Positions 1 through 64,000 of a stretch of 64,000 bases of DNA are shown piece by piece. The first letter of the stretch is position 1. Each line of letters begins with the position of its first letter. The DNA is from Oscillospiraceae bacterium (GTDB taxonomy: Bacteria > Bacillota > Clostridia > Oscillospirales > Oscillospiraceae). The stretch lies in NCBI GenBank assembly GCA_021770845.1, contig JAETQF010000007.1, positions 1 to 64,000 on the forward strand. The letters run 5' to 3'. The translations under genes were made by a program, and so were the position numbers. The notes below the pieces were generated by a model that saw nothing but the letters and a program-made list of their open reading frames with translations, ran no database searches and had not been told where the DNA came from.

Positions 1-750
1 GCCGCCGGTCTGGTGCAGCCGGTACTTTTCCGCCAGATGGAGGTAAAATTCCTGCTGCTCCGGCGTGTATTTGGGATAATAGCACTCGATGGCGTCCAGC
101 CCCCAGCTCTTGAGCCTTCCCACCAGCTCCTCCAGCTCCCCGTCCGGCAGCCCCATCTGGTAGGGGTGCGCCAGAGACACCTTCCCCCCTGCCGCCCGGA
201 TGGCCTCCACGCAGGTGCGGGCGTCCGCTTTGAACCGCTTCACTCTTTGGCGGAACTCCTCCGTGTCCAGGTAGCGGTCGAAAGCCTCCCGGTTGGTGCT
301 CACGTACCCCCGCCGCACCAGCGCCTGGGCAAAGTGGGGCCGGGCGATCACCTCGCCGCCCGCGATCTCCTCCACCTCAGTGAGATCCAGCTCCACGCCC
401 TTTTCCCGGAGGAAGTCCACGATTTTGTACTTCCGGTCGTCCCGGCCCGCCCGGAACTGCTCACACAGGCGGGGCAGCTCCGTGTCCCCGTCCCGGAAGC
501 CGTAGCCCAGGATGTGGCAGTTGGGGTAATCCTTGGCGCTCAGCTCCACCCCGCGGATCACCGTCAGGCCCAGCGCGTTCCCGGCCCGCTGGGCCTCCGC
601 CACCCCGGCGATGGTGTCATGGTCGGTAACGGCCAAGATAGACAGGCCCCGGGCTTTCGCCAGCCCCACCAGTTCCGTGGGCGTGTACTGCCCGTCGGAG
701 GCGGTGGTGTGGGTGTGGAGATCGCACAAAAAAGTTTTTCCTGCTCCCAT
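1..750 (-). CDS. PHP-domain phosphoesterase (TrpH/YciV-like), 3' end cut by window edge
   Basis: About 250 codons are visible, from an ATG two bases after the stop of the pyruvate-kinase-like gene; the C-terminus lies outside the window. The PHP metal-binding motifs appear in order: DLHTHTTASDG near residue 10, TDHDTIAG near 45, GVE near 70, ARPHF near 140 and SLAHPYQ near 210. Family members hydrolyse nucleoside 3',5'-bisphosphates such as pAp, or act as 5'-3' exonucleases on short RNA. The tight coupling to a PAPS-synthesis and sulfotransferase cluster suggests removal of pAp, the sulfotransferase by-product; that role is inference. The PHP assignment is secure, the exact substrate is not. 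Confidence 0.88.
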   Translation of the reverse strand, partial: MGAGKTFLCDLHTHTTASDGQYTPTELVGLAKARGLSILAVTDHDTIAGVAEAQRAGNALGLTVIRGVELSAKDYPNCHILGYGFRDGDTELPRLCEQFRAGRDDRKYKIVDFLREKGVELDLTEVEEIAGGEVIARPHFAQALVRRGYVSTNREAFDRYLDTEEFRQRVKRFKADARTCVEAIRAAGGKVSLAHPYQMGLPDGELEELVGRLKSWGLDAIECYYPKYTPEQQEFYLHLAEKYRLHQTGG

Positions 751-752
751 GC

Positions 753-1712
753 TCACAGCTCAATCTTCTCCGCCATAATCTCCCGATCCATCTGCTCCAG
801 CAATTCAACACATTCCGGCACGTAACGGCCCACCGCCGTTTCCTCCGACATCTGCACGCCGTACACGCCGGACTTCATGATTTCATACAGAGCCTCGATC
901 TCCCCGATGGTGGGGATGGGCTTGGTCTCCATATTTTTCAGCACCTGGGTGGCCAGGAACACCTTCACGTCAAAGTACAGCGCCTTATCAATGATATACT
1001 TCTGGAAACGGGGTATTTTCGCAATGCCGATGTCAGTGGACAGGTCGCCCCGATCCACCAGGATGTAGTTCACCAGGGGCAGGATCTCGTTAATGCGCTC
1101 CACCGCATCAATGGTTTCGATTTTAGAGATCACCTGGGTGCCCTCTCCAATCAGAGCCTTGGCCTCCCGCACGTTTTCGGCGGAGCGCACAAAGGACAGT
1201 CCCACAAAGTCCAGCTTATACTGGTTGGCCAGCTCGATGAGCTGGCGATCCTTCTCAAACAGGAAGGGGATGTCCTTGTGAATGCCTCGGACATGGACAC
1301 CTTTGCCGTTGATCAGCACCCCGTCGGATTTTGAGAGAAACACGATCCGCTCGCTGTCGGCGGACACCACCTCAAACTCAAACACGCTGTCGTTGGCCCA
1401 GGCGGTCATGCCGGGCTGGAGGTGGCGGTAAAAGTCCGGGTAGTTGAATTGATTGGTTCCCAGGGAGAAGGTCTTGCCTTTTTCCAGCTGGATGCCCACC
1501 TCAATGTTGGCGGTGCGCACCTTATTGCCGGGGAAATCCATCAAAATTGCCGCGCCGGGGATCTGGCTGCGGATGTTTCTGATGCCAGCCTCAATGTCGG
1601 CAATGGTGCCGTGGGCGCCATTGATGCGGTAGATGTTTTTATCACTGTGGATTTGGGCCAGCGGCACCTCATGGGCCAAGGCGGGGCCGGTCGTGAGGAT
1701 GTATTTCTGCAT
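753..1712 (-). CDS. Short pyruvate-kinase-like protein lacking the C-terminal domain
   Basis: 319 residues against about 470-590 for pyruvate kinase. The barrel is recognisable: RINGAHG near residue 29 (normally RLNFSHG), the general-acid lysine in SKIE near 197, RGDLS at 221 and SEETAVG near 290. A B-domain-like stretch lies between about 68 and 150. The protein stops where the allosteric C domain should begin, so it is a domain-level truncation with intact ends rather than a broken gene. It sits between an antiporter and a PHP phosphatase in the sulfation cluster. It may regenerate ATP or recognise a phosphoenol-type substrate, but no role can be read from the sequence. Confidence 0.82.
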   Translation of the reverse strand: MQKYILTTGPALAHEVPLAQIHSDKNIYRINGAHGTIADIEAGIRNIRSQIPGAAILMDFPGNKVRTANIEVGIQLEKGKTFSLGTNQFNYPDFYRHLQPGMTAWANDSVFEFEVVSADSERIVFLSKSDGVLINGKGVHVRGIHKDIPFLFEKDRQLIELANQYKLDFVGLSFVRSAENVREAKALIGEGTQVISKIETIDAVERINEILPLVNYILVDRGDLSTDIGIAKIPRFQKYIIDKALYFDVKVFLATQVLKNMETKPIPTIGEIEALYEIMKSGVYGVQMSEETAVGRYVPECVELLEQMDREIMAEKIEL

Positions 1713-1727
1713 AACAACGCGCTCCTT

Positions 1728-3020
1728 TTACGAATTTTTGGTCAGCTCCATAAAGATGGTGTCGTCCTTTTTCTGCTGATACCGCAGCCAGTACCCGGCA
1801 ATCAGAGAGGACAACATAGTGGTCAGGATCAGAACCGTAAAGAACTCCACGCTGATGATCTCATAGGAATAGGCCACCGTGGCCAGGACGATCCCAGGGC
1901 CGCCCCGGGCATTCATCGTCACGGCGAAATTGACAATCACCTGTTTTTTCAAATCAGTGAACAACAGCATAATTACTGTCCCCACTGCCTCCAGGCCGAA
2001 AGCAATCACGAAAAACAGCAGGAACCGCCCCAGGGAGAAGTTGTGGATCAGATTGAGTTGAATCCCCACCAGCGCGAAGTAGATGGGTACAAACAGAGAA
2101 AAGGAGAAGTTGGCCACCGCCTCCATCCGCCCTTCGGCCTCCGGATCGTTCTGGGAGATCGCTTTGACAATATATCCGGTGAGGAAAGCGGAATACATGA
2201 TGTTGATGCCCACTCCGTACAGCGCCGCTGAGAACAGCAGCAGGGCAATAAAGCTCACCGTATAGAAGTCCGTAGCCTTCACCCTGCCCTGGTAGCCCCG
2301 GTGGAGGTGATCTGCCGCCAGCTTGGCGATCACAAACATCCCCAGGGTGAACGCGATCACCAACAGCATATCCGGCAGGTTGACCTCTCCGGTGGTGGCC
2401 ATCCGGGTTGCCACATTGAGCATGATCCACAGGCACAGATCCTGGAAGGTGGACACCGTGAGCACTGTGTTGGTGAAGGCTGTGTTCATCACACCCATGT
2501 CAAAGAAGATCTTGGAAATGACCGGGATGGAGGTGATGGCCACGCCGATGACGAACACCAGCAGGAAGGAGATATCGTTTCCCCGTCCTCCAATGAACGC
2601 CTCCTGAAACAGCCCGGCAAAGGGGATGGCCGCCAGCATGGGCAGCACCGTGGCCCCGGTAAAGACACAGGCTACGATCTTCATGTGTTTCCGATCCACG
2701 TCAATCCGGGTGTTGAAGCCGGAGGAAAACATGAGGAATACCAGCCCCAGTTGATAAAACAGGTTGAGTACCTTGCCCTCCTCCGGGTAGGCCAGAAAGA
2801 CAGACTCCATTTGAGCGGGAAAAAAATGATACAGGAACGTACCACCGAACAGCAGCCCTCCCGTGATTTCACCTACCACCTTGGGCGCCTTGATGGCCTC
2901 CATCAACTTCCCGCACAGGTATGCCCCCGCCAGCAGCAGGGCCAAGGCCAGGAATGTCACAATAATCTCGTGCTCTGACAATGTTTGCAGTGTCACATTA
3001 ACCGCCTCCTTCTTGTCCAT
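1728..3020 (-). CDS. Cation/proton antiporter of the CPA2 (KefB/GerN-like) type
   Basis: 430 residues with about twelve hydrophobic segments from residue 18 to 415 and a short charged tail. Typical CPA2 features are visible: APKVVGEITGG near residue 45, GLVFLMFSSGF near 90 and a MNARGGPG-like segment near 365. It is an inner-membrane monovalent cation/H+ exchanger by family. It lies co-directionally between the small regulator and the pyruvate-kinase-like gene with a 15-base gap, so it probably belongs to the sulfation operon. It could supply ion or pH balance, or have been recruited for sulfate or anion flux; that is speculation. Confidence 0.85.
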   Translation of the reverse strand: MDKKEAVNVTLQTLSEHEIIVTFLALALLLAGAYLCGKLMEAIKAPKVVGEITGGLLFGGTFLYHFFPAQMESVFLAYPEEGKVLNLFYQLGLVFLMFSSGFNTRIDVDRKHMKIVACVFTGATVLPMLAAIPFAGLFQEAFIGGRGNDISFLLVFVIGVAITSIPVISKIFFDMGVMNTAFTNTVLTVSTFQDLCLWIMLNVATRMATTGEVNLPDMLLVIAFTLGMFVIAKLAADHLHRGYQGRVKATDFYTVSFIALLLFSAALYGVGINIMYSAFLTGYIVKAISQNDPEAEGRMEAVANFSFSLFVPIYFALVGIQLNLIHNFSLGRFLLFFVIAFGLEAVGTVIMLLFTDLKKQVIVNFAVTMNARGGPGIVLATVAYSYEIISVEFFTVLILTTMLSSLIAGYWLRYQQKKDDTIFMELTKNS

Positions 3021-3104
3021 ATTTTACAGGCTTTTCGGACAAAAACAAAGGGTTTTGCCGCCCTTTGGTTACACTCCAAGAAAATGAGAAAATCTTGGCG
3101 GCGG

Positions 3105-3350
3105 TCATCTGGCCTGGAGAATCTTGTACACCCGGGAGATGCTCAGATCGTATTTCCGGGCCAGATCCGCCACCTCGTAATCCCCGCTGTAAAAGTCATC
3201 CCGGAGCTGAAGGTTGCGCTCCTCCAAATCGGTGAATTCTGTATTGGCGGGGAAGTAGACCGTGGTTCCGGCCAGCATGGATACAATGGCAGCGTAAGTG
3301 GGCCCGTCCACCAGCTCCCGCAGCTTCTTCAGCGCCGCTTTGGAGTTCAT
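3105..3350 (-). CDS. Small Mor/C-like helix-turn-helix protein
   Basis: 81 residues. The C-terminal half (about 50-80), containing DYEVADLARKYDLSISRVYK, reads as a helix-turn-helix like those of Mor/C-type small activators and sigma region 4. The start ATG overlaps the stop of the reconstructed ATP sulfurylase frame as ATGA, a four-base overlap that implies translational coupling. That coupling supports the second reading frame of the sulfurylase being the ancestral one. It is probably a local transcription regulator of the sulfation cluster; the target is unknown. Confidence 0.65.
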   Translation of the reverse strand: MNSKAALKKLRELVDGPTYAAIVSMLAGTTVYFPANTEFTDLEERNLQLRDDFYSGDYEVADLARKYDLSISRVYKILQAR

Positions 3351-4398
3351 GGGATGAATACCTGACCACAGCTCAGAATCGCGTCAAAGATCTCCTTGCG
3401 CAGCATAATCTCATCCGGGATATAGCCGTCGCTGATGTACTTGCGGATGATGGTGCCGCTGATCTCCACCCGGTGGGTCTCATAGTGGGCGCAGTGCTTG
3501 TCCGTCACGATCTGGCCGCATTTTTTGCAGAAATAGGGCTCCCGGGTGAGAAGGAGCTGGATGCCCAGATCCGGCTCCTTCTCACCCGGGCCAAGGCGTG
3601 GGCATCATAAGCGCCATAGTACCCGCCCACCCCGGCGTGATCTCGGCCGATGATGAAGTGAGTACAGCCCAAGTTGCGGCGGATGATGGCGTGGAACACC
3701 GCCTCCCGGGGCCCCGCATAGCGCATCTGGGTCTTGAGCCCCGCGATATGTACCCGATTCTTGGGATAAAACTCCTCAATCATCCGGTGATAGGCCGCCA
3801 TCACCGCCTCCTCGGTAAAGTCCCCGGTCTTTTTCCAGCCCACGATGGGGTTGATGAACAGGCCATCACACACCTCAAGCCCAATGCGCTGGATGTGCTC
3901 ATGGGCCTTGTGGATGGGATTGCGGGTTTGGAAGCCCACCACCGTGTTCCAGCCTTTTTCCCCAAATGCCAGTTTGGTGTCCTCCGGCTTCAGCGCATCC
4001 GTCAGCAGGGAACGATCTGTGAGCCGCACCGGCCCTCCCACCCGGCACGCGGAACGCTCCCGTTCCTTGCGCACGCCGGGGTGGGCGTTCTCCCCGGTGC
4101 GGAACACCGTTTCAATATCCCCATCCGTCATGCGAAATTTGCTCTCCACGTCCAATTCCGCCACGGGAGCACCACCGTGCTCCAGCGTCAGGGTATGGCC
4201 GGGTTGGATGTCCACGAACTGTTCCTCCGGCACATCCAGGGTGATAGGCAGGGGGAACACCTGCCCATCCGCCAAACGACAGCAGTCCACCACGCTCCGG
4301 AAGTCCTCTGCGCCCATAAAACCCGTGAGGGGAGCCAGCAGCCCGGTTTCAATGTTGATTACATCCTGCAGGGTTTCCTCATTGATCGTTACAGTCAT
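3347..4398 (-). pseudogene. sat: Sulfate adenylyltransferase (ATP sulfurylase) with a frameshift near 3590
   Basis: From ATG 4398 the frame encodes ATP sulfurylase, which makes APS from ATP and sulfate. The nucleotide-binding motifs QTRNPIHKAHE and GRDHAGVGGYYGAYDAHA are present. The frame then runs into about 24 unrelated residues and stops at 3505. The adjacent frame resumes exactly with EKEPDLGIQLLLTREPYF, then the zinc-binding CKKCG and the normal end, and stops at 3347 overlapping the next gene. All catalytic motifs precede the break; the zinc-ribbon C-terminus is lost. The break lies at one arm of a perfect 17-bp inverted repeat. It is either a recent mutation or an assembly error. The start follows an AAAGGAG site. 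Confidence 0.85.
3541..3590. repeat. 17-bp perfect inverted repeat inside sat at the frameshift
   Basis: Positions 3541-3557 and 3574-3590 are exact reverse complements separated by 16 bases. Such a long perfect palindrome inside a conserved coding region is unusual. One arm encodes conserved in-frame residues (LLLTRE) and the other arm coincides with the frame break. Confidence 0.9.
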
Positions 4399-4411
4399 GG
4401 TGTGCGCTCCT

Positions 4412-4927
4412 TTACCGGTATTGGGAGCCATACTTGGCCGCGATATAGTCCAGCACCGCCTGGCAGGACTCCTCCTCGGTCTGCTTATCCACTTCCAGCA
4501 CCAGATCTGGGTGCTGAGGATCGTCGAAGGAAGCGTCAATCCCCACAATTTGGGTCTTGCCCGCATTGGCGCGGTACATTCCCTTTACATCATTTTTCAT
4601 GCTGATTTGCAGATCTTTTTTCAGATAAATTTCATTATACCCGGCGATCTTCCGCCGAGCCAGAGCTCGCAGATGCTCCAGCGGAGAAATATTACAGACA
4701 ATGCCCACGATGTCGTTTCGATCCAGCAGATAGGCCCCCAGGATGATCCGCTTGATGTTGGCCTCCCGCTCCGCGTCGGAGTAGCCCAGATCCCGGTCAA
4801 AGAGATCCCGCACCTCGTCCCCGTCCAGCAGATAGTTTTTGACGCCCAACTGGTTAAAGTGCGCCTCCAGCTTCCGGCCGATGGTGGTTTTGCCCGCGCC
4901 CGATATGCCGATGAGCCAAATAATCAT
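4412..4927 (-). CDS. cysC: Adenylylsulfate (APS) kinase
   Basis: 171 residues, the usual length for a stand-alone APS kinase. The P-loop GISGAGKTT is at residue 7, followed by LDGDEVRD (about 34), LGYSDAEREANI (about 48) and CNISPLEHLRA (about 79). The enzyme phosphorylates APS to PAPS, the universal sulfate donor. It lies 13 bases upstream of sat and 12 bases downstream of the sulfotransferase gene. No PAPS reductase is seen nearby, so the PAPS is more likely used for sulfation than for sulfur assimilation. Confidence 0.93.
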   Translation of the reverse strand: MIIWLIGISGAGKTTIGRKLEAHFNQLGVKNYLLDGDEVRDLFDRDLGYSDAEREANIKRIILGAYLLDRNDIVGIVCNISPLEHLRALARRKIAGYNEIYLKKDLQISMKNDVKGMYRANAGKTQIVGIDASFDDPQHPDLVLEVDKQTEEESCQAVLDYIAAKYGSQYR

Positions 4928-4939
4928 TGCAATTCCTCC

Positions 4940-6961
4940 TCAGTGGTACAGCGGCTGCTCTAACAGCGCCGGATCCAGCTTTAGCTTGGGCATCATGTGC
5001 AGAGGCTGGCCCTTCCTGTTTACAAAATATTGTCCCTTTAACAGCAGCTTCGCTACCTCCAGACGATTCTTATCCATGGCCTCCATGTACTGATCCAGCG
5101 CGATTCGCCGTGTTTCGGCATCTAACTCCTTGGTCAGTTCGGCGCTGGCGTTCTTGGCCTCGAGCTTAATATCCGTGTTGTTGAACACGTTCCTCCCCCA
5201 CGTCTCCCGCATCAGGGCGTTGAGTGTGGTGAAACCCTTTACCAATGCTTCCACCTTCTCCTCATCCATGGGAGCGCCATCGTAATATTTAAAATCGTAG
5301 CCATAGTACTCATATACATCCCGGAGAAAGTACTCCAAAAAGTACCGTTCGTCATCATTGGCAAACTCATCATACGTGCGGTATACGGCGGCGGTGGAGA
5401 AGCCGATATCGTTGCCCTCCAGGGATTCGGGATCCCGCTGTCCGTACATGGAGCAGTAGGTCATGCTTTCGGTATAGGGAATATCCAGGAACGCCGCCAG
5501 AGCCTTGAACGTCGCCGTAGGATTAAGCTTGGCATCCTCGAACCGGACGAGGATGCTGTCCATAAACAGCCGCTCCTGCCCATCCACCATGAAGCTGCGG
5601 TTGCACAGCCGGGTGTAGATCTCATCCCCCACCACCAGACCCTGGCCCTTTTCATTGACGCCCTCCTTGGTCTCTTTCCACATAAATTTCACCGCCGCGC
5701 CGTAGCTGGTGGTGGGCCGGCGCATGGGGGTGAGCGTCTTTACGTACTTGAAGCCCCGCAGCAGCGGCGACGCGCACATTTTATCGTAGTTCTTCGAGGT
5801 CAGCATGGTGTGGCCGTGATCGTCATAGAGCAAGTCGTAATCCATGTTGTGGAAATGGGGCTGGAAGAACAGCGTCGGCGCGATGCGGGGCACCGTGTCC
5901 AGCCAGGGCGTGTGGGACAGGAACCAGCCCACCAAAATGTCTTTGTCCGTCCGATCCTTCAGCAGATACAGATCCCGGACGGCCAATTCCTTCCACTGGG
6001 GCAGGCGCTGGACGGCGTCCTCCTCGCTCTCCGCCTCCGCCAGCGCCGAGCGGCACTCCTCTATCGCCTTATCCACGCTGTCGTGCATGATGGAGGGCAG
6101 AGCAAGCAGGTTTGGGTGATTGTCAAAAATCTCGTTGAAAAAGTCGCCGCCGTTGTGGCTGGACAGCTGGGTATGCCAGATCAGCCGGGTAACGTCCCGG
6201 ACGCCTACCGCCACCGTCAGATAGTCGGAGTAGTCGATCCCAAAGCGCTCCTTGAAATCAATCGGATACTGGGATCCCTCGTCCTCCATGAGAAATACGA
6301 TCTTTTTCTCCCACTTTTTCTCCTCGATCAGCGGGCGCATATTCAGCACCTGGAGATGGGCGCAGAACAGCCCCCAATCGGTATAGTGGAGGTAGATGTG
6401 GTTATCCTTGCCCACGTGCTCGCTGCGCCGCACGTTGTCGTTGAGATATTCCAGCTCATATTGGGAGTACACATCTTCCGCCAGCACCGGCTTGTCCAGA
6501 TCGTGGAAGAAATTCCGGCTGATCACCGGGTGGTTGAAGTTTACATACGCCCCGAACCGGCCCTCCGCCGGGTAGAAGGGAACATATCCCTTGTCATCAA
6601 AGGGGAAAAACCGCACCGTCAGTTCCTCGAAGGCAGGGAAATCCTTCCGGAACAGATAGGAGTACCCCTCCAAACGTTTGCAGTTATTCCGATAACGCGC
6701 TTTGAGCGCCTTGACATTGGGCTCATAGAACGCCTGGGTGAGGATATTCAGGCATTCCTCCCGGCGGAAGCCCCTTCCATACAGGTTCAGCAGGCAGGTG
6801 TAGGCCACCCGGTAGTCCTCGCCGGAATAGAGGATGTAGACGGCGGCCTCGAACTCCTCCTCCGGCGGGCAGCCGTTGTGCACGGCCAGGGTGTATGCCT
6901 TGACGGCCTGCTTCTTTTCCCCCAGCTGGGCCAGACGGCGGGCAATCTCAATCGCGTTCAT
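4940..6961 (-). CDS. Large sulfotransferase-family protein next to flagellin
   Basis: 673 residues. The C-terminal half carries sulfotransferase hallmarks: MRRPTTSYGAAVKFMW (about 413-428), like the RxPxxxxxS 3'-phosphate-binding segment, and SILVRFEDAKLNPTATFKAL (469-488), the VRYEDL...P motif before an AAFLDIPY helix. A clear 5'-phosphosulfate loop (PKSGTTW) is not obvious. The first 100 residues look like TPR-type helices. There is no signal peptide or membrane segment, so it is probably cytosolic. It is followed immediately by the PAPS-synthesis genes and preceded by flagellin. A flagellin or surface-glycan acceptor is plausible but unproven. Confidence 0.75.
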   Translation of the reverse strand: MNAIEIARRLAQLGEKKQAVKAYTLAVHNGCPPEEEFEAAVYILYSGEDYRVAYTCLLNLYGRGFRREECLNILTQAFYEPNVKALKARYRNNCKRLEGYSYLFRKDFPAFEELTVRFFPFDDKGYVPFYPAEGRFGAYVNFNHPVISRNFFHDLDKPVLAEDVYSQYELEYLNDNVRRSEHVGKDNHIYLHYTDWGLFCAHLQVLNMRPLIEEKKWEKKIVFLMEDEGSQYPIDFKERFGIDYSDYLTVAVGVRDVTRLIWHTQLSSHNGGDFFNEIFDNHPNLLALPSIMHDSVDKAIEECRSALAEAESEEDAVQRLPQWKELAVRDLYLLKDRTDKDILVGWFLSHTPWLDTVPRIAPTLFFQPHFHNMDYDLLYDDHGHTMLTSKNYDKMCASPLLRGFKYVKTLTPMRRPTTSYGAAVKFMWKETKEGVNEKGQGLVVGDEIYTRLCNRSFMVDGQERLFMDSILVRFEDAKLNPTATFKALAAFLDIPYTESMTYCSMYGQRDPESLEGNDIGFSTAAVYRTYDEFANDDERYFLEYFLRDVYEYYGYDFKYYDGAPMDEEKVEALVKGFTTLNALMRETWGRNVFNNTDIKLEAKNASAELTKELDAETRRIALDQYMEAMDKNRLEVAKLLLKGQYFVNRKGQPLHMMPKLKLDPALLEQPLYH

Positions 6962-6992
6962 AGCGTCAAATCCTTTCGGTGGGTCTGTGAGG

Positions 6993-7026
6993 TAAGAAGA
7001 AAGGGGGCGGGCTTGCGCCCGCCCCC
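6993..7026 (-). terminator. Terminator after flagellin
   Basis: A perfect 10-bp GC-rich stem (7003-7012 with 7017-7026) with loop TTGC is followed on the minus strand by a T-rich tract (CTTTCTTCTT). It lies 45 bases after the flagellin stop and would limit read-through into the sulfotransferase operon. Confidence 0.7.
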
Positions 7027-7070
7027 GGTTTTGGGTCTATGCGGTTTCCAAAAACAACTGGCGCTCCAAA

Positions 7071-9209
7071 TTACTGAAGGAGCTGGAGCACGCCCTGGGG
7101 CACCTGGTTGGCCTGGGCCAGCATGGCCTGGGCGCTCTGGATCAGGATGTTGTTCTTGGTGTAGGCCATCATTTCCTCGGCCACATCGGTGTCGCGGATG
7201 GTGCTCTCGGCATCCTGGATGTTCTCGGTCATGACGGACAGGTTGTTGATGGTGTGATCCAGACGGTTCTGGGTGGCGCCCAGAGTACCACGGACGTCGG
7301 ACACCACATTGATGGCGTCCTTGATCTTCTGGATGGCCTTCTGCGCGTCCACCTCGTTGTCGATCTTCAGATCGCCGACGCCCAGAGAGGCGGCGTGCAT
7401 ATCCTTCACCGCCACGTTCAGCTGGTTGAAGTCGTCGCTGGTGTCGCCGATCTGGAGGGTCAGGCCCTTGCCCAGCACCTCGGCCATCTTGCCGGGCTTG
7501 CCGTAGATGGTGAGGGTGCTGCCGCTGATCGTCGCGCCGGAGCCCAGCTTGGTGGCCAGGTTTCCGGCGGCATCGGTGCCGTCCTTGGTGAACTGGACGT
7601 ACTTCACCTTGTCGCTGTCGGTCTTGCCGGTCATGTCGGTGGTGAACACGTACTTCACATCGTTGATGTTCAGCACATCGCCGTCCTTCACCTTGGTGCT
7701 GTCGATGTCCACCTTCACGCCCGCCTGGGTGTCGGGATCGGTGAGCTTGAACAGATCCTGGAACTTGGTCTTGTCGGACAGCTTATCCAGGATGGCCTTG
7801 TCGGTGATAGCGCTCTCGTTAATGGCGCTCTCGGGATCGGCCTTCTCGAAGATGGACAGCTTGCCGTAGGTGCCGTCGTTACCCACGGAGAAGTTCTTGT
7901 TGCCCGCGGTGCCGGCGGTGATGGCGGCCATGATCGCCTTGGCGTCGTCGCCAGTAGCACCGTTCAGATCATCCACCTCATAGGCGGTGAGATCGATCTT
8001 ATTCTCCGCGTCCGCATAGGCGCTGTCCTTGCCGATGGCGAAGGTGTAGGTGGTGTCGCCGATGGTCAGCTTGGAGCCGTCCTTGAGGGAGGCCATGTCC
8101 AGGGACAGCAGGGTGCTGGCCAACTGGGTGGTGGAACCGGCGGAGGGGCCCGTGATGTTGGTGGTCTTGACGTTCTGGGTGTTGGCGACGCCGTTGCCAA
8201 TCTGGGCCTTGCTGCCACACGTAACGTTGACCGCAAAGTTGGGGGAGACCATCGCCCCGGTGTCCACCTTGGTGGTGGGGATGCCGCCCTCCAGAGAGGC
8301 CCATGCGGTAGCCTTGGTGGCCACCTTGTCGGTCTTAAAGGTCAGGGTGCCGTCGCCGTTGTCCGTCACGCTGTAATGCAGGGCGCCCACACCCAGGCCA
8401 GTGCTGGTATGCTTGGCAACCGCGCCACCGGTTGTAACCATAATGCCGTTGGCCATTGCGGCCTTAAACTTCGCGGCCAGCTCCTCGGCGGTGAGGGTGC
8501 CCGTAGCGGTCGGAGTATAGGTGGCAACGGCCTGACTGCCGATCTTCAGGACAATTTTGCCCGTGGAACCGGTGGCGGATACCTTACCGGCCAACTGGCT
8601 CATGTCGATGGTGAACTCGCCCGCCTTGGCGGCCTCGCCGGTCTTGTGCAGCACGGACTTGCTGGCGCGAGCAGCCTCGTTAATGGTGCCGGTCGCCCAA
8701 GACGTCGCGATGGCCGCGCCGCCGGGAACAGCCTTGCCCGCCGCAAAGGAGGTGAGATCGCCCACCTTGAAGGCGCTGCTCAGGCCCAGGGTGCCGTCCA
8801 GCAGGTTGATGCCGTTGAAGTTGGAGCTGTCGGCGATGCGGTCGATTTCCTCCAGCAGCTGGTTGACTTCCTTCTGCATCTGGAAGCGGTCGGTGTCATT
8901 GTCGTAGGTGCCGTTGGCGGACTGGGTGGCCAGCTCCACCATACGGTTGAGCATATCGTGCACCTCAGTCAGGGCGCCCTCAGCGGTCTGCACCAGGGAG
9001 ATGCCGTCCTTGGCGTTCTTCTGGGCGGTCTCCAGGCCGGTGATCTGGGCCCGCATCTTCTCACTGATGGCCAGACCGGCGGCGTCGTCGCCGGCGCGGT
9101 TGATCTTGTAACCGGAAGACAGCTTCTCCAGGTTCTTCTTCATGGCGGCCACGTTGTTGGTGTAGTTCCGGTAGGCATTCATTGCCATGATATTGTGCTG
9201 AATCCTCAT
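7071..9209 (-). CDS. fliC: Flagellin with a very large variable domain
   Basis: 712 residues from ATG 9209, which has GAAAGGA 10 bases upstream; the frame is open further but [15 protein letters not shown] is the standard flagellin N-terminus. Conserved D0/D1 regions are residues 1 to about 145 ([21 protein letters not shown], here given as its family signature) and the last 90 (AMLAQANQ...). The roughly 450-residue centre is a low-complexity, Thr/Ala/Gly-rich, surface-exposed D2/D3 region, far larger than in 270-500-residue flagellins. It is rich in potential O-modification sites. It follows csrA and a nuclease-dead TnpB, and precedes a sulfotransferase. It is secreted by the flagellar type III route, without a signal peptide. 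Confidence 0.95.
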
Positions 9210-9345
9210 TTTTTTGATTCCTTTCAAATAAAATTTTTTGGGGGGTGCGATCGTCGCGCCTTCACGTTTCCATGCTCCGGCGCATTGGGTGGCACGCTGC
9301 TTCCCGGTATCCGGCCGGACTGCCGGAACACAGCGCAGGGACTTT

Positions 9346-9375
9346 ATTTCAGCCGGCTCGTCAGCCGGATGAAAT
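9346..9375 (-). other. Hairpin between csrA and flagellin
   Basis: Two 13-base arms (9346-9358 and 9363-9375), complementary except for one position, enclose a 4-base loop five bases after the csrA stop. There is no T-tract, so it is more likely an mRNA-stability, processing or CsrA-related structure than a terminator. The remaining bases up to the flagellin start form a leader with GGA motifs, including the flagellin ribosome site. Confidence 0.5.
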
Positions 9376-9380
9376 CAACT

Positions 9381-9587
9381 TTACTGGGGCTTGGCGGCGA
9401 TGGGATCCACCAGGCCCTTGGGGCGCTGGCCCTCGTTTCGCTCCCGCACCTCGCCCCGGAGGATGGCCAGCTCCTTGGGCGCCTTGATGGCCAGCCGGGC
9501 GGAGGTGCTGGAATCCGGGAACACCTGGATGACGATATCCTCGCCGATGGTCAGGTACTCCCCTTCCTTCATCTGCAAAAACAGCAT
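9381..9587 (-). CDS. csrA: CsrA-family RNA-binding translational regulator
   Basis: 68 residues from ATG 9587, chosen because AAAGGAGTTT lies 3-9 bases upstream and MLFLQMKEGEYLTIG matches the CsrA start (normally MLVLTRKxGE). DIVIQVF and SARLAIKAPKELAILRGEV match the beta-strand core and the C-terminal RNA-binding helix (usually A.aP..v.v.R.E). Its position directly upstream of flagellin is the classic Firmicute arrangement in which CsrA represses flagellin translation. FliW, its usual antagonist, is not in the window. The first strand diverges (FLQMK for VLTRK), so affinity may be altered. Confidence 0.85.
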   Translation of the reverse strand: MLFLQMKEGEYLTIGEDIVIQVFPDSSTSARLAIKAPKELAILRGEVRERNEGQRPKGLVDPIAAKPQ

Positions 9588-9637
9588 GGCAAACTCCTTT
9601 CGCCGGTATGGGCCCGCAGTCCGTTCGCGCCCGCTCA

Positions 9638-9814
9638 AAGCACAGTCATAATATTTTGGACGCCCTCACGGGCTTCAGGTGTGCGCACACACCCTCTCGT
9701 TTCCCGCTTTTCCGCCTGGAAACGCTGATCGAAAGGAAAACGAAGTTTACCCTTCGATCAACGCCTCCGGCCTGGAATCACGGGCGCAAACCGCTGTCCC
9801 GGGCGGCGTATCGG
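9638..9814 (-). ncRNA. Candidate guide RNA (omega-RNA-like) of the nuclease-dead TnpB
   Basis: The 227 bases between the TnpB-like stop and csrA are too structured for a simple spacer. Read on the minus strand they contain, in order: a hairpin TGATCGAAGG/CCTTTCGATCA (9760-9751 with 9736-9726), a CGTTTCC/GGAAACG hairpin (9724-9718 with 9704-9698), the palindrome GTGTGCGCACAC (9690-9679) and a tight hairpin GCCC-GTGA-GGGC (9673-9662). TnpB guide RNAs are encoded at this place, finishing with a short GC hairpin before the variable guide. The guide would then begin near GTCCAAAATATTATGACTGT (9661-9642). Boundaries are inferred, and the same A/T-rich stretch could alternatively hold a csrA promoter. 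Confidence 0.55.
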
Positions 9815-10969
9815 TCAAGCGCAGATCTGCGCCAAGCCGTTTCGCTTGATATTGCGGGCGGCGTTGACCTCTGTGTTGTGCGCCGCGCCGCACTTGGGGC
9901 AGACCCAGGTTTTCGCTTTCCGCGGAACCGCGTCCCCCGCAAAGCCGCAGGCGGAGCAGGTGCGGGTGGTGGGCTGGTACCGCCCCACCAGGACGAGGGG
10001 CTTGCCCTGCCGCTCCAGCTTGTACCGCAGGCACTCCCGGAACATTCCGAACCCGGCGTCCGGCACGGGGCCCAGCCTGATCTCCCGGGCCATCTCCCGC
10101 AGGTCGTCGTCCCGCACGCACACGGCGTTCCAGCCGTTGGCTATCCGGCTGGATTCCTTGTGGGTGAAGTCGCGCCGCTGGTTGGCGATGTGCTCGTGGA
10201 GCAGGCGGTATTTCCGCGCCGCTTCCTGATAATTTTTGGAGCCAGGCTCCATGCGGCTGAGCCGCTGCTGGAGCTTTGCCAGCTTTTCCTGGGACTGCTT
10301 CAGCCAGCGGGGCGGGTCGGCCATCTCGCCGTTGTCGGCCACATAGAAGTGGGCCAGGGAGTATTTCAGGCCTATTGTGGTTTCCGCCGTGGGCGCCGCC
10401 GGGCTTGGGGCCTCGCTGTCATACTCATAGAGGATGGAGCAGAAGTATTTTCCCGTCCGGGTCTTTTCCACGGTGATCCGCCGCAGCTTCCACCAGGCCT
10501 GGGGCCGGCGGGAGAACCTGGCCTTGACGATGCCCGCCTTGGTCATGCGGATGCCGTCCCTGGTGGTGTAGATGGTGGGGCCGGACTCAAACACGTGGTT
10601 GCAGGCGGTGAAGGAGTCCTTGTCGGCCTTTTTCCGTTTGAAGCCCGGGTGGCCGAAGGCCTCCGGGTTTTTGAAGAACATCCGGAACGCCTGGGCCAGC
10701 TTGTTGTGCTCCTGGATCAGGGCCTGATTGTCCACTTCCTTTAAAAAAGGGGCTTCCTTTTTATACTTGGCCGGTGTGGGCAGGAAGTGCCGGTCGGTCT
10801 CCAGGTAGAACCGCTGCTCGTCGGCCAGCATATGGTTCCAAATATACCGGCAGCAGCCGAAGGTGTTCTCAAACAGCTCCGCCTGGGCCTCGGTGGGGCA
10901 GAGCCGGACTTTGAGGGTGGTGTACCGAACCGTTTTGCCGTCCGCGGCATCCCGTTTCCTCCACGCCAC
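9815..10969 (-). CDS. Nuclease-dead TnpB homologue (TldR-like RNA-guided repressor candidate)
   Basis: 384 residues with the full TnpB layout: N-terminal FGCCRYIWNHML, WED/REC-like middle, RuvC-like core and zinc ribbon CSAC...CPKC (338-360). Against active TnpBs of the same subfamily, the three catalytic acids are all changed. The RuvC-I Asp of GLDFS is Lys202 in GLKYS; the RuvC-II Glu of C(I/V)EDL is Arg286 in CVRDD; the RuvC-III Asp of DRDINAA is Glu367 in NTEVNAA. Flanking motifs (SRIANGWN, GMFRECLRYKLERQGK, TRTCSACG) are intact, so this is selective loss of catalysis rather than decay. The start is GTG with AAGGAG 10 bases upstream. No IS ends or TnpA are recognised. The flagellin context matches known TldRs. 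Confidence 0.87.
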   Translation of the reverse strand: MAWRKRDAADGKTVRYTTLKVRLCPTEAQAELFENTFGCCRYIWNHMLADEQRFYLETDRHFLPTPAKYKKEAPFLKEVDNQALIQEHNKLAQAFRMFFKNPEAFGHPGFKRKKADKDSFTACNHVFESGPTIYTTRDGIRMTKAGIVKARFSRRPQAWWKLRRITVEKTRTGKYFCSILYEYDSEAPSPAAPTAETTIGLKYSLAHFYVADNGEMADPPRWLKQSQEKLAKLQQRLSRMEPGSKNYQEAARKYRLLHEHIANQRRDFTHKESSRIANGWNAVCVRDDDLREMAREIRLGPVPDAGFGMFRECLRYKLERQGKPLVLVGRYQPTTRTCSACGFAGDAVPRKAKTWVCPKCGAAHNTEVNAARNIKRNGLAQICA

Positions 10970-10991
10970 GCCCGCCCCGCTCCTTCCCGTT

Positions 10992-11017
10992 CACGCAGAA
11001 GCTATAGGTTCTGCGTG
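10992..11017. repeat. 9-bp perfect inverted repeat between recombinase and TnpB homologue
   Basis: CACGCAGAA and TTCTGCGTG flank an 8-base spacer, in the 60-base gap between the recombinase stop and the TnpB-like start. It lacks a T-tract. It could be an operator for autoregulation, a recombinase site or a remnant transposon-end hairpin. Confidence 0.7.
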
Positions 11018-11029
11018 GCTCGTTTTTAC

Positions 11030-11707
11030 TTAATTCTGTTGTTTGTTCAACCATTTTCCGACGCCGCCCCTCCCGGCTGCCTCTCCGTCGTCACCCCCTG
11101 TCCAGGCTTCCGCGCACAGCTCCCTTGCCCTGCGCAGGAACGTGTCCCGGGACATCCCCAGCTCCCCGGCGGCGCGGCTGGCGGAGACGCCGCCCTCCTG
11201 CCACTGCCGCGCCATGGCCTCAAACCCCAGCGGCAGGGACAGCCGCTCCCGTCCAAACCGGACGCCGGCCGCCCTGGCCGCCGCGATGCCCTCCGCCTGC
11301 CGCCGGCGGATGTTCTCCCGCTCGGTCTGGGCCACATAGCTGAGGAGCTGGAGCACAATGTCCGCAATGAGCGTCCCGGTGAGATCCCGCCCCCGCCGGG
11401 TGTCCAGCAGGGGCATATCCAGCACCACAATGGCGGCCTCCCGCTCCTTTGTAATGACGGCCCACTGCTCCAGGATCTCGGTGTAGTTCCGGCCCAGCCG
11501 GTCAATGCTCTTGATCACCAGCACGTCCTTCTGCCGCAGCCCCTTTACCAGCCGCTGGTAGCGGGGCCGGTTGAAGTCCTTCCCCGACAGCTTTTCCACA
11601 ACGATCCGCTCGTCCTCCACGCCGAACTCCCGCATGGCGGCCATCTGGCGGGCCTCGTTCTGCTCACGGGTGGATACCCGCACATAACCGTAAGTCGTTC
11701 CTTCCAT
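11030..11707 (-). CDS. Serine recombinase of the resolvase/DNA-invertase (Hin/Pin) family
   Basis: 225 residues from ATG 11707, which has GGAGG 7 bases upstream. The catalytic domain begins YGYVRVSTREQNEARQ (active serine in RVS). IDRLGRNYTEI (about 79) and the E-helix YVAQTERENIRRRQAEG (about 128) follow. A C-terminal Hin-type HTH (about 180-205, VSASRAAGELGMSRDTFLRR) identifies an invertase/resolvase; IS607-type TnpA would have an N-terminal HTH. It is co-directional with the TnpB homologue 60 bases downstream. Invertases beside flagellins can switch flagellin expression (Salmonella hin-fljBA). No matching pair of inversion sites was found by eye. Confidence 0.88.
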   Translation of the reverse strand: MEGTTYGYVRVSTREQNEARQMAAMREFGVEDERIVVEKLSGKDFNRPRYQRLVKGLRQKDVLVIKSIDRLGRNYTEILEQWAVITKEREAAIVVLDMPLLDTRRGRDLTGTLIADIVLQLLSYVAQTERENIRRRQAEGIAAARAAGVRFGRERLSLPLGFEAMARQWQEGGVSASRAAGELGMSRDTFLRRARELCAEAWTGGDDGEAAGRGGVGKWLNKQQN

Positions 11708-11859
11708 AGAATTGCCTCCTTGTTTCATCATGGTCGCAGCTCTATTCTACAGGAAATGACAAATATCACCAGACCCGCCGCCCTCCCGCTCCCCTTGGAT
11801 CGGGGCCCTGGACTCGGAACTTTTCCAGCTACGGCGGGGCCCTGCCCAGGGAAACAATA

Positions 11860-11889
11860 TTGACAGACTTGACGCAGGCAATCTATAAT
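11860..11889 (+). promoter_or_regulatory. Sigma-A promoter of the fumarase operon
   Basis: TTGACA (11860-11865) and TATAAT (11884-11889) are separated by 18 bases, 46 bases before the fumarase alpha start. The upstream 11708-11859 region holds only the divergent recombinase leader; I see no gene in it. Confidence 0.8.
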
Positions 11890-11935
11890 GGTGCTGCCCT
11901 TTGAACATTACAAAATACAACGGAGTGGAGCAGCT

Positions 11936-12769
11936 ATGAGGGAACTCAATTCCATGGCGATTACGGAAGCGGTCGCCCGCCTGTGCGTTCAGGCCAATAT
12001 CCACTTATCCAGGGATGTGAAGGAGGCCATCGCCGCCGCGCGTCGGGCGGAGGACTGGCCGGTGGCCCAAACCATCCTGGATCGCATCATCGAGAACTAT
12101 TCCATCGGCGGAGACACCCCCATTTGCCAGGATACCGGCATGGCCTGCGTGTTCGTGGAGGTCGGCCAGGAGGTTCACATCAGCGGCGGGCTGGCGGAGG
12201 CTGTCAACGAGGGGGTTCGCAGAGGCTATGGCGAGGGCTATCTGCGCAAGTCCGTGGTGCGGGATCCCATCGACCGGGTGAACACCGGGGACAACACCCC
12301 CGCCATGCTGTACACCGAATTGGTTCCGGGGGATCAGGTGAAGATCACCGTGGCCCCCAAAGGGTTTGGCAGCGAGAACATGAGCCGCATCGCTATGCTG
12401 AAGCCCTCCGATGGGCTGGAGGGCGTCCGGGCCTTTATTCTGGAGACCGTCCGCCTGGCCGGGCCCAACCCCTGTCCCCCCATTGTGGTTGGCGTGGGCA
12501 TTGGCGGCACCTTCGACAAGTGCGCGCTGCTGTCCAAGCGGGCCCTGCTGCGGGAGCTGGGGCAGCCCAGCCCCATCCCCTTCTACGCCGGGCTGGAGCG
12601 GGAGCTGCTGGAGGAGATCAACTCCCTGGGCATCGGCCCCCAGGGGTTCGGCGGCAAAACCACCGCCCTGGCCGTACATATTGAAACGCTGCCCACTCAT
12701 ATTGCCGGCCTGCCCTGCGCGGTCAACCTCAACTGCCATGTGGCCCGGCACGCTTCGGAGGTGCTGTAG
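11936..12769 (+). CDS. fumA: Fumarate hydratase class I, alpha subunit
   Basis: 277 residues from ATG 11936, preceded by GGAG; the open frame extends 16 codons further but without a ribosome site. It is the N-terminal half of the two-subunit, oxygen-labile [4Fe-4S] fumarase/tartrate dehydratase family. Cysteine-bearing motifs ICQDTGMACVF (near residue 62), NPCPPIVVGVGIGG (near 180) and NCHVARH (near 267) supply cluster ligands. The beta subunit follows one base after the stop. It interconverts fumarate and malate in the reductive TCA branch of an anaerobe. L-tartrate dehydratase alpha is the alternative, since the families overlap. Confidence 0.9.
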   Translation: MRELNSMAITEAVARLCVQANIHLSRDVKEAIAAARRAEDWPVAQTILDRIIENYSIGGDTPICQDTGMACVFVEVGQEVHISGGLAEAVNEGVRRGYGEGYLRKSVVRDPIDRVNTGDNTPAMLYTELVPGDQVKITVAPKGFGSENMSRIAMLKPSDGLEGVRAFILETVRLAGPNPCPPIVVGVGIGGTFDKCALLSKRALLRELGQPSPIPFYAGLERELLEEINSLGIGPQGFGGKTTALAVHIETLPTHIAGLPCAVNLNCHVARHASEVL

Positions 12770-12770
12770 C

Positions 12771-13319
12771 ATGGCAAGGCATATCACCGCCCCGCTGTCC
12801 GCGGAGACGGCCCGCTCCCTGCGGGCGGGGGAGAGCGTTCTGCTGTCCGGAACCGTTTTTACCGCCCGGGACGCCGCCCATAAGCGCCTGTGCGAGCTGG
12901 CCGGCAGGGGCGAGCCCCTCCCCTTCCCTGTGGAGGGCTCGGTGCTCTATTATGTCGGGCCCTCCCCCGCCAGGCCGGGTCAGGCCATCGGATCCGCCGG
13001 GCCCACCACCAGCTATCGCATGGACGCCTATACCCCCACCCTGCTCGCCCTCGGATCCCTGGGCATGATCGGCAAGGGCCGCCGCGGCCCGGAGGTCGTG
13101 GAGGCCATCAAAGCCGCCGGCGCGGTATACTTCGGCGCCATTGGCGGGGCGGGCGCCCTGTTGTCCAGCTGCGTGACGTCGGCGGAGCTTATCTGCTATG
13201 AGGATCTGGGCGCGGAGGCGATCCGCCGTCTGACTGTGGAACATTTTCCCCTCACCGTGGTCATTGACAGCGAGGGAAACGACCTTTACCAGCTTGGCCC
13301 TGAGGCTTATTTGAGATAA
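12771..13319 (+). CDS. fumB: Fumarate hydratase class I, beta subunit
   Basis: 182 residues, the standard size of the separate beta chain. LLSGTVFTARDAAHKRL (about 25-41), GPTTSYRMD (near 80) and GMIGKG (near 101) are family signatures; GAIGGAGALLS follows near 123. One base separates it from the alpha stop, so the two are translated together. The open frame extends far upstream only because GC-rich coding DNA lacks stops; ATG 12771 is the real start. No strong terminator follows: a short ATAGC/GCTAT hairpin near 13344 is the only candidate. Confidence 0.9.
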   Translation: MARHITAPLSAETARSLRAGESVLLSGTVFTARDAAHKRLCELAGRGEPLPFPVEGSVLYYVGPSPARPGQAIGSAGPTTSYRMDAYTPTLLALGSLGMIGKGRRGPEVVEAIKAAGAVYFGAIGGAGALLSSCVTSAELICYEDLGAEAIRRLTVEHFPLTVVIDSEGNDLYQLGPEAYLR

Positions 13320-13397
13320 AACGCTCCGCCTCCCGCCTGTTATAGCGTAAAAGCTATGATACTCTCGTTTTTACATGGGTCATTTAAGAAAATAAAG

Positions 13398-13426
13398 TTG
13401 ATTTTTATAGCCATTAGTGTTATAAT
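13398..13426 (+). promoter_or_regulatory. Sigma-A promoter of the polysaccharide deacetylase gene
   Basis: TTGATT (13398-13403) and TATAAT (13421-13426) are 17 bases apart in the A/T-rich gap before the deacetylase start at 13494. Confidence 0.75.
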
Positions 13427-13493
13427 AAGAAAACTTATTTTGCCGTATCAGCCGCTGCGCGGGCGTGATCCGGCCTAAGAGGGAGGGAAGCGC

Positions 13494-14540
13494 ATGGCAG
13501 ACAACACATTCGACGGGGAACTCCAGGAGCAGGAGCCCGGGCCCCACGCTCCTGCGGAGGCCGCGCCCTCTCAAGCAGGCGGCTATCTGGGCAGCGTCCG
13601 CTTTTTCAAGCACCTGATCCTCACTATCCTGGCACTGCTCATTCTGATCCCCACGGTGCTGTCCATTATCTTCGGCGTGTCGCTGCTGCGGACGGGGCGG
13701 GAGCTGGATGACCTGCATCTGAGGATCAGCCAGCTGCAGTCCTCTGTTTCGCAGGAGGAGAACCGGCCCGATAAAACGGACGAGCCCCCCCAGGGAGAGG
13801 ATCCCCCGCCGGAGAGCGCCAGTCCAGCTGAAAGCTCAGCTCCGGAGCTTCCGGCCTATCAGAGCCTGTATGCGGATCTGTACGCCCAACCGGCGGAGCA
13901 CAACAGCGTGGATGTGGACAATATCGTCTATCTCTCCTTTGACGACGGCCCCCCGGAGCGGACGCCGGAGCTGCTGGAGGTGCTGGACTGCTACGATGTG
14001 AAAGCGACGTTCTTTGTGGTGGGCGGAGAGTCGGAGATCTGCAGGCAGTGGATGCGGGATATTGTGGAGGCAGGCCACACCATCGGCGTACACAGCTATA
14101 CCCACAACTATACCGCCATTTACGACTCGGTGGAGGCGTATCTGGAAGATTTTGCTAAAGAATACTACCTGATTCAGGACGCCACCGGAGTGGCCCCTCA
14201 AATCTTCCGCTTCCCCGGGGGGAGTATCAACGCCTATAACGGCCATATCTACCAGGAGATCATCAGCGAGATGACCCGCCGCGGCTTCGTCTATTTTGAT
14301 TGGAACCGCCAGACCGGAGACGCGGTTCGCAGTAACGTCCCGGCTCAGACGCTGGTGGACAACGCCCTGGATCGGGCGGACTCTATGCGCCGTGTGTTCC
14401 TTCTGGCCCATGACAACACCCGTTTTACCAACGTGGTGGAGGCGCTGCCCAAGATTATAGAGGGCTTTCAGGCGGAGGGCTTTTCCTTTGCCGCGCTGAC
14501 GCCGGAGGTTAAGCCGGTAATCTACAACTACCCGGCTTAA
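13494..14540 (+). CDS. Membrane-anchored polysaccharide (peptidoglycan) deacetylase
   Basis: 348 residues, start ATG 13494 after GGGAGGGAAGCG. A single transmembrane helix (about 40-65) anchors it, then a short coiled stretch and a Pro/Glu/Ser-rich linker (about 85-125). The NodB catalytic domain runs from about 145 to the end. LSFDDGP near residue 150 (metal/catalytic Asp), HSYTH near 200 (metal His) and RFPGGS near 243 are intact. It probably removes N-acetyl groups from peptidoglycan outside the cell, giving lysozyme resistance. The bactofilin gene follows 87 bases on, consistent with shared envelope function. Confidence 0.9.
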   Translation: MADNTFDGELQEQEPGPHAPAEAAPSQAGGYLGSVRFFKHLILTILALLILIPTVLSIIFGVSLLRTGRELDDLHLRISQLQSSVSQEENRPDKTDEPPQGEDPPPESASPAESSAPELPAYQSLYADLYAQPAEHNSVDVDNIVYLSFDDGPPERTPELLEVLDCYDVKATFFVVGGESEICRQWMRDIVEAGHTIGVHSYTHNYTAIYDSVEAYLEDFAKEYYLIQDATGVAPQIFRFPGGSINAYNGHIYQEIISEMTRRGFVYFDWNRQTGDAVRSNVPAQTLVDNALDRADSMRRVFLLAHDNTRFTNVVEALPKIIEGFQAEGFSFAALTPEVKPVIYNYPA

Positions 14541-14627
14541 ACGTTCCTGACGGACGCCGGGGCAGAACGGCGGAGGCCTTACCGTCCAAACACGGGTTGG
14601 GATTACAATTAAAGGAGAGAAAAGAAC

Positions 14628-15269
14628 ATGGGATTGAGAGACAATTTTAAGCAGGCAGCAAAAGAACTGATCGACGGCCCCGGAGGCCCGCAGCCCCATG
14701 GCTATGAGCCCCCCTCGGACGCTCCCCCTGTCTATTACCACGAGGCGGAGACCATGCCGGAATACACCCCGCCCGATTTTACGCCCCCCATTCCCGAGGA
14801 GCCCAAGGAGCCCTCCACCATTATCGCCCCCGGCACCGTGATCCGCGGAACGATTCAGAGCGAGTGCAGCGTAGAGGTGTACGGCGAAGTTCAGGGCGAC
14901 ATCACTACCGCCAAAGACCTGAAGCTGAATGGGAAAATTCAGGGCAACGCCACAGGCGGGGACGTGGAGGTGTCCGGGCTCCAAATGGTAGGAAACATTG
15001 TGGCCACCGGAGTCGCGACCATGGACTCCAGCTCCGAGGTGGAGGGCGACGTGACGGCCGAATCCATGACGCTGAACGGCAGGATCTGGGGCAACGTCCA
15101 TGTGTCCACCCGTCTGTCCATGGAGAGCAGCGCCGTTATTTCCGGCCATGTGTCCGCCGAAAAGCTGTCCGTGGACGAGGGCGCGGTCATTCAGGGCGAG
15201 ATTCTCATCGGCAAAAAGATGCTGCCTCCCAAGCGGTCGAAATCCTCCGGCGAGGATCGGGAGGACTGA
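14628..15269 (+). CDS. Bactofilin (polymer-forming cytoskeletal protein)
   Basis: 213 residues, ATG 14628 with AAAGGAG 12 bases upstream. A Pro-rich N-terminal tail (about 20-62) precedes the DUF583 beta-helix core (about 65-195). The core is built of short repeating turns: STIIAPGTVIRGTI, CSVEVYGEVQGDI, LKLNGKIQGNA, VSGLQMVGNI, SEVEGDV and so on. Bactofilins self-assemble without nucleotides into filaments that localise wall enzymes. The upstream neighbour is a wall deacetylase, so the two may work together. A terminator follows. Confidence 0.92.
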   Translation: MGLRDNFKQAAKELIDGPGGPQPHGYEPPSDAPPVYYHEAETMPEYTPPDFTPPIPEEPKEPSTIIAPGTVIRGTIQSECSVEVYGEVQGDITTAKDLKLNGKIQGNATGGDVEVSGLQMVGNIVATGVATMDSSSEVEGDVTAESMTLNGRIWGNVHVSTRLSMESSAVISGHVSAEKLSVDEGAVIQGEILIGKKMLPPKRSKSSGEDRED

Positions 15270-15286
15270 CTTCATACGGTAAAAAA

Positions 15287-15322
15287 GGAGCAGACGCCTG
15301 TCGGGTGCGTCCGCTCCTTTTT
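15287..15322 (+). terminator. Terminator after bactofilin
   Basis: GGAGCAGACGC (15287-15297) pairs with GCGTCCGCTCC (15307-15317) with one mismatch, followed by a run of five T. Confidence 0.85.
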
Positions 15323-15348
15323 CCGTCCTCCCCGCGCAAAAACAGCCC

Positions 15349-15389
15349 TTGACAAATCGAGCATTTGTACTATAATAAAGGTACAAATG
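15349..15389 (+). promoter_or_regulatory. Promoter with LexA-like inverted repeat before the radical-SAM pair
   Basis: TTGACA (15349-15354) and TATAAT (15371-15376) are 16 bases apart. A perfect repeat CATTTGTAC/GTACAAATG (15362-15370 and 15381-15389) brackets the -10 box. Each half can be read as a LexA-like box, GAGC-ATTT-GTAC and GTAC-AAAT-GTTT, similar to GAAC-GGGC-GTTT at dinB. SOS control is inferred. Confidence 0.65.
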
Positions 15390-15451
15390 TTTGATTTTGT
15401 GGGCGCGTCCCCAGACAGGCGGCGCCGGCCCGCACACCGGGGGGAAGTTCC

Positions 15452-16723
15452 GTGGAGGTATTGGACAAGCTGACCATTCTGGCCGACGCCGCCAAATACG
15501 ACGCCGCCTGCACCTCCAGCGGGGTGACCCGGGGCGGGAAGCCGGGCGCCATCGGCACCGCCTCCAACTCCGGCTGCTGCCACACCTTTTCCGCCGACGG
15601 GCGGTGCGTCTCCCTGCTGAAGGTGCTGTACACCAACTACTGCTGCTACGACTGCGCCTACTGCGTCAACCGCCGCTCCAACGACGTGCCCCGGACGGCC
15701 TTCACCCCCCGGGAGCTGGCGGAGCTGACCATCCAGTTCTACCGGAGGAACTATATCGAGGGGCTGTTTCTGTCCTCCGCCGTGTTGAAAAGCCCCGACT
15801 ACACCACGGAGCGGATGATTGAGACCCTGCGCCTCCTGCGCACAGAGTACGCTTTCAACGGCTACATCCACGCCAAGGCCATCCCGGGGGCGGATCCGGG
15901 GCTGACCTATGCGCTGGGGCTGCTGGCGGATCGGCTGAGCGTCAACATCGAGCTGCCCTCGGAGGCGTCCCTCCGGCTGCTGGCCCCCGACAAGACCAAG
16001 GCCGCCATCCTGCGGCCCATGGCCCAGATCCGGGACGGGGCCGCCCAGTCCAAGGCGGAGCTGAAGCTCTACCGCCACGCTCCCAAATTCGCCCCGGCGG
16101 GGCAGTCCACCCAGATGATCGTGGGGGCCACCCCGGAGAGCGACTGGCACATCCTGTCCCTGACCGAGGGGCTCTACCAGAAGTACAACCTGAAGCGGGT
16201 CTTTTTCTCCGCCTATATGCCGGTGTCCCAGCACAAGAACCTGCCCGCCCCGGCGGGCTTCAAGCCGCCCCTGCTCCGGGAGCACCGGCTGTACCAGGCG
16301 GACTGGCTGCTGCGGTTTTACGGCTTCACCGCCCGGGAAATTTTGGACGACAGCCACCCCAACTTCGACGCCGCCCTGGATCCCAAGAGCGACTGGGCCC
16401 TGCGCCACCCGGAGTTTTTCCCGGTGGAGATCAACCGGGCGGACTACGAGGCCATCCTGCGGGTGCCCGGCATTGGGATGCGGGGGGCGGAGCGGATCGT
16501 GGCCGCCCGGCGGTACGGCCCCCTGTCCTTTGAGGGGCTGAAGCGGCTGGGGGTGGTGATGAAGCGGGCCCAGTATTTCATCACCTGCTCGGGCCGGATG
16601 CTCCCCGGCCTGCGGTTTAGCTCCGACAGCGTCTACCGCCGCCTCACCGGGCTGGAGCAGGCGGCCCTGGGCACAGGGGAGAGCTGGCAGCAGCTGTCCC
16701 TGTTTGACGGGAGCGCGGGCTGA
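15452..16723 (+). CDS. Putative DNA modification/repair radical SAM protein (TIGR03916-like)
   Basis: 423 residues with GTG start at 15452 after GGGGGGAAG. The N-terminus has a Cys-containing TSSGV...NSGCCHTF segment. The radical SAM cluster motif CCYDCAYC (about 63-70) is a CxxxCxxC spacing. The C-terminal region (about 325-385) contains a helix-hairpin-helix-like VPGIGMRGAERIVAARRYG, suggesting DNA contact. This family always travels with the next gene and is thought to act in DNA repair or modification. The LexA-like operator upstream agrees with that. Reaction unknown. Confidence 0.82.
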   Translation: MEVLDKLTILADAAKYDAACTSSGVTRGGKPGAIGTASNSGCCHTFSADGRCVSLLKVLYTNYCCYDCAYCVNRRSNDVPRTAFTPRELAELTIQFYRRNYIEGLFLSSAVLKSPDYTTERMIETLRLLRTEYAFNGYIHAKAIPGADPGLTYALGLLADRLSVNIELPSEASLRLLAPDKTKAAILRPMAQIRDGAAQSKAELKLYRHAPKFAPAGQSTQMIVGATPESDWHILSLTEGLYQKYNLKRVFFSAYMPVSQHKNLPAPAGFKPPLLREHRLYQADWLLRFYGFTAREILDDSHPNFDAALDPKSDWALRHPEFFPVEINRADYEAILRVPGIGMRGAERIVAARRYGPLSFEGLKRLGVVMKRAQYFITCSGRMLPGLRFSSDSVYRRLTGLEQAALGTGESWQQLSLFDGSAG

Positions 16724-17517
16724 TGATCGCGTACCGGTATGACGGCACCTTTGCCGGGTTTTTGACCTGCGCCTGGGACGCGCTGGAGGGCGGCGTGGAG
16801 CCCGCGGCCTTTCTCCTGCCCGACGGCGGAGCGACGCTCTGGGAGACCCGGGAGCCGCCGGCGGATCGCGGCCGGGCCAGACGGCTCTACGGGGCCCTGC
16901 GCCAGCGGGTGTCCCCCGCCTTTCAAAAGCTCGTCGCCCGGGGGTTTCTGACCTGCCTGCCGGAGAAAGAGCTGGCCCTGTTCACCCTGATCCGCCGGGG
17001 ACTTCAGGAGGGGGATCGGGTGCGGCTGGATCTCAGCGACCCGGTGATGGCCCGGGTGAACCTGGCGCTGACCAAAATGTGGACGGAGTGGGATCACCTG
17101 AAGGGCTTCGTCCGCTTCTCCGACCTGGACGGCTTCCTGGTGGGGGAGATCGAGCCTAAAAACCGGGTGCTGCCCCTGCTGGCCCCCCACTTTGCCGCCC
17201 GGTACTCCGGGGAGCGGCTGGCCCTCTACGACCGCACCCACCACGAGATCTTTCTCTCCGACCGGGGGCGGTGGAAGTTGCTGCCGGCGGAGGACTTCCG
17301 CATGGGCCCCGCCGGGGCGGAGGAAAAAGCCTTCCGGGCCATGTGGCGGAAGTACTACCAGACCATCGCCATTGAGGGGCGGATCAACCCCAAATGCCAG
17401 TCCACCCATCTGCCCAAGCGGTACCGCCACGTGATGACGGAGTTTCTCACGGACGAGGAGCTGGAAAAGAGCCTGCCGGGACAGGCTCCGGCAGGCTCTC
17501 TGGGGGACGGTTCTTAG
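16723..17517 (+). CDS. DNA metabolism protein, partner of the radical SAM protein (TIGR03915-like)
   Basis: 264 residues. Its ATG shares one base with the upstream TGA, so translation is coupled. MIAYRYDGTFAGFLTCAWDA and the later KMWTEWDHLKGFVRF (about 107-121) and EGRINPKCQSTHLPKRY (near 220-236) match the SAM-linked companion family, whose C-terminus resembles uracil-DNA-glycosylase-like folds. Its biochemical role is unknown. It ends three bases from the convergent LuxC-like gene. Cys and His residues in the last 50 positions could ligand a metal. Confidence 0.78.
   Translation: MIAYRYDGTFAGFLTCAWDALEGGVEPAAFLLPDGGATLWETREPPADRGRARRLYGALRQRVSPAFQKLVARGFLTCLPEKELALFTLIRRGLQEGDRVRLDLSDPVMARVNLALTKMWTEWDHLKGFVRFSDLDGFLVGEIEPKNRVLPLLAPHFAARYSGERLALYDRTHHEIFLSDRGRWKLLPAEDFRMGPAGAEEKAFRAMWRKYYQTIAIEGRINPKCQSTHLPKRYRHVMTEFLTDEELEKSLPGQAPAGSLGDGS
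17469..17498. terminator. Strong hairpin at the convergent gene ends
   Basis: An 11-bp perfect stem GAGCCTGCCGG/CCGGCAGGCTC (17469-17479 and 17488-17498) lies inside the last codons of the plus-strand gene. The convergent gene ends at 17521. No clear T-tract follows, so termination activity is uncertain. Confidence 0.4.
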
Positions 17518-17520
17518 GGA

Positions 17521-18783
17521 TCATCGCTCCACGTCCACCACCCGGAGGCAGCGGCGCAGGGGGTATTCCCCGTCGTGGGCCTCGCCGGGGAAGGAGGCGG
17601 ACATGGATCCGGCCCGGGTGACCCGGGTGACCCCCGCCCGGGACAGGAGATCGACCAGCGCCTCCCGCCGCTCCGGCGCGCACAGCAGGCCCGCCGTCTG
17701 GAGCCGCCCCTTCTGGCGGCGCAGGGCGGGCAGCAGCTCCGCCTGGGGGAGCAGCTTCACCAGCACGTTCCCCTCCATGGGGGACAGCTCCAGCTCCCGG
17801 TCGGGCCGGAAGATCACCGAGCACCCCCTGCCCTGAAACAGGGTCTCCCCCGCGGCCCTTCCGTCCACAATGCGCTCCAGCAGGGCGGTGTGGCCGCTGA
17901 GGGAGGCGGAGGCCCCGGCGCCCAGACCGGGACGCTTTGCCGCCGCCCGCTCCAGGTAGGGCAGGAACGCCCGGCAGAAGGCCAGCCCGTCCTCCTGGCG
18001 CTCCGCATCCAAAAAGATCACCTGGCAGGAGGAGCACAGCCGCTGGCCCGTCTCCACGATGTGGCGGGCCAAGGCGGACAGCTCCCCGTCCCTGTCCTCA
18101 TAGCCGGAGACATAGGCAAAGCTGAGGCGGTGGCCCCACTCGATGAGCTTGCACCCCGGCCCGGCCAGGGCCCGGGCGGCTTCAATAGCCCCGTCGCCGC
18201 CCCAGACCACCAGCCCGTCGGCCAGGTCGGCCAGCCTTTTCATGTCCTCCCGCTGGCCGGAGGACAGGTCAAAGGCGTACAGATAGGGGGCCAGCCGGGG
18301 CTCCTGCTCCGTCAGCAGCTGGAAGGCCGCCAGGGACAGCCCCTTGTCCCCGTGGGGCAGCTTGACCAGATTGAGGTTGCCGGTGAGCAGCCCCTCCAGG
18401 GCGGTGTACACCGGCAGGCCCGGCATATTGCCCGGGGCGATGTGGAACAGCACCCCCAGGGGCAGCACATGGGTCGCGGTTTGGGCAAGCTCTCTGGGGC
18501 GGAAGGGCTCCGGGCCCAGCTCCGCGGCCAGCTTGGCCTCCAGCGCCTCCCGGCGCAGCAGGGGGAGCAGCTGATCCAGCCCCACCCCGGCGGGCAGGAA
18601 CCGGGCCAGCAGAGGGGCGAATTCTCCCGCCTCCAGCCGCCGGCCCAGGGCGTCCACGGCGGAGATGACCGTCTCCGCTTCCAGGGGCGGGGCCCCGCGG
18701 ACGGCATTCAGCTGGGCCTCCAGGCCGTTCAGGACGGCGTTCCGCTCCGTATCCGGCAGCAGGGTTCCATTGGCGAAAATCAA
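17521..18783 (-). CDS. luxC: LuxC-like acyl-CoA / acyl-protein reductase
   Basis: 420 residues from a TTG start that overlaps the LuxE-like stop as TTGA and has GGGGGAGG five bases upstream; the frame is open far upstream, but that part is antisense-like noise. The aldehyde-dehydrogenase-like LuxC fold is seen in VLFHIAPGNMPGLPVYTALE (about 115-134), LVVWGGDGAIEAARAL (about 195) and the catalytic cysteine region QRLCSSCQVIFLD near 250. LuxC reduces activated fatty acyl groups to fatty aldehydes with NADPH. It is paired with a LuxE-like synthetase, but no luciferase (luxAB) or luxD is present. The use of the aldehyde is unknown. Confidence 0.82.
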   Translation of the reverse strand: MIFANGTLLPDTERNAVLNGLEAQLNAVRGAPPLEAETVISAVDALGRRLEAGEFAPLLARFLPAGVGLDQLLPLLRREALEAKLAAELGPEPFRPRELAQTATHVLPLGVLFHIAPGNMPGLPVYTALEGLLTGNLNLVKLPHGDKGLSLAAFQLLTEQEPRLAPYLYAFDLSSGQREDMKRLADLADGLVVWGGDGAIEAARALAGPGCKLIEWGHRLSFAYVSGYEDRDGELSALARHIVETGQRLCSSCQVIFLDAERQEDGLAFCRAFLPYLERAAAKRPGLGAGASASLSGHTALLERIVDGRAAGETLFQGRGCSVIFRPDRELELSPMEGNVLVKLLPQAELLPALRRQKGRLQTAGLLCAPERREALVDLLSRAGVTRVTRAGSMSASFPGEAHDGEYPLRRCLRVVDVER

Positions 18784-19904
18784 AAGGCCTCCCCCTTTCC
18801 CAACAGCTCGGCGGCCCCGGCGGCGCAGGTCTGGATGTCTCCCATCCCCACCCGGCCCAGAATGGTGAGGCAGGGCGTGGAGATGCCGCAGCCGCACTGC
18901 TCCCCCGGCGTCAGACAGCCCAAATCGTCGGTCATGACGCTGAGGGTGGGGGTGGCGCACATCAGGGGCGAGATCAGGTTGATCAGCCCCACCCGGCCCA
19001 TGGGCAGGGGCTCCAGCGTGTCCGGATCCCGGATGATCACCCGGCCATAGGCGGGTATGTGGAAGTGGTGCCGCCGGCAGGTGTTGTAGAACACCGGGTG
19101 CTCCACCGCGCCGAACAGCTCGTTGATGTTGTCCTCGGGTATGCCCAGCACCCGCTCCACCAGGGCGTAGAGGGTGCCCTTGTCCACCTCCTGGGCGGCG
19201 TGCTGCTTCCAGCCCCCGGCCAGGATGATCCGGGAGCCCTTGGGCAGCCTCACCCGCAGGCCCAGCTCCTCCATCCGCTTCAGGCCGAACCACAGGTAGG
19301 AGGGAAACCCGATGACTCGGGTGGGAAAATGGGAACGCTCCAGCTTTTTCAACGCCCGGGCCACCGAATCCAGGTCGGGAGCATAGGCCCCCTCCACCAT
19401 GCGCAGGGCGTAGGTGCGGCTGAGGGGCGGGGAGAAGTGGGTCAGGCCGAACATGGTGCGGGTGACCCCGGTGTGGTTGGACTTGTGGGGCTTGTAGCCC
19501 AAAATGACGCAGTGGGCGGGCTTGGGGGACACCAGATGGTGGCGGAAGCCCAGGTTGATCACCATGGCGGCCTCCGCCAGGATGCAGCCCCAGTCAAAGC
19601 CGATGCGGCTGAATTTCCCGCTGGTGCCCGACGAGGTGACCTTCAAGGCCATCCGCCACTGAGGCATGGAAAACAGGGCCTTCCGCTTGAAAAAGAGAGT
19701 GGGAAGGACGGGGATCTTCGCCAGATCCTCCATAGACTGGAGCTGATCCGGAGAAAAGCCCAGGTGCCGGCAGATGGCGGCGTAGCCGGGACAGCGGCGG
19801 ATGTGGTAGGCGCAGTTGTCCCGGCAGGCCCGCAGGAACGCCCGGTCGGAGCCGGGCAGGTCGTAGGGCCGGAGCCGCCAGAACAGCCGTTGACGGGACA
19901 GCAT
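18780..19904 (-). CDS. luxE: LuxE-like acyl-protein synthetase
   Basis: 374 residues from ATG 19904, which has AAAGGAGG seven bases upstream. LuxE family features are present: the ATP/phosphate loop TSSGTSGKFSRIGFD (about 90-104), RVIGFPSYLWFGL, RIILAGGWKQHAAQEV (about 228) and FGAVEHPVFYNTC (about 258). The enzyme activates fatty acids as acyl-adenylates and passes them to LuxC. Translational overlap with the LuxC-like gene indicates a fixed complex. The usual biological outlet, bioluminescence, is not encoded here. Ether-lipid or hydrocarbon-like products are possible but speculative. Confidence 0.85.
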   Translation of the reverse strand: MLSRQRLFWRLRPYDLPGSDRAFLRACRDNCAYHIRRCPGYAAICRHLGFSPDQLQSMEDLAKIPVLPTLFFKRKALFSMPQWRMALKVTSSGTSGKFSRIGFDWGCILAEAAMVINLGFRHHLVSPKPAHCVILGYKPHKSNHTGVTRTMFGLTHFSPPLSRTYALRMVEGAYAPDLDSVARALKKLERSHFPTRVIGFPSYLWFGLKRMEELGLRVRLPKGSRIILAGGWKQHAAQEVDKGTLYALVERVLGIPEDNINELFGAVEHPVFYNTCRRHHFHIPAYGRVIIRDPDTLEPLPMGRVGLINLISPLMCATPTLSVMTDDLGCLTPGEQCGCGISTPCLTILGRVGMGDIQTCAAGAAELLGKGEAF

Positions 19905-20050
19905 GGCCTCGCCTCCTTTGAGCACGGGCTCGCAACCCATGCGATATGGTTTATTATATCAAACTGTCCGGCCTGTGACAAGCGCCTTCGGGACTTCAGG
20001 CGCCGCCCGGTCAGCGCTGTATCGCCTGTTTTCCTCTCCAGCCCTTTCGC

Positions 20051-20093
20051 GCAAAAACGCGGGAGGGGCAGCCTTGTGCGCTGCCCCTCCCGC
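20051..20093 (-). terminator. Terminator after degV
   Basis: A perfect 14-bp stem (20059-20072 with 20080-20093, loop 7) is followed on the minus strand by five T, directly after the DegV-family stop. Confidence 0.9.
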
Positions 20094-20109
20094 GGAACTG
20101 ATTTTTGCG

Positions 20110-20946
20110 CTATTTCCTGAGAAAAATGACGCCCAGCGTATTGGGCCCGCAGTGGCAGGAGATGGTGGAGCCCGCCACGGCGGTGAGCACCTCGTGAAAT
20201 CCGAACTGCCGCGCCATGGAGCACACCGCCTCGGGTATGGCGGGATCGCAGCGGGTGTGCGCCACGAAAACCCGATCCTGGTTCACGTCCTTCCCGGTGA
20301 GCTGATCCAGCACGTAGTCGGACAGCACCTTGTCAAAGGCCCCCCGGTACTTCTTGCCCACGGTCATGCTTCCGCCGGCCAGCACAATGCAGGGCTTCAG
20401 CTTCAGCAGATTGGCCCCCAGGGCCACCACGGAGGAGCAGCGCCCCCCCTTGGCCAGATAGTCCAGCTTATCCACCACAAAGGTGGTGTCCACCTTGCCG
20501 GAGAGCTCCTCCAGCATGGCCAGGATGGCCTCCACCGAGTCCCCCCGCTCCGCGGCCTGGGCCGCCTCCAGTACCAGCAGGCCCTGGCCCACGGTGAGGT
20601 TCCGGGAGTCCACCACGTGGACGTTGGGGAAGTCCGCTGCGGCCACCAGGGCGTTCTGATAGCAGCAGGAGAACTCGCTGCCGATGGTGATATGGAGCAC
20701 TGCCTCATGCTTCGGGGCCAGCTCGGCGAACAGGGCCTGGTAGTCCGCGATGTTCACCGCCGAGGTGGTGGGCAGGGCGCCGCCCCCTTCCACGTGGCGG
20801 AAGATGTCCTCGGGGCCGGCGTCCACGCCGTCCCGGTAGGTGTCCCCGCCATAGGAGACATACAGAGGGACGATGGTGATCTGGTGGCGTTCCACCAGAT
20901 CAGAGGGCAGGTCGCAGGTGCTGGTGGCGGTGATTTTGATGGACAT
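20110..20946 (-). CDS. degV: DegV-family fatty-acid-binding protein
   Basis: 278 residues from ATG 20946, with GGAGG eight bases upstream. The two-domain DegV fold shows as MSIKITATSTCDLPSDLVE, PTTSAVNIADYQALF (about 58), VHVVDSRNLTVGQGLLVLEA (about 110) and DKLDYLAKGGRCS (about 155). The family binds fatty acids; in Firmicutes FakB proteins present them to the kinase FakA to form acyl-phosphate. No fakA is near. It may share fatty-acid supply with the LuxC/LuxE-like genes upstream, which are transcribed in the same direction but separated by a terminator. Confidence 0.88.
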   Translation of the reverse strand: MSIKITATSTCDLPSDLVERHQITIVPLYVSYGGDTYRDGVDAGPEDIFRHVEGGGALPTTSAVNIADYQALFAELAPKHEAVLHITIGSEFSCCYQNALVAAADFPNVHVVDSRNLTVGQGLLVLEAAQAAERGDSVEAILAMLEELSGKVDTTFVVDKLDYLAKGGRCSSVVALGANLLKLKPCIVLAGGSMTVGKKYRGAFDKVLSDYVLDQLTGKDVNQDRVFVAHTRCDPAIPEAVCSMARQFGFHEVLTAVAGSTISCHCGPNTLGVIFLRK

Positions 20947-21157
20947 GGCGGCGGCCTCCGTTTCCTTGTCAAATACACTGTCTGTAGTGGGCACATTATA
21001 TCAAAGGGCCTGGGGAAAAACAACCGGGGAATTGTACAAGCTCGTTTGCCGTTTCTCCCGGGTGCGTGAAGATTTTTGACAAAGGCACCGGACTGTCAAG
21101 AAATTAGGCGGGCATGATCCCCGGCCCGGGCGCATATGTGTGGCCGAGGTGATGTGC

Positions 21158-21865
21158 ATGATAGGGGAGCTGATCTGCCTGCGGCAGCGGGGCCGGGGCC
21201 GGGGGTCGCCCTCCTCGCTGGGGCCGCTGGCGGCGGTGCGCTGGACGGTGTACGCTCCGGAGGGCCTGTCCCCCCGGCGGCTGGCCCGGCGGCTGTACCG
21301 GGCGGAGCGGGGCCTTGCCGCCGCGGGGGTGGGCCGGGTGGTGCTGCGCTGCGGCTTCCCCTATGGGGACAGGCTGCGGCTGCTCCGGCCTGTGGATCCC
21401 CTGCCCCTGTGGCGGGGTCTGGCGGACGTGCTGGCCCTGGGGGCGCTGGAGCTGGAGGGGATCCCCCCCGGCCGGGGGCGGATCGCCCTGTCCGCCCCCC
21501 GGCTGTGTCCCGAGCTGACCGCCGCGGCGGAGCGGCTGTGCCCCCTGGTGCGGGGCCTGCTCATCGACGCCCCCGGCGGGGAGGACTACGCCCGGAATCT
21601 TCAAGCCCAGTTCGGCCTTCCGGTGACGCCCCCGGCGGCAGGTGCGGACGTGACAGCGGCCTTCGGCCCCGGAGGCGGCCGCTGGGGCCGAAGGCTGGAG
21701 CTGTACGGAACGGCGGATCTGGGCGGGCTCCAGGTGCGGGCGGCGGGGCTGGAGCTGCCGGAGGACTGCGCCGATCAGGCGCTGGCCCTGCTGTGGGAGC
21801 AGGGGCTGGTGAAGCGGGGGGATCTGCTCACGTCCGCCCGGCTCCCCTCCGGAGACACGGCCTAA
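21158..21865 (+). CDS. Hypothetical protein, Arg/Leu/Gly-rich
   Basis: 235 residues from ATG 21158, six bases after GAGGTG; ATG 21152 or GTG 21140 are alternatives. I do not recognise a family. The sequence alternates hydrophobic strands and arginine-rich segments: AVRWTVYAPEGLSPRRLAR, RVVLRCGFPYGDRL, GLLIDAPGGEDYARNLQAQF. It ends LPEDCADQALALLWEQGL, like a small alpha/beta protein rather than noise. There is no signal peptide. Its last four bases overlap the convergent dinB stop. It may be a lineage-specific protein of Oscillospiraceae, possibly sporulation-linked, but nothing here proves that. Confidence 0.6.
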   Translation: MIGELICLRQRGRGRGSPSSLGPLAAVRWTVYAPEGLSPRRLARRLYRAERGLAAAGVGRVVLRCGFPYGDRLRLLRPVDPLPLWRGLADVLALGALELEGIPPGRGRIALSAPRLCPELTAAAERLCPLVRGLLIDAPGGEDYARNLQAQFGLPVTPPAAGADVTAAFGPGGGRWGRRLELYGTADLGGLQVRAAGLELPEDCADQALALLWEQGLVKRGDLLTSARLPSGDTA

Positions 21866-23088
21866 AAGGGCACCCCGTCCTCCCCCTCCGGCGACCGCGG
21901 CGGGGTCAGCGCCGCCACCGTCACCGCCTCCCGGCCGTACTTGGCCCGGATGGCGTCCATGGTGCGCTCCAGCGTCTCCACCCGGGCCCGGCGCTGGGGG
22001 GCGGCGGACTGGAACAGATTCAGCTGCTCCGCCGCCTCCCCCTCCGGGATCAGGTTGTGGGCGGTGAGGGTGATGGCCCGGATGGGGGCCCCCGACTTCC
22101 AGCTCCGGGCCAGGATGTCCATGGCGGCCCGGGTGAGCTCCCGGGCGGTGTTGGTGGGGGCGTCCAGGGGCCGCTGGCGGCAGATGTCCTTGAAGGCCGG
22201 ATCCCGTATGGTCACCTGGAGGGTGGCGGCCATCATCCCGTGCCTGCGCAGCCGCACCGCCACCTGGTCGGCTAGCATGGCCACCCCCCGGGCCACCTCG
22301 TCCCGGCGGGTGAGGTTCCGGGGGAAGGTCTCCCCGTTGCCCACCGACTTGGGGGGCGTGTACGTCCCCGCCGGGGCCACCGGGCTGCCGTCCAGGCCGT
22401 TGGCGTAGCTCCACAGCTGTCCCCCCTGCTTGCCCAGCAGCTCCACCAGGGCGAAGCGGTCGAAGCTGGCCAGATCCCCGATGGTGGCCACGCCGTACCG
22501 GGCCAGCACCCCCGCCGCCGCCCGGCCCACGTACAGCAGATCCGTCACCGGCAGGGGCCACACCACCTGGCGGTAGTTTTCCTCGGTGATGACGGTGGTG
22601 GCGTCCGGCTTCTTGTAGTCGCTGCCCAGCTTGGCGAATACCTTATTAAAGGATACCCCCACCGAGATGGTCAGCCCCAGCTCCTCCCGGACGGTGTTCC
22701 GGATCCGGTCGGCCAGGGCCCTGGCGTCCCCGCCGAACAGGTGGAGGGAGCCGGTCACGTCCAGCCAGCTCTCGTCGATGCCGAAGGGCTCGATGAGGTC
22801 GGTGAAGCGGTCGTAGATGGCGTTGACCTTTTGGGAGTATTCCGCGTACAGCCTCCGGTGGGCGGGCAGCAGCACCAGCTCCGGGCACTTCTTCCGGGCC
22901 TGCCAGATGGTTTCGGCGGTGCGCACGCCGTATTTTTTGGCGGGCTCGTTTTTGGCCAGGATGATGCCATGGCGGCTGGTGGGGTCGCCGCACACCGCCG
23001 CGGGCACGTCCCGCAGCTCCGGGTGGGACAGCAGCTCCACCGAGCAGTAAAAGCTGTTGCAGTCGCAGTGGTAAATCACCCGTTCCAT
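21862..23088 (-). CDS. dinB: DNA polymerase IV (Y-family translesion polymerase)
   Basis: 408 residues from ATG 23088, with GAAAGGGGG upstream. Catalytic motifs are HCDCNSFYCSVE (about 7-18) with the first metal Asp and FGIDESWLDVTG (near 101-112) with the second acidic pair. ISVGVSFNKVFAKLGSDYKKP (given as its family signature) marks the thumb. The little-finger domain extends to about 360, and EQLNLF near 370 is a sliding-clamp-binding motif. The promoter carries a LexA-like box, so SOS induction is expected. Confidence 0.94.
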   Translation of the reverse strand: MERVIYHCDCNSFYCSVELLSHPELRDVPAAVCGDPTSRHGIILAKNEPAKKYGVRTAETIWQARKKCPELVLLPAHRRLYAEYSQKVNAIYDRFTDLIEPFGIDESWLDVTGSLHLFGGDARALADRIRNTVREELGLTISVGVSFNKVFAKLGSDYKKPDATTVITEENYRQVVWPLPVTDLLYVGRAAAGVLARYGVATIGDLASFDRFALVELLGKQGGQLWSYANGLDGSPVAPAGTYTPPKSVGNGETFPRNLTRRDEVARGVAMLADQVAVRLRRHGMMAATLQVTIRDPAFKDICRQRPLDAPTNTARELTRAAMDILARSWKSGAPIRAITLTAHNLIPEGEAAEQLNLFQSAAPQRRARVETLERTMDAIRAKYGREAVTVAALTPPRSPEGEDGVPF

Positions 23089-23110
23089 GGGCCCGCCCCC
23101 TTTCAGGGTC

Positions 23111-23149
23111 ATTATACCCCGTTCCTCCCGCTTTGTCAAACGCCCGTTC
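23111..23149 (-). promoter_or_regulatory. dinB promoter with LexA-like box
   Basis: On the minus strand TTGACA (23139-23134) and TATAAT (23116-23111) are 17 bases apart. GAAC-GGGC-GTTT (23149-23138) overlaps the -35 box and matches the GAAC-N4-GTTY form of Firmicute LexA sites. Confidence 0.75.
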
Positions 23150-23157
23150 TATCGTGA

Positions 23158-23173
23158 GTACAGTCAACTGTAC
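23158..23173. repeat. Palindrome GTACAGT-CA-ACTGTAC upstream of dinB
   Basis: Two perfect 7-base half-sites around a 2-base centre lie between the dinB promoter and the terminator of the next gene. It looks like a dimeric regulator site; the regulator is unknown. Confidence 0.5.
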
Positions 23174-23186
23174 CGACTATTCGCAG

Positions 23187-23218
23187 AAAACAGCCCCTCC
23201 GCTTCCGCGGAGGGGCTG
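23187..23218 (-). terminator. Terminator after the cysteine-rich gene
   Basis: A perfect 12-bp stem (23191-23202 with 23207-23218) with loop TTCC is followed on the minus strand by TTTT, five bases after the gene's stop. Confidence 0.9.
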
Positions 23219-23222
23219 TGGT

Positions 23223-24230
23223 TCACCCGATAAACTGCACGCTGTTGACGCACACAAAGTACAGCCGCTTGTCGGTCTCGTTGGCCAGCACCAGCACGTT
23301 GCCCACGCTGCCCAGCAGCTGCACGTTCTGGAGCAGCAGCAGCCCCGCCGCCAGGGACACCCGGCGCCGCAGGTTGTTCTGGGCCAGGGTGGCCAGCAGC
23401 CCGGCGGCGCAGCAGCAGTCCCGGCCGTCGCAGGCGCAGGAGCAGCAGTCCAGATCGCAGGGGTCGCCGCAGGGGTTCAGCCGCTGGGCCAGCAGAGTGC
23501 GCAGGCACCGGAAGTTCCGGGCCTCCACCTCATCGGCGGTGAGGTCGCCCTCGGGGCAGGCCTCCGCGCCCTGAATCACCACCGCGTCCAGCTCGCACAG
23601 GCTCACCTGGCTGGCGGTAAAGCCGCAGCTCTTGGAGGCCGGGGTGTAGAGCTGGGCGTCAATGTCCAGCAGGTCGCAGCTGCACGGGGCGAACCGCCGG
23701 AAGCTGCCCGACAGGGTTCCCAGGTTGTCGGACTGGCCGCCGGGGCAGGGGCAGGGCTTGGGGGGCGGGGTGGGCTTGCCCCTGGTTCCGGCGCCGCAGC
23801 CGTCGTCCTCCTCGTCCATCTGAGCAGCCGCCGCCCTGCCGTGGGGCTTTCCGCACTTCAGGGCGGCCCCGGCGGTGTAGGTTTCCGTGACGAACGCCGC
23901 CGCGTCGAAGTCCAGCAGGCTGGAGATCCGCTCCTCGCACAGCAGACCCAGGGCCGCCCGGAAGCTCTGCTTGCAGCAGCAGCCCTCCTCCACGTGGGGG
24001 GGCTTGGGCTTGTGCCCCGGGATGGGGCGGCAGCAGCACACCATGGGCTGGCAGCAGTCCCGGTCATGGCGGCAGTCCTGATCCTGGCAGCAGCCGCCGT
24101 CCCCGCAGCCGCAGTCGCGGTCACGGTCGCAGCCGCAGTCACAGCCGGACTGCTGGGAGGCCCCGGCCGCGAACTCCTCCGCAGTCATGGCATAGCCGCG
24201 GGAGGGCTCGTTCCAATAGAGTTGACTCAT
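23223..24230 (-). CDS. Cysteine-rich protein, spore-coat/exosporium-like
   Basis: 335 residues from ATG 24230, with AAAGGAG nine bases upstream. It contains 37 cysteines (11%), many in CC, CCC and CxC clusters. One cluster is at residues 30-85 (DCGC, DCCQPMVCCC) and another at about 255-285 (CDLDCCSCACDGRDCCC). A central Pro/Gly/Lys stretch (about 150-162) separates two better-folded parts. There is no signal peptide. Cysteine clusters like these occur in spore-coat and exosporium organisers such as CdeC of Clostridioides difficile. Metal storage or a disulfide-crosslinked coat are the two readings. Homology is not proven. Confidence 0.65.
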   Translation of the reverse strand: MSQLYWNEPSRGYAMTAEEFAAGASQQSGCDCGCDRDRDCGCGDGGCCQDQDCRHDRDCCQPMVCCCRPIPGHKPKPPHVEEGCCCKQSFRAALGLLCEERISSLLDFDAAAFVTETYTAGAALKCGKPHGRAAAAQMDEEDDGCGAGTRGKPTPPPKPCPCPGGQSDNLGTLSGSFRRFAPCSCDLLDIDAQLYTPASKSCGFTASQVSLCELDAVVIQGAEACPEGDLTADEVEARNFRCLRTLLAQRLNPCGDPCDLDCCSCACDGRDCCCAAGLLATLAQNNLRRRVSLAAGLLLLQNVQLLGSVGNVLVLANETDKRLYFVCVNSVQFIG

Positions 24231-24415
24231 GAATACGCTCCTTTCACCGGCCCCGGCCCAGGGGGATCCCGCGGCCCCCGCCGGGGCCGGAGACGGGCGC
24301 GGAGGCGCGGGCGCAATCCCCGCCTGGGTGCACTCCAGTCTATGTCCGCCCGGGGCGGGCGGACACAGGGCTGTCAAGCCCTTCTTCCCAAAAATTCCAG
24401 ACAAAAAAAGCGGGC

Positions 24416-24466
24416 GCCGTTTATATAGTTTGCACAGTTGACATTGACCACAAGATATAGTATTAT
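24416..24466 (+). promoter_or_regulatory. nrdD promoter with tandem NrdR boxes
   Basis: TTGACA (24438-24443) and TATTAT (24461-24466) are 17 bases apart. Two NrdR-like boxes, 24416-24431 and 24448-24463, match ACACTATATATAGTGT at about 11 and 12 of 16 positions. They are 32 bases apart, three helical turns, which is the normal NrdR spacing. The second box overlaps the -10. Confidence 0.75.
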
Positions 24467-24493
24467 GGTGACGCGGCCTTGTCGAGTGTCGGC

Positions 24494-24542
24494 AGCACAC
24501 GGCAGGGTATCATATCATTGATATGATACCCTGCCGTGTGCT
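24494..24542. repeat. 49-base perfect palindrome in the nrdD leader
   Basis: A 24-base arm (24494-24517) is the exact reverse complement of 24519-24542 with a single T between them. It starts about 28 bases after the -10 box and ends 53 bases before the nrdD ATG. No T-tract follows. It would fold into a very stable 5'-UTR hairpin or a cruciform. Confidence 0.9.
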
Positions 24543-24595
24543 CCTGACGAATGACGAACGCTTTACAGCACTTAGGAAAAGGAGCATCAGGAGAG

Positions 24596-26722
<2,127 letters not shown>

Positions 26723-26733
26723 ACAAAACGCAG

Positions 26734-26763
26734 CCGGGGCGGTCAGCCGACCGCCCCGGTTTT
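26734..26763 (+). terminator. Hairpin terminator between nrdD and nrdG
   Basis: An 11-bp stem CCGGGGCGGTC/GACCGCCCCGG with loop AGCC is followed by TTTT. It probably lowers nrdG expression relative to nrdD instead of separating the genes fully. Confidence 0.75.
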
Positions 26764-26801
26764 CGCCCTGTGCGCCCCACACCGCCGAAAAGGAGACTGC
26801 T

Positions 26802-27353
26802 ATGAATTACGCGACAATAAAATGGGCCGACGTGGCCAACGGCCCCGGCGTCCGGGTGTCCCTGTTTGTGTCGGGCTGCACCCACCGCTGCCCCGGCTGC
26901 TTCAACCCGGAGGCCCAGGACTTCGCCTACGGCCAGCCCTTCACCCGGGCCGAGGAGGACAAGATTCTGGCCGCCCTCTCCCCCGCCCACATCAAGGGCC
27001 TGTCCCTCTTAGGCGGCGAGCCCTTCGAGCCGGACAACCAGCGCTCCCTGCTTCCCTTCCTGCGGCGGGTGAAGGAGGCATACCCGCACAAGGAGATCTG
27101 GTGCTATTCCGGCTATCTCCTGGACGAGGAGCTGTGGAAGGACAGCCGCGCCCGGTGCGAATGCACTGACGAGCTGCTGTCCCTCCTGGACGTGCTGGTG
27201 GACGGCCCTTTCGTGGAGGCGAAAAAGGATCTGAACCTGCGCTTCCGGGGCTCCTCCAACCAGCGGATTTTGAACGTCCCCGCCAGCCTTGCCGCCCGCG
27301 CCCCGGTGTCCTGGGACGGCGAGCTCACCATCCAGCCCATTACCCCGGACTGA
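26802..27353 (+). CDS. nrdG: Anaerobic ribonucleotide reductase activating protein
   Basis: 183 residues, ATG 26802 after AAAAGGAG. It is a radical SAM enzyme with the cluster motif CTHRCPGC (about 26-33), a CxxxCxxC spacing, and LSLLGGEPFEPDN (about 67-79) for SAM binding. It generates the glycyl radical in NrdD. Position directly after nrdD is the standard arrangement. Confidence 0.94.
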   Translation: MNYATIKWADVANGPGVRVSLFVSGCTHRCPGCFNPEAQDFAYGQPFTRAEEDKILAALSPAHIKGLSLLGGEPFEPDNQRSLLPFLRRVKEAYPHKEIWCYSGYLLDEELWKDSRARCECTDELLSLLDVLVDGPFVEAKKDLNLRFRGSSNQRILNVPASLAARAPVSWDGELTIQPITPD

Positions 27354-27369
27354 CCCGAGGAGGAACCCC

Positions 27370-28563
27370 ATGAACCTGAAAACCATGCTGGCCGCCCTCC
27401 AGGGGATCACGGCCTATAAGGACATCCTGGCCCGCCCGGTGATGGAGCGGGCCCTCCGGCTGGTGGCCTGCACCGCCCACGGGGACGGCCTGGGCGGCCT
27501 GGAGGCGTACACCGACCTGTTCTACCAGCTCCGGGTGGAGGGCTTCCCCGGGCTGGGCCAGTGGCTGGGGGACGCCCTGCGCTGGTCGGAGGGGCCCTAT
27601 CCCCTGCTGGCCGAGCGGGGGGAGCGGGATCCGGCCCTGGAGCAGGCGGCGCGGCTGGATATCTCCGCCTTCGCCCTGCTGGCCGGGGTGGACTGCGACC
27701 GCTGGCTGACCCAACTGGGCCGGCTGCTGGACAGCGACTACCAGGGGGTGCTCACCGGTCTGCCCCGGTGGCAGGCCGGCGTCCCCTTCTCCTTCGACGC
27801 GCTGACGGAGGCCTACCGCCGGGAGGGGGCGGGCCGGTTCGCCCGCTGGCGGGCCTTCGTGTGGGACAGCGGCGACCTGATTCCCGTGGCCCGTCCGGAC
27901 AGCCCGGACAGCAGCCAGCTTTTGGGCTATGACGAGCAGCGGGCGGAGGTGGAGCGCAACACCCGGGCTCTGGTGGAAGGCCGGTATGTGAACAACGTGC
28001 TGCTGTATGGCGAGAGCGGCACGGGCAAGTCGGCCACGGTGAAGCACCTGCTCACCCTGCCGGGGCTGGAGGAGCTGCGGATCATCGAGGCGGACAAGGA
28101 GCATCTGGGGGGCCTGCCCGCCCTCATCCGCACCCTGGACGGGCGGCGGCAGAAGTTCATCGTGTTCATCGACGACCTCACCTTCGACCGGGACGACCCC
28201 ACCTACTCCATCCTGAAAACCATTCTGGAAGGGGGCGTGGAGCCCCGGCCCCGGAACGTGGCGGTGTACGCCACCTCCAACCGCCGCCATCTGGTGCGGC
28301 AGACCATCTCGGAGCGGGCGGGGGACGAGATGGATCGCTCCGAAACCATCCGGGAAAAGACCTCGCTGGCGGATCGGTTCGGGGTGCGGGTGCTGTTCCA
28401 GGGGCTGGACAAGGCAGGCTTCCTGGCCCTGGTGGATCGGCTGGCGGAGCGGCATGGCGTGGCCCTGCCCCCGGAGGAGCTCCACCGGCAGGCGGTGGCC
28501 TGGGAGCGGTTCCACGGCGCCCAGACCCCCCGGACGGCGCTGCAATTTGTTCTGTCGCTGTAA
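27370..28563 (+). CDS. DUF815-family AAA-type ATPase
   Basis: 397 residues from ATG 27370 with GGAGGAACCCC upstream; the longer open frame overlaps nrdG and lacks a ribosome site. The N-terminal 160 residues are helical and variable. The ATPase core has Walker A LLYGESGTGKSATVKHLL (about 210-227), Walker B KFIVFIDDLTFD (about 263-274) and sensor-1-like VAVYATSNRRHL (about 298). The family is widespread and its substrate unknown. It lies 16 bases after nrdG and probably shares its transcript. Confidence 0.82.
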   Translation: MNLKTMLAALQGITAYKDILARPVMERALRLVACTAHGDGLGGLEAYTDLFYQLRVEGFPGLGQWLGDALRWSEGPYPLLAERGERDPALEQAARLDISAFALLAGVDCDRWLTQLGRLLDSDYQGVLTGLPRWQAGVPFSFDALTEAYRREGAGRFARWRAFVWDSGDLIPVARPDSPDSSQLLGYDEQRAEVERNTRALVEGRYVNNVLLYGESGTGKSATVKHLLTLPGLEELRIIEADKEHLGGLPALIRTLDGRRQKFIVFIDDLTFDRDDPTYSILKTILEGGVEPRPRNVAVYATSNRRHLVRQTISERAGDEMDRSETIREKTSLADRFGVRVLFQGLDKAGFLALVDRLAERHGVALPPEELHRQAVAWERFHGAQTPRTALQFVLSL

Positions 28564-28574
28564 CGTAGATCAAA

Positions 28575-28603
28575 AAGCCCCGCGGCCATAGGCCGCGGGG
28601 CTT
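28575..28603. terminator. Bidirectional terminator between DUF815 and the helical-repeat gene
   Basis: A perfect 13-bp stem AAGCCCCGCGGCC/GGCCGCGGGGCTT with loop ATA has TTTTT immediately after it on the minus strand and a T-rich tract eight bases on in the plus direction. Confidence 0.88.
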
Positions 28604-28617
28604 CCTTCGTTTTTCCA

Positions 28618-29073
28618 TTACTCCTCGGGCTTGTCGTCCTCCGCCTCGGGCTCGGGCTCGCCGCAGCAGCAGGAGGGCTCCTCGTCCACCGGCTCCACCG
28701 CGTCCACTTCCTCGTCGGACATCTGGCCCGCCGCCTTGATGTCGGCGATGCGCTCGTTGTTGTAGGAGATGCGGGCCAGGGCGTCGGTGATGCGCTGGCA
28801 CAGGTCGGCGTAGGCCGCCTCGGGGGCGGAGCCCCGCTCGGCGTAGTACAGCTTGCCCAGCTCGGAGTAGGCCTTGCGGATGGCCTCCTGCTCGGTGGAG
28901 TTCTGCACCTTCAGCTTGCCGATCTCGGTGAGCTCCTTGGCCTTGGCCGCGCCGGTGTCCGCCAGCTCCTTGGCCTTGGCCACGCCGGTCTCGGTGAGCT
29001 CCTTGGCTTTGGTCACGCCGGTCTGGGCGAGAACCACAGCTTTGTCCTTCAGGCTTTCAAAATCAATGCTCAT
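28618..29073 (-). CDS. Hypothetical protein with 11-residue helical repeats and acidic Cys tail
   Basis: 151 residues from ATG 29073, with AGGAGGG nine bases upstream. Residues 18-50 are three 11-residue repeats of the form TGVAKAKELxx, an amphipathic-helix pattern like those of lipid- or desiccation-associated proteins. A helical middle (about 60-115) follows. The tail is acidic and contains CCC in DEEPSCCCGEPEPE. No family is recognised; many gut Firmicutes carry similar short proteins with a zinc-ribbon-like end. It may coat a membrane or polymer. The 172-base gap to the next gene holds no other gene. Confidence 0.7.
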   Translation of the reverse strand: MSIDFESLKDKAVVLAQTGVTKAKELTETGVAKAKELADTGAAKAKELTEIGKLKVQNSTEQEAIRKAYSELGKLYYAERGSAPEAAYADLCQRITDALARISYNNERIADIKAAGQMSDEEVDAVEPVDEEPSCCCGEPEPEAEDDKPEE

Positions 29074-29245
29074 GGGAAATCCCTCCTGTTAAAAAATGTG
29101 TGGGCCGCCCAGCGGCGCTGCCCGGCGCCGCCTCATTTTCCACGTATTTCATTTTAGGCCCAGCGGGCCCAAATTGCAAGGGCCTTTCGCGAATATTTAG
29201 AAAGGTTTAACAATCTTTCCCCTTTGACAAGGGGATTGGGGGCGA

Positions 29246-30217
29246 TTAACTGTCCTTCTGATCCGTCTCCCCGTCCAGCACCTCCCGGATCAGGAACCGG
29301 GGCCTGTCCTTGCTCTCCAGATAGAGCTTGCCCAGATATTCTCCGATGACCCCCAGGGACAGCAGGATCAGCCCTCCGATGAACCACACGGAGCAGGCCA
29401 GGCTGGCCCAGCCCGCCACCGTATTCCCGGTGGCCCACCGCACCACATTGTAGAGGATCATGATGAGGGAGATCAGGAACACCAGAAAGCCCAGCCCCGT
29501 GATCATCCGCAGGGGCCGCACGGACAGGGAGGTGACCCCCTCCAGGGCGAAGGCCAGCATCTTCTTCAGGGGATACTTGCTCTCCCCGGCGAACCGCTCC
29601 CCCCGCTCGTACTCCACGGTGTCGGTGCGGTAGCCGATCATGGGCACGATACCCCGGAGGAACAGGTTCACCTCGGTGAACTGGGCCAGCCCCTCCAGCG
29701 CCCGCTTGGACATGAGCCGGTAGTCGGCGTGGTTGAACACCGTCTCCGCCCCCAGCAGATCCATCATCCGGTAGAAGCCCTCGGCGGTGGTGCGCTTGAA
29801 GAAGGTGTCCTTCTTCCGGGAGGAGCGCACGCCGTACACGATGTCCACCCCGTCCAGGTACTTGTCCACCATGGCGTCCGCCGCGTCCACGTCGTCCTGG
29901 AGGTCGGCGTCCATGGAGATCACCATATCCGCCCGATCCTTGGCGGTCATGAGGCCCGCCAGCAAGGCGTTCTGGTGCCCCCGGTTCCGGGTCAGATCCA
30001 CCCCGCACATCAGCCCGTCCTCCCGGTGGAGCCGCTCAATGATCTCCCAGGTCTTGTCCTTGGAGCCGTCGTTGACAAACAGCACCCGGCTGCGGGGGCC
30101 GATCTTCCCCGCCGCCATCAGGGCGCGGAGCTTGTCCCCCAGGCGGCGGGCCGTCTCGGGGAGCACCTCCTCCTCGTTGTAGCAGGGCACCACAATATAC
30201 AGGGTGTTTCCGGGCAT
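29246..30217 (-). CDS. Family 2 glycosyltransferase (GtrB/DPM1-like)
   Basis: 323 residues from ATG 30217, which has GGAGG seven bases upstream. The GT2 domain (about 1-235) has IVVPCYNEEEVLP at the N-terminus, FVNDGSKDKTWE (near 46), RNRGHQNALLAGL (near 76) and the metal-binding SMDADLQDD (near 95). Two C-terminal transmembrane helices (about 230-255 and 265-290) anchor it. The family moves a sugar from a nucleotide donor to undecaprenyl phosphate for wall or surface glycans. No flippase is beside it. Confidence 0.9.
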   Translation of the reverse strand: MPGNTLYIVVPCYNEEEVLPETARRLGDKLRALMAAGKIGPRSRVLFVNDGSKDKTWEIIERLHREDGLMCGVDLTRNRGHQNALLAGLMTAKDRADMVISMDADLQDDVDAADAMVDKYLDGVDIVYGVRSSRKKDTFFKRTTAEGFYRMMDLLGAETVFNHADYRLMSKRALEGLAQFTEVNLFLRGIVPMIGYRTDTVEYERGERFAGESKYPLKKMLAFALEGVTSLSVRPLRMITGLGFLVFLISLIMILYNVVRWATGNTVAGWASLACSVWFIGGLILLSLGVIGEYLGKLYLESKDRPRFLIREVLDGETDQKDS

Positions 30218-30286
30218 GGCACAAACCTCCTCCGGCACTTGGTTCCCATCCGGCAGGACGCCGGATGGTCGATTTCAGACGGGCGG

Positions 30287-30730
30287 CTATCTGCGCCCGG
30301 TGGAGCCAAAGCCCCCCTGGCCCCGCTCCGTACCGTCCAGCTCCTCCACCGGGGCGAATTGGGCGGTGAGATAGGGCACGATGGCCAGCTGGGCGATCCG
30401 GTCTCCGTCCTCCACCACCTGGGTCTGTGAACCGTGGTTGTGGAGGAACACCATCAGCTCCCCCCGGTAGTCGGCGTCGATGACGCCCACCTTGTTGGCC
30501 GGGGCCAGCCCGCCCTTGCAGGCCAGGCCCGACCGGGCGAACACCAGCCCCACGTACCCCTGGGGGATGGCCACCGCCAGCCCGGTGCGCAGCTTGACGC
30601 TCTCCCCCGGGGCAATGGACACCGGGCCGTCGGTGAGGGCGTACAGGTCGGCCCCGGCGGCGTCGGCCGAGCCGTAGGCGGGCAACTTGGCCCGGGGATC
30701 CAGCAGCTTTACGGGGACAGGTGCGGTCAT
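30287..30730 (-). CDS. dut: Deoxyuridine 5'-triphosphate nucleotidohydrolase
   Basis: 147 residues, the standard trimeric dUTPase length. All five motifs are visible: SADAAGADLYA, FARSGLACKGG, GVIDADYRGEL, DRIAQLAIVP and RGQGGFGSTG at the C-terminus. It hydrolyses dUTP to dUMP, supplying thymidylate synthesis and avoiding uracil in DNA. It is 14 bases downstream of fhs and probably expressed with it; both feed dTMP metabolism. Confidence 0.95.
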   Translation of the reverse strand: MTAPVPVKLLDPRAKLPAYGSADAAGADLYALTDGPVSIAPGESVKLRTGLAVAIPQGYVGLVFARSGLACKGGLAPANKVGVIDADYRGELMVFLHNHGSQTQVVEDGDRIAQLAIVPYLTAQFAPVEELDGTERGQGGFGSTGRR

Positions 30731-30744
30731 AATAAATTCTCCTT

Positions 30745-32409
30745 TCAGAACAGGCCGCTGATCACGCCGTTTTCGTCCACGTCGATCTGCTCCGCGGCGG
30801 GAACCTTCGGCAAGCCGGGCATGGTCATGATGTCGCCGGTCTGCACCACCACAAAGCCCGCCCCGGCGCTCACCTTCACCTTAGACACCGTGACGGTGAA
30901 GCCCTCCGGGCGGCCCAGCTTGGTCTGGTCGTCGGACAGGGAGTACTGGGTCTTGGCCATGCACACCGGCAGGCCGCCGAAGCCCATGGCCTCCAGCCGA
31001 TCCAGCTCCTTGGAGGCGGCGGCGGAATAGCTCACCCCGGCCCCGCCGTACACGCGGCGGACGATGGTCTCGATCTTGTCCCGCAGGGGCCGATCCAGCT
31101 CATAGGCGAACCGGAACTCGTGGGGCTGCTCGCACAGCCGGAGCACCTCCTCCGCCAGCTCGACGCCGCCCTGGCCGCCCTTGCCCCACACCTCGGACAG
31201 GGCCACGTTCACCCCCAGCGCCTTGCACTTGCCGGCGATCAGGGCCAGCTCCCCGTCGGTGTCGTTGACGAACCGGTTGATGGCCACCACGCAGGGCAGG
31301 CCGTACACCTGGGTGATGTTCTCCACGTGCTTGAGCAGGTTGGGCAGGCCCTTTTCCAGCGCCTCCAGGTTCTCCGCCCCCAGCTCCCCCTTGGGCACGC
31401 CGCCGTTGTATTTCAGCGCCTTGACGGTGGCCACAATCACCACCGCGCTGGGCTCCAGCCCCGCGGCCCGGCACTTGATATCCAGGAATTTCTCCGCTCC
31501 CAGGTCGGCGCCGAAGCCCGCCTCCGTCACCACGTAGTCCGCCAGCTTCAGGGCGGTGTCGGTGGCGGACACGGAGTTGCAGCCGTGGGCGATGTTGGCA
31601 AAGGGCCCGCCGTGCACCAGGGCCGGGGTGTTCTCCAGGGTCTGCACCAGGTTGGGCTTGATGGCGTCCTTCAGCAGGGCCGCCATGGCCCCTTGGGCCT
31701 TCAGGTCGGCGGCGGTAACCGGCTTGTCGTCATAGGTGTAGCCCACGATGATCCGGGCCAGCCGCTCCTTCAGATCCTTCAGATCGGTGGCCAGGCACAG
31801 CACCGCCATGATCTCGGAGGCCACGGTGATATCAAAGCCGTCCTCCCGGGGCACCCCCTGCATCCGGCCGCCTAAACCGTCCACGATGTTCCGCAGCTGC
31901 CGGTCGTTCATGTCCACGCACCGCCGCCAGGTGATCTTCTTCGTGTCGATGCCCAGGGCGTTGCCCTGCTGGATGTGGTTGTCCAGCAGGGCGGCCAGCA
32001 GGTTGTTGGCCGCGCCGATGGCGTGAAAGTCGCCGGTGAAGTGGAGGTTGATGTCCTCCATGGGCACCACCTGGGCGTAACCGCCCCCGGCCGCGCCCCC
32101 CTTCACCCCGAACACCGGGCCCAGGGAGGGCTCCCGCAGGCACAGCAGCACGTTCTTGTCCAGCCTGGACAGCGCGTCCGCCAGCCCCACGCTGGTGGTG
32201 GTTTTGCCCTCCCCGGCGGGGGTGGGGTTGATGGCGGTGACCAGGATCAGCTTGCCCTTCCGGGGCCTGTCCCGGAGGGGGCCAATGTCGATCTTGGCCT
32301 TCACCCGGCCGTAGTGCTCCAGCAGCTCCTCGCCGATGCCCGCCTTGGCCGCCACCTGGCTGATGGGCAGCATCGCCGCGCTCTGGGCGATTTCAATGTC
32401 GGTTTTCAT
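30745..32409 (-). CDS. fhs: Formate-tetrahydrofolate ligase
   Basis: 554 residues from ATG 32409, with AAAGGAGG seven bases upstream; the usual length is about 556. [20 protein letters not shown] (about 60-80) contains the ATP-binding loop, and [19 protein letters not shown] (about 100) is the family signature. It makes 10-formyl-THF from formate and ATP, feeding purine synthesis and one-carbon or acetogenic metabolism. The leader carries a ZTP riboswitch, which senses a shortage of exactly this product. Confidence 0.95.
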
Positions 32410-32439
32410 CCTGATATCCTCCTTTGATTGGGCACGTCC

Positions 32440-32548
32440 AAAGGAAACTGGGCGCACCGAGTCAGATCAGCGCGCCCAGACGGTCGGCAGTCAGACGCAA
32501 TCGCGCCGCCGTACTCCATGTGGTGCTCCACTTCCGTCAGTCATACGG
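32440..32548 (-). promoter_or_regulatory. ZTP (pfl) riboswitch and terminator upstream of fhs
   Basis: On the minus strand the core reads ATGACTGACGG, then GTGG-loop-CCAC, ATGGAGTACGG, and finally GCCGACCGTCTGGGCGC. These match the pfl consensus (GUGACUGGCG ... GGGGAG ... GCCGNCUGGGC). CTGGGCGC (32479-32472) also pairs with GCGCCCAG (32455-32448) followed by TTTCCTTT, a terminator that would compete with the aptamer's 3' part. ZTP binding should therefore allow fhs expression. Aptamer extent is about 32470-32548. Confidence 0.8.
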
Positions 32549-32555
32549 CAAGAAT

Positions 32556-32584
32556 AGTGTACCATGGGGGACGGGTTCCGTCAA
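32556..32584 (-). promoter_or_regulatory. Sigma-A promoter of fhs
   Basis: TTGACG (32584-32579) and TACACT (32561-32556) are 17 bases apart, immediately upstream of the ZTP aptamer. Confidence 0.7.
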
Positions 32585-32599
32585 GAGGCTATACGCTCC

Positions 32600-33103
32600 G
32601 TATAGTTCCTTGGGGGATTGGGGCCGGAGGCGGAAACGGCGGCGGTTCGGCCTCTGAGTTTTCAAGGGGTTCCGGAGGGGCCCGCCCGCTGAAATTGGTT
32701 TCCATAACATTGCATACCTATGCAGATACGGAAAGTTATCCACAACTTCCACACAGTTTTCAACAGCCGGGAGGAAGTGCCTCCAAGGCTTTCCAAGGAT
32801 ATGGAAGAAACTTACAAACCCGAAACTGGACCTCTTTTCCATGCGAAAGCGGCGGTTTATTTGACATAATTTTGATTTGGCGGGCGGGTAACAGCATGAG
32901 GCGGCCGAAAAAGCCGCTTCTGTTCCGATGGCGGGAAGGAGGAACGTGCGCAAGAAACCCAGGAGGGGTGTCTTGCACCTTCAACCAACGAATTTTTGGA
33001 ACGCTTTTTGTTCCAAAAATTCGCGCTCAGCGTGGCGAAAAGACTTTTTTGACACGCTGAGCACAAGGCCCCGCGACCGATGTCACGGGGCCTCACAGAG
33101 GAT
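32600..33103. other. Gene-free region with stacked hairpins and one DnaA box
   Basis: No credible protein is encoded in these 500 bases. A perfect TTATCCACA DnaA box is at 32736-32744, alone. Two adjacent hairpins lie at 32989-33023 (14-bp perfect stem CGAATTTTTGGAAC) and 33025-33062 (10-bp stem GCTCAGCGTG). A further GC stem near 33066-33093 precedes the ECF gene's end. The block may hold a small structured RNA or terminators of the minus-strand operon. Confidence 0.4.
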
Positions 33104-33664
33104 TCAGATAGACGGGGGAAGCCCCGGGGGCAGCTTGTCGCCGCCGTGCCGTCCCAGCATCTCCCGGTACAGCCGCTCCAGCAGCCTCCGCATGGGGACA
33201 AACAGCCCCAGGGCGATGACGAAGTTCCCGGCGCAGTGGAGGATGTCCATGGCGACGCCGTTGACCCACCAGACGATGGCGCCGTGGAGCCCCGCGGTGA
33301 ACAGGTACACCGGCGCGCACAGCAGCCCGAACAGCAGCCCGAAGGCCCCGGACAGCATGGCCCAGCCCAGCGGGCTGCTCATCCCCCGCAGCAGCCACGC
33401 GGCGGCGGCCAGCACCAGCCAGACATAGAGATAGTTGATGAACCAGAGCTGGATCCCGTAGAGGACGAACTCCAGCAGCACATAGACGTAGATGGGGAAA
33501 ACCGCCTTCCAGCCAAAGACGACGGCGAACAGCATCACCATCAGGGACACGGGCTCCACGTTGGGCAGCCCCGCCATCACCACCTTGGCCGCGAAGGTCA
33601 TGCCCCCCAGCACGCCGAACAGGGTGACCTCCCCCAGGCTCAGCCGGTGGGCCCGTCTACGCAA
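33104..33664 (-). CDS. ECF transporter S component, predicted for cobalamin
   Basis: 186 residues with six hydrophobic segments (about 10-180). LGGMTFAAKVVMAGLPNVEPVSL near the N-terminus is typical of vitamin S components: the NVEP motif forms the substrate-side loop (given here as a family signature). The frame starts with TTG at 33664, overlapping the DUF4430 gene by eight bases, so it depends on translational coupling. The pair lies downstream of a cobalamin riboswitch. Uptake of B12 or a corrinoid is therefore inferred. The shared ECF module (EcfA, EcfA', EcfT) is elsewhere. Confidence 0.8.
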   Translation of the reverse strand: MRRRAHRLSLGEVTLFGVLGGMTFAAKVVMAGLPNVEPVSLMVMLFAVVFGWKAVFPIYVYVLLEFVLYGIQLWFINYLYVWLVLAAAAWLLRGMSSPLGWAMLSGAFGLLFGLLCAPVYLFTAGLHGAIVWWVNGVAMDILHCAGNFVIALGLFVPMRRLLERLYREMLGRHGGDKLPPGLPPSI

Positions 33665-34058
33665 GGGTATATACCAGGGAGAAGGCGTCGCCGTCCTGGA
33701 TGGGGGTCTGATCCACGCTGAGCGGGGTGGGCTCCCCGCCCTGCATCACCGCCCAGTAGGCCCCGTCCTCCTCATAGACCGCTTTTTCGCCGTCCGCGAA
33801 CTTGATATACAGCCCGTAGGGGCCCTCCTCGCCCTGGGCGATCTGTTCGGCGTCCAGCACCGGGCCCAGATACTCCTCGTCGGTGTGGCAGGTGAATTCC
33901 TTCTTGGAGCCGTCCTTGTGGATGACCTCCACCGTGATGGTTTTGGCGCCCTGGGCGGTGGCGGGACGGGTGGCGAACCAGACGCCCAGGAAAACAGCGA
34001 TCAGCGCCACTACGGCCACAGCCGCGATGAGGAGCTTTTTATTTTGATTCATGTCCAT
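33657..34058 (-). CDS. Membrane-anchored DUF4430 (transcobalamin-like) protein
   Basis: 133 residues from ATG 34058, with AAAGG nine bases upstream; the longer open frame runs through the riboswitch leader. Residues 8-28 are a signal anchor. The rest, TITVEVIHKDGSKKEFTCHT to DQTPIQDGDAFSLVYTLA, is a DUF4430 beta-grasp domain related to the C-terminal part of transcobalamin/intrinsic factor. It probably captures cobalamin outside the membrane and passes it to the adjacent S component. Cobalamin riboswitch control supports this. Confidence 0.8.
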   Translation of the reverse strand: MDMNQNKKLLIAAVAVVALIAVFLGVWFATRPATAQGAKTITVEVIHKDGSKKEFTCHTDEEYLGPVLDAEQIAQGEEGPYGLYIKFADGEKAVYEEDGAYWAVMQGGEPTPLSVDQTPIQDGDAFSLVYTLA

Positions 34059-34264
34059 GATCCTGCCTTTCTTGAGTAAACATACAGGGACAGCCCCTTC
34101 GTCGCGGCTATTCCCATATGTGAAGGCTTCCTGGGAAGCCCAGCCCTCGTCTCGCATACGTCTGCAACCGGGAGCGCCGGCTTGTGTGGCCTGTGGCGGG
34201 GGAGCGTGCTGGCAGACACGTCCCCCGCAGCGCAAGTTCCAAAGGGGTGGCAAACCAAAAAGCA

Positions 34265-34294
34265 AACAAAAAGCTGCACCCCTGAGGGTACAGC
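34265..34294 (-). terminator. Riboswitch-controlled terminator
   Basis: GCTGTACCC-TCA-GGGGTGCAGC on the minus strand forms a stem with one mismatch, followed by TTTTTGTTT. It lies between the cobalamin aptamer and the DUF4430 gene and is the likely expression platform. Confidence 0.75.
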
Positions 34295-34360
34295 AAACAA
34301 ACCGTTGCTCAACAACGGAATCCTGCACCCTCCCAATGCACGGGGAGGACATTTGTGCGT

Positions 34361-34528
34361 CATATGTGGGCAGGTATTCTGGCTGAAGCGTCAAACGTCT
34401 TTTCCGGCCTTCCCAGGGAAACCCCCAGTGACATTCTTGGAAAACACTCCGCTAACACAGCAACGGCATTGCGCGGGATTCACACCCGCTTCCCTATTGT
34501 GCGCCCGGGAGAGCGCACCCACATACCC
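34361..34528 (-). promoter_or_regulatory. Cobalamin riboswitch
   Basis: On the minus strand the full set of conserved blocks is present: GGGAA, GGTGTGAATCC, TTGCTGTG, GTCACTGGG, GGGAAGGCCGGAAAAGACG and CAGAATACCTGCC. The P1 helix is TATGTGGG (34525-34518) with CCCACATA (34370-34363). It should shut off the DUF4430/ECF genes when adenosylcobalamin is plentiful. Confidence 0.95.
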
Positions 34529-34556
34529 TTTTATTCACTTTATGGTCTACCCTTTT

Positions 34557-34585
34557 ATTATAAGGTTCCCGGGTTCTATTGTCAA
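34557..34585 (-). promoter_or_regulatory. Promoter of the cobalamin-riboswitch transcript
   Basis: TTGACA (34585-34580) and TATAAT (34562-34557) are 17 bases apart, 29 bases before the aptamer. Confidence 0.85.
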
Positions 34586-34615
34586 GCGGGTTTTGCCTGT
34601 TTTATCAGCATTTTC

Positions 34616-34662
34616 GCCGGCAGTCCCGCCCCGCCCTCGGGACGGGGCGGGACTGCACCGGC
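34616..34662 (-). terminator. Strong GC hairpin after the LysM-HAD gene
   Basis: Arms 34616-34633 and 34643-34662 pair over 18 bases with one bulge. The minus-strand continuation lacks a T-tract, so this is only a probable terminator. Confidence 0.55.
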
Positions 34663-34670
34663 GTGAGCGT

Positions 34671-36467
34671 TTACTTGATGTTGTGGTAGCCGGCGAACTC
34701 GGTCAGGAAGCCGTATTTCAGGCCCAGATCGTTGCCCTCCGCGTCGGCGGCGGTCTTGATGGCAAAGCGGTTAATGATCTCCTTGGTGGTCATGCTGTGG
34801 TCGATCATGTACTGGAGCTGGGCCTCATTGTCCGCGTTCTTGAACAGCGCGGGCTCCGTCTTGCCCAGCAGCATGGTCTTGTCGCTGGCCCGCAGACCCC
34901 GCAGCCCGTTCTCCTCGCGGCCCTGGAGGACGTAGAGGGTGTCCCCGTTGGCGTTGGCCTTCTTCAGGTCAAAGCCCAGGGTGTCCCGCTGGTAGATGGC
35001 CAGCTCGGAGATCACGCCGCCGCCGTCGGTAATCTTGCGGCTGGCGCGGTTGAAGCAGATCACCAGCTTCAGGTTGGCGAACTCCGTGCAGAAGTTGTAG
35101 TCGCCGGTGGAGTCCATGAACCCGGCCAGGGGGCCGGCGCCGTTGTACTTGGGGGCGATGGCGTTGACGATGGCCGTCACCTTGCCCACGCCCTGGGTCT
35201 GGGCCTTGATGGGCAGCGTGTCGCGCACCCAGCCGCCCTTGCCGTCGTTGAGCCAGCCGCAGCCGGTGGTGTAGTCATACTCGTTGACGTACACGCCGTC
35301 CTCCAGCTTGTTGGTCATGGCCAGCACGCCGGTGACGTAGTCATGGAGGCCCCACGCGTCCACGGCGGCCCGGATGGGGTCGGTGGCGGAGGCGGAGCAC
35401 ACCCACACGTCGATGCCGTTGGCCTGGAGGGTGGCCCACAGCTCCTTGATGTTCTCGGACACCTGGGTGCCGGAGGTCCACTCGTAGGGCACCACGCCCA
35501 CCTTGGACTCGATGTCCTCAGGGGTCGTCCAGGTCACAGTGCTGGTCTCCACGCCGCTGTAGTAGGTGTGGGACGCCTTGGCCAGGTCATAGACCTCCTG
35601 CTCGGTCATGCCGGTGAACCAGTAGAGCACCCAGGGGTAGGCCACGGAGGCGGACTCATGGTCGTAGACGACATCGTACATGGTGCGGATCTTGGTGGCG
35701 AACTCCAGCCACTGGGGATCGGCCTGGATCTTCTCCTGGGCCTCCTTGTCAAGGCCCTTGCCGGTGAAGGGGCCGTACTCCTCATAGAGGTAGGTGTAGG
35801 CCGCGGTGATGTCCGCAATCCAGTCGTTGTAGGAGTGCTCAATGCCCTCGTAGTTGATCACCACATTCAGGCTCTCGTCATTCAGGCCGATGTCGGTGGC
35901 CAGCACCTCGGGCATCTTCTCGGGGGTGATGGCGAAGGTCATGGTCTGGAGCTGGTAGATGGCCAGCTGCTCCTCCACGTCGAAGATGGAGCAGGTGTTG
36001 TCAAAGTCAAACACCACGTAGGAGCCGTCCTTGGCGTAGCTGGCGGAGGTCTTGCCATAGGCGTCCATGAAGTCGTTGACCGCCTGCTTCACAAAGGGAT
36101 CCCAGTCGTTCCGCTGAACGTGGGCCGCTTCGGGGGTGGGCTCGGGGGTGGGCTCCGGGGTGGGCTCGGGCGTGGGCTCCGGGGTAGGCTCGGGCGTGGG
36201 CTCGGGGGTAGGCTCCGGCGCGGGCTTGCCGTCGGGAATCTGGAGCACCTGCCCCACATAGATCCGGTTGGGATTCTTGATGATATCCTTGTTGGCCTCG
36301 TAGATCTCGCGCCACCTGCTGCCATTGCCCAGATGCTGCTTGGAGATGCTCCACAGGCTGTCGCCCTTCTTCACCGTGTAGGTGGAGGCAAAGGCGGGAA
36401 CCGCCAGGGACAGGGCCAGCACAAGGGCCAAAAGTATGGAACCGAGCCTCTTACATTTTTTCAACAT
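34671..36467 (-). CDS. Secreted LysM protein with HAD-type (phosphorylcholine-phosphatase-like) domain
   Basis: 598 residues from ATG 36467, eight bases after AAAGGTGG. A signal peptide (about 1-28) ends AVPAFA. A LysM wall-binding domain (about 29-78, YTVKKGDSLWSISKQHLG) and a PEPT-repeat linker (about 83-112) follow. The HAD phosphatase domain starts with VVFDFDNTCSIFD near residue 145, where DxDxT supplies the nucleophile. The layout resembles phosphorylcholine phosphatases, which also take phosphoethanolamine. It is the gene after eutQ, so it could release ethanolamine at the cell surface for the pathway. That substrate is inference. Confidence 0.78.
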   Translation of the reverse strand: MLKKCKRLGSILLALVLALSLAVPAFASTYTVKKGDSLWSISKQHLGNGSRWREIYEANKDIIKNPNRIYVGQVLQIPDGKPAPEPTPEPTPEPTPEPTPEPTPEPTPEPTPEAAHVQRNDWDPFVKQAVNDFMDAYGKTSASYAKDGSYVVFDFDNTCSIFDVEEQLAIYQLQTMTFAITPEKMPEVLATDIGLNDESLNVVINYEGIEHSYNDWIADITAAYTYLYEEYGPFTGKGLDKEAQEKIQADPQWLEFATKIRTMYDVVYDHESASVAYPWVLYWFTGMTEQEVYDLAKASHTYYSGVETSTVTWTTPEDIESKVGVVPYEWTSGTQVSENIKELWATLQANGIDVWVCSASATDPIRAAVDAWGLHDYVTGVLAMTNKLEDGVYVNEYDYTTGCGWLNDGKGGWVRDTLPIKAQTQGVGKVTAIVNAIAPKYNGAGPLAGFMDSTGDYNFCTEFANLKLVICFNRASRKITDGGGVISELAIYQRDTLGFDLKKANANGDTLYVLQGREENGLRGLRASDKTMLLGKTEPALFKNADNEAQLQYMIDHSMTTKEIINRFAIKTAADAEGNDLGLKYGFLTEFAGYHNIK

Positions 36468-36580
36468 ATCATAATCCACCTTTCATCAAAAACGGGGCGG
36501 CAAGGGATGCCTGCCGCCCCGTCCCAAAATCTTTCCTTGGGGCCGGTTGCTTGGAACTGAGATCTGCGCGTTGGACGGGC

Positions 36581-37024
36581 TCAGCCCTCCTGCCAGTTGG
36601 CGGGATAGACTGTGTAGACGTACTTGGCGTAGCTGGGGGTCTGGAAGTGGATGTGGCTGCCCTTGGGGATGTAGATGATGTCCCCGGGGCCGCCGCTGAC
36701 GATGCGCCCGTCGATCTCGATCTCCAGGGCGCCCTCCAGCACGATGTCGTACTCGTCATAGGTGAGGGTCCACTCAAAGCTGGCGGCGTCCTTCAGCTCC
36801 ATGACGCCGCAGCCCATCCGGGGGGCCTCCTCCAGGGTGGTCACGTCGTTCAGCAGCACATCCTGCCGGCCCTCGAAGGGCTGGAGGGGGACGGTGCTGG
36901 TCTTGATCCCGATGATGCCGCTGGGATCCACCTGCCGCTCCATGGCGGGGGCGGCGGTGAGGCCGCCGGCCTCCTGGAGCACCTTGGTGACGATCTCACG
37001 GATCAGCTGTTCGCTGACGTTCAT
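36581..37024 (-). CDS. eutQ: EutQ-like cupin, ethanolamine utilisation
   Basis: 147 residues. The N-terminus NVSEQLIREIVTKVLQE resembles a microcompartment encapsulation helix. The cupin core (about 60-140) carries GCGVMELKDAASFEWTLTYD and DEYDIVLEGALEIEIDGR. EutQ proteins have been reported to have acetate kinase activity and to associate with the compartment. It is the last eut gene of the minus-strand cluster, 134 bases after eutH; that gap is GC-rich without a gene. Confidence 0.9.
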   Translation of the reverse strand: MNVSEQLIREIVTKVLQEAGGLTAAPAMERQVDPSGIIGIKTSTVPLQPFEGRQDVLLNDVTTLEEAPRMGCGVMELKDAASFEWTLTYDEYDIVLEGALEIEIDGRIVSGGPGDIIYIPKGSHIHFQTPSYAKYVYTVYPANWQEG

Positions 37025-37158
37025 AGGTTCACACCTGACCTTTCTCTGCCGCGCCCCGCCCCCTCACCCGGCGGGGGAGGGAGCGGGGACGGCGCTGGTT
37101 CTTGCTTTTGCCTGCGCCTGCCGGGGAGACCCCGGACGGGCGCGGGAGCGGGATTTCG

Positions 37159-38361
37159 TTAAGCCTTCTTCTCCTCGGTGACGCCGATCTTGGCCAGCAG
37201 CTTGGGAGCCAGGAGGTAAGCCACGATCACGGCGGTGATACCGCCAACCAGCTTGGCGACGATAACGGGGGTCACCATGCTCTGGTTCACACCGGCGGTG
37301 AAGCCCAGGTGATCGCCGAACACGAAGGCGGCGGACACGGCAAAGGCCACGTTCAGCAGCTTGCCCTTGGGGTTCATCTCGCCCAGGATATTGAACATGG
37401 CGATGTTGTTGGCCAGGTTGGCCACCATGCCGGCGGAGCCCTTGTCGTTCATGCCCAGCGCGCCGCCCAGCTTGCCCAGGGCGCCGCCGAAGGTCTTGGT
37501 GATCCACTTCACCATGGGGAAGGCGCCGATCAGCACGATGCCGATCTGGCCGCAGGTCAGCAGGCCGCTGTCCAGGGGGCTGATGCCGGTGACCTCATCC
37601 TTAATGGCCATCACGTCGAACAGGGGGAACATGATGCCGGTGATCTGCTCGAACACGGCGATGGCGGTGAAGGCGGTGATGACGATGGTCACGCCGGTGC
37701 CGAACACGTTGAAGCCCTTGATCATGCCGGCGGGGGCGAACCACAGGCCGATGACGATGAGGGCGGCGATGATGATAACGGGGATCAGGTTCTGGAGGAT
37801 CACCAGGAAGGACAGCTTATACTCGGTCATGGCGGACATCACCAGGCCGCCCACGATGCAGCCGATGGGGATGGTGATCATACCGGCCAGAACGCCGGCG
37901 CCCAGGTAGGAGCGGTCTTCCTTGGAGATGATGCCCAGGGCCACGGGGATGGTGAACACGATGGTGGGGCCCATCATGGTGCCCAGGATCAGGCCGGCGA
38001 AGTTACCCATGGTCTCATTGGCCGCCAGCTCCATGGCCAGAGGATAGCCGCCCATGTCGCAGGCCAGCAGGGTGGTGGCGAACATGGCGGGGTCGGCGCC
38101 GAAGACGGTGTAGATGGGGGTGATGATGGGGCCAAGGATCTTGGCCAGCACAGGGGCGGCGGCCACGACGCCGGCCATGGACAGGGCCAGGGGGCCGATG
38201 GCGTTGAAGCCGGCCTCGAACTCCTCGCCGTAGCCGAACTTGTTGCCCATGATCTTATCAATCGCGCCCACCAGCATGAAGATCATCATGATCATCATAA
38301 TGACGGAGTTGATGGAGATACCGGACACCCATGCGCCGATGCTTTCAGTGAATACGCTCAT
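37159..38361 (-). CDS. eutH: Ethanolamine permease
   Basis: 400 residues with about eleven transmembrane segments. The N-terminal IGAWVSGISINSVIMMIMMI, GADPAMFATTLLACDMGGYP (about 88-107) and NFAGLILGTMMGPTIVFTIP (about 119-138) are EutH signatures. It imports protonated or neutral ethanolamine at low external concentrations. The start ATG follows AAGGAGGAACATAC. It is near the end of the eut operon, typical for Firmicutes. Confidence 0.95.
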   Translation of the reverse strand: MSVFTESIGAWVSGISINSVIMMIMMIFMLVGAIDKIMGNKFGYGEEFEAGFNAIGPLALSMAGVVAAAPVLAKILGPIITPIYTVFGADPAMFATTLLACDMGGYPLAMELAANETMGNFAGLILGTMMGPTIVFTIPVALGIISKEDRSYLGAGVLAGMITIPIGCIVGGLVMSAMTEYKLSFLVILQNLIPVIIIAALIVIGLWFAPAGMIKGFNVFGTGVTIVITAFTAIAVFEQITGIMFPLFDVMAIKDEVTGISPLDSGLLTCGQIGIVLIGAFPMVKWITKTFGGALGKLGGALGMNDKGSAGMVANLANNIAMFNILGEMNPKGKLLNVAFAVSAAFVFGDHLGFTAGVNQSMVTPVIVAKLVGGITAVIVAYLLAPKLLAKIGVTEEKKA

Positions 38362-38434
38362 GTATGTTCCTCCTTCAGAAATTCTTTTCTCTTTTCACGG
38401 GGGCGGCGCCCCCGTCAAAGACGGGTTGGGCCGC

Positions 38435-38974
38435 TCACAGCAGGGAGTCGAACACCTGCTTGGCGGGCCGCGGGATGACGGTGGTGCCCACCAGGAGCTG
38501 GGCGTCCCGGGAGGCGGCGGCCACCGCCGCGCGCACCGCGCCCACGTCCCCGGTGAGGGTCACGTAGCCCTTGCCGCCGATGGCATAGCCGATGCGCACC
38601 TCAATCAGGGTGATGTTGGCCGCCTTGGCCGCCACGTCGGCGGCGGTGATGGCGGACGCCACAGAGTAGAACTCCAGCACGCCCACCGCGCCCAGGGCGG
38701 GGGTGGGGGTGGCCATGCTGATGGCGGGGATGAGCTGGGGATGGACGTTGGGCAGCAGCAGCGTGTCCACCACGCACTCGCCCCCCCGCTTCTCCCCCTC
38801 CTTCATGGAGGCCCGCACGTCGCCGGTGTCCCCGGCGATGAGGATCAGGTACTTGCCCGGGCAGACCGTGGAGGAGCGGATGAGCTCCACCTGAGCGGCC
38901 TTTACCATATAGTCGCAGGTTTCAATGCCTTTGGCGATGCTGTTCAGCTCCACCATACCGATTGCCGTTCTCAT
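38435..38974 (-). CDS. Tandem-domain BMC shell protein (PduT-like trimer)
   Basis: 179 residues holding two BMC domains in tandem (about 3-85 and 95-175). Each has the glycine-rich pore-side strand: AIGMVELNSIAKGIETCDYM and AVGVLEFYSVASAITAADVA. Such BMC-T proteins form trimers; PduT carries an Fe-S cluster at its central pore for electron passage. A Cys lies in STVCPGKYL (near residue 38), a possible cluster ligand. The PduS-like Fe-S flavoprotein gene immediately upstream (4-base gap) supports an electron conduit across the shell. Confidence 0.85.
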   Translation of the reverse strand: MRTAIGMVELNSIAKGIETCDYMVKAAQVELIRSSTVCPGKYLILIAGDTGDVRASMKEGEKRGGECVVDTLLLPNVHPQLIPAISMATPTPALGAVGVLEFYSVASAITAADVAAKAANITLIEVRIGYAIGGKGYVTLTGDVGAVRAAVAAASRDAQLLVGTTVIPRPAKQVFDSLL

Positions 38975-38978
38975 ACGC

Positions 38979-40325
38979 TCACTCCTTTCTTCTGATGGTC
39001 GCGCCCGCGCCGGTGACCTGCTCCACCACGCCGTCGATGCTGGCGTGGATGTTGACGGACAGGCCCTCCGCCGCCTGGGCCAGCAGATCCCCCACGGCCA
39101 CCGTGTCGCCCACGGCCTTCACCGGGACGGCGGGCTTGCCGATGTGCTGCTGGAAGGGGATGAATACCCGCTCCGGCTCCAGGGTCTTGCAGGCGTGGGC
39201 GTGCTTCCCGTCGTACTGGGCCAGCCCCAGGCGGGCGATGAGCCTGCCGGTGGGCGTCTTGCGGTCGTCCACAAACTGGCGGGCCTGGGGCTCCATGTTC
39301 CGGGGCACCTGGATGCCCCGCTGGCGCAGCTCGCCCTTGATGTACTGGTTCACCTTCCTGGGGGACAGCCCCATGGGGCAGGCGAACATCTCGCACACGC
39401 CGCAGTCACAGCAGTTGGCCGCGTCCCCGAAGGCGGCCAGGTACTGGCCGTCGTCGGTGATGGTCTTTTCCCGCCACAGGCTGCGCATCACCAGGTTGGG
39501 CCGGATCTGGTGCCCGATGAGATACCGCGGGCACAGGTCGGTGCACATACGGCACTGGATGCAGGCGCTCTTGGTCTGGTGGCGGATGGCGTCCAGGCTG
39601 AGCTGGGCCCGCCGGAACAGATAGTGATCCTTGGGCAGGACGATGATGTTGCCGGTGGTCTTGGTCACCACGGCGGCGGCAATGTCCTCAGCTTTGGTGA
39701 GGGGCTTGCCCATCATGGGCCCGCCCACGATCAGGGCGTAGTCCGTCAGGGTGGGCTCCGCCGCCGCCACGCACTCCGTCAGCGGGGTGCCGATGGGCAC
39801 GTGGAGCATGATGGGCTCCTTGACCTCGCCCACCACCGACAGGTACTTCTGGGTGACGGGCACGCCGTCCAGGGCCTGGAGGACGTTGAGCAGGGTGCCC
39901 ACGTTGTCCACCACGCAGCCCACATCCAGCGGCAGGCCCCGTTCGGGCACGCTGCGCCCGGTGACCTGCTGCACCATGGTCTGCTCATCCCCGGCGGGGT
40001 AGAAGGTGGCCATCTGGAAGATCTCCACATCGGCCCCCAGCTTGCTGATGGCCCCCTCCAGGGCGGCGATCTCGTCCCGGTACTTGCCCTTCAGGGCGAT
40101 GACCGCCCGCTTGGCCCCCAGGTGGGCGGCGATGGCCGCGGCCGCGGCCACCACCTGCTCCGGGAAGGTGCGGCACAGGTATTTGTCGGTCTCAATCAGC
40201 GGCTCGCACTCGGCGGCGTTGACGATAAAGCACTCCGCCTTGGCATTGAGCTTTACATGGGTGGGGAATCCGGCGCCGCCTGCGCCCACAACGCCGGCCT
40301 CCCGCACCGCTTGGGTCAAATTCAT
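38979..40325 (-). CDS. PduS-like Fe-S flavoprotein (RnfC-related corrinoid reductase)
   Basis: 448 residues. A glycine-rich AGVVGAGGAGFPTHVKLNAK (about 9-28) binds FMN/NADH as in RnfC and Nuo51-type proteins. An SLBB-like middle follows. Two [4Fe-4S] motifs are CIQCRMCTDLCPRYL (about 255-269) and CCDCGVCEMFACP (about 304-316). PduS reduces cob(III/II)alamin inside propanediol compartments; here it would keep the EutBC cofactor reduced. It is adjacent to a PduT-like shell protein. The adenosyltransferase eutT lies farther up the operon. Confidence 0.88.
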   Translation of the reverse strand: MNLTQAVREAGVVGAGGAGFPTHVKLNAKAECFIVNAAECEPLIETDKYLCRTFPEQVVAAAAAIAAHLGAKRAVIALKGKYRDEIAALEGAISKLGADVEIFQMATFYPAGDEQTMVQQVTGRSVPERGLPLDVGCVVDNVGTLLNVLQALDGVPVTQKYLSVVGEVKEPIMLHVPIGTPLTECVAAAEPTLTDYALIVGGPMMGKPLTKAEDIAAAVVTKTTGNIIVLPKDHYLFRRAQLSLDAIRHQTKSACIQCRMCTDLCPRYLIGHQIRPNLVMRSLWREKTITDDGQYLAAFGDAANCCDCGVCEMFACPMGLSPRKVNQYIKGELRQRGIQVPRNMEPQARQFVDDRKTPTGRLIARLGLAQYDGKHAHACKTLEPERVFIPFQQHIGKPAVPVKAVGDTVAVGDLLAQAAEGLSVNIHASIDGVVEQVTGAGATIRRKE

Positions 40326-40380
40326 AGTCTCACCTTATTTCCTTGTGGGCCGCGGCCGGCCCGGCCCCCGGCCTGGGGGC

Positions 40381-40671
40381 TCAGGTCGGCTGCAAAACGC
40401 TGGCGTCCACATCCTGGTCGTCCACAATGCCCACCACGGTGGCGTCCACCGGGATCATCATGTCCCCCGCGGCGCTCCGGGCGGAGCTGCCGCCAACCAC
40501 CACGACCGTCTCCCCCACGCCGGCGCCGATGATATCGGCGGCCACGATGGGGATGCGGTACAATTCCCCGTTCAGCGGGTTGATGGGCTGAACCAGCAGC
40601 AGCTTCAGGCCGGCCAGCTTTTCCTCTTTCCGGGTCGCCCAGATGTTGCCAATCACTTTTGCCACTTGCAT
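40381..40671 (-). CDS. eutN: BMC pentamer vertex protein
   Basis: 96 residues, start ATG 40671. MQVAKVIGNIWATRKEEKLAG, then KLLLVQPIN and VGIVDDQDV, match the EutN/CcmL fold. The pentamer closes the vertices of the polyhedral shell. GETVVVVGGSSAR near residue 54 is a typical loop. Confidence 0.95.
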   Translation of the reverse strand: MQVAKVIGNIWATRKEEKLAGLKLLLVQPINPLNGELYRIPIVAADIIGAGVGETVVVVGGSSARSAAGDMMIPVDATVVGIVDDQDVDASVLQPT

Positions 40672-40712
40672 GAATTTCCCTCATTTCGTCCGGGCGATGG
40701 GCCGAGAACCGG

Positions 40713-41471
40713 TCAGCGCCCCGCGCCGCGGATCAGGCGGATGCCCTTGGATTTCGCGTACTCCACGGCCAGCGCCGTCAGGATAGTCTTTTCCCCGATG
40801 TGGATGCAGGTGACCTCGTCCTTATCGGCGGCGATCACGTCCCGCTCCGTCAGCACCCGCTTATCCAGGCACAGCTCCTTGCCCGGGCCGCAGGGCTCCG
40901 GCGGGGCCGCCGGAGCGGCGGGGGCGTCGGAGCAGGCGGGGCAGGCCCCGTCCAGAATCGCCCCGGCCAGGTTCTGCTGGGAGCAGATGGTCAGGCCGCA
41001 GGCGGTGAGCAGGGCCAGCTTCTCCTGAAGCATGGCGCAGTAGGGCGCGGGCAGCTTGCAGGAGGTGGCGCGCATGGCCTCCATCTCCTCCGTGGGCACG
41101 AATACCCGCTTGCCGGCCAGCAGCGCCTGCTGGGCCAGCCTGGTGAACGGCGTGTCGCAGATCCCGCTGGCCAGCTTGCACAGCACCTCGTTGGTAAACT
41201 GGTAGATCACCACGGCCTCGAACTTGTCCAGATCCACCTGGTAGTCCTGCATGAGGGCGCATTCCGTGCGGTAGCACGCCGTCAGGCGCGGATCCTCCAG
41301 CACGTGATGGCAGTCCTCCCCGTGTTCCTGGGTCAGGATCAGCAGGCCGGGCCGCCCGTCGTCCGGGGTGGGGCCGCCGCAGGCAGGGCATCCCTGGGAA
41401 CAGGCCCCGCTCTGAGCCAGCTTCTCCACGACGCGGGCCAGGATCAGCTCGACCAATTCCTTATGATCCAT
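40713..41471 (-). CDS. Ethanolamine utilisation protein of unknown function (TIGR02536-like)
   Basis: 252 residues from ATG 41471, with AAAGGGGGG upstream. The N-terminus MDHKELVELILARVVEKLAQ is an encapsulation-type amphipathic helix. CSQGCPACGG follows. A flavoprotein-like body contains VVIYQFTNEVLCKLASGICD (about 88-107). The C-terminus (KRVLTERDVIAA, VEYAKSKGIRLIRG) resembles the tail of EutT/PduO-linked proteins. The family is restricted to eut loci and its reaction is unknown. Eleven or more cysteines could bind a metal. Confidence 0.75.
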   Translation of the reverse strand: MDHKELVELILARVVEKLAQSGACSQGCPACGGPTPDDGRPGLLILTQEHGEDCHHVLEDPRLTACYRTECALMQDYQVDLDKFEAVVIYQFTNEVLCKLASGICDTPFTRLAQQALLAGKRVFVPTEEMEAMRATSCKLPAPYCAMLQEKLALLTACGLTICSQQNLAGAILDGACPACSDAPAAPAAPPEPCGPGKELCLDKRVLTERDVIAADKDEVTCIHIGEKTILTALAVEYAKSKGIRLIRGAGR

Positions 41472-41491
41472 GGCTGACCCCCCTTTCATGG

Positions 41492-42310
41492 CTAAATTTT
41501 ACAGTTCATCGCGATTCCCGCCGGCGTCACCAGGAAGGGATCCGCCGGCTTGATGGTTTTGATTTGCGTCTCTTTCTGGAAGATGTCCTCGATCCCGGTG
41601 AGGCAGCAGGTGCCGCCGCACAGGTAGATGGCCTCCACGTCGGTGCCCGCCAGATAGCGGCGGACGATGGTGGCCATCTTCTCCACCACCGGGCGCACCA
41701 CCGGCAGGATCTCCCGGTGGCGGGCATAGTCCTGCTTGATGGCCTCCGCCTCCTGGAAGCTGACGTGGTAGTTCCCCGCCAGCACCAGGGACAGGTGGGT
41801 GCCGCCGGTGGGCTCGTCCTCGGTGCGCACCACCTTGCCGTCCCGGAGGATGGCAAGACCGGTGGTGCCGCCGCCGATGTCCACAATCACGCCGTTCTGG
41901 ATTTGATAGATGGCGTTGGCCGCGCTGGGCTCATCCAGCACCGCCGTGACCTCAAACCCGGCCCCCTCCGCCACGTACTGGTGGGTGCGGGCGCTGGATT
42001 CCGTGCCGGCGGGCATGGCGATGGCGCAGTTGAGCAGCTCCGCGTCCAGCCGGCCCTCCAGCTTTTTCTTCAGCTCCCGGACGATGTTCAGCGCGCCGGT
42101 GTAGTCCACCACCACGCCGTCCTTCAGCACCCCCGCCGCCTGCTTCTCGCAGGCGATGGGGTTGTCCTCCTCGTCCAGCACCACCAGGGCGATATAGGCC
42201 GTGCCCAGATCCACGCCCGTCTTGAGCTTGGGGCTTACGGGGTGGAAGGTGGTGTGCTCCGACTCCTTCACCCGTTCCATATAGGCGTTGACCCGCTCCA
42301 GATCCATCAT
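41492..42310 (-). CDS. eutJ: Ethanolamine utilisation chaperone-like ATPase
   Basis: 272 residues from ATG 42310, with GGAG ten bases upstream. It has the actin/Hsp70 fold: LKTGVDLGTAYIALVVLDE (about 29-47, phosphate 1), VIVDIGGGTTGLAIL (about 140-154, phosphate 2) and YLCGGTCCLTGIEDIF (about 230, adenosine). EutJ is believed to help enzyme folding or loading into the compartment. It is 42 bases downstream of pduL. Confidence 0.9.
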   Translation of the reverse strand: MMDLERVNAYMERVKESEHTTFHPVSPKLKTGVDLGTAYIALVVLDEEDNPIACEKQAAGVLKDGVVVDYTGALNIVRELKKKLEGRLDAELLNCAIAMPAGTESSARTHQYVAEGAGFEVTAVLDEPSAANAIYQIQNGVIVDIGGGTTGLAILRDGKVVRTEDEPTGGTHLSLVLAGNYHVSFQEAEAIKQDYARHREILPVVRPVVEKMATIVRRYLAGTDVEAIYLCGGTCCLTGIEDIFQKETQIKTIKPADPFLVTPAGIAMNCKI

Positions 42311-42352
42311 AGTGATACGCTCCTTCCCGGCGCTGCGGGGGCCGTGGGGCCC

Positions 42353-42970
42353 TTACCGGATGATTTTACCAAGGGTGAAGCCCTTGACCATGGCGGCGTT
42401 GGCCTCGTCGAAATCAATGTGCATCTTGCAGCTGAACCGGGTGCTCACCCGGATCAGCACGTCCCGGAACACCACGGGCCGCTCGGTGAGCAGGGCCACG
42501 CTGACCCGCTGCTTATCCCGCAGGTCGAACATGACCGAGTCGGGGGCGGTCACATGGATGTGGTTGCGGGCGATGATCACGCCCTCCTTCAGCTCCAGGG
42601 TGCCGCAGGGCCCCTCGATGACGATGGAGCCGGAGCCGGCCACGTCGCCGGACTCCCGCAGGGGCGCGTCCACGCCCAGCTCCACGCAGTCGCTCTTGGA
42701 CAGCTCCACCTGGGAGGCCGTCCGCACCGGGCCCAGCACGGCGGTGCGCTCCTTGCGGCCCTTGGGGCCCACCAGGGTCACCCGCTGCTGGGACAGGAAC
42801 TGCCCCGGCTGGGACAGGGGCCGGGCGGGCTCCAGCACGGCGCCGGGGCCAAAGAGCACCTCGGCATCCGCCTGGGTCAGGTGGACGTGGCGGGCGGAGA
42901 CCTCAACCTCTACCAGCCCCGCCCGGTGGACGGAGTTCATGACCGCCGCGGAAATCTGTTCTGCTGTCAT
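42353..42970 (-). CDS. pduL: Phosphotransacylase (PduL type)
   Basis: 205 residues from ATG 42970, overlapping the eutT stop as ATGA. The N-terminal 18 residues form an encapsulation helix. The two PduL domains hold the zinc ligands in VEVSARHVHLTQ (about 21-32) and VIIARNHIHVTAPD (about 133-146). It converts acetyl-CoA and phosphate to acetyl-phosphate and recycles CoA inside the compartment. It replaces the unrelated EutD phosphotransacetylase found in enterobacteria. Confidence 0.93.
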   Translation of the reverse strand: MTAEQISAAVMNSVHRAGLVEVEVSARHVHLTQADAEVLFGPGAVLEPARPLSQPGQFLSQQRVTLVGPKGRKERTAVLGPVRTASQVELSKSDCVELGVDAPLRESGDVAGSGSIVIEGPCGTLELKEGVIIARNHIHVTAPDSVMFDLRDKQRVSVALLTERPVVFRDVLIRVSTRFSCKMHIDFDEANAAMVKGFTLGKIIR

Positions 42971-43761
42971 TTTGCCGCCCCCTTGTAGTCGCCGGCCAGA
43001 TACTTGCACATCATGATGTGCAGGGCGCTGGACAGGCGGTTGAGCTCCTCGATGATGTCGCCCCGGCTGAACCGGAACCCGTCATAGAAGGCGTTGGCCG
43101 CGGCCACCTCGGTCTCCCGGATGGCGGCCCGCAGCTGGTTGAGCAGGGCGTAGTCCCGGCCCATGGTGTAGGAGGGCAGGAGCATCTGCCGGATGTTGTA
43201 GAACTTCATGGGGTTGTGGGAGTGCTCCCGCAGCTCGGCGTGGGTCAGCCCGATGATGGTGTCGCTGTGCAGCTCCTCGTCCAGCACGTCGCAGCGCATC
43301 ATGTTGCGCAGGGCCTTCAGCACGTCGTCCAGGTCGGCCAGCAGCTGCTGGCTGCCGCCGCCCTCAGAGATCAGCGCCTGATCCAGCACCACCAGCGCCT
43401 GGAGGCTGTCCAGCTTGCCCCGGAACAGGATCCGGGGGTGGTTTTTGGGCACCAGCTGGTTGTCAAAGAGCTGGGTCATGTGCTCCGGCTTCTCCATGTA
43501 GAACGAGCCGCTCTGGTAGTCCACATATTTGGGCTTGGGCGCGGCCATCACCGGCTGTTGGGCCGGCTGGGCCGCGGCCGGTGCCGCGGCCTCCTCCGGG
43601 GCCCGCTGGGGACACTCCCCCTCTTTGGCGATCTTGATCTTGCGCTGCTGGAGGTATTCCCGCGCCGCGGGCGTGAGGATTTTCCCGGTGGGGATGTAGT
43701 ACACCTCCGGCTGGCTGTTGCGCAGCTCAAACCGCAGAATATCCTCGGTGATTGCTCTCAT
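42967..43761 (-). CDS. eutT: Cobalamin adenosyltransferase
   Basis: 264 residues. The N-terminus (LRNSQPEVYYIPTGKILTPA) and the helical body DSLQALVVLDQALISEGG (about 122) match EutT-type ATP:corrinoid adenosyltransferases. A Pro/Ala linker lies at about 55-72. It makes adenosylcobalamin for ethanolamine ammonia-lyase. The start ATG follows GAAAGGGGGG. The gene precedes pduL with a four-base overlap. Confidence 0.88.
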   Translation of the reverse strand: MRAITEDILRFELRNSQPEVYYIPTGKILTPAAREYLQQRKIKIAKEGECPQRAPEEAAAPAAAQPAQQPVMAAPKPKYVDYQSGSFYMEKPEHMTQLFDNQLVPKNHPRILFRGKLDSLQALVVLDQALISEGGGSQQLLADLDDVLKALRNMMRCDVLDEELHSDTIIGLTHAELREHSHNPMKFYNIRQMLLPSYTMGRDYALLNQLRAAIRETEVAAANAFYDGFRFSRGDIIEELNRLSSALHIMMCKYLAGDYKGAAK

Positions 43762-43797
43762 GGGTGTCCCCCCTTTCTCAGTGGAAGTTTACGGGCT

Positions 43798-44082
43798 TTA
43801 CTTCTCCAGAGAGGGAAGGATGAACTCCACTTCCTCGTGGGGCCTGGGGATCACATGGACGGAGATGAGCTCGCCCACCCGCTCGGCGGCGGCGGCGCCC
43901 GCGTCGGTCGCGGCCTTCACCGCGCCCACATCGCCCCGCACCATAACGGTAACCAGGCCGCCGCCCACATGAACCTTGCCGATGAGGGTGACGTTGGCGG
44001 CCTTCACCATGGCATCCGCCGCCTCAATCGAGGCAACGAGACCCTTGGTCTCGATCATGCCCAGTGCCTGCATTGCTGCCAT
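43798..44082 (-). CDS. eutM: Hexameric BMC shell protein, copy 2
   Basis: 94 residues, a single BMC domain. [20 protein letters not shown] and [16 protein letters not shown] are EutM/PduA hallmarks; KVHVGGGLV forms part of the pore edge. It differs from the copy just upstream at only a few positions, mainly at the N-terminus and last residues. The two encode the major facet protein. Confidence 0.95.
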
Positions 44083-44112
44083 ATTATTTCACTCCTTAAT
44101 GATGATGTTGGA

Positions 44113-44400
44113 TTAGCCCTTGTCCAAGGTGGGGAGAATGAACTCCACTTCCTCGTGGGGCCTGGGGATCACGTGGACGGAGATGAGCTCGCCCACCCGC
44201 TCGGCGGCCGCGGCCCCCGCGTCGGTGGCGGCCTTCACCGCGCCCACGTCGCCGCGCACCATAACGGTCACCAGACCGCCGCCCACATGAACCTTGCCGA
44301 TGAGGGTGACGTTGGCGGCCTTCACCATGGCGTCCGCCGCTTCAATAGAGCTGACCAGACCCTTTGTCTCGATCATGCCCAGTGCCTGCAATGCTGCCAT
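44113..44400 (-). CDS. eutM: Hexameric BMC shell protein, copy 1
   Basis: 95 residues from ATG 44400, with GGAG ten bases upstream; an in-frame GTG four codons earlier overlaps the ribosome site. The BMC domain is almost the same as that of the following gene (SSIEAAD for ASIEAAD, LPTLDKG for LPSLEK at the end). A recent tandem duplication best explains the pair. Confidence 0.95.
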
Positions 44401-44443
44401 TGTATGCTTCACTCCTTATTTCGATGGGATTGGATGGGGCCCG

Positions 44444-45925
44444 TCACAGCGCCCGGAGCTTGGCCAGGATGCTGTCCACGATGCCGTCGATATCGATACC
44501 GCTGAGATCGGGGTTGACCCGGCACACGCCGTCCTCGCAGGACGGCACGCCGGCCCGGATCTCCTCCAGCTCCTTCAGGCCGTGGGCCACGTAGCGCAGA
44601 TTGAGCAGGTGCATGGGGCCCACGTTCTCCGACGTGGCCGAGCCGCCCACCGCGCCGCAGCCCAGGGTGAGGGAGGGCATCAGGCCGGTAGTGCCGCCGA
44701 TGCCGCCCAGGGCGCTGGGGGTGTTCACCAGAATCCGGGAGGCGGGCACCCGACGGGCGAAGTAATCCTCGATCTCCTTGTTCTGGGTGTGCATGGAGAA
44801 GGTATGGCCGGCGCCCTCGTAGTGGAGGATCTCGCACACCTTGTCACACACGTCCTTGTAGTCCTTGCCCACGTAGAAGGCCAGGATGGGCCCCAGCTTC
44901 TCGTTGGAATAGGGGTGGCCGCGGCCCACGCCGGTCTCCCGGGCCACCAGCACCCGGGCGGTGGCGGGCACCTTGGTCAGGCCCGCCAGCTTGGCAATGG
45001 TTTCCACGCTGCGGCCCACGATCTCGGGGTTCATGGTGCCGTTGGCCCGGAGAATGAACCGGCCCAGCTGCTCCCGCTCCGCCTCGTCCAGGAAGTAGGC
45101 GCCCTGCTTCTCCATCTCGGCCTGCACCGCCACCACCATGTCCTCGTCGCAGATGATGGACTGCTCGGAGGCGCAGATGGTGCCGTTGTCAAAGGTCTTG
45201 GAGTCCAGAATGCGCTTCACCGCCAGCTTCAGATCGCAGCTCTTTTCGATGTAGGCGGGGCCGTTGCCCGGGCCCACGCCGATGGCGGGGGTGCCGGAGG
45301 AATAGGCCGCGCGCACCATGGCGGAGCCGCCGGTGGCCAGGATCATGGCCACGTCCCGATGGCGCATCAGGTTGTCGGTGGCCTCCATGGTGGGGATGGT
45401 GATGCAGGAGACCAGATCCTCGTTCCCGCCCGCCTCGGACACCGCCTGCCGGATGACCTTGACGGTCTCCAGGATGCAGCGCAGGGCGGTGGGGTGGGGG
45501 GAGAACACAATGGCGTTGCCCGCCTTAATGGCGATCTCCGCCTTATACAGCGCGGTAGAGGTGGGGTTGGTGGACGGGATCAGACCCGCGATCACGCCCA
45601 CGGGCACCGCGATGGTGTGGACGCCCCTGGCGGGATCACAGCTGATCTCGCCGATGGTTTTCATGTCCTTGATATGCTCATAGACGCCGCGGCTGGCAAA
45701 GACGTTCTTGATGATCTTGTCCTCGACGATGCCGAACCCGGTGTCCTCGTTGGCCATCTGGGCCAGGCGGCGGGCGTTGCGCACGCCGGCGTCCGCAATG
45801 GCCCGGACGATCCGATCCACCTGGGCCTGGCTCATCTGGGCCAGCTCCCGCTGGGCGGCCTTGGCCGCCTCAACCAGCTCACGGACTTCCTGCATGGACA
45901 GTAAGTCCTTATCAATCAGTTGCAT
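44444..45925 (-). CDS. eutE: CoA-acylating acetaldehyde dehydrogenase
   Basis: 493 residues. The N-terminal 18 residues are a targeting helix. The aldehyde dehydrogenase core has VGVIAGLIPSTNPTSTAL (about 108-125), the nucleotide-binding ATGGSAMVRAAYSSGTPAIG (about 204-223) and the catalytic Cys in FDNGTICASEQSII (about 250-263). It oxidises acetaldehyde to acetyl-CoA with NAD+ inside the shell, the step after EutBC. A C-terminal GVPSCEDGVCRVNPD segment contains two extra cysteines. Confidence 0.95.
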   Translation of the reverse strand: MQLIDKDLLSMQEVRELVEAAKAAQRELAQMSQAQVDRIVRAIADAGVRNARRLAQMANEDTGFGIVEDKIIKNVFASRGVYEHIKDMKTIGEISCDPARGVHTIAVPVGVIAGLIPSTNPTSTALYKAEIAIKAGNAIVFSPHPTALRCILETVKVIRQAVSEAGGNEDLVSCITIPTMEATDNLMRHRDVAMILATGGSAMVRAAYSSGTPAIGVGPGNGPAYIEKSCDLKLAVKRILDSKTFDNGTICASEQSIICDEDMVVAVQAEMEKQGAYFLDEAEREQLGRFILRANGTMNPEIVGRSVETIAKLAGLTKVPATARVLVARETGVGRGHPYSNEKLGPILAFYVGKDYKDVCDKVCEILHYEGAGHTFSMHTQNKEIEDYFARRVPASRILVNTPSALGGIGGTTGLMPSLTLGCGAVGGSATSENVGPMHLLNLRYVAHGLKELEEIRAGVPSCEDGVCRVNPDLSGIDIDGIVDSILAKLRAL

Positions 45926-45953
45926 CTGTCACATCACTCCTATCGTAGCCGGG

Positions 45954-46571
45954 TTACGGCTGTTGTCCCCGGCGCGCCAGGCAGGCCCGGATCTCCGTGA
46001 GAAGCTGATCCTTCTTGGCGTCCCGGATCTCCCTGCGGCTCATGCCCTCCACGTTGAGGGAGCGGGCCAGCACCCGCAGCTGCACCACGGGCATGGCCTC
46101 CAGCTCCGCCTCCGAGGGGACGGCGACGTCCGCCTTGGCGGGCGCGGCCTCCTTGGGCTTGGGCTGGGGCTTGGGTTCCGGCGCGGCCTCCCTGGCGGGG
46201 GGCTCAGGCTCCGGATCCGGCGGGGCGATGGGCTCAGGGGGCTGCTCCGGTTTCGGCGGGGCCGGGGGCTCCGGCTTGGGGGCAGGCTCCGCGGCCGGAG
46301 GGGGCAGCTCGCCCAGAATCTCCTCCACCTCGCCGTGGGGCCTGGGAATGACATGGACGGAGATGAGCTCGCCCACCCGCTCGGCGGCGGCGGCGCCCGC
46401 GTCGGTGGCGGCCTTCACCGCACCCACGTCGCCCCGCACCATCACGGTGACAAGCCCGCCGCCCACGTGCTCCTTGCACTGGAGGGACACATTGGCGGCC
46501 TTCACCATGGCGTCAGCCGCCTCGATGGCGGCCACCAGGCCCTTGGTTTCGATCATGCCCAATGCTTTCAT
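45954..46571 (-). CDS. BMC shell protein fused to a Rho-N/SAP-like nucleic-acid-binding tail (EutK-like)
   Basis: 205 residues. Residues 1-88 are a BMC domain nearly identical to EutM. A Pro/Glu-rich linker (about 89-150, [15 protein letters not shown] and similar) follows. The last 50 residues ([20 protein letters not shown], then [15 protein letters not shown]) match the helical Rho-N/SAP pattern LxxLAxxLxIxGxSxxxKxxLI. Enterobacterial EutK also joins a BMC domain to a nucleic-acid-binding C-terminus, but with a different fold (HTH). The tail could bind RNA, DNA or an enzyme at the shell's inner face. Confidence 0.85.
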
Positions 46572-46602
46572 AAGTACCTCCGTTCAAAAGGCGGATGGGG
46601 AC

Positions 46603-47253
46603 TTATTCCACGGGACGATCAGCAACAGCCTCCACGGCGGCGGCAAACGCGTCGCAGGCGGACTTGCAGGCGGACTGGCTGCCGGTGAGCAGGGCGCCGC
46701 CGAAGTTGGTCTCGGAGGGAGGCGCGTACAGCACGCACATCCGCACGTCGGCGGCCTTCAGCGCGGCATCCACGCCGTACATGGCCTCCAGCGGAGGAGC
46801 GATGAGGTAGGCAATGGCCTCGCCCTCGGCAATGCCGCAGCCCTCGGACAGATAGGAGCCGGTGCGGGAGATACAGTGGGCGTAGTAGCACACGCTGTCC
46901 TCGTCGTTGGCGGACACGAAGTGGCACACGTTCTCGATCATGTCCACCGCGGCGTCCAGGCCGGCCTTGGCCTCGGCGGGGTTGGGCGCGGCCAGGATGC
47001 CGATGATTTCGCCGGCCAGAGCGGTGTTGGCGTTGGCGGCGCCGGCATAGAAGCTCTTGGCGTAAACCACCTTGCAGTCGGCCTTCTTGGTGGCCTCGTC
47101 CAGGGCGGTGTAGGTCACGTCATCGCAGTCGGCGGTGATGAGGGCCAGGGACTTCTGATCGGGAGTCAGGCCCAGCTCCTTGGCCATATCGGGGGCCACA
47201 TTGGGGATCAGGCGGGTGGCTAATACCTTTGCAGGCAGCGGATCGCGTTTCAT
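46603..47253 (-). CDS. eutL: Trimeric double-BMC shell protein
   Basis: 216 residues with two circularly permuted BMC domains. PAKVLATRLIPNVAPDMAKE at the N-terminus, the central ANDEDSVCYYAHCISRTGSY and YAPPSETNFGGALLTGSQSA near the end are EutL signatures. The trimer forms a gated pore; ethanolamine binding regulates it in studied homologues. Located 20 bases after eutC. Confidence 0.95.
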   Translation of the reverse strand: MKRDPLPAKVLATRLIPNVAPDMAKELGLTPDQKSLALITADCDDVTYTALDEATKKADCKVVYAKSFYAGAANANTALAGEIIGILAAPNPAEAKAGLDAAVDMIENVCHFVSANDEDSVCYYAHCISRTGSYLSEGCGIAEGEAIAYLIAPPLEAMYGVDAALKAADVRMCVLYAPPSETNFGGALLTGSQSACKSACDAFAAAVEAVADRPVE

Positions 47254-47272
47254 GATAATAATCCTCCCTCTG

Positions 47273-48160
47273 TTACAGTTTCAGATCAGTGCCGCTGGCC
47301 TTCTTCTCCAGCATGATCTTGATGATCTCGGCGATGTGGGCGCCGGCCTCGGCGGGGATGGTGCCGGAGCGGTGGATGTTGGACACCACGGTGCGGCGGG
47401 CCTCGGGCATACCCACGGTGGCCTTGTAGGCGATGTAGGCGGACATGGACTCGGCGGTGATCAGGCCCGGGCGCTCACCGATGAGGGTGCAGGTCACGTC
47501 GGCGCCAGTCAGCTCGGAGATCTCGTCCATCACGCCCACGCGGCCGTACTTCACGAAGAAGGGGGTGCCCACGTCGATGCGGTAGCTCTCCAGGCCCTGC
47601 AGGATGGCGGGGAGCAGGTCGCCGATGTTGGCGGCCACGGACGCGGAGGACAGGCCGTCGGACACATAGATCTGAACGGTGGGGTTCTTCTTGCACTTGG
47701 CCTTGATGGTCTCCACGCCCTCGGGGCTGAGCTTGCGGCCCAGGTCGGGGCGGGTCAGGTAGACGTCCTTGCTCTCGCACTGGGTCTGGACAGTCCACAG
47801 GCCCATCTTCTCCACGAACGCCTCGTCCACGTCGTTGAACACGGCGTCCTGGGCGGCGGAGTGGGCGGCGCGGAACTCCAGCTGGGGCAGGGTCAGGTAG
47901 CGGGCGCCGGCCCGGCCGATGCCCAGACGGCAGGGGGCGTTGTACTTCAGCTCGGCGTACTCCTCACCGTGCTCGGGGTTTTCCACCAGGTACTGGGTGC
48001 GGATGTCGATGGCGGTCACGTCGGGCAGCTCGCCGTCCTCAACCCGGGAGGACTGGACGGCCTGACTGACAGCCTGGACGGCGGCCGGAGCGGCGGCCGC
48101 GGAGGTGCCCAGCTCGGAGAGTACCTGCTCAATAATGGCTCTCAGATCTTTCTCATTCAT
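47273..48160 (-). CDS. eutC: Ethanolamine ammonia-lyase small subunit
   Basis: 295 residues. The N-terminal 35 residues (MNEKDLRAIIEQVLSEL and an Ala-rich linker) are an encapsulation peptide. The catalytic body has RLGIGRAGARYLT (about 78-90), KKNPTVQIYVSDGLSSA (about 156-172) and LTGADVTCTLIGERPGL (about 208-224). With EutB it binds adenosylcobalamin and splits ethanolamine into acetaldehyde and ammonia. Confidence 0.96.
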   Translation of the reverse strand: MNEKDLRAIIEQVLSELGTSAAAAPAAVQAVSQAVQSSRVEDGELPDVTAIDIRTQYLVENPEHGEEYAELKYNAPCRLGIGRAGARYLTLPQLEFRAAHSAAQDAVFNDVDEAFVEKMGLWTVQTQCESKDVYLTRPDLGRKLSPEGVETIKAKCKKNPTVQIYVSDGLSSASVAANIGDLLPAILQGLESYRIDVGTPFFVKYGRVGVMDEISELTGADVTCTLIGERPGLITAESMSAYIAYKATVGMPEARRTVVSNIHRSGTIPAEAGAHIAEIIKIMLEKKASGTDLKL

Positions 48161-48175
48161 TGATTCCAGCCTCCT

Positions 48176-49555
48176 TTACTTCGTCATGAACACGGAAGCG
48201 TCGCCGGCCTTGCCGGTCAGCTTGCCGTTCTCGGAGAAGCCCATCTTCTCCAGCCACTGGTCGAACTCCTTGATGGGACGCAGGCCAAAGACCTCGCGCA
48301 GCGCGGCGGCCTCATGGTAGCCGGTGCACTGGTACATCAGCATACAGTCGTCGCCCTGGGGCACGCCCATCACGTAGTTGCAGCCCGCGGCCACCAGCAG
48401 GGTAGCCAGGTTCTCGATGTCGTTCTGGTCGGCCTTCATGTGGTTGGTGTAGCAGGCGTCGCAGCCCATAGGCAGACCGCTGAGCTTGCCCATGAAGTGA
48501 TCCTCCAGGCCGGCGCGGGTGACCTGCTTGGAATCGTACAGGTACTCGGGGCCGATGAAGCCGACGACGGTGTTCACCAGGAAGGGCTTGAAGTGGCGGC
48601 CGAAGCCGTAGCAGCGGGCCTCCATGGTCACCTGATCCCAGCCGTTGTGGGCGTCGGAGGACAGCTCGGAGCCCTGGCCGGTCTCGAAGTACATCACGTT
48701 GGGGCCGGTGCAGGTGCCCCGGGTCAGCATGGTCTGGCGGCCGTCCTCCAGCATCTGGGTGGTCAGGCCGAAGGCCTCGTTGCCCTTCTGGGAGCCGGCG
48801 ATGGACTGGAACATCAAATCCAGGGGAGCGCCGAACTTGTTGGCGGCCTCGGTCTGGGTGGTCACGTGGGCCAGCACGCAGATCTGGGTGGGAACCTCCC
48901 ACTTGGCCTTGAACTCGTCCAGCATCTTCAGCAGACGGGCCACGCTCTCCACGGAGTCGTCCACGGGGTTGATGCCGATGACGGCGTCGCCGCAGCCCAG
49001 GGACAGGCCCTCCATCACGGAGGCCACGATGCCCTTGGGGTCGTCGGTGGTGTGGTTGGGCTGGAGACGGGCGGAGAAGGTGCCCGGCAGGCCGATGGTG
49101 GTGTTGCAGTGGGCGCTGACGCGGATCTTCTTGGCGGCGTACACCAGATCCAAGTTGCTCATCAGCTTGCACACGCCGGCGATGCACTCGGAGGTCAGGC
49201 CCCGGGAGGCGCGCTTGATCATGTCGCCGGTGGTCTTTTCGCTGAGCAGCCACTCACGGAACTCAGCCACGGTCATATTCTTGAAGCTGTTGAAAATGGT
49301 CTCGTTCAGGTCGTCCTGGATGATGCGGGTTACGTCGTCCTCCTCATAGGGGACGGCGGGGCAGTTGCGCAGATCATTGAGCGTAAGGTTGGACAGAACC
49401 ACCTTAGCAGCGACCCGCTCCTCCGCAGTTTCGGCGGCGATGCCTGCCAGCTTGTCGCCGGATTTTTCCTCGTTTGCCTTGGCCATGACCTCACGGATGG
49501 ATTTGAACTCGTAGACATGGCCGAACAGCCTGGTTTTGAGAATCACTTTTTTCAC
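48176..49555 (-). CDS. eutB: Ethanolamine ammonia-lyase large subunit
   Basis: 459 residues, the normal length. The TIM-barrel core contains KIRVSAHCNTTIGLPGTFSA (about 142-161), CGDAVIGINPVDDSVESV (about 188-205), TRGTCTGPNVMYFETGQGSE (about 275-294) and GLPMGCDACYTNHMKADQND (about 356-375). These are active-site signatures. It is the catalytic, cobalamin-dependent chain; eutC follows 15 bases later and eutA precedes it by 16 bases. Confidence 0.97.
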   Translation of the reverse strand: MKKVILKTRLFGHVYEFKSIREVMAKANEEKSGDKLAGIAAETAEERVAAKVVLSNLTLNDLRNCPAVPYEEDDVTRIIQDDLNETIFNSFKNMTVAEFREWLLSEKTTGDMIKRASRGLTSECIAGVCKLMSNLDLVYAAKKIRVSAHCNTTIGLPGTFSARLQPNHTTDDPKGIVASVMEGLSLGCGDAVIGINPVDDSVESVARLLKMLDEFKAKWEVPTQICVLAHVTTQTEAANKFGAPLDLMFQSIAGSQKGNEAFGLTTQMLEDGRQTMLTRGTCTGPNVMYFETGQGSELSSDAHNGWDQVTMEARCYGFGRHFKPFLVNTVVGFIGPEYLYDSKQVTRAGLEDHFMGKLSGLPMGCDACYTNHMKADQNDIENLATLLVAAGCNYVMGVPQGDDCMLMYQCTGYHEAAALREVFGLRPIKEFDQWLEKMGFSENGKLTGKAGDASVFMTK

Positions 49556-49571
49556 CCCTTATTATTGTTCG

Positions 49572-51002
49572 TCAGGAATTGAACACCAAGGTCTTAATCA
49601 CCACGGGCAGAACCTGCCCACCGGCCACCGGCTCGCCGATGTCGATGTAATCGCCGTTGGCGGTGTGTACTCCGTCGATGCAGATCACGGGCTTTTCGTG
49701 CTTGAGCATCACATTCAGCGCGTTGCCCAGCACCTTGCCCACATCGTTTTCCACCACCACGATGAGCGGGAATCTGCTGTCTATCACCTCCTTTGCCGAT
49801 TCGATGATCGCCGCCGCCAGCGCCTGGACTTCCACAAAGCTGGTGCGTTTTTCCCCGGCGAAGGCGATGGCGATCTGCTCGATCTTGCCCTCCGGCATAT
49901 GCAGCGGCAGTTGATATGCAATAGAGGCCTTCAGCGTCTCCAGCGACGCCTCGTCCTCAGCGGAGACTTTCAGAATGGGCACGTTTTTCACCGGGAGCAG
50001 GTTGGCGTCATAGCGGATGGTGCTCCCGCTCACGTCGGTGGCGTGGGTGCCCGCCCCCACCACCGTGGCCCGGATGGTCTCCAGGGCGGGGCACCGCTCC
50101 ACCCTGGACAGGTCGGGATCCTCCCGGATGGCCCGGCCCAGCAGCACGCCGATGTCCCCATACCGGAACACGTCCCCAGGCTGATCCTGGTACACGCAGT
50201 CGGCCACGCCGCCGGAGAAGGTCACCGCCTTCACCCGGGGCTGGTCGGCCAGCATCTTGCCGGAGTTGGTATACAGCCCCTTGTGCTCCCCGTCCGGCTG
50301 GGTGAGGTGGAGGGCCTGGGCCAGCTGGGCGGCCATGAGCCGGCACACCTGGTACAGCACCTCCGGATCGGCCCGGTTGCCGGCGGAGATCTGGATGCCA
50401 TGCCGGTTGGCCAGGGCCTGGATTTTGGGATAGACATAGGTCAGCCTGCCGTCCGCCACCTTGATCAGCCGTCCGCCGATATCCAGGCAGCAGGTGCTGC
50501 GCAGGGCGCCGGTGTCGTACAGGGCGATGTTGCTGGTGCCGCCCCCCACGTCCAGGTTGGCCACCGGGATGCGGCGCTGCTTGGACAGGGCGTCCGCCCC
50601 GGCCCCCCGGGCGGAGAGGACGGACTCCAGGTCAGGGCCCGCCGTGGCCACCACGAAGTCCCCCGCCATGTCGGACAGGGCGGCCAGCACCTCGTTGGCG
50701 TTCTGCTTCCGGGCGGTCTCGCCGGTGATGATCACCGCGCCGGTCTGGATGTCCTCCGGCTTCATGCCGCCGGCGGCGTACTCCCGGCGCACGATGTCCT
50801 TCACCGCCTCCGCGTCGATCTCCGTGGGGGACTTCAGGGGGGTGAAGTAGATGGGGCTGCGGTAGATGACCTCCTTGTCCACAATGTCGATCTGGGGCGC
50901 CATGTAGCTCACCGCCCGGTTCTCCAGGGTCAGGCGGCTGAAGATCAGTTGTGTGGTGGATGTTCCAATGTCAATGCCCGCGCTGAGAATGACCTCATGC
51001 AA
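49572..51002 (-). CDS. eutA: Ethanolamine ammonia-lyase reactivating factor
   Basis: 476 residues from TTG 51002, five bases after GGTGG, which gives the usual EutA start ([20 protein letters not shown]); GTG 51011 is an alternative. Actin/Hsp70-type motifs are [11 protein letters not shown] at the N-terminus and [19 protein letters not shown] (about 142-160). It expels damaged cobalamin from EutBC using ATP. The 104-base gap to eutW contains a GGGGG-AGG-CCCCC hairpin and a later T6 run on the minus strand, possibly a leader. Confidence 0.93.
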
Positions 51003-51106
51003 AATAACCACCCGCTTCTCTTAAAATAATCCGAAAAAAGACAGTCCAAAGCAAGGGGGCCTCCCCCGTGCCCGAGCCGCGCCGCTCCAGGCGAAGTCCG
51101 GCGGCG

Positions 51107-52519
51107 TTACGTCACGTCGTCGGGGTTGGTCAGTTGGTTTCTGAAATCAAAGGTCACCTGGGTGCCCCTGGGCCCGGACTCAATGTCCAGGCTGCCAAAG
51201 AGCTTATCCTCCACCAGGGTCTGGACGATGGACAGCCCCAGCCGGGACTTGGTGGCGTCCCGCACGTTGAAGCCCCGCCCGTTGTCGATGACCTGGATGC
51301 GGGAGTAGAGATCACCCCGGGTCATGACGATGCGGATGAGCCCCCGCCTGTCCGGCTCGAAGGCGTACTTCATGGCGTTTTGCAGCAGCTCGTTCACCAC
51401 CAGGGCCACCGACGTGCCCACGTCGGAGTCCACCGTGAAGTCGCCCCCCTCCATGGTGACGGCCACCTTCAGGTGGGGCCCGGCGCAGGAGCGCAGGGCG
51501 TTGCTCTTGATGTTGCGCACCACGTCGCTGAGCATCACCTCGTCCATGCCGCTCTGGGCCAGCAGCTCGTGGGTGCTGGCGATGGCGATGATCCGGTTCA
51601 TGCTCTCCTCCAGCACCTTCCGGGTCTCCGGGCTGTCGGAGCGCCGGGTCTGGAGCCGCAGCAGGCTGGCGATGGTCTGGAGGTTGTTCTTCACCCGGTG
51701 GTGCATCTCCTTCACCGCCACCGACTTGAGGATGAGTGCCTTCTCCTGCTCCCTCCGCCAGGTGAGATCCCGAATCACCAGCACGAAGGCCATGTTGGGG
51801 GCCCCCAGGGGGATGCGCTTCACATCCAGCACATAGCGGCCTACCTCCACCTCCATGTGGGAACCCTCGCAGGCGGGATCCGCGTTCACCAGGAATACAT
51901 TGTCATAGGGCTGGCCCAGCACGTCGTCGATGTAGCCCAGCTTCTGGTACAGCTCCTTGGCCAGGGTGTTGCGGAAGGTGATGATCCCGCCCTCGTCCAC
52001 GATGAGCAGGGCCTCGTCGATGCACTCCGTCAGCCAGTTGTTTTCCGGCATCACCCGGTTGAACCCCCCGGAGATGGCCTCATAGCTCTGCTGGGCGGAC
52101 TGGAGGCGCTGGTTGGTAAAGAATTTCTCGTCGATGTGCCGCTCCTGGATCAGCACGCCGATGATGTGATCCCCGTTGCGGATGGGCTCCACCGACTGGA
52201 TGGTGCGGCGGTTTTCCTGGGTGACCGCCTTCATCTGCTTGGTGCTCACCCCCAGGCGGGAGGTTCTGGCCACCGCCGGCTCGTTCTCCGCCTTGGCCAG
52301 CATCCCCACCACCGATTTCTGGTAGGAGGAGGGGAACCCGGAGGGCTTGGCCTCCGCCACCACAATGGAGTCGGCGTTCCGGCAGGGGCAGTCGATGAAG
52401 ATGTCCGCGTCGGTCAGATCGGCGATGATCTGCAAAAATGGCGCCAGGGCTTCGATGGTGGAGATCTCGTCCTCCGTGAGGGTGGTATATTTGTGGCAAA
52501 GATCCCGGATGACGCCCAC
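51107..52519 (-). CDS. eutW: Ethanolamine-sensing histidine kinase
   Basis: 470 residues, no membrane segment, so it is cytosolic. An N-terminal sensor region (about 1-170) with IFIDCPCRNADSIVVAEA and a PAS-like domain (about 170-260) precede the HisKA_2 box MHHRVKNNLQTIASLLRL (about 274-291). The HATPase_c domain includes VNELLQNAMKYAFEP (about 375) and DNGRGFNV (about 410). It senses ethanolamine and phosphorylates EutV. A five-base gap separates it from eutV. Confidence 0.93.
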   Translation of the reverse strand: MGVIRDLCHKYTTLTEDEISTIEALAPFLQIIADLTDADIFIDCPCRNADSIVVAEAKPSGFPSSYQKSVVGMLAKAENEPAVARTSRLGVSTKQMKAVTQENRRTIQSVEPIRNGDHIIGVLIQERHIDEKFFTNQRLQSAQQSYEAISGGFNRVMPENNWLTECIDEALLIVDEGGIITFRNTLAKELYQKLGYIDDVLGQPYDNVFLVNADPACEGSHMEVEVGRYVLDVKRIPLGAPNMAFVLVIRDLTWRREQEKALILKSVAVKEMHHRVKNNLQTIASLLRLQTRRSDSPETRKVLEESMNRIIAIASTHELLAQSGMDEVMLSDVVRNIKSNALRSCAGPHLKVAVTMEGGDFTVDSDVGTSVALVVNELLQNAMKYAFEPDRRGLIRIVMTRGDLYSRIQVIDNGRGFNVRDATKSRLGLSIVQTLVEDKLFGSLDIESGPRGTQVTFDFRNQLTNPDDVT

Positions 52520-52524
52520 CTTGC

Positions 52525-53109
52525 CTACTCCTCCTTCTGCATCAAAATAAACTCGGCAATCCGGTACATGGACAGGTGCTTGCTCTGGCTCAGCGCCCGG
52601 ATATAGTCATAGGCCTCCTGCTCACTCTTGCCCTGCTCCGCCATGATCACGCCCTTGGCCTTCTCGATCACAATGCGGTTTTCCAGCCGGGCCGCCGTCT
52701 TTTCCATGTCCTTGCGGAGCTGGCGCATCTCCTGGCTGCGGGCGGCGGCCAGCTCGATGCTGGGCACCAGCGACTTCTCGTCGATGGGCTTCACCAGGTA
52801 GCCGTTGACGCCGTAGCTCTTGGCCCGGTTGATGAAGTCCCGCTCGCTGTAGGCCGTCAGCATGACGATGGCCCCGGCCAGGTTTTCCTCGTGGATGATC
52901 CGGGCGGCGGACAGCCCGTCCAGGAAGGGCATCTTCACGTCCAGCAGGATGAGATCCGGGCGGTGCTGCCGGCACAGCTCCACGGCGTCCAGCCCGTCGG
53001 AGGCCTCCGCCACCACCTCGTAGCCCGCCGAGGTGAGCAGCTCCCGCAGATCCATTTTGGTGACGGGCTCATCGTCGGCGACGATAATCCGGATCTTCTC
53101 GTTCTCCAT
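52525..53109 (-). CDS. eutV: ANTAR response regulator, RNA-binding antiterminator
   Basis: 194 residues. The receiver domain (1 to about 120) has VADDEPVTKMDLRELL, LLDVKMPF (phospho-acceptor Asp near residue 55) and VKPIDEKSL with its lysine. A coiled linker and the ANTAR domain (about 130-190, LENRIVIEKAKGVIMAEQGK and AYDYIRALSQSKHLSMY) follow. Phosphorylated EutV dimers bind paired hairpins in nascent leaders and prevent terminator formation. Candidate sites are seen before eutS and eutG. Confidence 0.95.
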   Translation of the reverse strand: MENEKIRIIVADDEPVTKMDLRELLTSAGYEVVAEASDGLDAVELCRQHRPDLILLDVKMPFLDGLSAARIIHEENLAGAIVMLTAYSERDFINRAKSYGVNGYLVKPIDEKSLVPSIELAAARSQEMRQLRKDMEKTAARLENRIVIEKAKGVIMAEQGKSEQEAYDYIRALSQSKHLSMYRIAEFILMQKEE

Positions 53110-53131
53110 GGGGCCTCCTATCGATCTGCTT

Positions 53132-53572
53132 CTATAAATTCAGAAATTCCACCAGCTCGGGCACGCCCTTGCCGGTGACGCCGCTGGCCACAAAAATGTT
53201 CTCCGCCCCCGCCATGCGCAGGTACTTTTTCGCCTTCTCCACCTGCTCCGGAGTGGCCAGATCCTCCTTGGTGACAACGCCCACAATGGGCTTGGCGAAC
53301 ATGGTGCCGTAGGCCGGGGGGAACATGGTTCCGTCCTCGGTGGCCTCCTGCACCAGCACCACGATGTCGGCGTCAGTGGCGGTCACCATCAGAGCGCCCC
53401 GGAACCCCCGGCGCTCCAGGTACTCCCCCGGCGTGTCAATCATGTTCTGGTTGACGATGGACACGGTCTGGGTCTTGTGGTAGCGAACCTCCTGGTGGCT
53501 GATGCACTGGCACAGGGTGGTCTTGCCCGCCGCCGACCGGCCCATCAGAACGATGCGCGTCTTGTCCGCCAT
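53132..53572 (-). CDS. eutP: Ras-like P-loop NTPase of ethanolamine utilisation
   Basis: 146 residues. The P-loop GRSAAGKTTL (about 11-20), switch/G3 IDTPGEYLE (about 45-53) and TKEDLATPEQVEKAKKYL (about 101-118, NKxD-like) mark the small GTPase fold. EutP/PduV proteins associate with compartments; acetate kinase activity has also been reported for EutP. Starts four bases after the eutS stop. Confidence 0.92.
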   Translation of the reverse strand: MADKTRIVLMGRSAAGKTTLCQCISHQEVRYHKTQTVSIVNQNMIDTPGEYLERRGFRGALMVTATDADIVVLVQEATEDGTMFPPAYGTMFAKPIVGVVTKEDLATPEQVEKAKKYLRMAGAENIFVASGVTGKGVPELVEFLNL

Positions 53573-53576
53573 GCCG

Positions 53577-53927
53577 TCAGGTCTTGGTCATGGGGGCGGG
53601 GGAGAACCCCATCATGTCGCACAGCACCTTCATCACGTCCCGCAGGGAGGCCTCCACGGCGGCCACGTCCCCGGTGAACACCAGGGAGCCGTTGAACCGA
53701 TCCACAAAGCCGATCTTCACGTCGGCGGCTTTGGAGGCCACGTCGGCGGCGATCATGGCCCCCTCGCTGGGGGTGATGGTGAGGATGCCGATGGCGCCCT
53801 CCGCGTCCAGCAGGCCCAGCTTGGCGTAGAGATCCTTGGTGGGATTGGCGATCACATGGGCCAGCGTAACCTGCTTGCCCGGGACAAACTCCTGAATAAT
53901 TCGCTTCTTCTCGTCCAGTTCGATCAT
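53577..53927 (-). CDS. eutS: BMC hexamer shell protein with bent symmetry
   Basis: 116 residues from ATG 53927, with AAGGAGGGG six bases upstream. The permuted BMC domain shows as [39 protein letters not shown] and [15 protein letters not shown]. EutS/PduU hexamers bend and are thought to form shell edges. It is the first gene of the eut operon and is preceded by a regulated leader. Confidence 0.95.
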
Positions 53928-53983
53928 ACAGTCCCCTCCTTGCTCAGCGCGCGGTTTGGAATGCCGCGGCACGGGAAACCGGT

Positions 53984-54075
53984 AAAAAACATAATAACTC
54001 CTGTTAATATTTCTATCAACAGAAGTTACATCACTTCAAGTCAAACCCAAACCGCGCTGGCGCTGGCGTCGCGCC
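53984..54075 (-). promoter_or_regulatory. eutS leader: EutV antiterminator hairpins and terminator
   Basis: On the minus strand an upstream hairpin GGCGC-GACGCCA-GCGCC (54075-54059) precedes GAAGT-GATGTA-ACTTC (54037-54022). The 3' arm of the latter is the 5' arm of a 14-bp terminator (54027-54014 with 54009-53996, loop GAAA, two G-T pairs). TTATTATGTTTTTT follows. The second hairpin and terminator exclude each other, as in ANTAR antitermination. Confidence 0.7.
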
Positions 54076-54129
54076 GCCGCAGGCTGTGCCGCGGTATTCA
54101 GTTGTGGATATCATGAAATTTCGCTTTTT

Positions 54130-54158
54130 ATTTTAGCAGACAATTTAACCATTGTCAA
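54130..54158 (-). promoter_or_regulatory. eut operon promoter
   Basis: TTGACA (54158-54153) and TAAAAT (54135-54130) are 17 bases apart. The implied transcript leader of roughly 200 bases contains the antiterminator elements. Confidence 0.8.
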
Positions 54159-54218
54159 CAAAGGCGGCAAAGTTTTGTTAAATTTTTTCAAGCGCCGGAG
54201 CCGGGCGGGCCGGGGGCT

Positions 54219-54247
54219 TTACAGCGGGGCGGTTCCTGTGCTATACT
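54219..54247 (+). promoter_or_regulatory. Promoter of the DUF2284 gene
   Basis: TTACAG (54219-54224) and TATACT (54242-54247) are 17 bases apart, 43 bases before the gene. Confidence 0.65.
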
Positions 54248-54290
54248 TGTGCCAGCAAAATGCCGGGAAACCGGTGGAGGGGGCGCGGGT

Positions 54291-54839
54291 ATGTACACCA
54301 CGCAGGTCAAAACGGCGTCGCTGCCGGTATCCCGGTGGCTGGACGACTATTGCACGCCGGAGCGGTTCCGGGACGCCTGCCGGGCCTGCCCGGACTACGG
54401 GAAGGTGTGGTCCTGCCCGCCGGGGGTGCCCGACGCCCGGGCGGCCTTCGCCCCCTTCCGCACGGTATGCCTCGTGGGGGTGCGGGTGGACTACGCCCCC
54501 GGGACAATCGCCGCGGCGGACACCCCGGAGCACACCGAGGCCCTGCGCCAGGCCAGCTACGGCGTGGTGAAGAAGCAGCTGCTGTCCACCCTGCTGGAGC
54601 TGGAAAAGGCGGTGCCGGGGAGCTGGACGGTGGCGGCGGGCCGGTGCGAGCAGTGCGATGTATGCACACGGCGGGAGGGCCTGCCCTGCCGGAAGCCGGA
54701 TCGGATGCGCTATTCCTTCTCCGCCTTCGGCTTCGATCTGGGGAAGCTGGCCCGGGAGCAGCTGGGCCTGGAGCTGCTGTGGGCGGATCGTGGCCTGCCG
54801 GCCTACAACGCCGCCATCGCCGCGTTCCTCACGCCTTAA
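54291..54839 (+). CDS. DUF2284 metal-binding protein
   Basis: 182 residues from ATG 54291 after GGTGGAGGGGG. The family signature of cysteines is seen: FRDACRACPDYGKVWSCPPG (about 23-42) and CEQCDVCTRREGLPCRKPDR (about 117-136). These probably bind one or more Fe-S clusters or zinc. The function is unknown; members occur in anaerobes. It stands alone between the divergent eut promoter and a bidirectional terminator. Confidence 0.85.
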   Translation: MYTTQVKTASLPVSRWLDDYCTPERFRDACRACPDYGKVWSCPPGVPDARAAFAPFRTVCLVGVRVDYAPGTIAAADTPEHTEALRQASYGVVKKQLLSTLLELEKAVPGSWTVAAGRCEQCDVCTRREGLPCRKPDRMRYSFSAFGFDLGKLAREQLGLELLWADRGLPAYNAAIAAFLTP

Positions 54840-54844
54840 TACTT

Positions 54845-54879
54845 AAAACAGGGCCCCGCCGGCGGCGGGGCCCTGTTTT
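54845..54879. terminator. Bidirectional terminator
   Basis: A 16-base arm AAAACAGGGCCCCGCC and its exact complement flank GGC, giving T4 in both directions. It separates the DUF2284 and GNAT genes. Confidence 0.92.
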
Positions 54880-54882
54880 GCG

Positions 54883-55356
54883 TCACAGTGTTTTCACCAT
54901 AATGTTTTCGTCCAGGCCGGGCAGGATGGCGTCGGGCACATAGCCCACCTTCCGGTAGCCCATGGACTGGTAGAGGGCCTTGGCCCTGGGGTTGAAGCTG
55001 CTCACCAGGAGGGACACCTTCCGGAAGCCCAACTCCCGGGCCACCCCCTCGTAGACCTGAAGGAGGGTATGCCCCACCCCCATGCCCCGGAACCGCTTCT
55101 TCACGCCCAGCAGCGCCAGGTAGGGGAAGGCGCCGAAGAAGCCGGTGAGCTCCACCTGCATGGCGCCCACCACCTCGCTGCGGGAGTCCACGGCCAGCCA
55201 CAGATCCCCCTTGGCCACGGCGGTGGACAGGATGTCGTCCAGCCGGCCCTCCCGGGTAAAGTAGTGATCATAGAGGGCGCTGTCCAGAAAGACCTCCCGG
55301 ATCTCGGGGAGGCGCTCCGGCGCGGCCCGCTCTATGGTTACGTTGATTCCGTTCAT
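54883..55356 (-). CDS. GNAT-family N-acetyltransferase
   Basis: 157 residues. The acetyl-CoA-binding signature is LALLGVKKRFRGMGVGHTLL (about 80-99, RxxGxG). SSFNPRAKALYQSMGYRKVG (about 119-138) is the C-terminal GNAT motif. The N-terminal ERLPEIREVFLDSALYDHYF is typical of small-molecule acetyltransferases. Substrate unknown. It is 18 bases downstream of a second acetyltransferase gene. Confidence 0.9.
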   Translation of the reverse strand: MNGINVTIERAAPERLPEIREVFLDSALYDHYFTREGRLDDILSTAVAKGDLWLAVDSRSEVVGAMQVELTGFFGAFPYLALLGVKKRFRGMGVGHTLLQVYEGVARELGFRKVSLLVSSFNPRAKALYQSMGYRKVGYVPDAILPGLDENIMVKTL

Positions 55357-55374
55357 ACAGTCTCCTGCTTCCCG

Positions 55375-56607
55375 TCAAAAATAGGTGTAGTTTACAGGTT
55401 TTTCGTGCCAGCCGATGGCCCTTTGCACCTCGGGGATCCAGGCCGGATCGGACAGCTCCATGACCCCCCGGGCCACGGCCTTGTCCAGGGAATAGGCCCC
55501 CATCACAAAGGAGGACAGGGCGGCGATGTCCGTGCGCAGCGTCACCTGGGGGGCGGCATTCCCCACCAGCTCCACCCGGTCTCCGGACACACGGAGGAAA
55601 TAGCTGCCGGTGTTGTCCTTCAGGAAGCCGTCCTCCACCTGGAGCTCCAGCACGAAGTCCCGGCTCACCGGCGCGGAGCAGTGCCCCTGGCCCCGGAAAT
55701 AGGCCGCCACGTCCAGAATCCGGCACATATAGCCCATGGTACGCCGGCCGATCTCCTGGATGCAGCCGTCGTGGGCCCGGTTCTCCCCGGTGTCCGGGTT
55801 GAGGAACAGCATATGGAGATCGGGATCCGGGGAGAGGAACCGCACCCGCTCAATCTGATCGCCCTGGGAGGCGAAGAAGGTCATGAACTGCTTCAGGGTG
55901 TCCAGATCGTCGTACACCATCTCCCGCACCAGCAGATCGTGGTAGCAGTCGGTGTAGTGATCCACGTCCACAAACTCGAAGGTGAAGTAGCCGGTGATCC
56001 GCCCCGCCCGGCGGCAGAGCACCACGTAGGGCATATCAAAAATGCGGTGGGGATCCATGTAGTGGTGGAGGGTAGCGCCGTGGGTGCGCTCCACCCAGCG
56101 GCGGTAGTAGTCCAGCACCGCCTCCCGATCCTCCTCCCGGGCGTAGCACAGGCCGGATTTGTCCCCAAAGGATCGGATGTAACAGGGCTTCGGGGCGTAC
56201 AGCGTGTTTTCGTTGCACAGGCCGTAGCCCATCTTGTGATAAAACGCGGGGTTGAAGGGGTGCAGGCAGCTGATCGGGGCGCCTGACCTGGCGTAGTACC
56301 GCATCAACACCTCCAAAAGCGTGCGGGCCACGTGCTCCTTTTTCCGCAGGAAATTGGTGGAGACGTAGGCCGCCGCTCCCATCGGCGTCATCACCCCTCT
56401 GACGTTGAGGGTGAAGTCCATCATCAGGATGGAGCCCAGCAGGGTTCCATCGTCATCGAAGCAGCCGAGGTAGCGTCCCTCGTCCGGCCGGTACAGTTCG
56501 CCCTCCATATTCTTCAGCAGGAGCTCCGGCGTCTTGGACGGGAACGAGGTCACCACATTCCGCGCCAGCTGCCCCACCTCTGAAGGAAGAACAAACCTGA
56601 TATCCAA
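55375..56607 (-). CDS. Eis-like N-acetyltransferase with sterol-carrier-type C-terminus
   Basis: 410 residues from a TTG at 56607, with AAAGGAG upstream; no ATG is near, and the open frame before it is antisense-like. Two GNAT-like domains (about 1-150 and 150-290) include MGAAAYVSTNFLRKKEHVAR (about 74-93), with a modified RKKxxA acetyl-CoA loop. An SCP2-like domain (about 300-405, ending KPVNYTYF) follows, with a free C-terminal carboxylate as catalytic group in Eis. Eis proteins acetylate amines, including aminoglycosides and polyamine-like molecules. Substrate here unknown. Confidence 0.83.
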   Translation of the reverse strand: MDIRFVLPSEVGQLARNVVTSFPSKTPELLLKNMEGELYRPDEGRYLGCFDDDGTLLGSILMMDFTLNVRGVMTPMGAAAYVSTNFLRKKEHVARTLLEVLMRYYARSGAPISCLHPFNPAFYHKMGYGLCNENTLYAPKPCYIRSFGDKSGLCYAREEDREAVLDYYRRWVERTHGATLHHYMDPHRIFDMPYVVLCRRAGRITGYFTFEFVDVDHYTDCYHDLLVREMVYDDLDTLKQFMTFFASQGDQIERVRFLSPDPDLHMLFLNPDTGENRAHDGCIQEIGRRTMGYMCRILDVAAYFRGQGHCSAPVSRDFVLELQVEDGFLKDNTGSYFLRVSGDRVELVGNAAPQVTLRTDIAALSSFVMGAYSLDKAVARGVMELSDPAWIPEVQRAIGWHEKPVNYTYF

Positions 56608-56771
56608 TTTGATGAACACTCCTTTGCCCGAGCCCCGCCCTCCGGCGCGGACACGGGCGCGAAACTGCGGAACCGGCTGGACGGCCCCGCACACACCAGC
56701 TTTGCTGCTGTCAATTATGTCAGCTTTTCCCGAAAATGTCAACGGGAATTTGCGAAATTCCCCCAAAGGGC

Positions 56772-56800
56772 TTGACAAACGGGCCCAAACCCGGTAAAGT
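56772..56800 (+). promoter_or_regulatory. eutG promoter
   Basis: TTGACA (56772-56777) and TAAAGT (56795-56800) are 17 bases apart, just upstream of the antiterminator leader. The preceding gap 56608-56771 holds no gene. Confidence 0.7.
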
Positions 56801-56808
56801 TAGGATGT

Positions 56809-56888
56809 ATCCCCGCGACGGAGTGGGGGTGCCGGAACAGGAGCGATGGAGCGCCTTGGACTGCCGCTGGCGGATCCAGGCGCTTTTT
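56809..56888 (+). promoter_or_regulatory. eutG leader: paired EutV hairpins and terminator
   Basis: Two hairpins carry near-identical hexaloops: ATCCCCGC-GACGGA-GTGGGGGT (56809-56830) and GGAGC-GATGGA-GCGCC (56840-56855). The 3' arm of the second forms the start of a terminator (56850-56860 with 56875-56884, then T5). Two loops nine bases apart followed by an overlapping terminator are the ANTAR target layout. The eutS leader loop GATGTA differs at one base from GATGGA. Confidence 0.75.
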
Positions 56889-56937
56889 GTGTCAACGCGA
56901 AAGCGGCGAAAAAAACTGGGACAGGAGGCTCGGGCAT

Positions 56938-58071
56938 ATGGATCAATTTCAACTGGGCGCAAAAATTTTCATAGGCGGCGGTCTGGACGGCCTGCTGGCG
57001 GGGCGGCGGAAGGTGCTGATCGTCAGCGACCGCTTCCTGGCGGACAGCGGCAAGATCTCCTACGTGGCGGACGCGGCGCGGCGGGCGGGTGCTGAATACC
57101 GCGTTTTCTCCGACGTGCAGGCCGACCCGGACATCACCACCGTCACCGCCGGAGTGGGTCTGCTGCTGGAGTTCCAGCCGGACGCGGTGGTGGCCTTTGG
57201 CGGCGGCTCCGCCATCGACGCGGCCAAGGCCATCCTGTTCTTCTCCGCCAAGCAGCAGGACGTGCGGGACGTGCTGTTCGCCGCCGTCCCCACCACCAGC
57301 GGCACGGGCTCGGAGGTGAGCCGGTTCGCCGTCATCACCGACCGGGAGAAGGAGATCAAGTACCCCCTGGTGGACGACAAGCTGCTGCCCAACGCGGCGG
57401 TGCTGGATCCCGCCCTCACGGCGAGCGTGCCCCCCGTGGTCACCGCCGACACCGGCATCGACGTATTCACCCACGCGGTGGAGGCCTTCGTGTCCACCGC
57501 CCACACGGATTTCTCCGACGCGGCGGCGGAAAAGGCCATCAAGCTGGCCTACCACAACCTGCTGGAGGCCTACCGCGCCCCGGACAACCTGGAGGCCCGG
57601 CAGAAGATGCACAACGCCTCCTGCCTGGCGGGCATCGCCTTCTCCAACTCGGGGCTGGGGCTGAACCACGGCATGGCCCACGCCCTGGGCGCCCATTTCC
57701 ACATTCCCCACGGCAGGGCCAACGGCATCCTGCTGCCCTACGTGATGAGCTTCAACGCCGGCTGCATCGACGGGCTCACCCCCACCGCCAAGCGGTACGC
57801 CCAGATCTCCCGCCTGCTGCGGCTGGACAGCTCCAGCGTGCGCCAGAGCGCCCTTCAGCTCATCCGCACCATCCGCAGCTCCATGGACAAGCTGAGTATG
57901 CCGTCCACCATCAAGGACGCCGGGGTGCTCCAGGCGGAGTTTGAGGCGGACGTGGAGGCCATGGCGGCGGACGCCCTGGCCGACCGCTGCACCGCCACCA
58001 ACCCCAGGCCGTGCACCAAGGAGGACATCGTGCGGATCTACCGGCGGGCCTATTCGGGGAAGCTGTTTTAA
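56938..58071 (+). CDS. eutG: Iron-dependent alcohol dehydrogenase of ethanolamine utilisation
   Basis: 377 residues from ATG 56938, eight bases after AGGAGG. The NAD-binding motif VVAFGGGSAIDAAKAILF (about 82-99) and PTTSGTGSEVSRFAV (about 117-131) are class III ADH signatures. Metal His ligands lie in LGLNHGMAHALGAHFHIPHG (about 240-259). It reduces acetaldehyde to ethanol and recycles NAD+ for EutE. It is not in the main operon, but an EutV-type leader links it to the pathway. PduQ-like propanol dehydrogenase is the close alternative. Confidence 0.88.
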   Translation: MDQFQLGAKIFIGGGLDGLLAGRRKVLIVSDRFLADSGKISYVADAARRAGAEYRVFSDVQADPDITTVTAGVGLLLEFQPDAVVAFGGGSAIDAAKAILFFSAKQQDVRDVLFAAVPTTSGTGSEVSRFAVITDREKEIKYPLVDDKLLPNAAVLDPALTASVPPVVTADTGIDVFTHAVEAFVSTAHTDFSDAAAEKAIKLAYHNLLEAYRAPDNLEARQKMHNASCLAGIAFSNSGLGLNHGMAHALGAHFHIPHGRANGILLPYVMSFNAGCIDGLTPTAKRYAQISRLLRLDSSSVRQSALQLIRTIRSSMDKLSMPSTIKDAGVLQAEFEADVEAMAADALADRCTATNPRPCTKEDIVRIYRRAYSGKLF

Positions 58072-58087
58072 TCGCATCAGAGAAAAT

Positions 58088-58115
58088 GCGGCCCATGGGA
58101 ACTCCCATGGGCCGC
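58088..58115. terminator. Bidirectional terminator after eutG
   Basis: A 13-base arm GCGGCCCATGGGA pairs exactly with TCCCATGGGCCGC, with short T-rich tracts on both sides. It separates eutG from the convergent S41 protease gene. Confidence 0.8.
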
Positions 58116-58125
58116 GTTCTATTTC

Positions 58126-59307
58126 TTATTTTGTCAGCAGCTCCAGGGCCGCCTGGAGCTGTACGTCGTCCTCCCCGCCCAGAACCGCCCCCTCGGGCAG
58201 GGACAGCTCCACGTCGGGGATAATCCCCTCCCCGATGAGGGAGTGGCCGCTGCCCGTGCAGTAGGCCGCGGTGGACAGGCCCGCCCCGCCGCCGTTGACC
58301 AGGGGGAAGGTCACCTGGGAGTAGCCCTTGCCGCTGGTGCGCTCCCCTACGATGGGGGCGCCGGCGCTCTCCCGGAGCTGGGCCGCCAGCAACTCCGCCG
58401 CGGAGTAGCTGTGCTGGTTCACCAGCACAGCCATGGGCAGATCCACGCAGTCCCCGTCCGACTGGTAGACGGACTGGAACCACCACCGGGGCTTGTGGGT
58501 GAACACCGGGCCCTCGGGCAGCAGGTAGTCCAGAATCTTCTCCAGCTCCGCCACGTAGCCGCCGGGATCGCCGCGCACGTCGATGAGCAGGCGCTCCGCC
58601 CCCTGCTCCACCAGGGCGTCCACCTCTTTTTTGAAGCTATCCGCCGAACCGGAATAGAAGTTGCTCAGCTGCACATAGCCCACCTTGTCTTCCAGCATCC
58701 TGCCCTGGGCGGAGGCGCTGCGGAGGGTGGCCCGGGTGCAGGTCACGTCCCGGCCGGCCCCGTCCTCCCCCAGGAGGGTGAGGGTAACCTGGGTGCCCGC
58801 CTCCCCCCGGATCCGGTCGGAGCCCTCCTGCCGGGCGTCCCCGGCGATGGACACGCCGTCCACAGCGGTGATCACGTCCCCCACCAGCACCCCCGCCTTG
58901 TCCGCGGGGCCGTCCCCGGTGACGGACTGCACCAGCAGGCCCTCCTCCCGGGCGACACTGTCCACCGTCACGCCGATGCCCACGTAGTTGTTGGCCCGCC
59001 GCTCCATGGTGGCCTGGTGATCCTCGGCGCTGAGGTAGTACGACCACCGATCCCCCAGCCCGTCCACAAAGGCGGACAGGGCCTTGTCCGTGGCCCCGTC
59101 CAGATCCGCGTCCGTCTCCACGAAGGCGAACCGGGCCAGCAGATAGGTCTGCACCATGGCCACGCCGCTGCCCCCCAGCGCCAGGCACCACAGCCCCGTG
59201 GACAGCAGCAGGGTCAGGATCACCGCGATGGCGATCTTGGCGGGGCCGGTGGGCTGCCACCACTTCCGCTTGGCCTTCTCCGCCGCCTGTGTCCCCTGTT
59301 CCCTCAT
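58126..59307 (-). CDS. ctpA: S41 C-terminal-processing protease with PDZ domain
   Basis: 393 residues. One transmembrane anchor (about 25-48) exports the rest. A PDZ domain (about 105-190, NNYVGIGVTVDS to VTLTLLG) precedes the S41 catalytic domain. The nucleophile is in QHSYSAAELLAAQLR (about 297-311) and the general-base lysine in GERTSGKGYSQV (about 321-332). It trims or degrades envelope proteins and often controls wall hydrolases. The M23 peptidase gene is immediately upstream, a likely partner or substrate. Confidence 0.93.
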   Translation of the reverse strand: MREQGTQAAEKAKRKWWQPTGPAKIAIAVILTLLLSTGLWCLALGGSGVAMVQTYLLARFAFVETDADLDGATDKALSAFVDGLGDRWSYYLSAEDHQATMERRANNYVGIGVTVDSVAREEGLLVQSVTGDGPADKAGVLVGDVITAVDGVSIAGDARQEGSDRIRGEAGTQVTLTLLGEDGAGRDVTCTRATLRSASAQGRMLEDKVGYVQLSNFYSGSADSFKKEVDALVEQGAERLLIDVRGDPGGYVAELEKILDYLLPEGPVFTHKPRWWFQSVYQSDGDCVDLPMAVLVNQHSYSAAELLAAQLRESAGAPIVGERTSGKGYSQVTFPLVNGGGAGLSTAAYCTGSGHSLIGEGIIPDVELSLPEGAVLGGEDDVQLQAALELLTK

Positions 59308-59387
59308 GGTTCGGCCTCCTTTTTACGCTTTGAAGTTTTTCCCTGGAAGATTACAAATCGCAATCAATCGCCCGGGAAATAAATGAC

Positions 59388-59414
59388 AGGGGCGCGGGTT
59401 TTCCCCGCGCCCCT
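59388..59414 (-). terminator. Terminator-like hairpin after the M23 peptidase gene
   Basis: An 11-bp stem AGGGGCGCGGG/CCCGCGCCCCT (59388-59398 and 59404-59414) is followed on the minus strand by a T-rich tract. It lies between the M23 gene and the S41 gene. Confidence 0.65.
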
Positions 59415-59445
59415 GGGCTTTTTGTGTACGCTTCGCTTCAGCGGT

Positions 59446-60750
59446 TCAGCCGCCTTGGATGTTATACCTCCGCCCCGCGCCATCGGTGGCGGTAAACGTC
59501 ATACCGGGGTAGAGCTTAATCACGTCCCCCCGCACCCCGTTCACCCGCACCTCAAAGTGCAGATGGTTGCCGGTGGAGCGACCCGTGGTACCCACGTAGC
59601 CGATGACCTGGCCCTTGTTCACGGTCTGTCCCTCGGTCACCGGTGGTACCTGGCACTGGTGGGCGTACAGGGTGGCGTAGCCGTTGCCGTGGCTGATGAT
59701 GCAGTAGTAGCCGTAGGACGAGGCGTACTGGTTCCGGTTCACCGTGGTCACCACCCCGTCCTGGGCGGCGTAGATGGGGGTGCCGGAGGGGGCGGGGATA
59801 TCGGTTCCGGTGTGGTTCGATGGCCGTCCCGTGAAGGGGTCGGCCCGATTGCCAAACAGGGACGAGAGGTGATACCGCCCCGGCAGCGGCCAGTACCAGT
59901 TGCCGCTGCCCATGTTGACGTTGTTGTTGTTCTGCTGGTTCTGGCGCTCCAGCTCGGCCAGCTGCTGGGCGTACTTCCGCTCGGCCTCCTTCAGCTGCTT
60001 GTTGATGAGCGCCTCGCTCTCGGCCAGCTTTTTGGCCTCCTCCGCCGCCTCGCTCTCCGACGCGGCGATCTGCTTCAGCAGCTTATCCTGCTCCGCCCGC
60101 TTGGCCTCCAGCTCGGCTTTCTGACCCTCCAGCTCCTCCTTGGCGGCGGCCTCCTCGTTCCGGACGGCCTGCACCGCGTCCCGGGCCTCGCCGATCTGCC
60201 GCTGGGTGTTCTCCAGCCGGTCGATGATCCGGTTGGAATATTCCATGATATTGGTGATGAGGTCGGCATAGTCCAGCAGCTCGGAGAAGGAGGAGGCCTG
60301 GAACAGGATGGACAGGTAGGACACGCTGCCCGTCTCCTCCATCCAGCGCGTCTGGCGGTAGAACTCCTGGAGCTGCTCCTGCTCCTGCACCTCCAGATCC
60401 GCGATCTCCGCCTCCTTGGCGGCGATGTCCCCGTCATATTGATCCAGCAGCTGCTGGCTGGCGTTGATCTGGGACTCGGTGAGCACCACCTGGCCCTGGA
60501 TCAGCTCCATCTGCTCCTTGGCCTTGGACAGATCGTTCCGGATGGCGGCCAGCCGCTCCTCCGCGTCCTTCTTCTGATCCTTGATGTCGGCCAGTTCGTC
60601 CTTGATATTCTGGATGTTCCCCTTGGTATTCTGGAGATCCCCCTGGGTCACCGACCCGTAGGCCAGCACGCTCAGCGCCGGCACCAGCACCGTCAGCAGC
60701 AGCGCCGCCGCCACCACGATCACTATGATCCGCTGTGTCTTTTTATTCAT
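59446..60750 (-). CDS. M23 peptidase with coiled-coil region (EnvC/PcsB-like)
   Basis: 434 residues from ATG 60750, with GGAGG upstream. A signal peptide or anchor (about 7-30) is followed by long coiled coils (about 35-275, rich in Lys/Glu/Gln heptads). The LytM domain (about 290-420) contains HTGTDIPAPSGTPIYAAQDG (about 315, first zinc His/Asp) and TGNHLHFEVRVNG (about 392, HLH). FtsX controls coiled-coil hydrolase activators of this layout across the membrane. It sits next to ftsX, 18 bases downstream. Confidence 0.93.
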   Translation of the reverse strand: MNKKTQRIIVIVVAAALLLTVLVPALSVLAYGSVTQGDLQNTKGNIQNIKDELADIKDQKKDAEERLAAIRNDLSKAKEQMELIQGQVVLTESQINASQQLLDQYDGDIAAKEAEIADLEVQEQEQLQEFYRQTRWMEETGSVSYLSILFQASSFSELLDYADLITNIMEYSNRIIDRLENTQRQIGEARDAVQAVRNEEAAAKEELEGQKAELEAKRAEQDKLLKQIAASESEAAEEAKKLAESEALINKQLKEAERKYAQQLAELERQNQQNNNNVNMGSGNWYWPLPGRYHLSSLFGNRADPFTGRPSNHTGTDIPAPSGTPIYAAQDGVVTTVNRNQYASSYGYYCIISHGNGYATLYAHQCQVPPVTEGQTVNKGQVIGYVGTTGRSTGNHLHFEVRVNGVRGDVIKLYPGMTFTATDGAGRRYNIQGG

Positions 60751-60768
60751 ACCGCGCCTCCCACGCAA

Positions 60769-61662
60769 TCAAACCTGAAGGAACCGCCGGATGGCGAACC
60801 CGGAGCCCACCGCTCCGATGGCCGCCCCCGCCGCCAGGAACACGCCCAGCACCCTGCTCCAAATGTCCTTGAACTCCAGCAGCTGAAACAGAGTCAGCGC
60901 CCCGCTGCCGATGATGGCCCGGCACACCGCGCCGTACACCGCCCACTGGAGGAAGAAGGCCACCAGCGCCCCCACAAGCCCCAAAATCAGCCCCTCCACG
61001 ATGAAGGGCCCCCGGACGAAACCGTCGGTGGCGCCGCACATCTTCATGATGGCGATCTCCTCCCTCCGGGTAAAGGTGGCCAGCCGGATGGTGTTGGCGA
61101 TGATGAACAGGGACACCGCCGCCAGAATGGCCACCAGCACCCAGGCCAGGGCGGTCACCGCGTTGCGCACCGCCACAAAGCCCTCGGCCAGCTCACCCTC
61201 CGCCCGGTGGCCGTCCACGCCGGGCAGGGCCTCCACCGCCTCCACCGTCTCGTTGAACCGGGTCAGATCCACCACATGGATGGACAGGCGATCCCGGAAC
61301 ACCTCGTCGGGCATATTGGCGTACAGCCCATCCTCCTCCCGTCCCTCCAGGTAGACGGCCTTGGCCTCCTCCCTGGTGACGAACTTCACCGAATCCGCGT
61401 CCACGTTGTCCACGGCTTTCACCCGCGCGATCAGATCCTGAATCTGGGCGTCGGTGTAGTTCTCGTCGATGTAGGCCAGAAACTCGTTGTCATCCTCCAG
61501 CTTTTTCAGGTTCTCGTCCACGTTCATGGCCAGCAGGGAGAAGGAGCCCATGATCAGCAGGCAGGCCACGATCATGCACACCGCCGCAAAGGACATCAGC
61601 CCGTGGGAGAACACGCTCAGGAATCCTTCCTTGATGAAATACCCTATGTTAATCCGTTTCAT
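60769..61662 (-). CDS. ftsX: Cell division ABC-like protein, membrane subunit
   Basis: 297 residues. One N-terminal helix (about 22-45), an extracellular loop (about 45-170) and three C-terminal membrane helices form the FtsX layout. VSLFIIANTIRLATFTRREE, then IAIMKMCGATDGFVRGPFIV (about 200-220), is the permease signature. It overlaps ftsE by four bases (ATGA). It relays FtsE ATP hydrolysis to the M23 protein outside. Confidence 0.95.
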   Translation of the reverse strand: MKRINIGYFIKEGFLSVFSHGLMSFAAVCMIVACLLIMGSFSLLAMNVDENLKKLEDDNEFLAYIDENYTDAQIQDLIARVKAVDNVDADSVKFVTREEAKAVYLEGREEDGLYANMPDEVFRDRLSIHVVDLTRFNETVEAVEALPGVDGHRAEGELAEGFVAVRNAVTALAWVLVAILAAVSLFIIANTIRLATFTRREEIAIMKMCGATDGFVRGPFIVEGLILGLVGALVAFFLQWAVYGAVCRAIIGSGALTLFQLLEFKDIWSRVLGVFLAAGAAIGAVGSGFAIRRFLQV

Positions 61663-62339
61663 ACCCTGTAGTAGCCTCCCTGACCGTCCCGCACCAGCTC
61701 CCCGTCCTTGATGGCCACCACCCGCTTGGAGAAGCGGTTGACCAGATCCTTCTCATGGGTGACCACCAGCACGGTGGTGCCCATGGAGTTGATCCGCTCC
61801 AGCAGCGTCATGATCTCCAGGGAACGCTTGGGATCCAGGTTTCCGGTGGGCTCGTCGGCAATAATCATGCGGGGGTTGTTCACCAGCGCCCGGGCGATGG
61901 CCACCCGCTGCTGCTCCCCGCCGCTCATCTCGTTGGGGTACGCCTCCGCCTTGCCGTTGAGGCCCACCAGATCCAGCACATAGGGGATGCGCTTGCCCAT
62001 CTCCCGCCCGCTGGCCCCGATGGTTCTCATGGCAAATTCCAGGTTCCCCTGCACCGTCTTTTTCTCGATGAGGCGGAAATCCTGGAAGATGACCCCAAGG
62101 GTGCGCCGCATATGGGGGATCTGCCAGCGGCGGATGTTGTTCAGGTTGTACCCGTTGACGATCACCCGGCCCTTGGAGGCGGTGGACTCGGCGGTGAGCA
62201 GCTTGACAATGGTGGACTTGCCCGACCCGGAGGGCCCCACCAAAAAGACAAACTCCCCGTCCTCAATGCGCAGATCGATTCCCTTCAACGCCTTGGTGCC
62301 GTTGTCGTACTCTTTATATACATCGATCAATCGTATCAT
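61659..62339 (-). CDS. ftsE: Cell division ATP-binding protein
   Basis: 226 residues, the standard length. Walker A is FLVGPSGSGKSTIVKLL (about 32-48), the signature is NEMSGGEQQRVAIARAL (about 134-150) and Walker B is MIIADEPTGNLDP (about 157). IDVYKEYDNGTKALKGIDL is the usual N-terminus. The 195-base gap to the upstream CdaR gene contains only a terminator and this gene's promoter region. Confidence 0.97.
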   Translation of the reverse strand: MIRLIDVYKEYDNGTKALKGIDLRIEDGEFVFLVGPSGSGKSTIVKLLTAESTASKGRVIVNGYNLNNIRRWQIPHMRRTLGVIFQDFRLIEKKTVQGNLEFAMRTIGASGREMGKRIPYVLDLVGLNGKAEAYPNEMSGGEQQRVAIARALVNNPRMIIADEPTGNLDPKRSLEIMTLLERINSMGTTVLVVTHEKDLVNRFSKRVVAIKDGELVRDGQGGYYRV

Positions 62340-62486
62340 GTCATGGGCGGCCTCCCCATTGTAACTGCTTTGTAATCTTTGTTATTATATCGGGTAATCG
62401 GGGCGCTGTCAACCGGCTGGCGCCCTTTCCCAGCATTCGGCAGGAAAATTTACAAACTGTCCACGCTGTCAACCCGGCCGGCCGCG

Positions 62487-62514
62487 AAAGAAAGCCGCCC
62501 GGACGGGCGGCTTT
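62487..62514 (-). terminator. Terminator after the CdaR-type gene
   Basis: AAAGCCGCCCG/CGGGCGGCTTT (62491-62501 and 62504-62514) with a T-rich tract following on the minus strand. Confidence 0.8.
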
Positions 62515-62534
62515 CCAGATTGACTCTCCGGCGT

Positions 62535-63626
62535 TCAGGACTCGATGCCCCGGGAAACCAGGTACTTCTTGACCATCAGCGCCACCTTGAAGGTGATGGC
62601 GTCGTCGAACTCCCGCAGATCCAGGCCGGTGAGCTTCTTGATCTTCTCCAGCCGGTACACCAGGGTGTTCCGGTGGACGAACAGCTTCCGGGCAGTCTCG
62701 GACACGTTCAGGTTGTTCTCGAAGAACTTGTTGATGGTGAACAGCGTCTCCTGATCCAGGGCGTCGATGGGATTCTTCTTAAAGACCTCCCGCAGGAACA
62801 TCTCGCACAGGGTGGTGGGCAGCTGGTAGATCAGCCGCCCGATGCCCAGGTTCTCATAGCTGATGATGGAGCGCTCCGTGTCGAACACCTTGCCCACGTC
62901 GATGGCCACCTGGGCCTCCTTGTAGGTGCGGGCCAGATCCCGGATGTGGCCCACGATGGTGCCCACGCCCACCACGGTCTTGATGCCCAGCTCCCGGGTG
63001 AGGGCCTCCTGGACGTTCTGGGCGATCTTCTGCACCTCCCGGATGTCGGCGTTCTCCCCCAGCTGCTTCACCAGGGCCACGTCCGTCTCGCTGATGGACA
63101 GCACGAAGTCCGCCTGCTTGTCGGGGTACAGGCCGGACACCACGTCCACCGCCGACACGTCCGGAGCGCCCAGCTGCCGGATCAGGATCACCGCCCGGGG
63201 AGCCTCCGACAGGAAGTGCAGCTCCTTGGCCCGGACATAGATGTCCCCCAGCAGGATGTTGTCGCACAGGATGTTCTTGACAAAGGTGGCCTTGTCGTTT
63301 TTCTCCTCGTAGTAGGTCTTGGCCCCGTTCAGAGCGATGACGGCCATAGAGCACACCAGAGCGGCCCGCTCGTCCTCCCCCCGGGCGAAGGCGGCATAGT
63401 CTGTCTGGCCGTTCCAGCCGGGCAGGGACTTGAAGGTGAAGCCGTTGCTCACCACCAGGGCGTCCTGCTCCGCGGCCAGCAGGGCGGCGGCGTTTCCCCA
63501 CTTCTCCCCGATGCAGCTCAGCTCGTTGCAGGCCACCACCGTCCCCTGCTCGTCAATCACGCCCACGGCGCGGTCACAGCAGTCCTTCATCTGAAGCACG
63601 ACACTTTGGAAGATCCGGCTGAACAT
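62535..63626 (-). CDS. CdaR/PucR-type transcriptional regulator
   Basis: 363 residues from ATG 63626, nine bases after GGAG. An N-terminal sensory region (about 1-170) and a GGDEF-like middle (about 170-285, VVGVGTIVGHIRDLARTYKE) precede the PucR-type HTH (about 300-355). NNLNVSETARKLFVHRNTLV is the recognition helix region. The family activates genes for sugar acids, purines or similar nutrients. No target operon is obvious beside it; autoregulation is possible. Confidence 0.88.
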   Translation of the reverse strand: MFSRIFQSVVLQMKDCCDRAVGVIDEQGTVVACNELSCIGEKWGNAAALLAAEQDALVVSNGFTFKSLPGWNGQTDYAAFARGEDERAALVCSMAVIALNGAKTYYEEKNDKATFVKNILCDNILLGDIYVRAKELHFLSEAPRAVILIRQLGAPDVSAVDVVSGLYPDKQADFVLSISETDVALVKQLGENADIREVQKIAQNVQEALTRELGIKTVVGVGTIVGHIRDLARTYKEAQVAIDVGKVFDTERSIISYENLGIGRLIYQLPTTLCEMFLREVFKKNPIDALDQETLFTINKFFENNLNVSETARKLFVHRNTLVYRLEKIKKLTGLDLREFDDAITFKVALMVKKYLVSRGIES

Positions 63627-63827
63627 TGCGCTTTTCTCCTTTCTCTGCGGCCGCGAACAGGGCGGCGTCGCACAGGTTCCGTTTTTTGGCACGGGAGCTG
63701 TGCGATGCGGCCCTGTGTCTGCCGCGCTCTCTGATTCACGTCTCAACGGAGTCCATTATATCGGGTTTCATTGCCGATTTCAATAGTTTTCCAAAAAATA
63801 TTTGTGGAATCTGCCAAAAAATTCGTC

Positions 63828-64000
63828 TCATTGACGGAAAAGCGCCTGGATCTCCCCCTCCGTTAGTGCTCTCCACCCACCTTTTGGAAGATTCTGGTCT
63901 AACGTCAGCGGCCCGAACCGCTCCCGGCAGAGATAGCGCACCGGCTTGCCCCGGGCGGCCAGCATCCGCTTCACCTGGTGGTACTTCCCCTCGTGGATGG
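63828..64000 (-). CDS. RsuA/RluB-family rRNA pseudouridine synthase, 5' part outside the window
   Basis: Only the last 57 codons are visible. IHEGKYHQVKRMLAARGKPV and RERFGPLTLDQNLPKGGWRA are the conserved C-terminal motifs of RsuA/RluB/RluF enzymes, and ALTEGEIQALFRQ ends the protein. These enzymes isomerise a specific uridine in 16S or 23S rRNA. The N-terminal S4 domain and the catalytic aspartate lie beyond the window edge, so 16S against 23S specificity cannot be assigned. Confidence 0.88.
   Translation of the reverse strand, partial: IHEGKYHQVKRMLAARGKPVRYLCRERFGPLTLDQNLPKGGWRALTEGEIQALFRQ

What the first reader, a model, noticed from the sequence alone, without database searches (positions are those of the whole stretch)
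9815..10969. TnpB homologue with all three RuvC catalytic acids replaced: a TldR-type repressor candidate
Motif alignment from memory with active TnpBs of the same subfamily gives GLDFS to GLKYS (K202), C-I/V-EDL to CVRDD (R286) and DRDINAA to NTEVNAA (E367). Folding motifs and the four zinc-ribbon cysteines are kept. Loss of all three acids without frameshifts or stops implies selection for binding without cleavage. Established knowledge: TldRs are nuclease-dead TnpB proteins that use guide RNAs to silence promoters, with described groups beside fliC (enterobacterial prophages) and oppF (enterococci). Here the setting is a Firmicute chromosome with a recombinase, csrA and flagellin. I cannot tell whether a csrA-linked group has already been reported.
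Basis: partly seen in the sequence, partly recalled or inferred. Interest (0 to 1): 0.95.

Follow-up and report, generated by a model that had tools for sequence, protein, structure and literature searches.

The report
Known RNA-guided flagellin switch, new copy
A gut bacterium carries a dead version of a DNA-cutting enzyme that most likely uses a small RNA to switch off other flagellin genes; this kind of system was published in 2026, and the added point here is that the flagellin next to it carries mostly silent changes that spoil the match to its own guide.

Summary
Confirmed. The ORF at 9815-10969(-) is a full-length TnpB homologue with K202, R286 and E367 where active TnpBs have D, E and D. 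In 47 relatives the first place is never D (47 aligned), the second never E (46), the third never D (45). dN/dS is 0.12-0.27 in 9 pairs. A structured guide RNA (9636-9809, -) lies directly downstream; its guide spells the first codons of flagellin. The interpretation (TldR-type repressor) is supported, but the csrA-linked group is already in print (Nat Microbiol 2026, PMC13418256), with binding data for other members. So this is a new member of a known kind. What I add: in 24 of 26 loci with both kinds of flagellin in the genome, the neighbouring (cis) flagellin matches the guide seed worse than the best distant (trans) one, in 2 equally, in none better. The changes are mostly synonymous and sit mainly at guide positions 3 and 6; codon use further on does not differ. 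A sister clade with another guide register shows the same at a different codon. The window copy lacks the invertible promoter segment seen upstream of tldR in 33 of 45 loci: one 26-bp site remains, as a recombinase deletion (or an assembly collapse) would leave. Binding and repression were not tested.

The parts
9815..10969 (-). tldR: TnpB homologue without RuvC acids (K202, R286, E367), 384 aa
   Evidence: AlphaFold2 model mean pLDDT 80, best Foldseek match the TnpB-omegaRNA-DNA complex 8h1j
9656..9809 (-). guide RNA scaffold with a long stem-loop of the kind reported to be cut by RNase III; the start is set by conservation and may lie further upstream
   Evidence: fold z-score -4.97, 0 of 200 shuffles as stable; 30-sequence alignment: 25 of 46 pairs with changes on both sides, 0 of 500 shuffles reach it (the structure came from the same alignment)
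9636..9655 (-). guide AATATTATGACTGTGCTTTG; its first 9 nt equal codons 6-8 of the trans flagellin of the same genome; the boundary to the scaffold and the length are inferred from conservation
9381..9587 (-). csrA (68 aa, start ATG at 9587)
   Evidence: Pfam PF02599 53.7 bits; place
7071..9209 (-). cis flagellin gene; start ATG AGG ATT CAG CAC AAT ATC, one mismatch to the guide seed
   Evidence: PF00669 and PF00700; start; mismatch count
11030..11731 (-). hin-like serine recombinase
   Evidence: PF00239 98 bits; a hin-like stretch, whole or partial, in 35 of 48 loci
10992..11017 (.). single 26-bp palindromic recombination-type site between hin and tldR; relatives have two, flanking a promoter segment
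4940..6961 (-). 673-aa protein of unknown family directly downstream of the flagellin
4412..4927 (-). APS kinase (cysC-like)
   Evidence: PF01583 121.8 bits
3505..4398 (-). ATP sulfurylase; the start is estimated, and the Pfam match stops at profile position 139 of 212
   Evidence: PF01747 198.7 bits

Best explanation
It is a member of the published csrA-associated TldR group: a nuclease-dead TnpB that binds the guide RNA encoded just downstream of it and is led to the first codons of other flagellin genes, where it blocks transcription, so that the flagellin encoded beside it can take over the filament. Shown here: dead active site, conserved guide RNA structure, purifying selection, guide seed identical to the trans flagellin of the same genome, cis flagellin mismatched at the seed. 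Inferred: RNA binding, DNA binding, repression, and the switch of filament type. CsrA as a second, translational brake on the same target is taken from the paper; here only a weak motif signal bears on it.
For: No D/E/D in 47 relatives; dN/dS 0.12-0.27 in 9 pairs; fold closest to TnpB-RNA complexes. The guide RNA model is matched in 38 of 38 genomes; these had been picked for the protein, and the model was built from loci of many of them. Own genome: guide against trans flagellin C5 0 of 9 seed mismatches and 4 of 17 overall; against the neighbouring flagellin 1 of 9 and 6 of 17. Over 26 loci with both kinds: cis worse 24, equal 2, better 0. Codons 6/7: AAT and ATT in 30 of 30 trans; AAC in 27 of 39 and not ATT in 35 of 39 cis, while codons 10-75 do not differ (AAC:AAT 252:28 cis, 190:28 trans, p 0.32; Ile p 0.57). 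Family genomes without a guide RNA hit: AAT ATT in 12 of 28 flagellins. Paper: RIP-seq and ChIP-seq for other members.
Against: The 3' half of the window's guide departs from the family (TGTGC for NATGA), so pairing beyond the 9-nt seed is poor. The seed differs from the neighbouring flagellin by one base only, and AAT to AAC or ATT to ATC would leave rU:dG wobbles, so escape may be partial. No sigma-D-like promoter was found by pattern in the 600 bases before tldR in the window. Two cis flagellins match the guide seed fully (L012, L022). The genome is 82% complete; the trans flagellin is seen as two contig-end pieces that I take for one gene. No expression data.
Confidence: 0.86

Rival explanations
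1. A decaying transposon TnpB: the acids were lost by drift and the locus is on its way out, with no role.
For: The window copy has no promoter segment upstream and its guide has diverged at the 3' half.
Against: dN/dS 0.12-0.27; the three acids are replaced in copies from 37 other genomes of the collection; compensatory changes in the guide RNA; csrA in 41 and flagellin in 42 of 48 loci.
Confidence: 0.05
2. The family works as a repressor, but the window copy is locked: the hin-like recombinase has excised the invertible promoter segment and left one site.
For: Of 45 loci with enough sequence, 33 have two 26-bp sites 114-138 bp apart within 600 bp upstream of tldR, 23 with the sigma-D-like promoter facing away from tldR, 8 facing it, 2 unclear; the window has one site, 48 bp before tldR (49 and 48 in L009 and L018 for their inner site), and no such promoter. 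The second copy in this genome (L057) has both sites, promoter facing tldR.
Against: It may be an assembly collapse at a repeated site; read-through from hin could still drive tldR; 12 of the 45 loci, the window among them, gave no pair under the thresholds, several of them with a rearranged hin, so a missing pair is not unique.
Confidence: 0.4
3. The codon differences at the guide target reflect different codon habits, mRNA structure or ancestry of cis and trans flagellins, not escape from the guide.
For: Early codons are under special constraints; AAT ATT is also common (12 of 28) where no guide RNA is found; the sign test ignores kinship, and on supported branches only 6 independent pairs exist (median p 0.0625).
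Against: Codons 10-75 show no difference; on a quick tree of 67 rows without the first 12 codons the cis/trans label changes 24 times and the seed state 22 times; the sister clade, whose guide reads CAT for His, has CAC in 7 of 7 cis flagellins for which the guide was read.
Confidence: 0.12

Closest known systems
csrA-associated TldR clade (PMC13418256, Nat Microbiol 2026; sections 11 and 33 read in full, other passages by term search, figures and supplements not seen)
   Same: Gut Oscillospiraceae relatives, dead RuvC, csrA and fliC linked, hin upstream, guide inside the fliC ORF, long stem-loop in the guide RNA, several loci in one genome.
   Different: The window has one recombination site and no invertible promoter; its guide is diverged at the 3' half. 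The synonymous mismatch of the cis flagellin was not found in the paper's main text by the terms synonymous, self-target, silent, avoid, evade, escape.
fliC-associated TldR of enterobacterial prophages (Wiegand 2024; not held; known from PMC13418256 passages and recall)
   Same: Dead TnpB beside its own flagellin, guide against the host flagellin.
   Different: Linked to csrA and hin here, not to a prophage flagellin gene; target in the ORF rather than the promoter. That the window lies in chromosome and not in a prophage is by eye and was not tested.
Active TnpB of IS200/IS605 (ISDra2, PDB 8h1j, 8exa)
   Same: Fold and sequence over the whole length; guide RNA downstream.
   Different: All three catalytic acids replaced; guide matches a host gene. 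A TnpA transposase was not searched for.

Membership tests
TldR | Full-length TnpB homologue with RuvC acids lost | tested here: met
TldR | Guide RNA encoded downstream with conserved scaffold | tested here: met
   (sequence and structure; expression not seen)
TldR | Guide matches a host gene elsewhere in the genome | tested here: met
   9 of 9 seed bases and 13 of 17 overall to the trans flagellin G000:C5
TldR | RNA-guided DNA binding and repression without cleavage | not testable with these tools
   needs RIP-seq, ChIP-seq, reporter and cleavage assay
csrA-associated TldR clade | csrA and fliC directly downstream | tested here: met
csrA-associated TldR clade | hin-type recombinase upstream (most loci) | tested here: met
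csrA-associated TldR clade | About 120-bp inverton with FliA-type promoter downstream of hin (reported for F. plautii loci, not defining) | tested here: not met
   one site and no promoter by pattern in the window; two sites in 33 of 45 loci
csrA-associated TldR clade | Guide target inside a fliC ORF | tested here: met
   codons 6-11
csrA-associated TldR clade | RNase III-cut dual guide RNA | tested here: inconclusive
   the expanded stem is there and covaries; cutting not testable
csrA-associated TldR clade | CsrA binds the 5' UTR of the target fliC | tested here: inconclusive
   CAA(N)GGATG in 8 of 30 trans leaders and 0 of 40 cis leaders, motif shape chosen after a look; three other patterns in the same call showed no difference at 0.05

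The most novel reading that the evidence does not exclude
The cassette is a guide-immune flagellin allele-exclusion unit: each unit carries a guide against the common flagellin start and a flagellin recoded, mostly at synonymous positions, so that its own guide does not hit it; some units also carry a set that may modify flagellin (673-aa protein, APS kinase). Two clades with different guide registers have done so independently, and recombinase-driven excision, as perhaps in the window, can freeze the switch.
Probability: 0.45. Interest if true: 0.62.

Novelty: new member of a known kind. Interest (0 to 1): 0.42.

Why it matters
It shows a domesticated transposon nuclease used as a natural CRISPRi-like switch in gut bacteria known largely from metagenome assemblies. 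The cis/trans codon pattern, if it holds, gives a sequence-only way to tell in a genome which flagellins are regulated and which are protected, and a direct test of the seed rule.

Tried and rejected
An inverton in the window itself: the repeat search gave one such palindrome. Fold of the 673-aa protein: AlphaFold2 mean pLDDT 59, so no fold search was run; best Pfam hit E 0.018, below its cut-off, and no solved relative up to E 1; the sulfotransferase idea rests on a motif read by eye. TAM: the bases before the target are coding and nearly invariant, so none could be read. A strict promoter pattern missed many; the looser pattern and the site thresholds were set after that look. Papers on flagellin with sulfotransferase or PAPS: none of the 15 listed, of 127, was on the point by title.

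Rows dropped or doubtful: the guide alignment A1 took 30 of the 37 stretches listed. The guide table used 41 of 48 loci; four sister-clade loci (L042, L043, L044, L046) and three without the guide RNA region (L037, L041, L048) were left out beforehand, and two flagellin rows with a stop in the start were left out of its trans set. In one search I entered 59 of the guide RNA places and left out the weaker rows, mainly reverse-strand partial matches; one of these, G076:C1:653-725 (30.8 bits), lies 503 bases before a flagellin that I count as trans; without it the exact seed is in 28 of 31 trans rows instead of 29 of 32. One search used 39 main-clade cis and 30 trans flagellins (no cis one found for L024 and L042, none for L142). 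Genomes of L017, L019, L023, L024 and L045 were assigned by accession prefix. The count 12 of 28 was made by hand over the 14 of 19 genomes with no hit; one of them (G233) has a distant TnpB with D/E/D.

Full report
Observation. The ORF 9815-10969(-) is intact, 384 aa, and a TnpB homologue over its whole length. Profile alignment to ISDra2 TnpB puts K202, R286 and E367 at the three acids. Among the 46 loci from the genome collection and the second copy in the own genome, no copy has D at the first place (47 aligned), E at the second (46) or D at the third (45). Three more distant TnpBs, from the same order, genus and family, have D/E/D (L074, L075, L170). Nine pairwise comparisons give dN/dS 0.12-0.27. 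The model (mean pLDDT 80, pTM 0.59) matches TnpB-RNA complexes best (8h1j, E 6.8e-26, TM 0.64 by query length).

Surroundings. Order along the minus strand: hin-like recombinase, tldR, guide RNA, csrA, flagellin, a 673-aa protein of unknown family, APS kinase, ATP sulfurylase. Of 48 loci (window and L057 included; many cut by contig ends or flank), a hin-like stretch is found in 35, csrA in 41, flagellin in 42, the 673-aa protein in 14, an APS-kinase-like gene in 13, ATP sulfurylase in the window alone. A second tldR copy lies on contig C38 of the same genome, 79% identical.

Guide RNA. Downstream of tldR, 30 aligned loci share a scaffold with strong covariation (25 of 46 pairs changed on both sides, 0 of 500 shuffles) and end in a near-constant stretch AATATTATGACNATGAA; 27 of 41 main-clade guides have exactly AATATTATG. 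The window's stem of about 22 pairs fits the RNase III stem described in the paper. A model built from them is matched in 38 of 38 genomes picked for the protein and in 5 of 19 other genomes of the family that have a flagellin of this type, one of these weakly.

Target. The guide corresponds to flagellin codons 6 to 11 on the coding strand, so the RNA would pair with the template strand. The own genome has three flagellin starts of this type: C5 (trans, AATATTATG), the window (AATATCATG) and C38 (AACATAATG). The window guide has no seed mismatch to C5 and one to its neighbour.

Self-escape. With flagellin starts of 38 genomes (34 had one) and the main guide RNA places, 77 flagellins fell into 36 next to a strong guide RNA (over 100 bits), 9 next to a weaker one and 32 with none of the entered places within 2.5 kb upstream; exact AATATTATG in 2 of 36, 7 of 9 and 29 of 32 (one doubtful trans row is told under Tried and rejected). 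With each locus's own guide, 26 loci allow a paired comparison: cis worse in 24, equal in 2 (L014, L022), better in 0 (sign test 1.2e-7, without regard to kinship). L012, which shows no csrA, has a neighbour that matches the seed, and no trans flagellin was found there to compare. Over all 39 loci with guide and cis flagellin, 37 have at least one seed mismatch; of 32 guide-trans pairs, 22 have none. In 31 of 39 cis flagellins the amino acids at codons 6-8 are still Asn-Ile-Met, so most changes are synonymous. Codon use further on does not differ. In family genomes with no guide RNA hit, 12 of 28 flagellins have AAT ATT, against 30 of 30 trans flagellins of guide-bearing genomes. Of eight loci found later, six could be read: four main-clade ones (L156, L157, L159, L161) have mismatched cis flagellins, and two sister-clade ones (L158, L163) have CAC against CAT in the guide; in L160 and L162 no guide was recognised. 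Among the sister-clade loci, 7 of 7 distinct cis flagellins with a readable guide have CAC against CAT; against this, G094:C9, next to a 44-bit hit whose guide was not read, has CAT. On a quick tree of 67 rows the label changes 24 times, so it is not one inherited difference, but only 6 supported independent pairs exist, in most random pairings 5 for and 0 against (median p 0.0625). Limits: most changes would leave rU:dG wobbles; how much binding they cost is unknown.

Inverton. Of 48 loci, 3 had too little upstream sequence; of the other 45, 33 have two 26-bp inverted palindromes within 600 bp upstream of tldR with 88-112 bp inside, 23 with a sigma-D-like promoter facing away from tldR, 8 facing it and 2 unclear; in L005 and L020 the pair lies further off, before a partial hin stretch. 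The window has one such site, 48 bp before tldR, and no such promoter by pattern: what excision between two sites with a palindromic AT centre would leave, or an assembly collapse. That recombinases of this kind use 26-bp sites with a two-base centre is recalled. The paper reports the inverton for Flavonifractor plautii.

What is known. PMC13418256 (sections 11 and 33 read, passages elsewhere) describes this clade with RIP-seq, ChIP-seq and the RNase III result, and cites Wiegand 2024 and Altae-Tran 2023 for it (neither held). It tells of an Oscillibacter strain with four csrA-tldR loci; the genome of Oscillibacter sp. 1-3 here (G081) has seven hits, four full-length places and three reverse-strand partial overlaps, and may be the same strain. 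So the group is known, and the window is a new member. Searches for the group in print; for self-escape within that paper. Its figures and supplements, which may show the cis mismatch, were not seen.

Verdict. TldR of the csrA-linked kind, confidence 0.86 for the working model; repression and binding are inferred from the paper's members and from the guide.

Noticed in passing
window 3505-6961: Downstream of the cis flagellin lie a 673-aa protein of no known family, APS kinase and ATP sulfurylase; 13 other loci show the 673-aa protein (L003 as a short match near a contig end, L030 in pieces) and 12 of these an APS-kinase-like gene after it. A flagellin-modifying (perhaps sulfating) set is a guess.
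   Followed up: partly
window 3505-4398: The ATP sulfurylase match stops at profile position 139 of 212, so the gene looks cut short or out of frame at its end.
   Followed up: no
window 9646 (guide position 10): Guide position 10 is A in 38 of 41 main-clade guides, while the flagellin starts listed there have G: a conserved mismatch with no explanation.
   Followed up: no
L057 740-1894: In the second copy the APS kinase domain is joined to a methyltransferase domain in one ORF.
   Followed up: no
L033 and G085:C14: A flagellin with Ile-Leu (ATTTTG) at the target is matched by a guide that also reads ATTTTG: one case in which guide and target seem to change together.
   Followed up: partly
L005, L006, L014, L015, L016, L017, L020: A partial hin-like stretch lies beside tldR, in all but L020 together with another hin copy further upstream; in L008, L015, L021, L029, L038 and L044, among others, hin lies on the other strand.
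   Followed up: no
window 32467-32554 and 34352-34537: ZMP/ZTP and cobalamin riboswitches.
   Followed up: no
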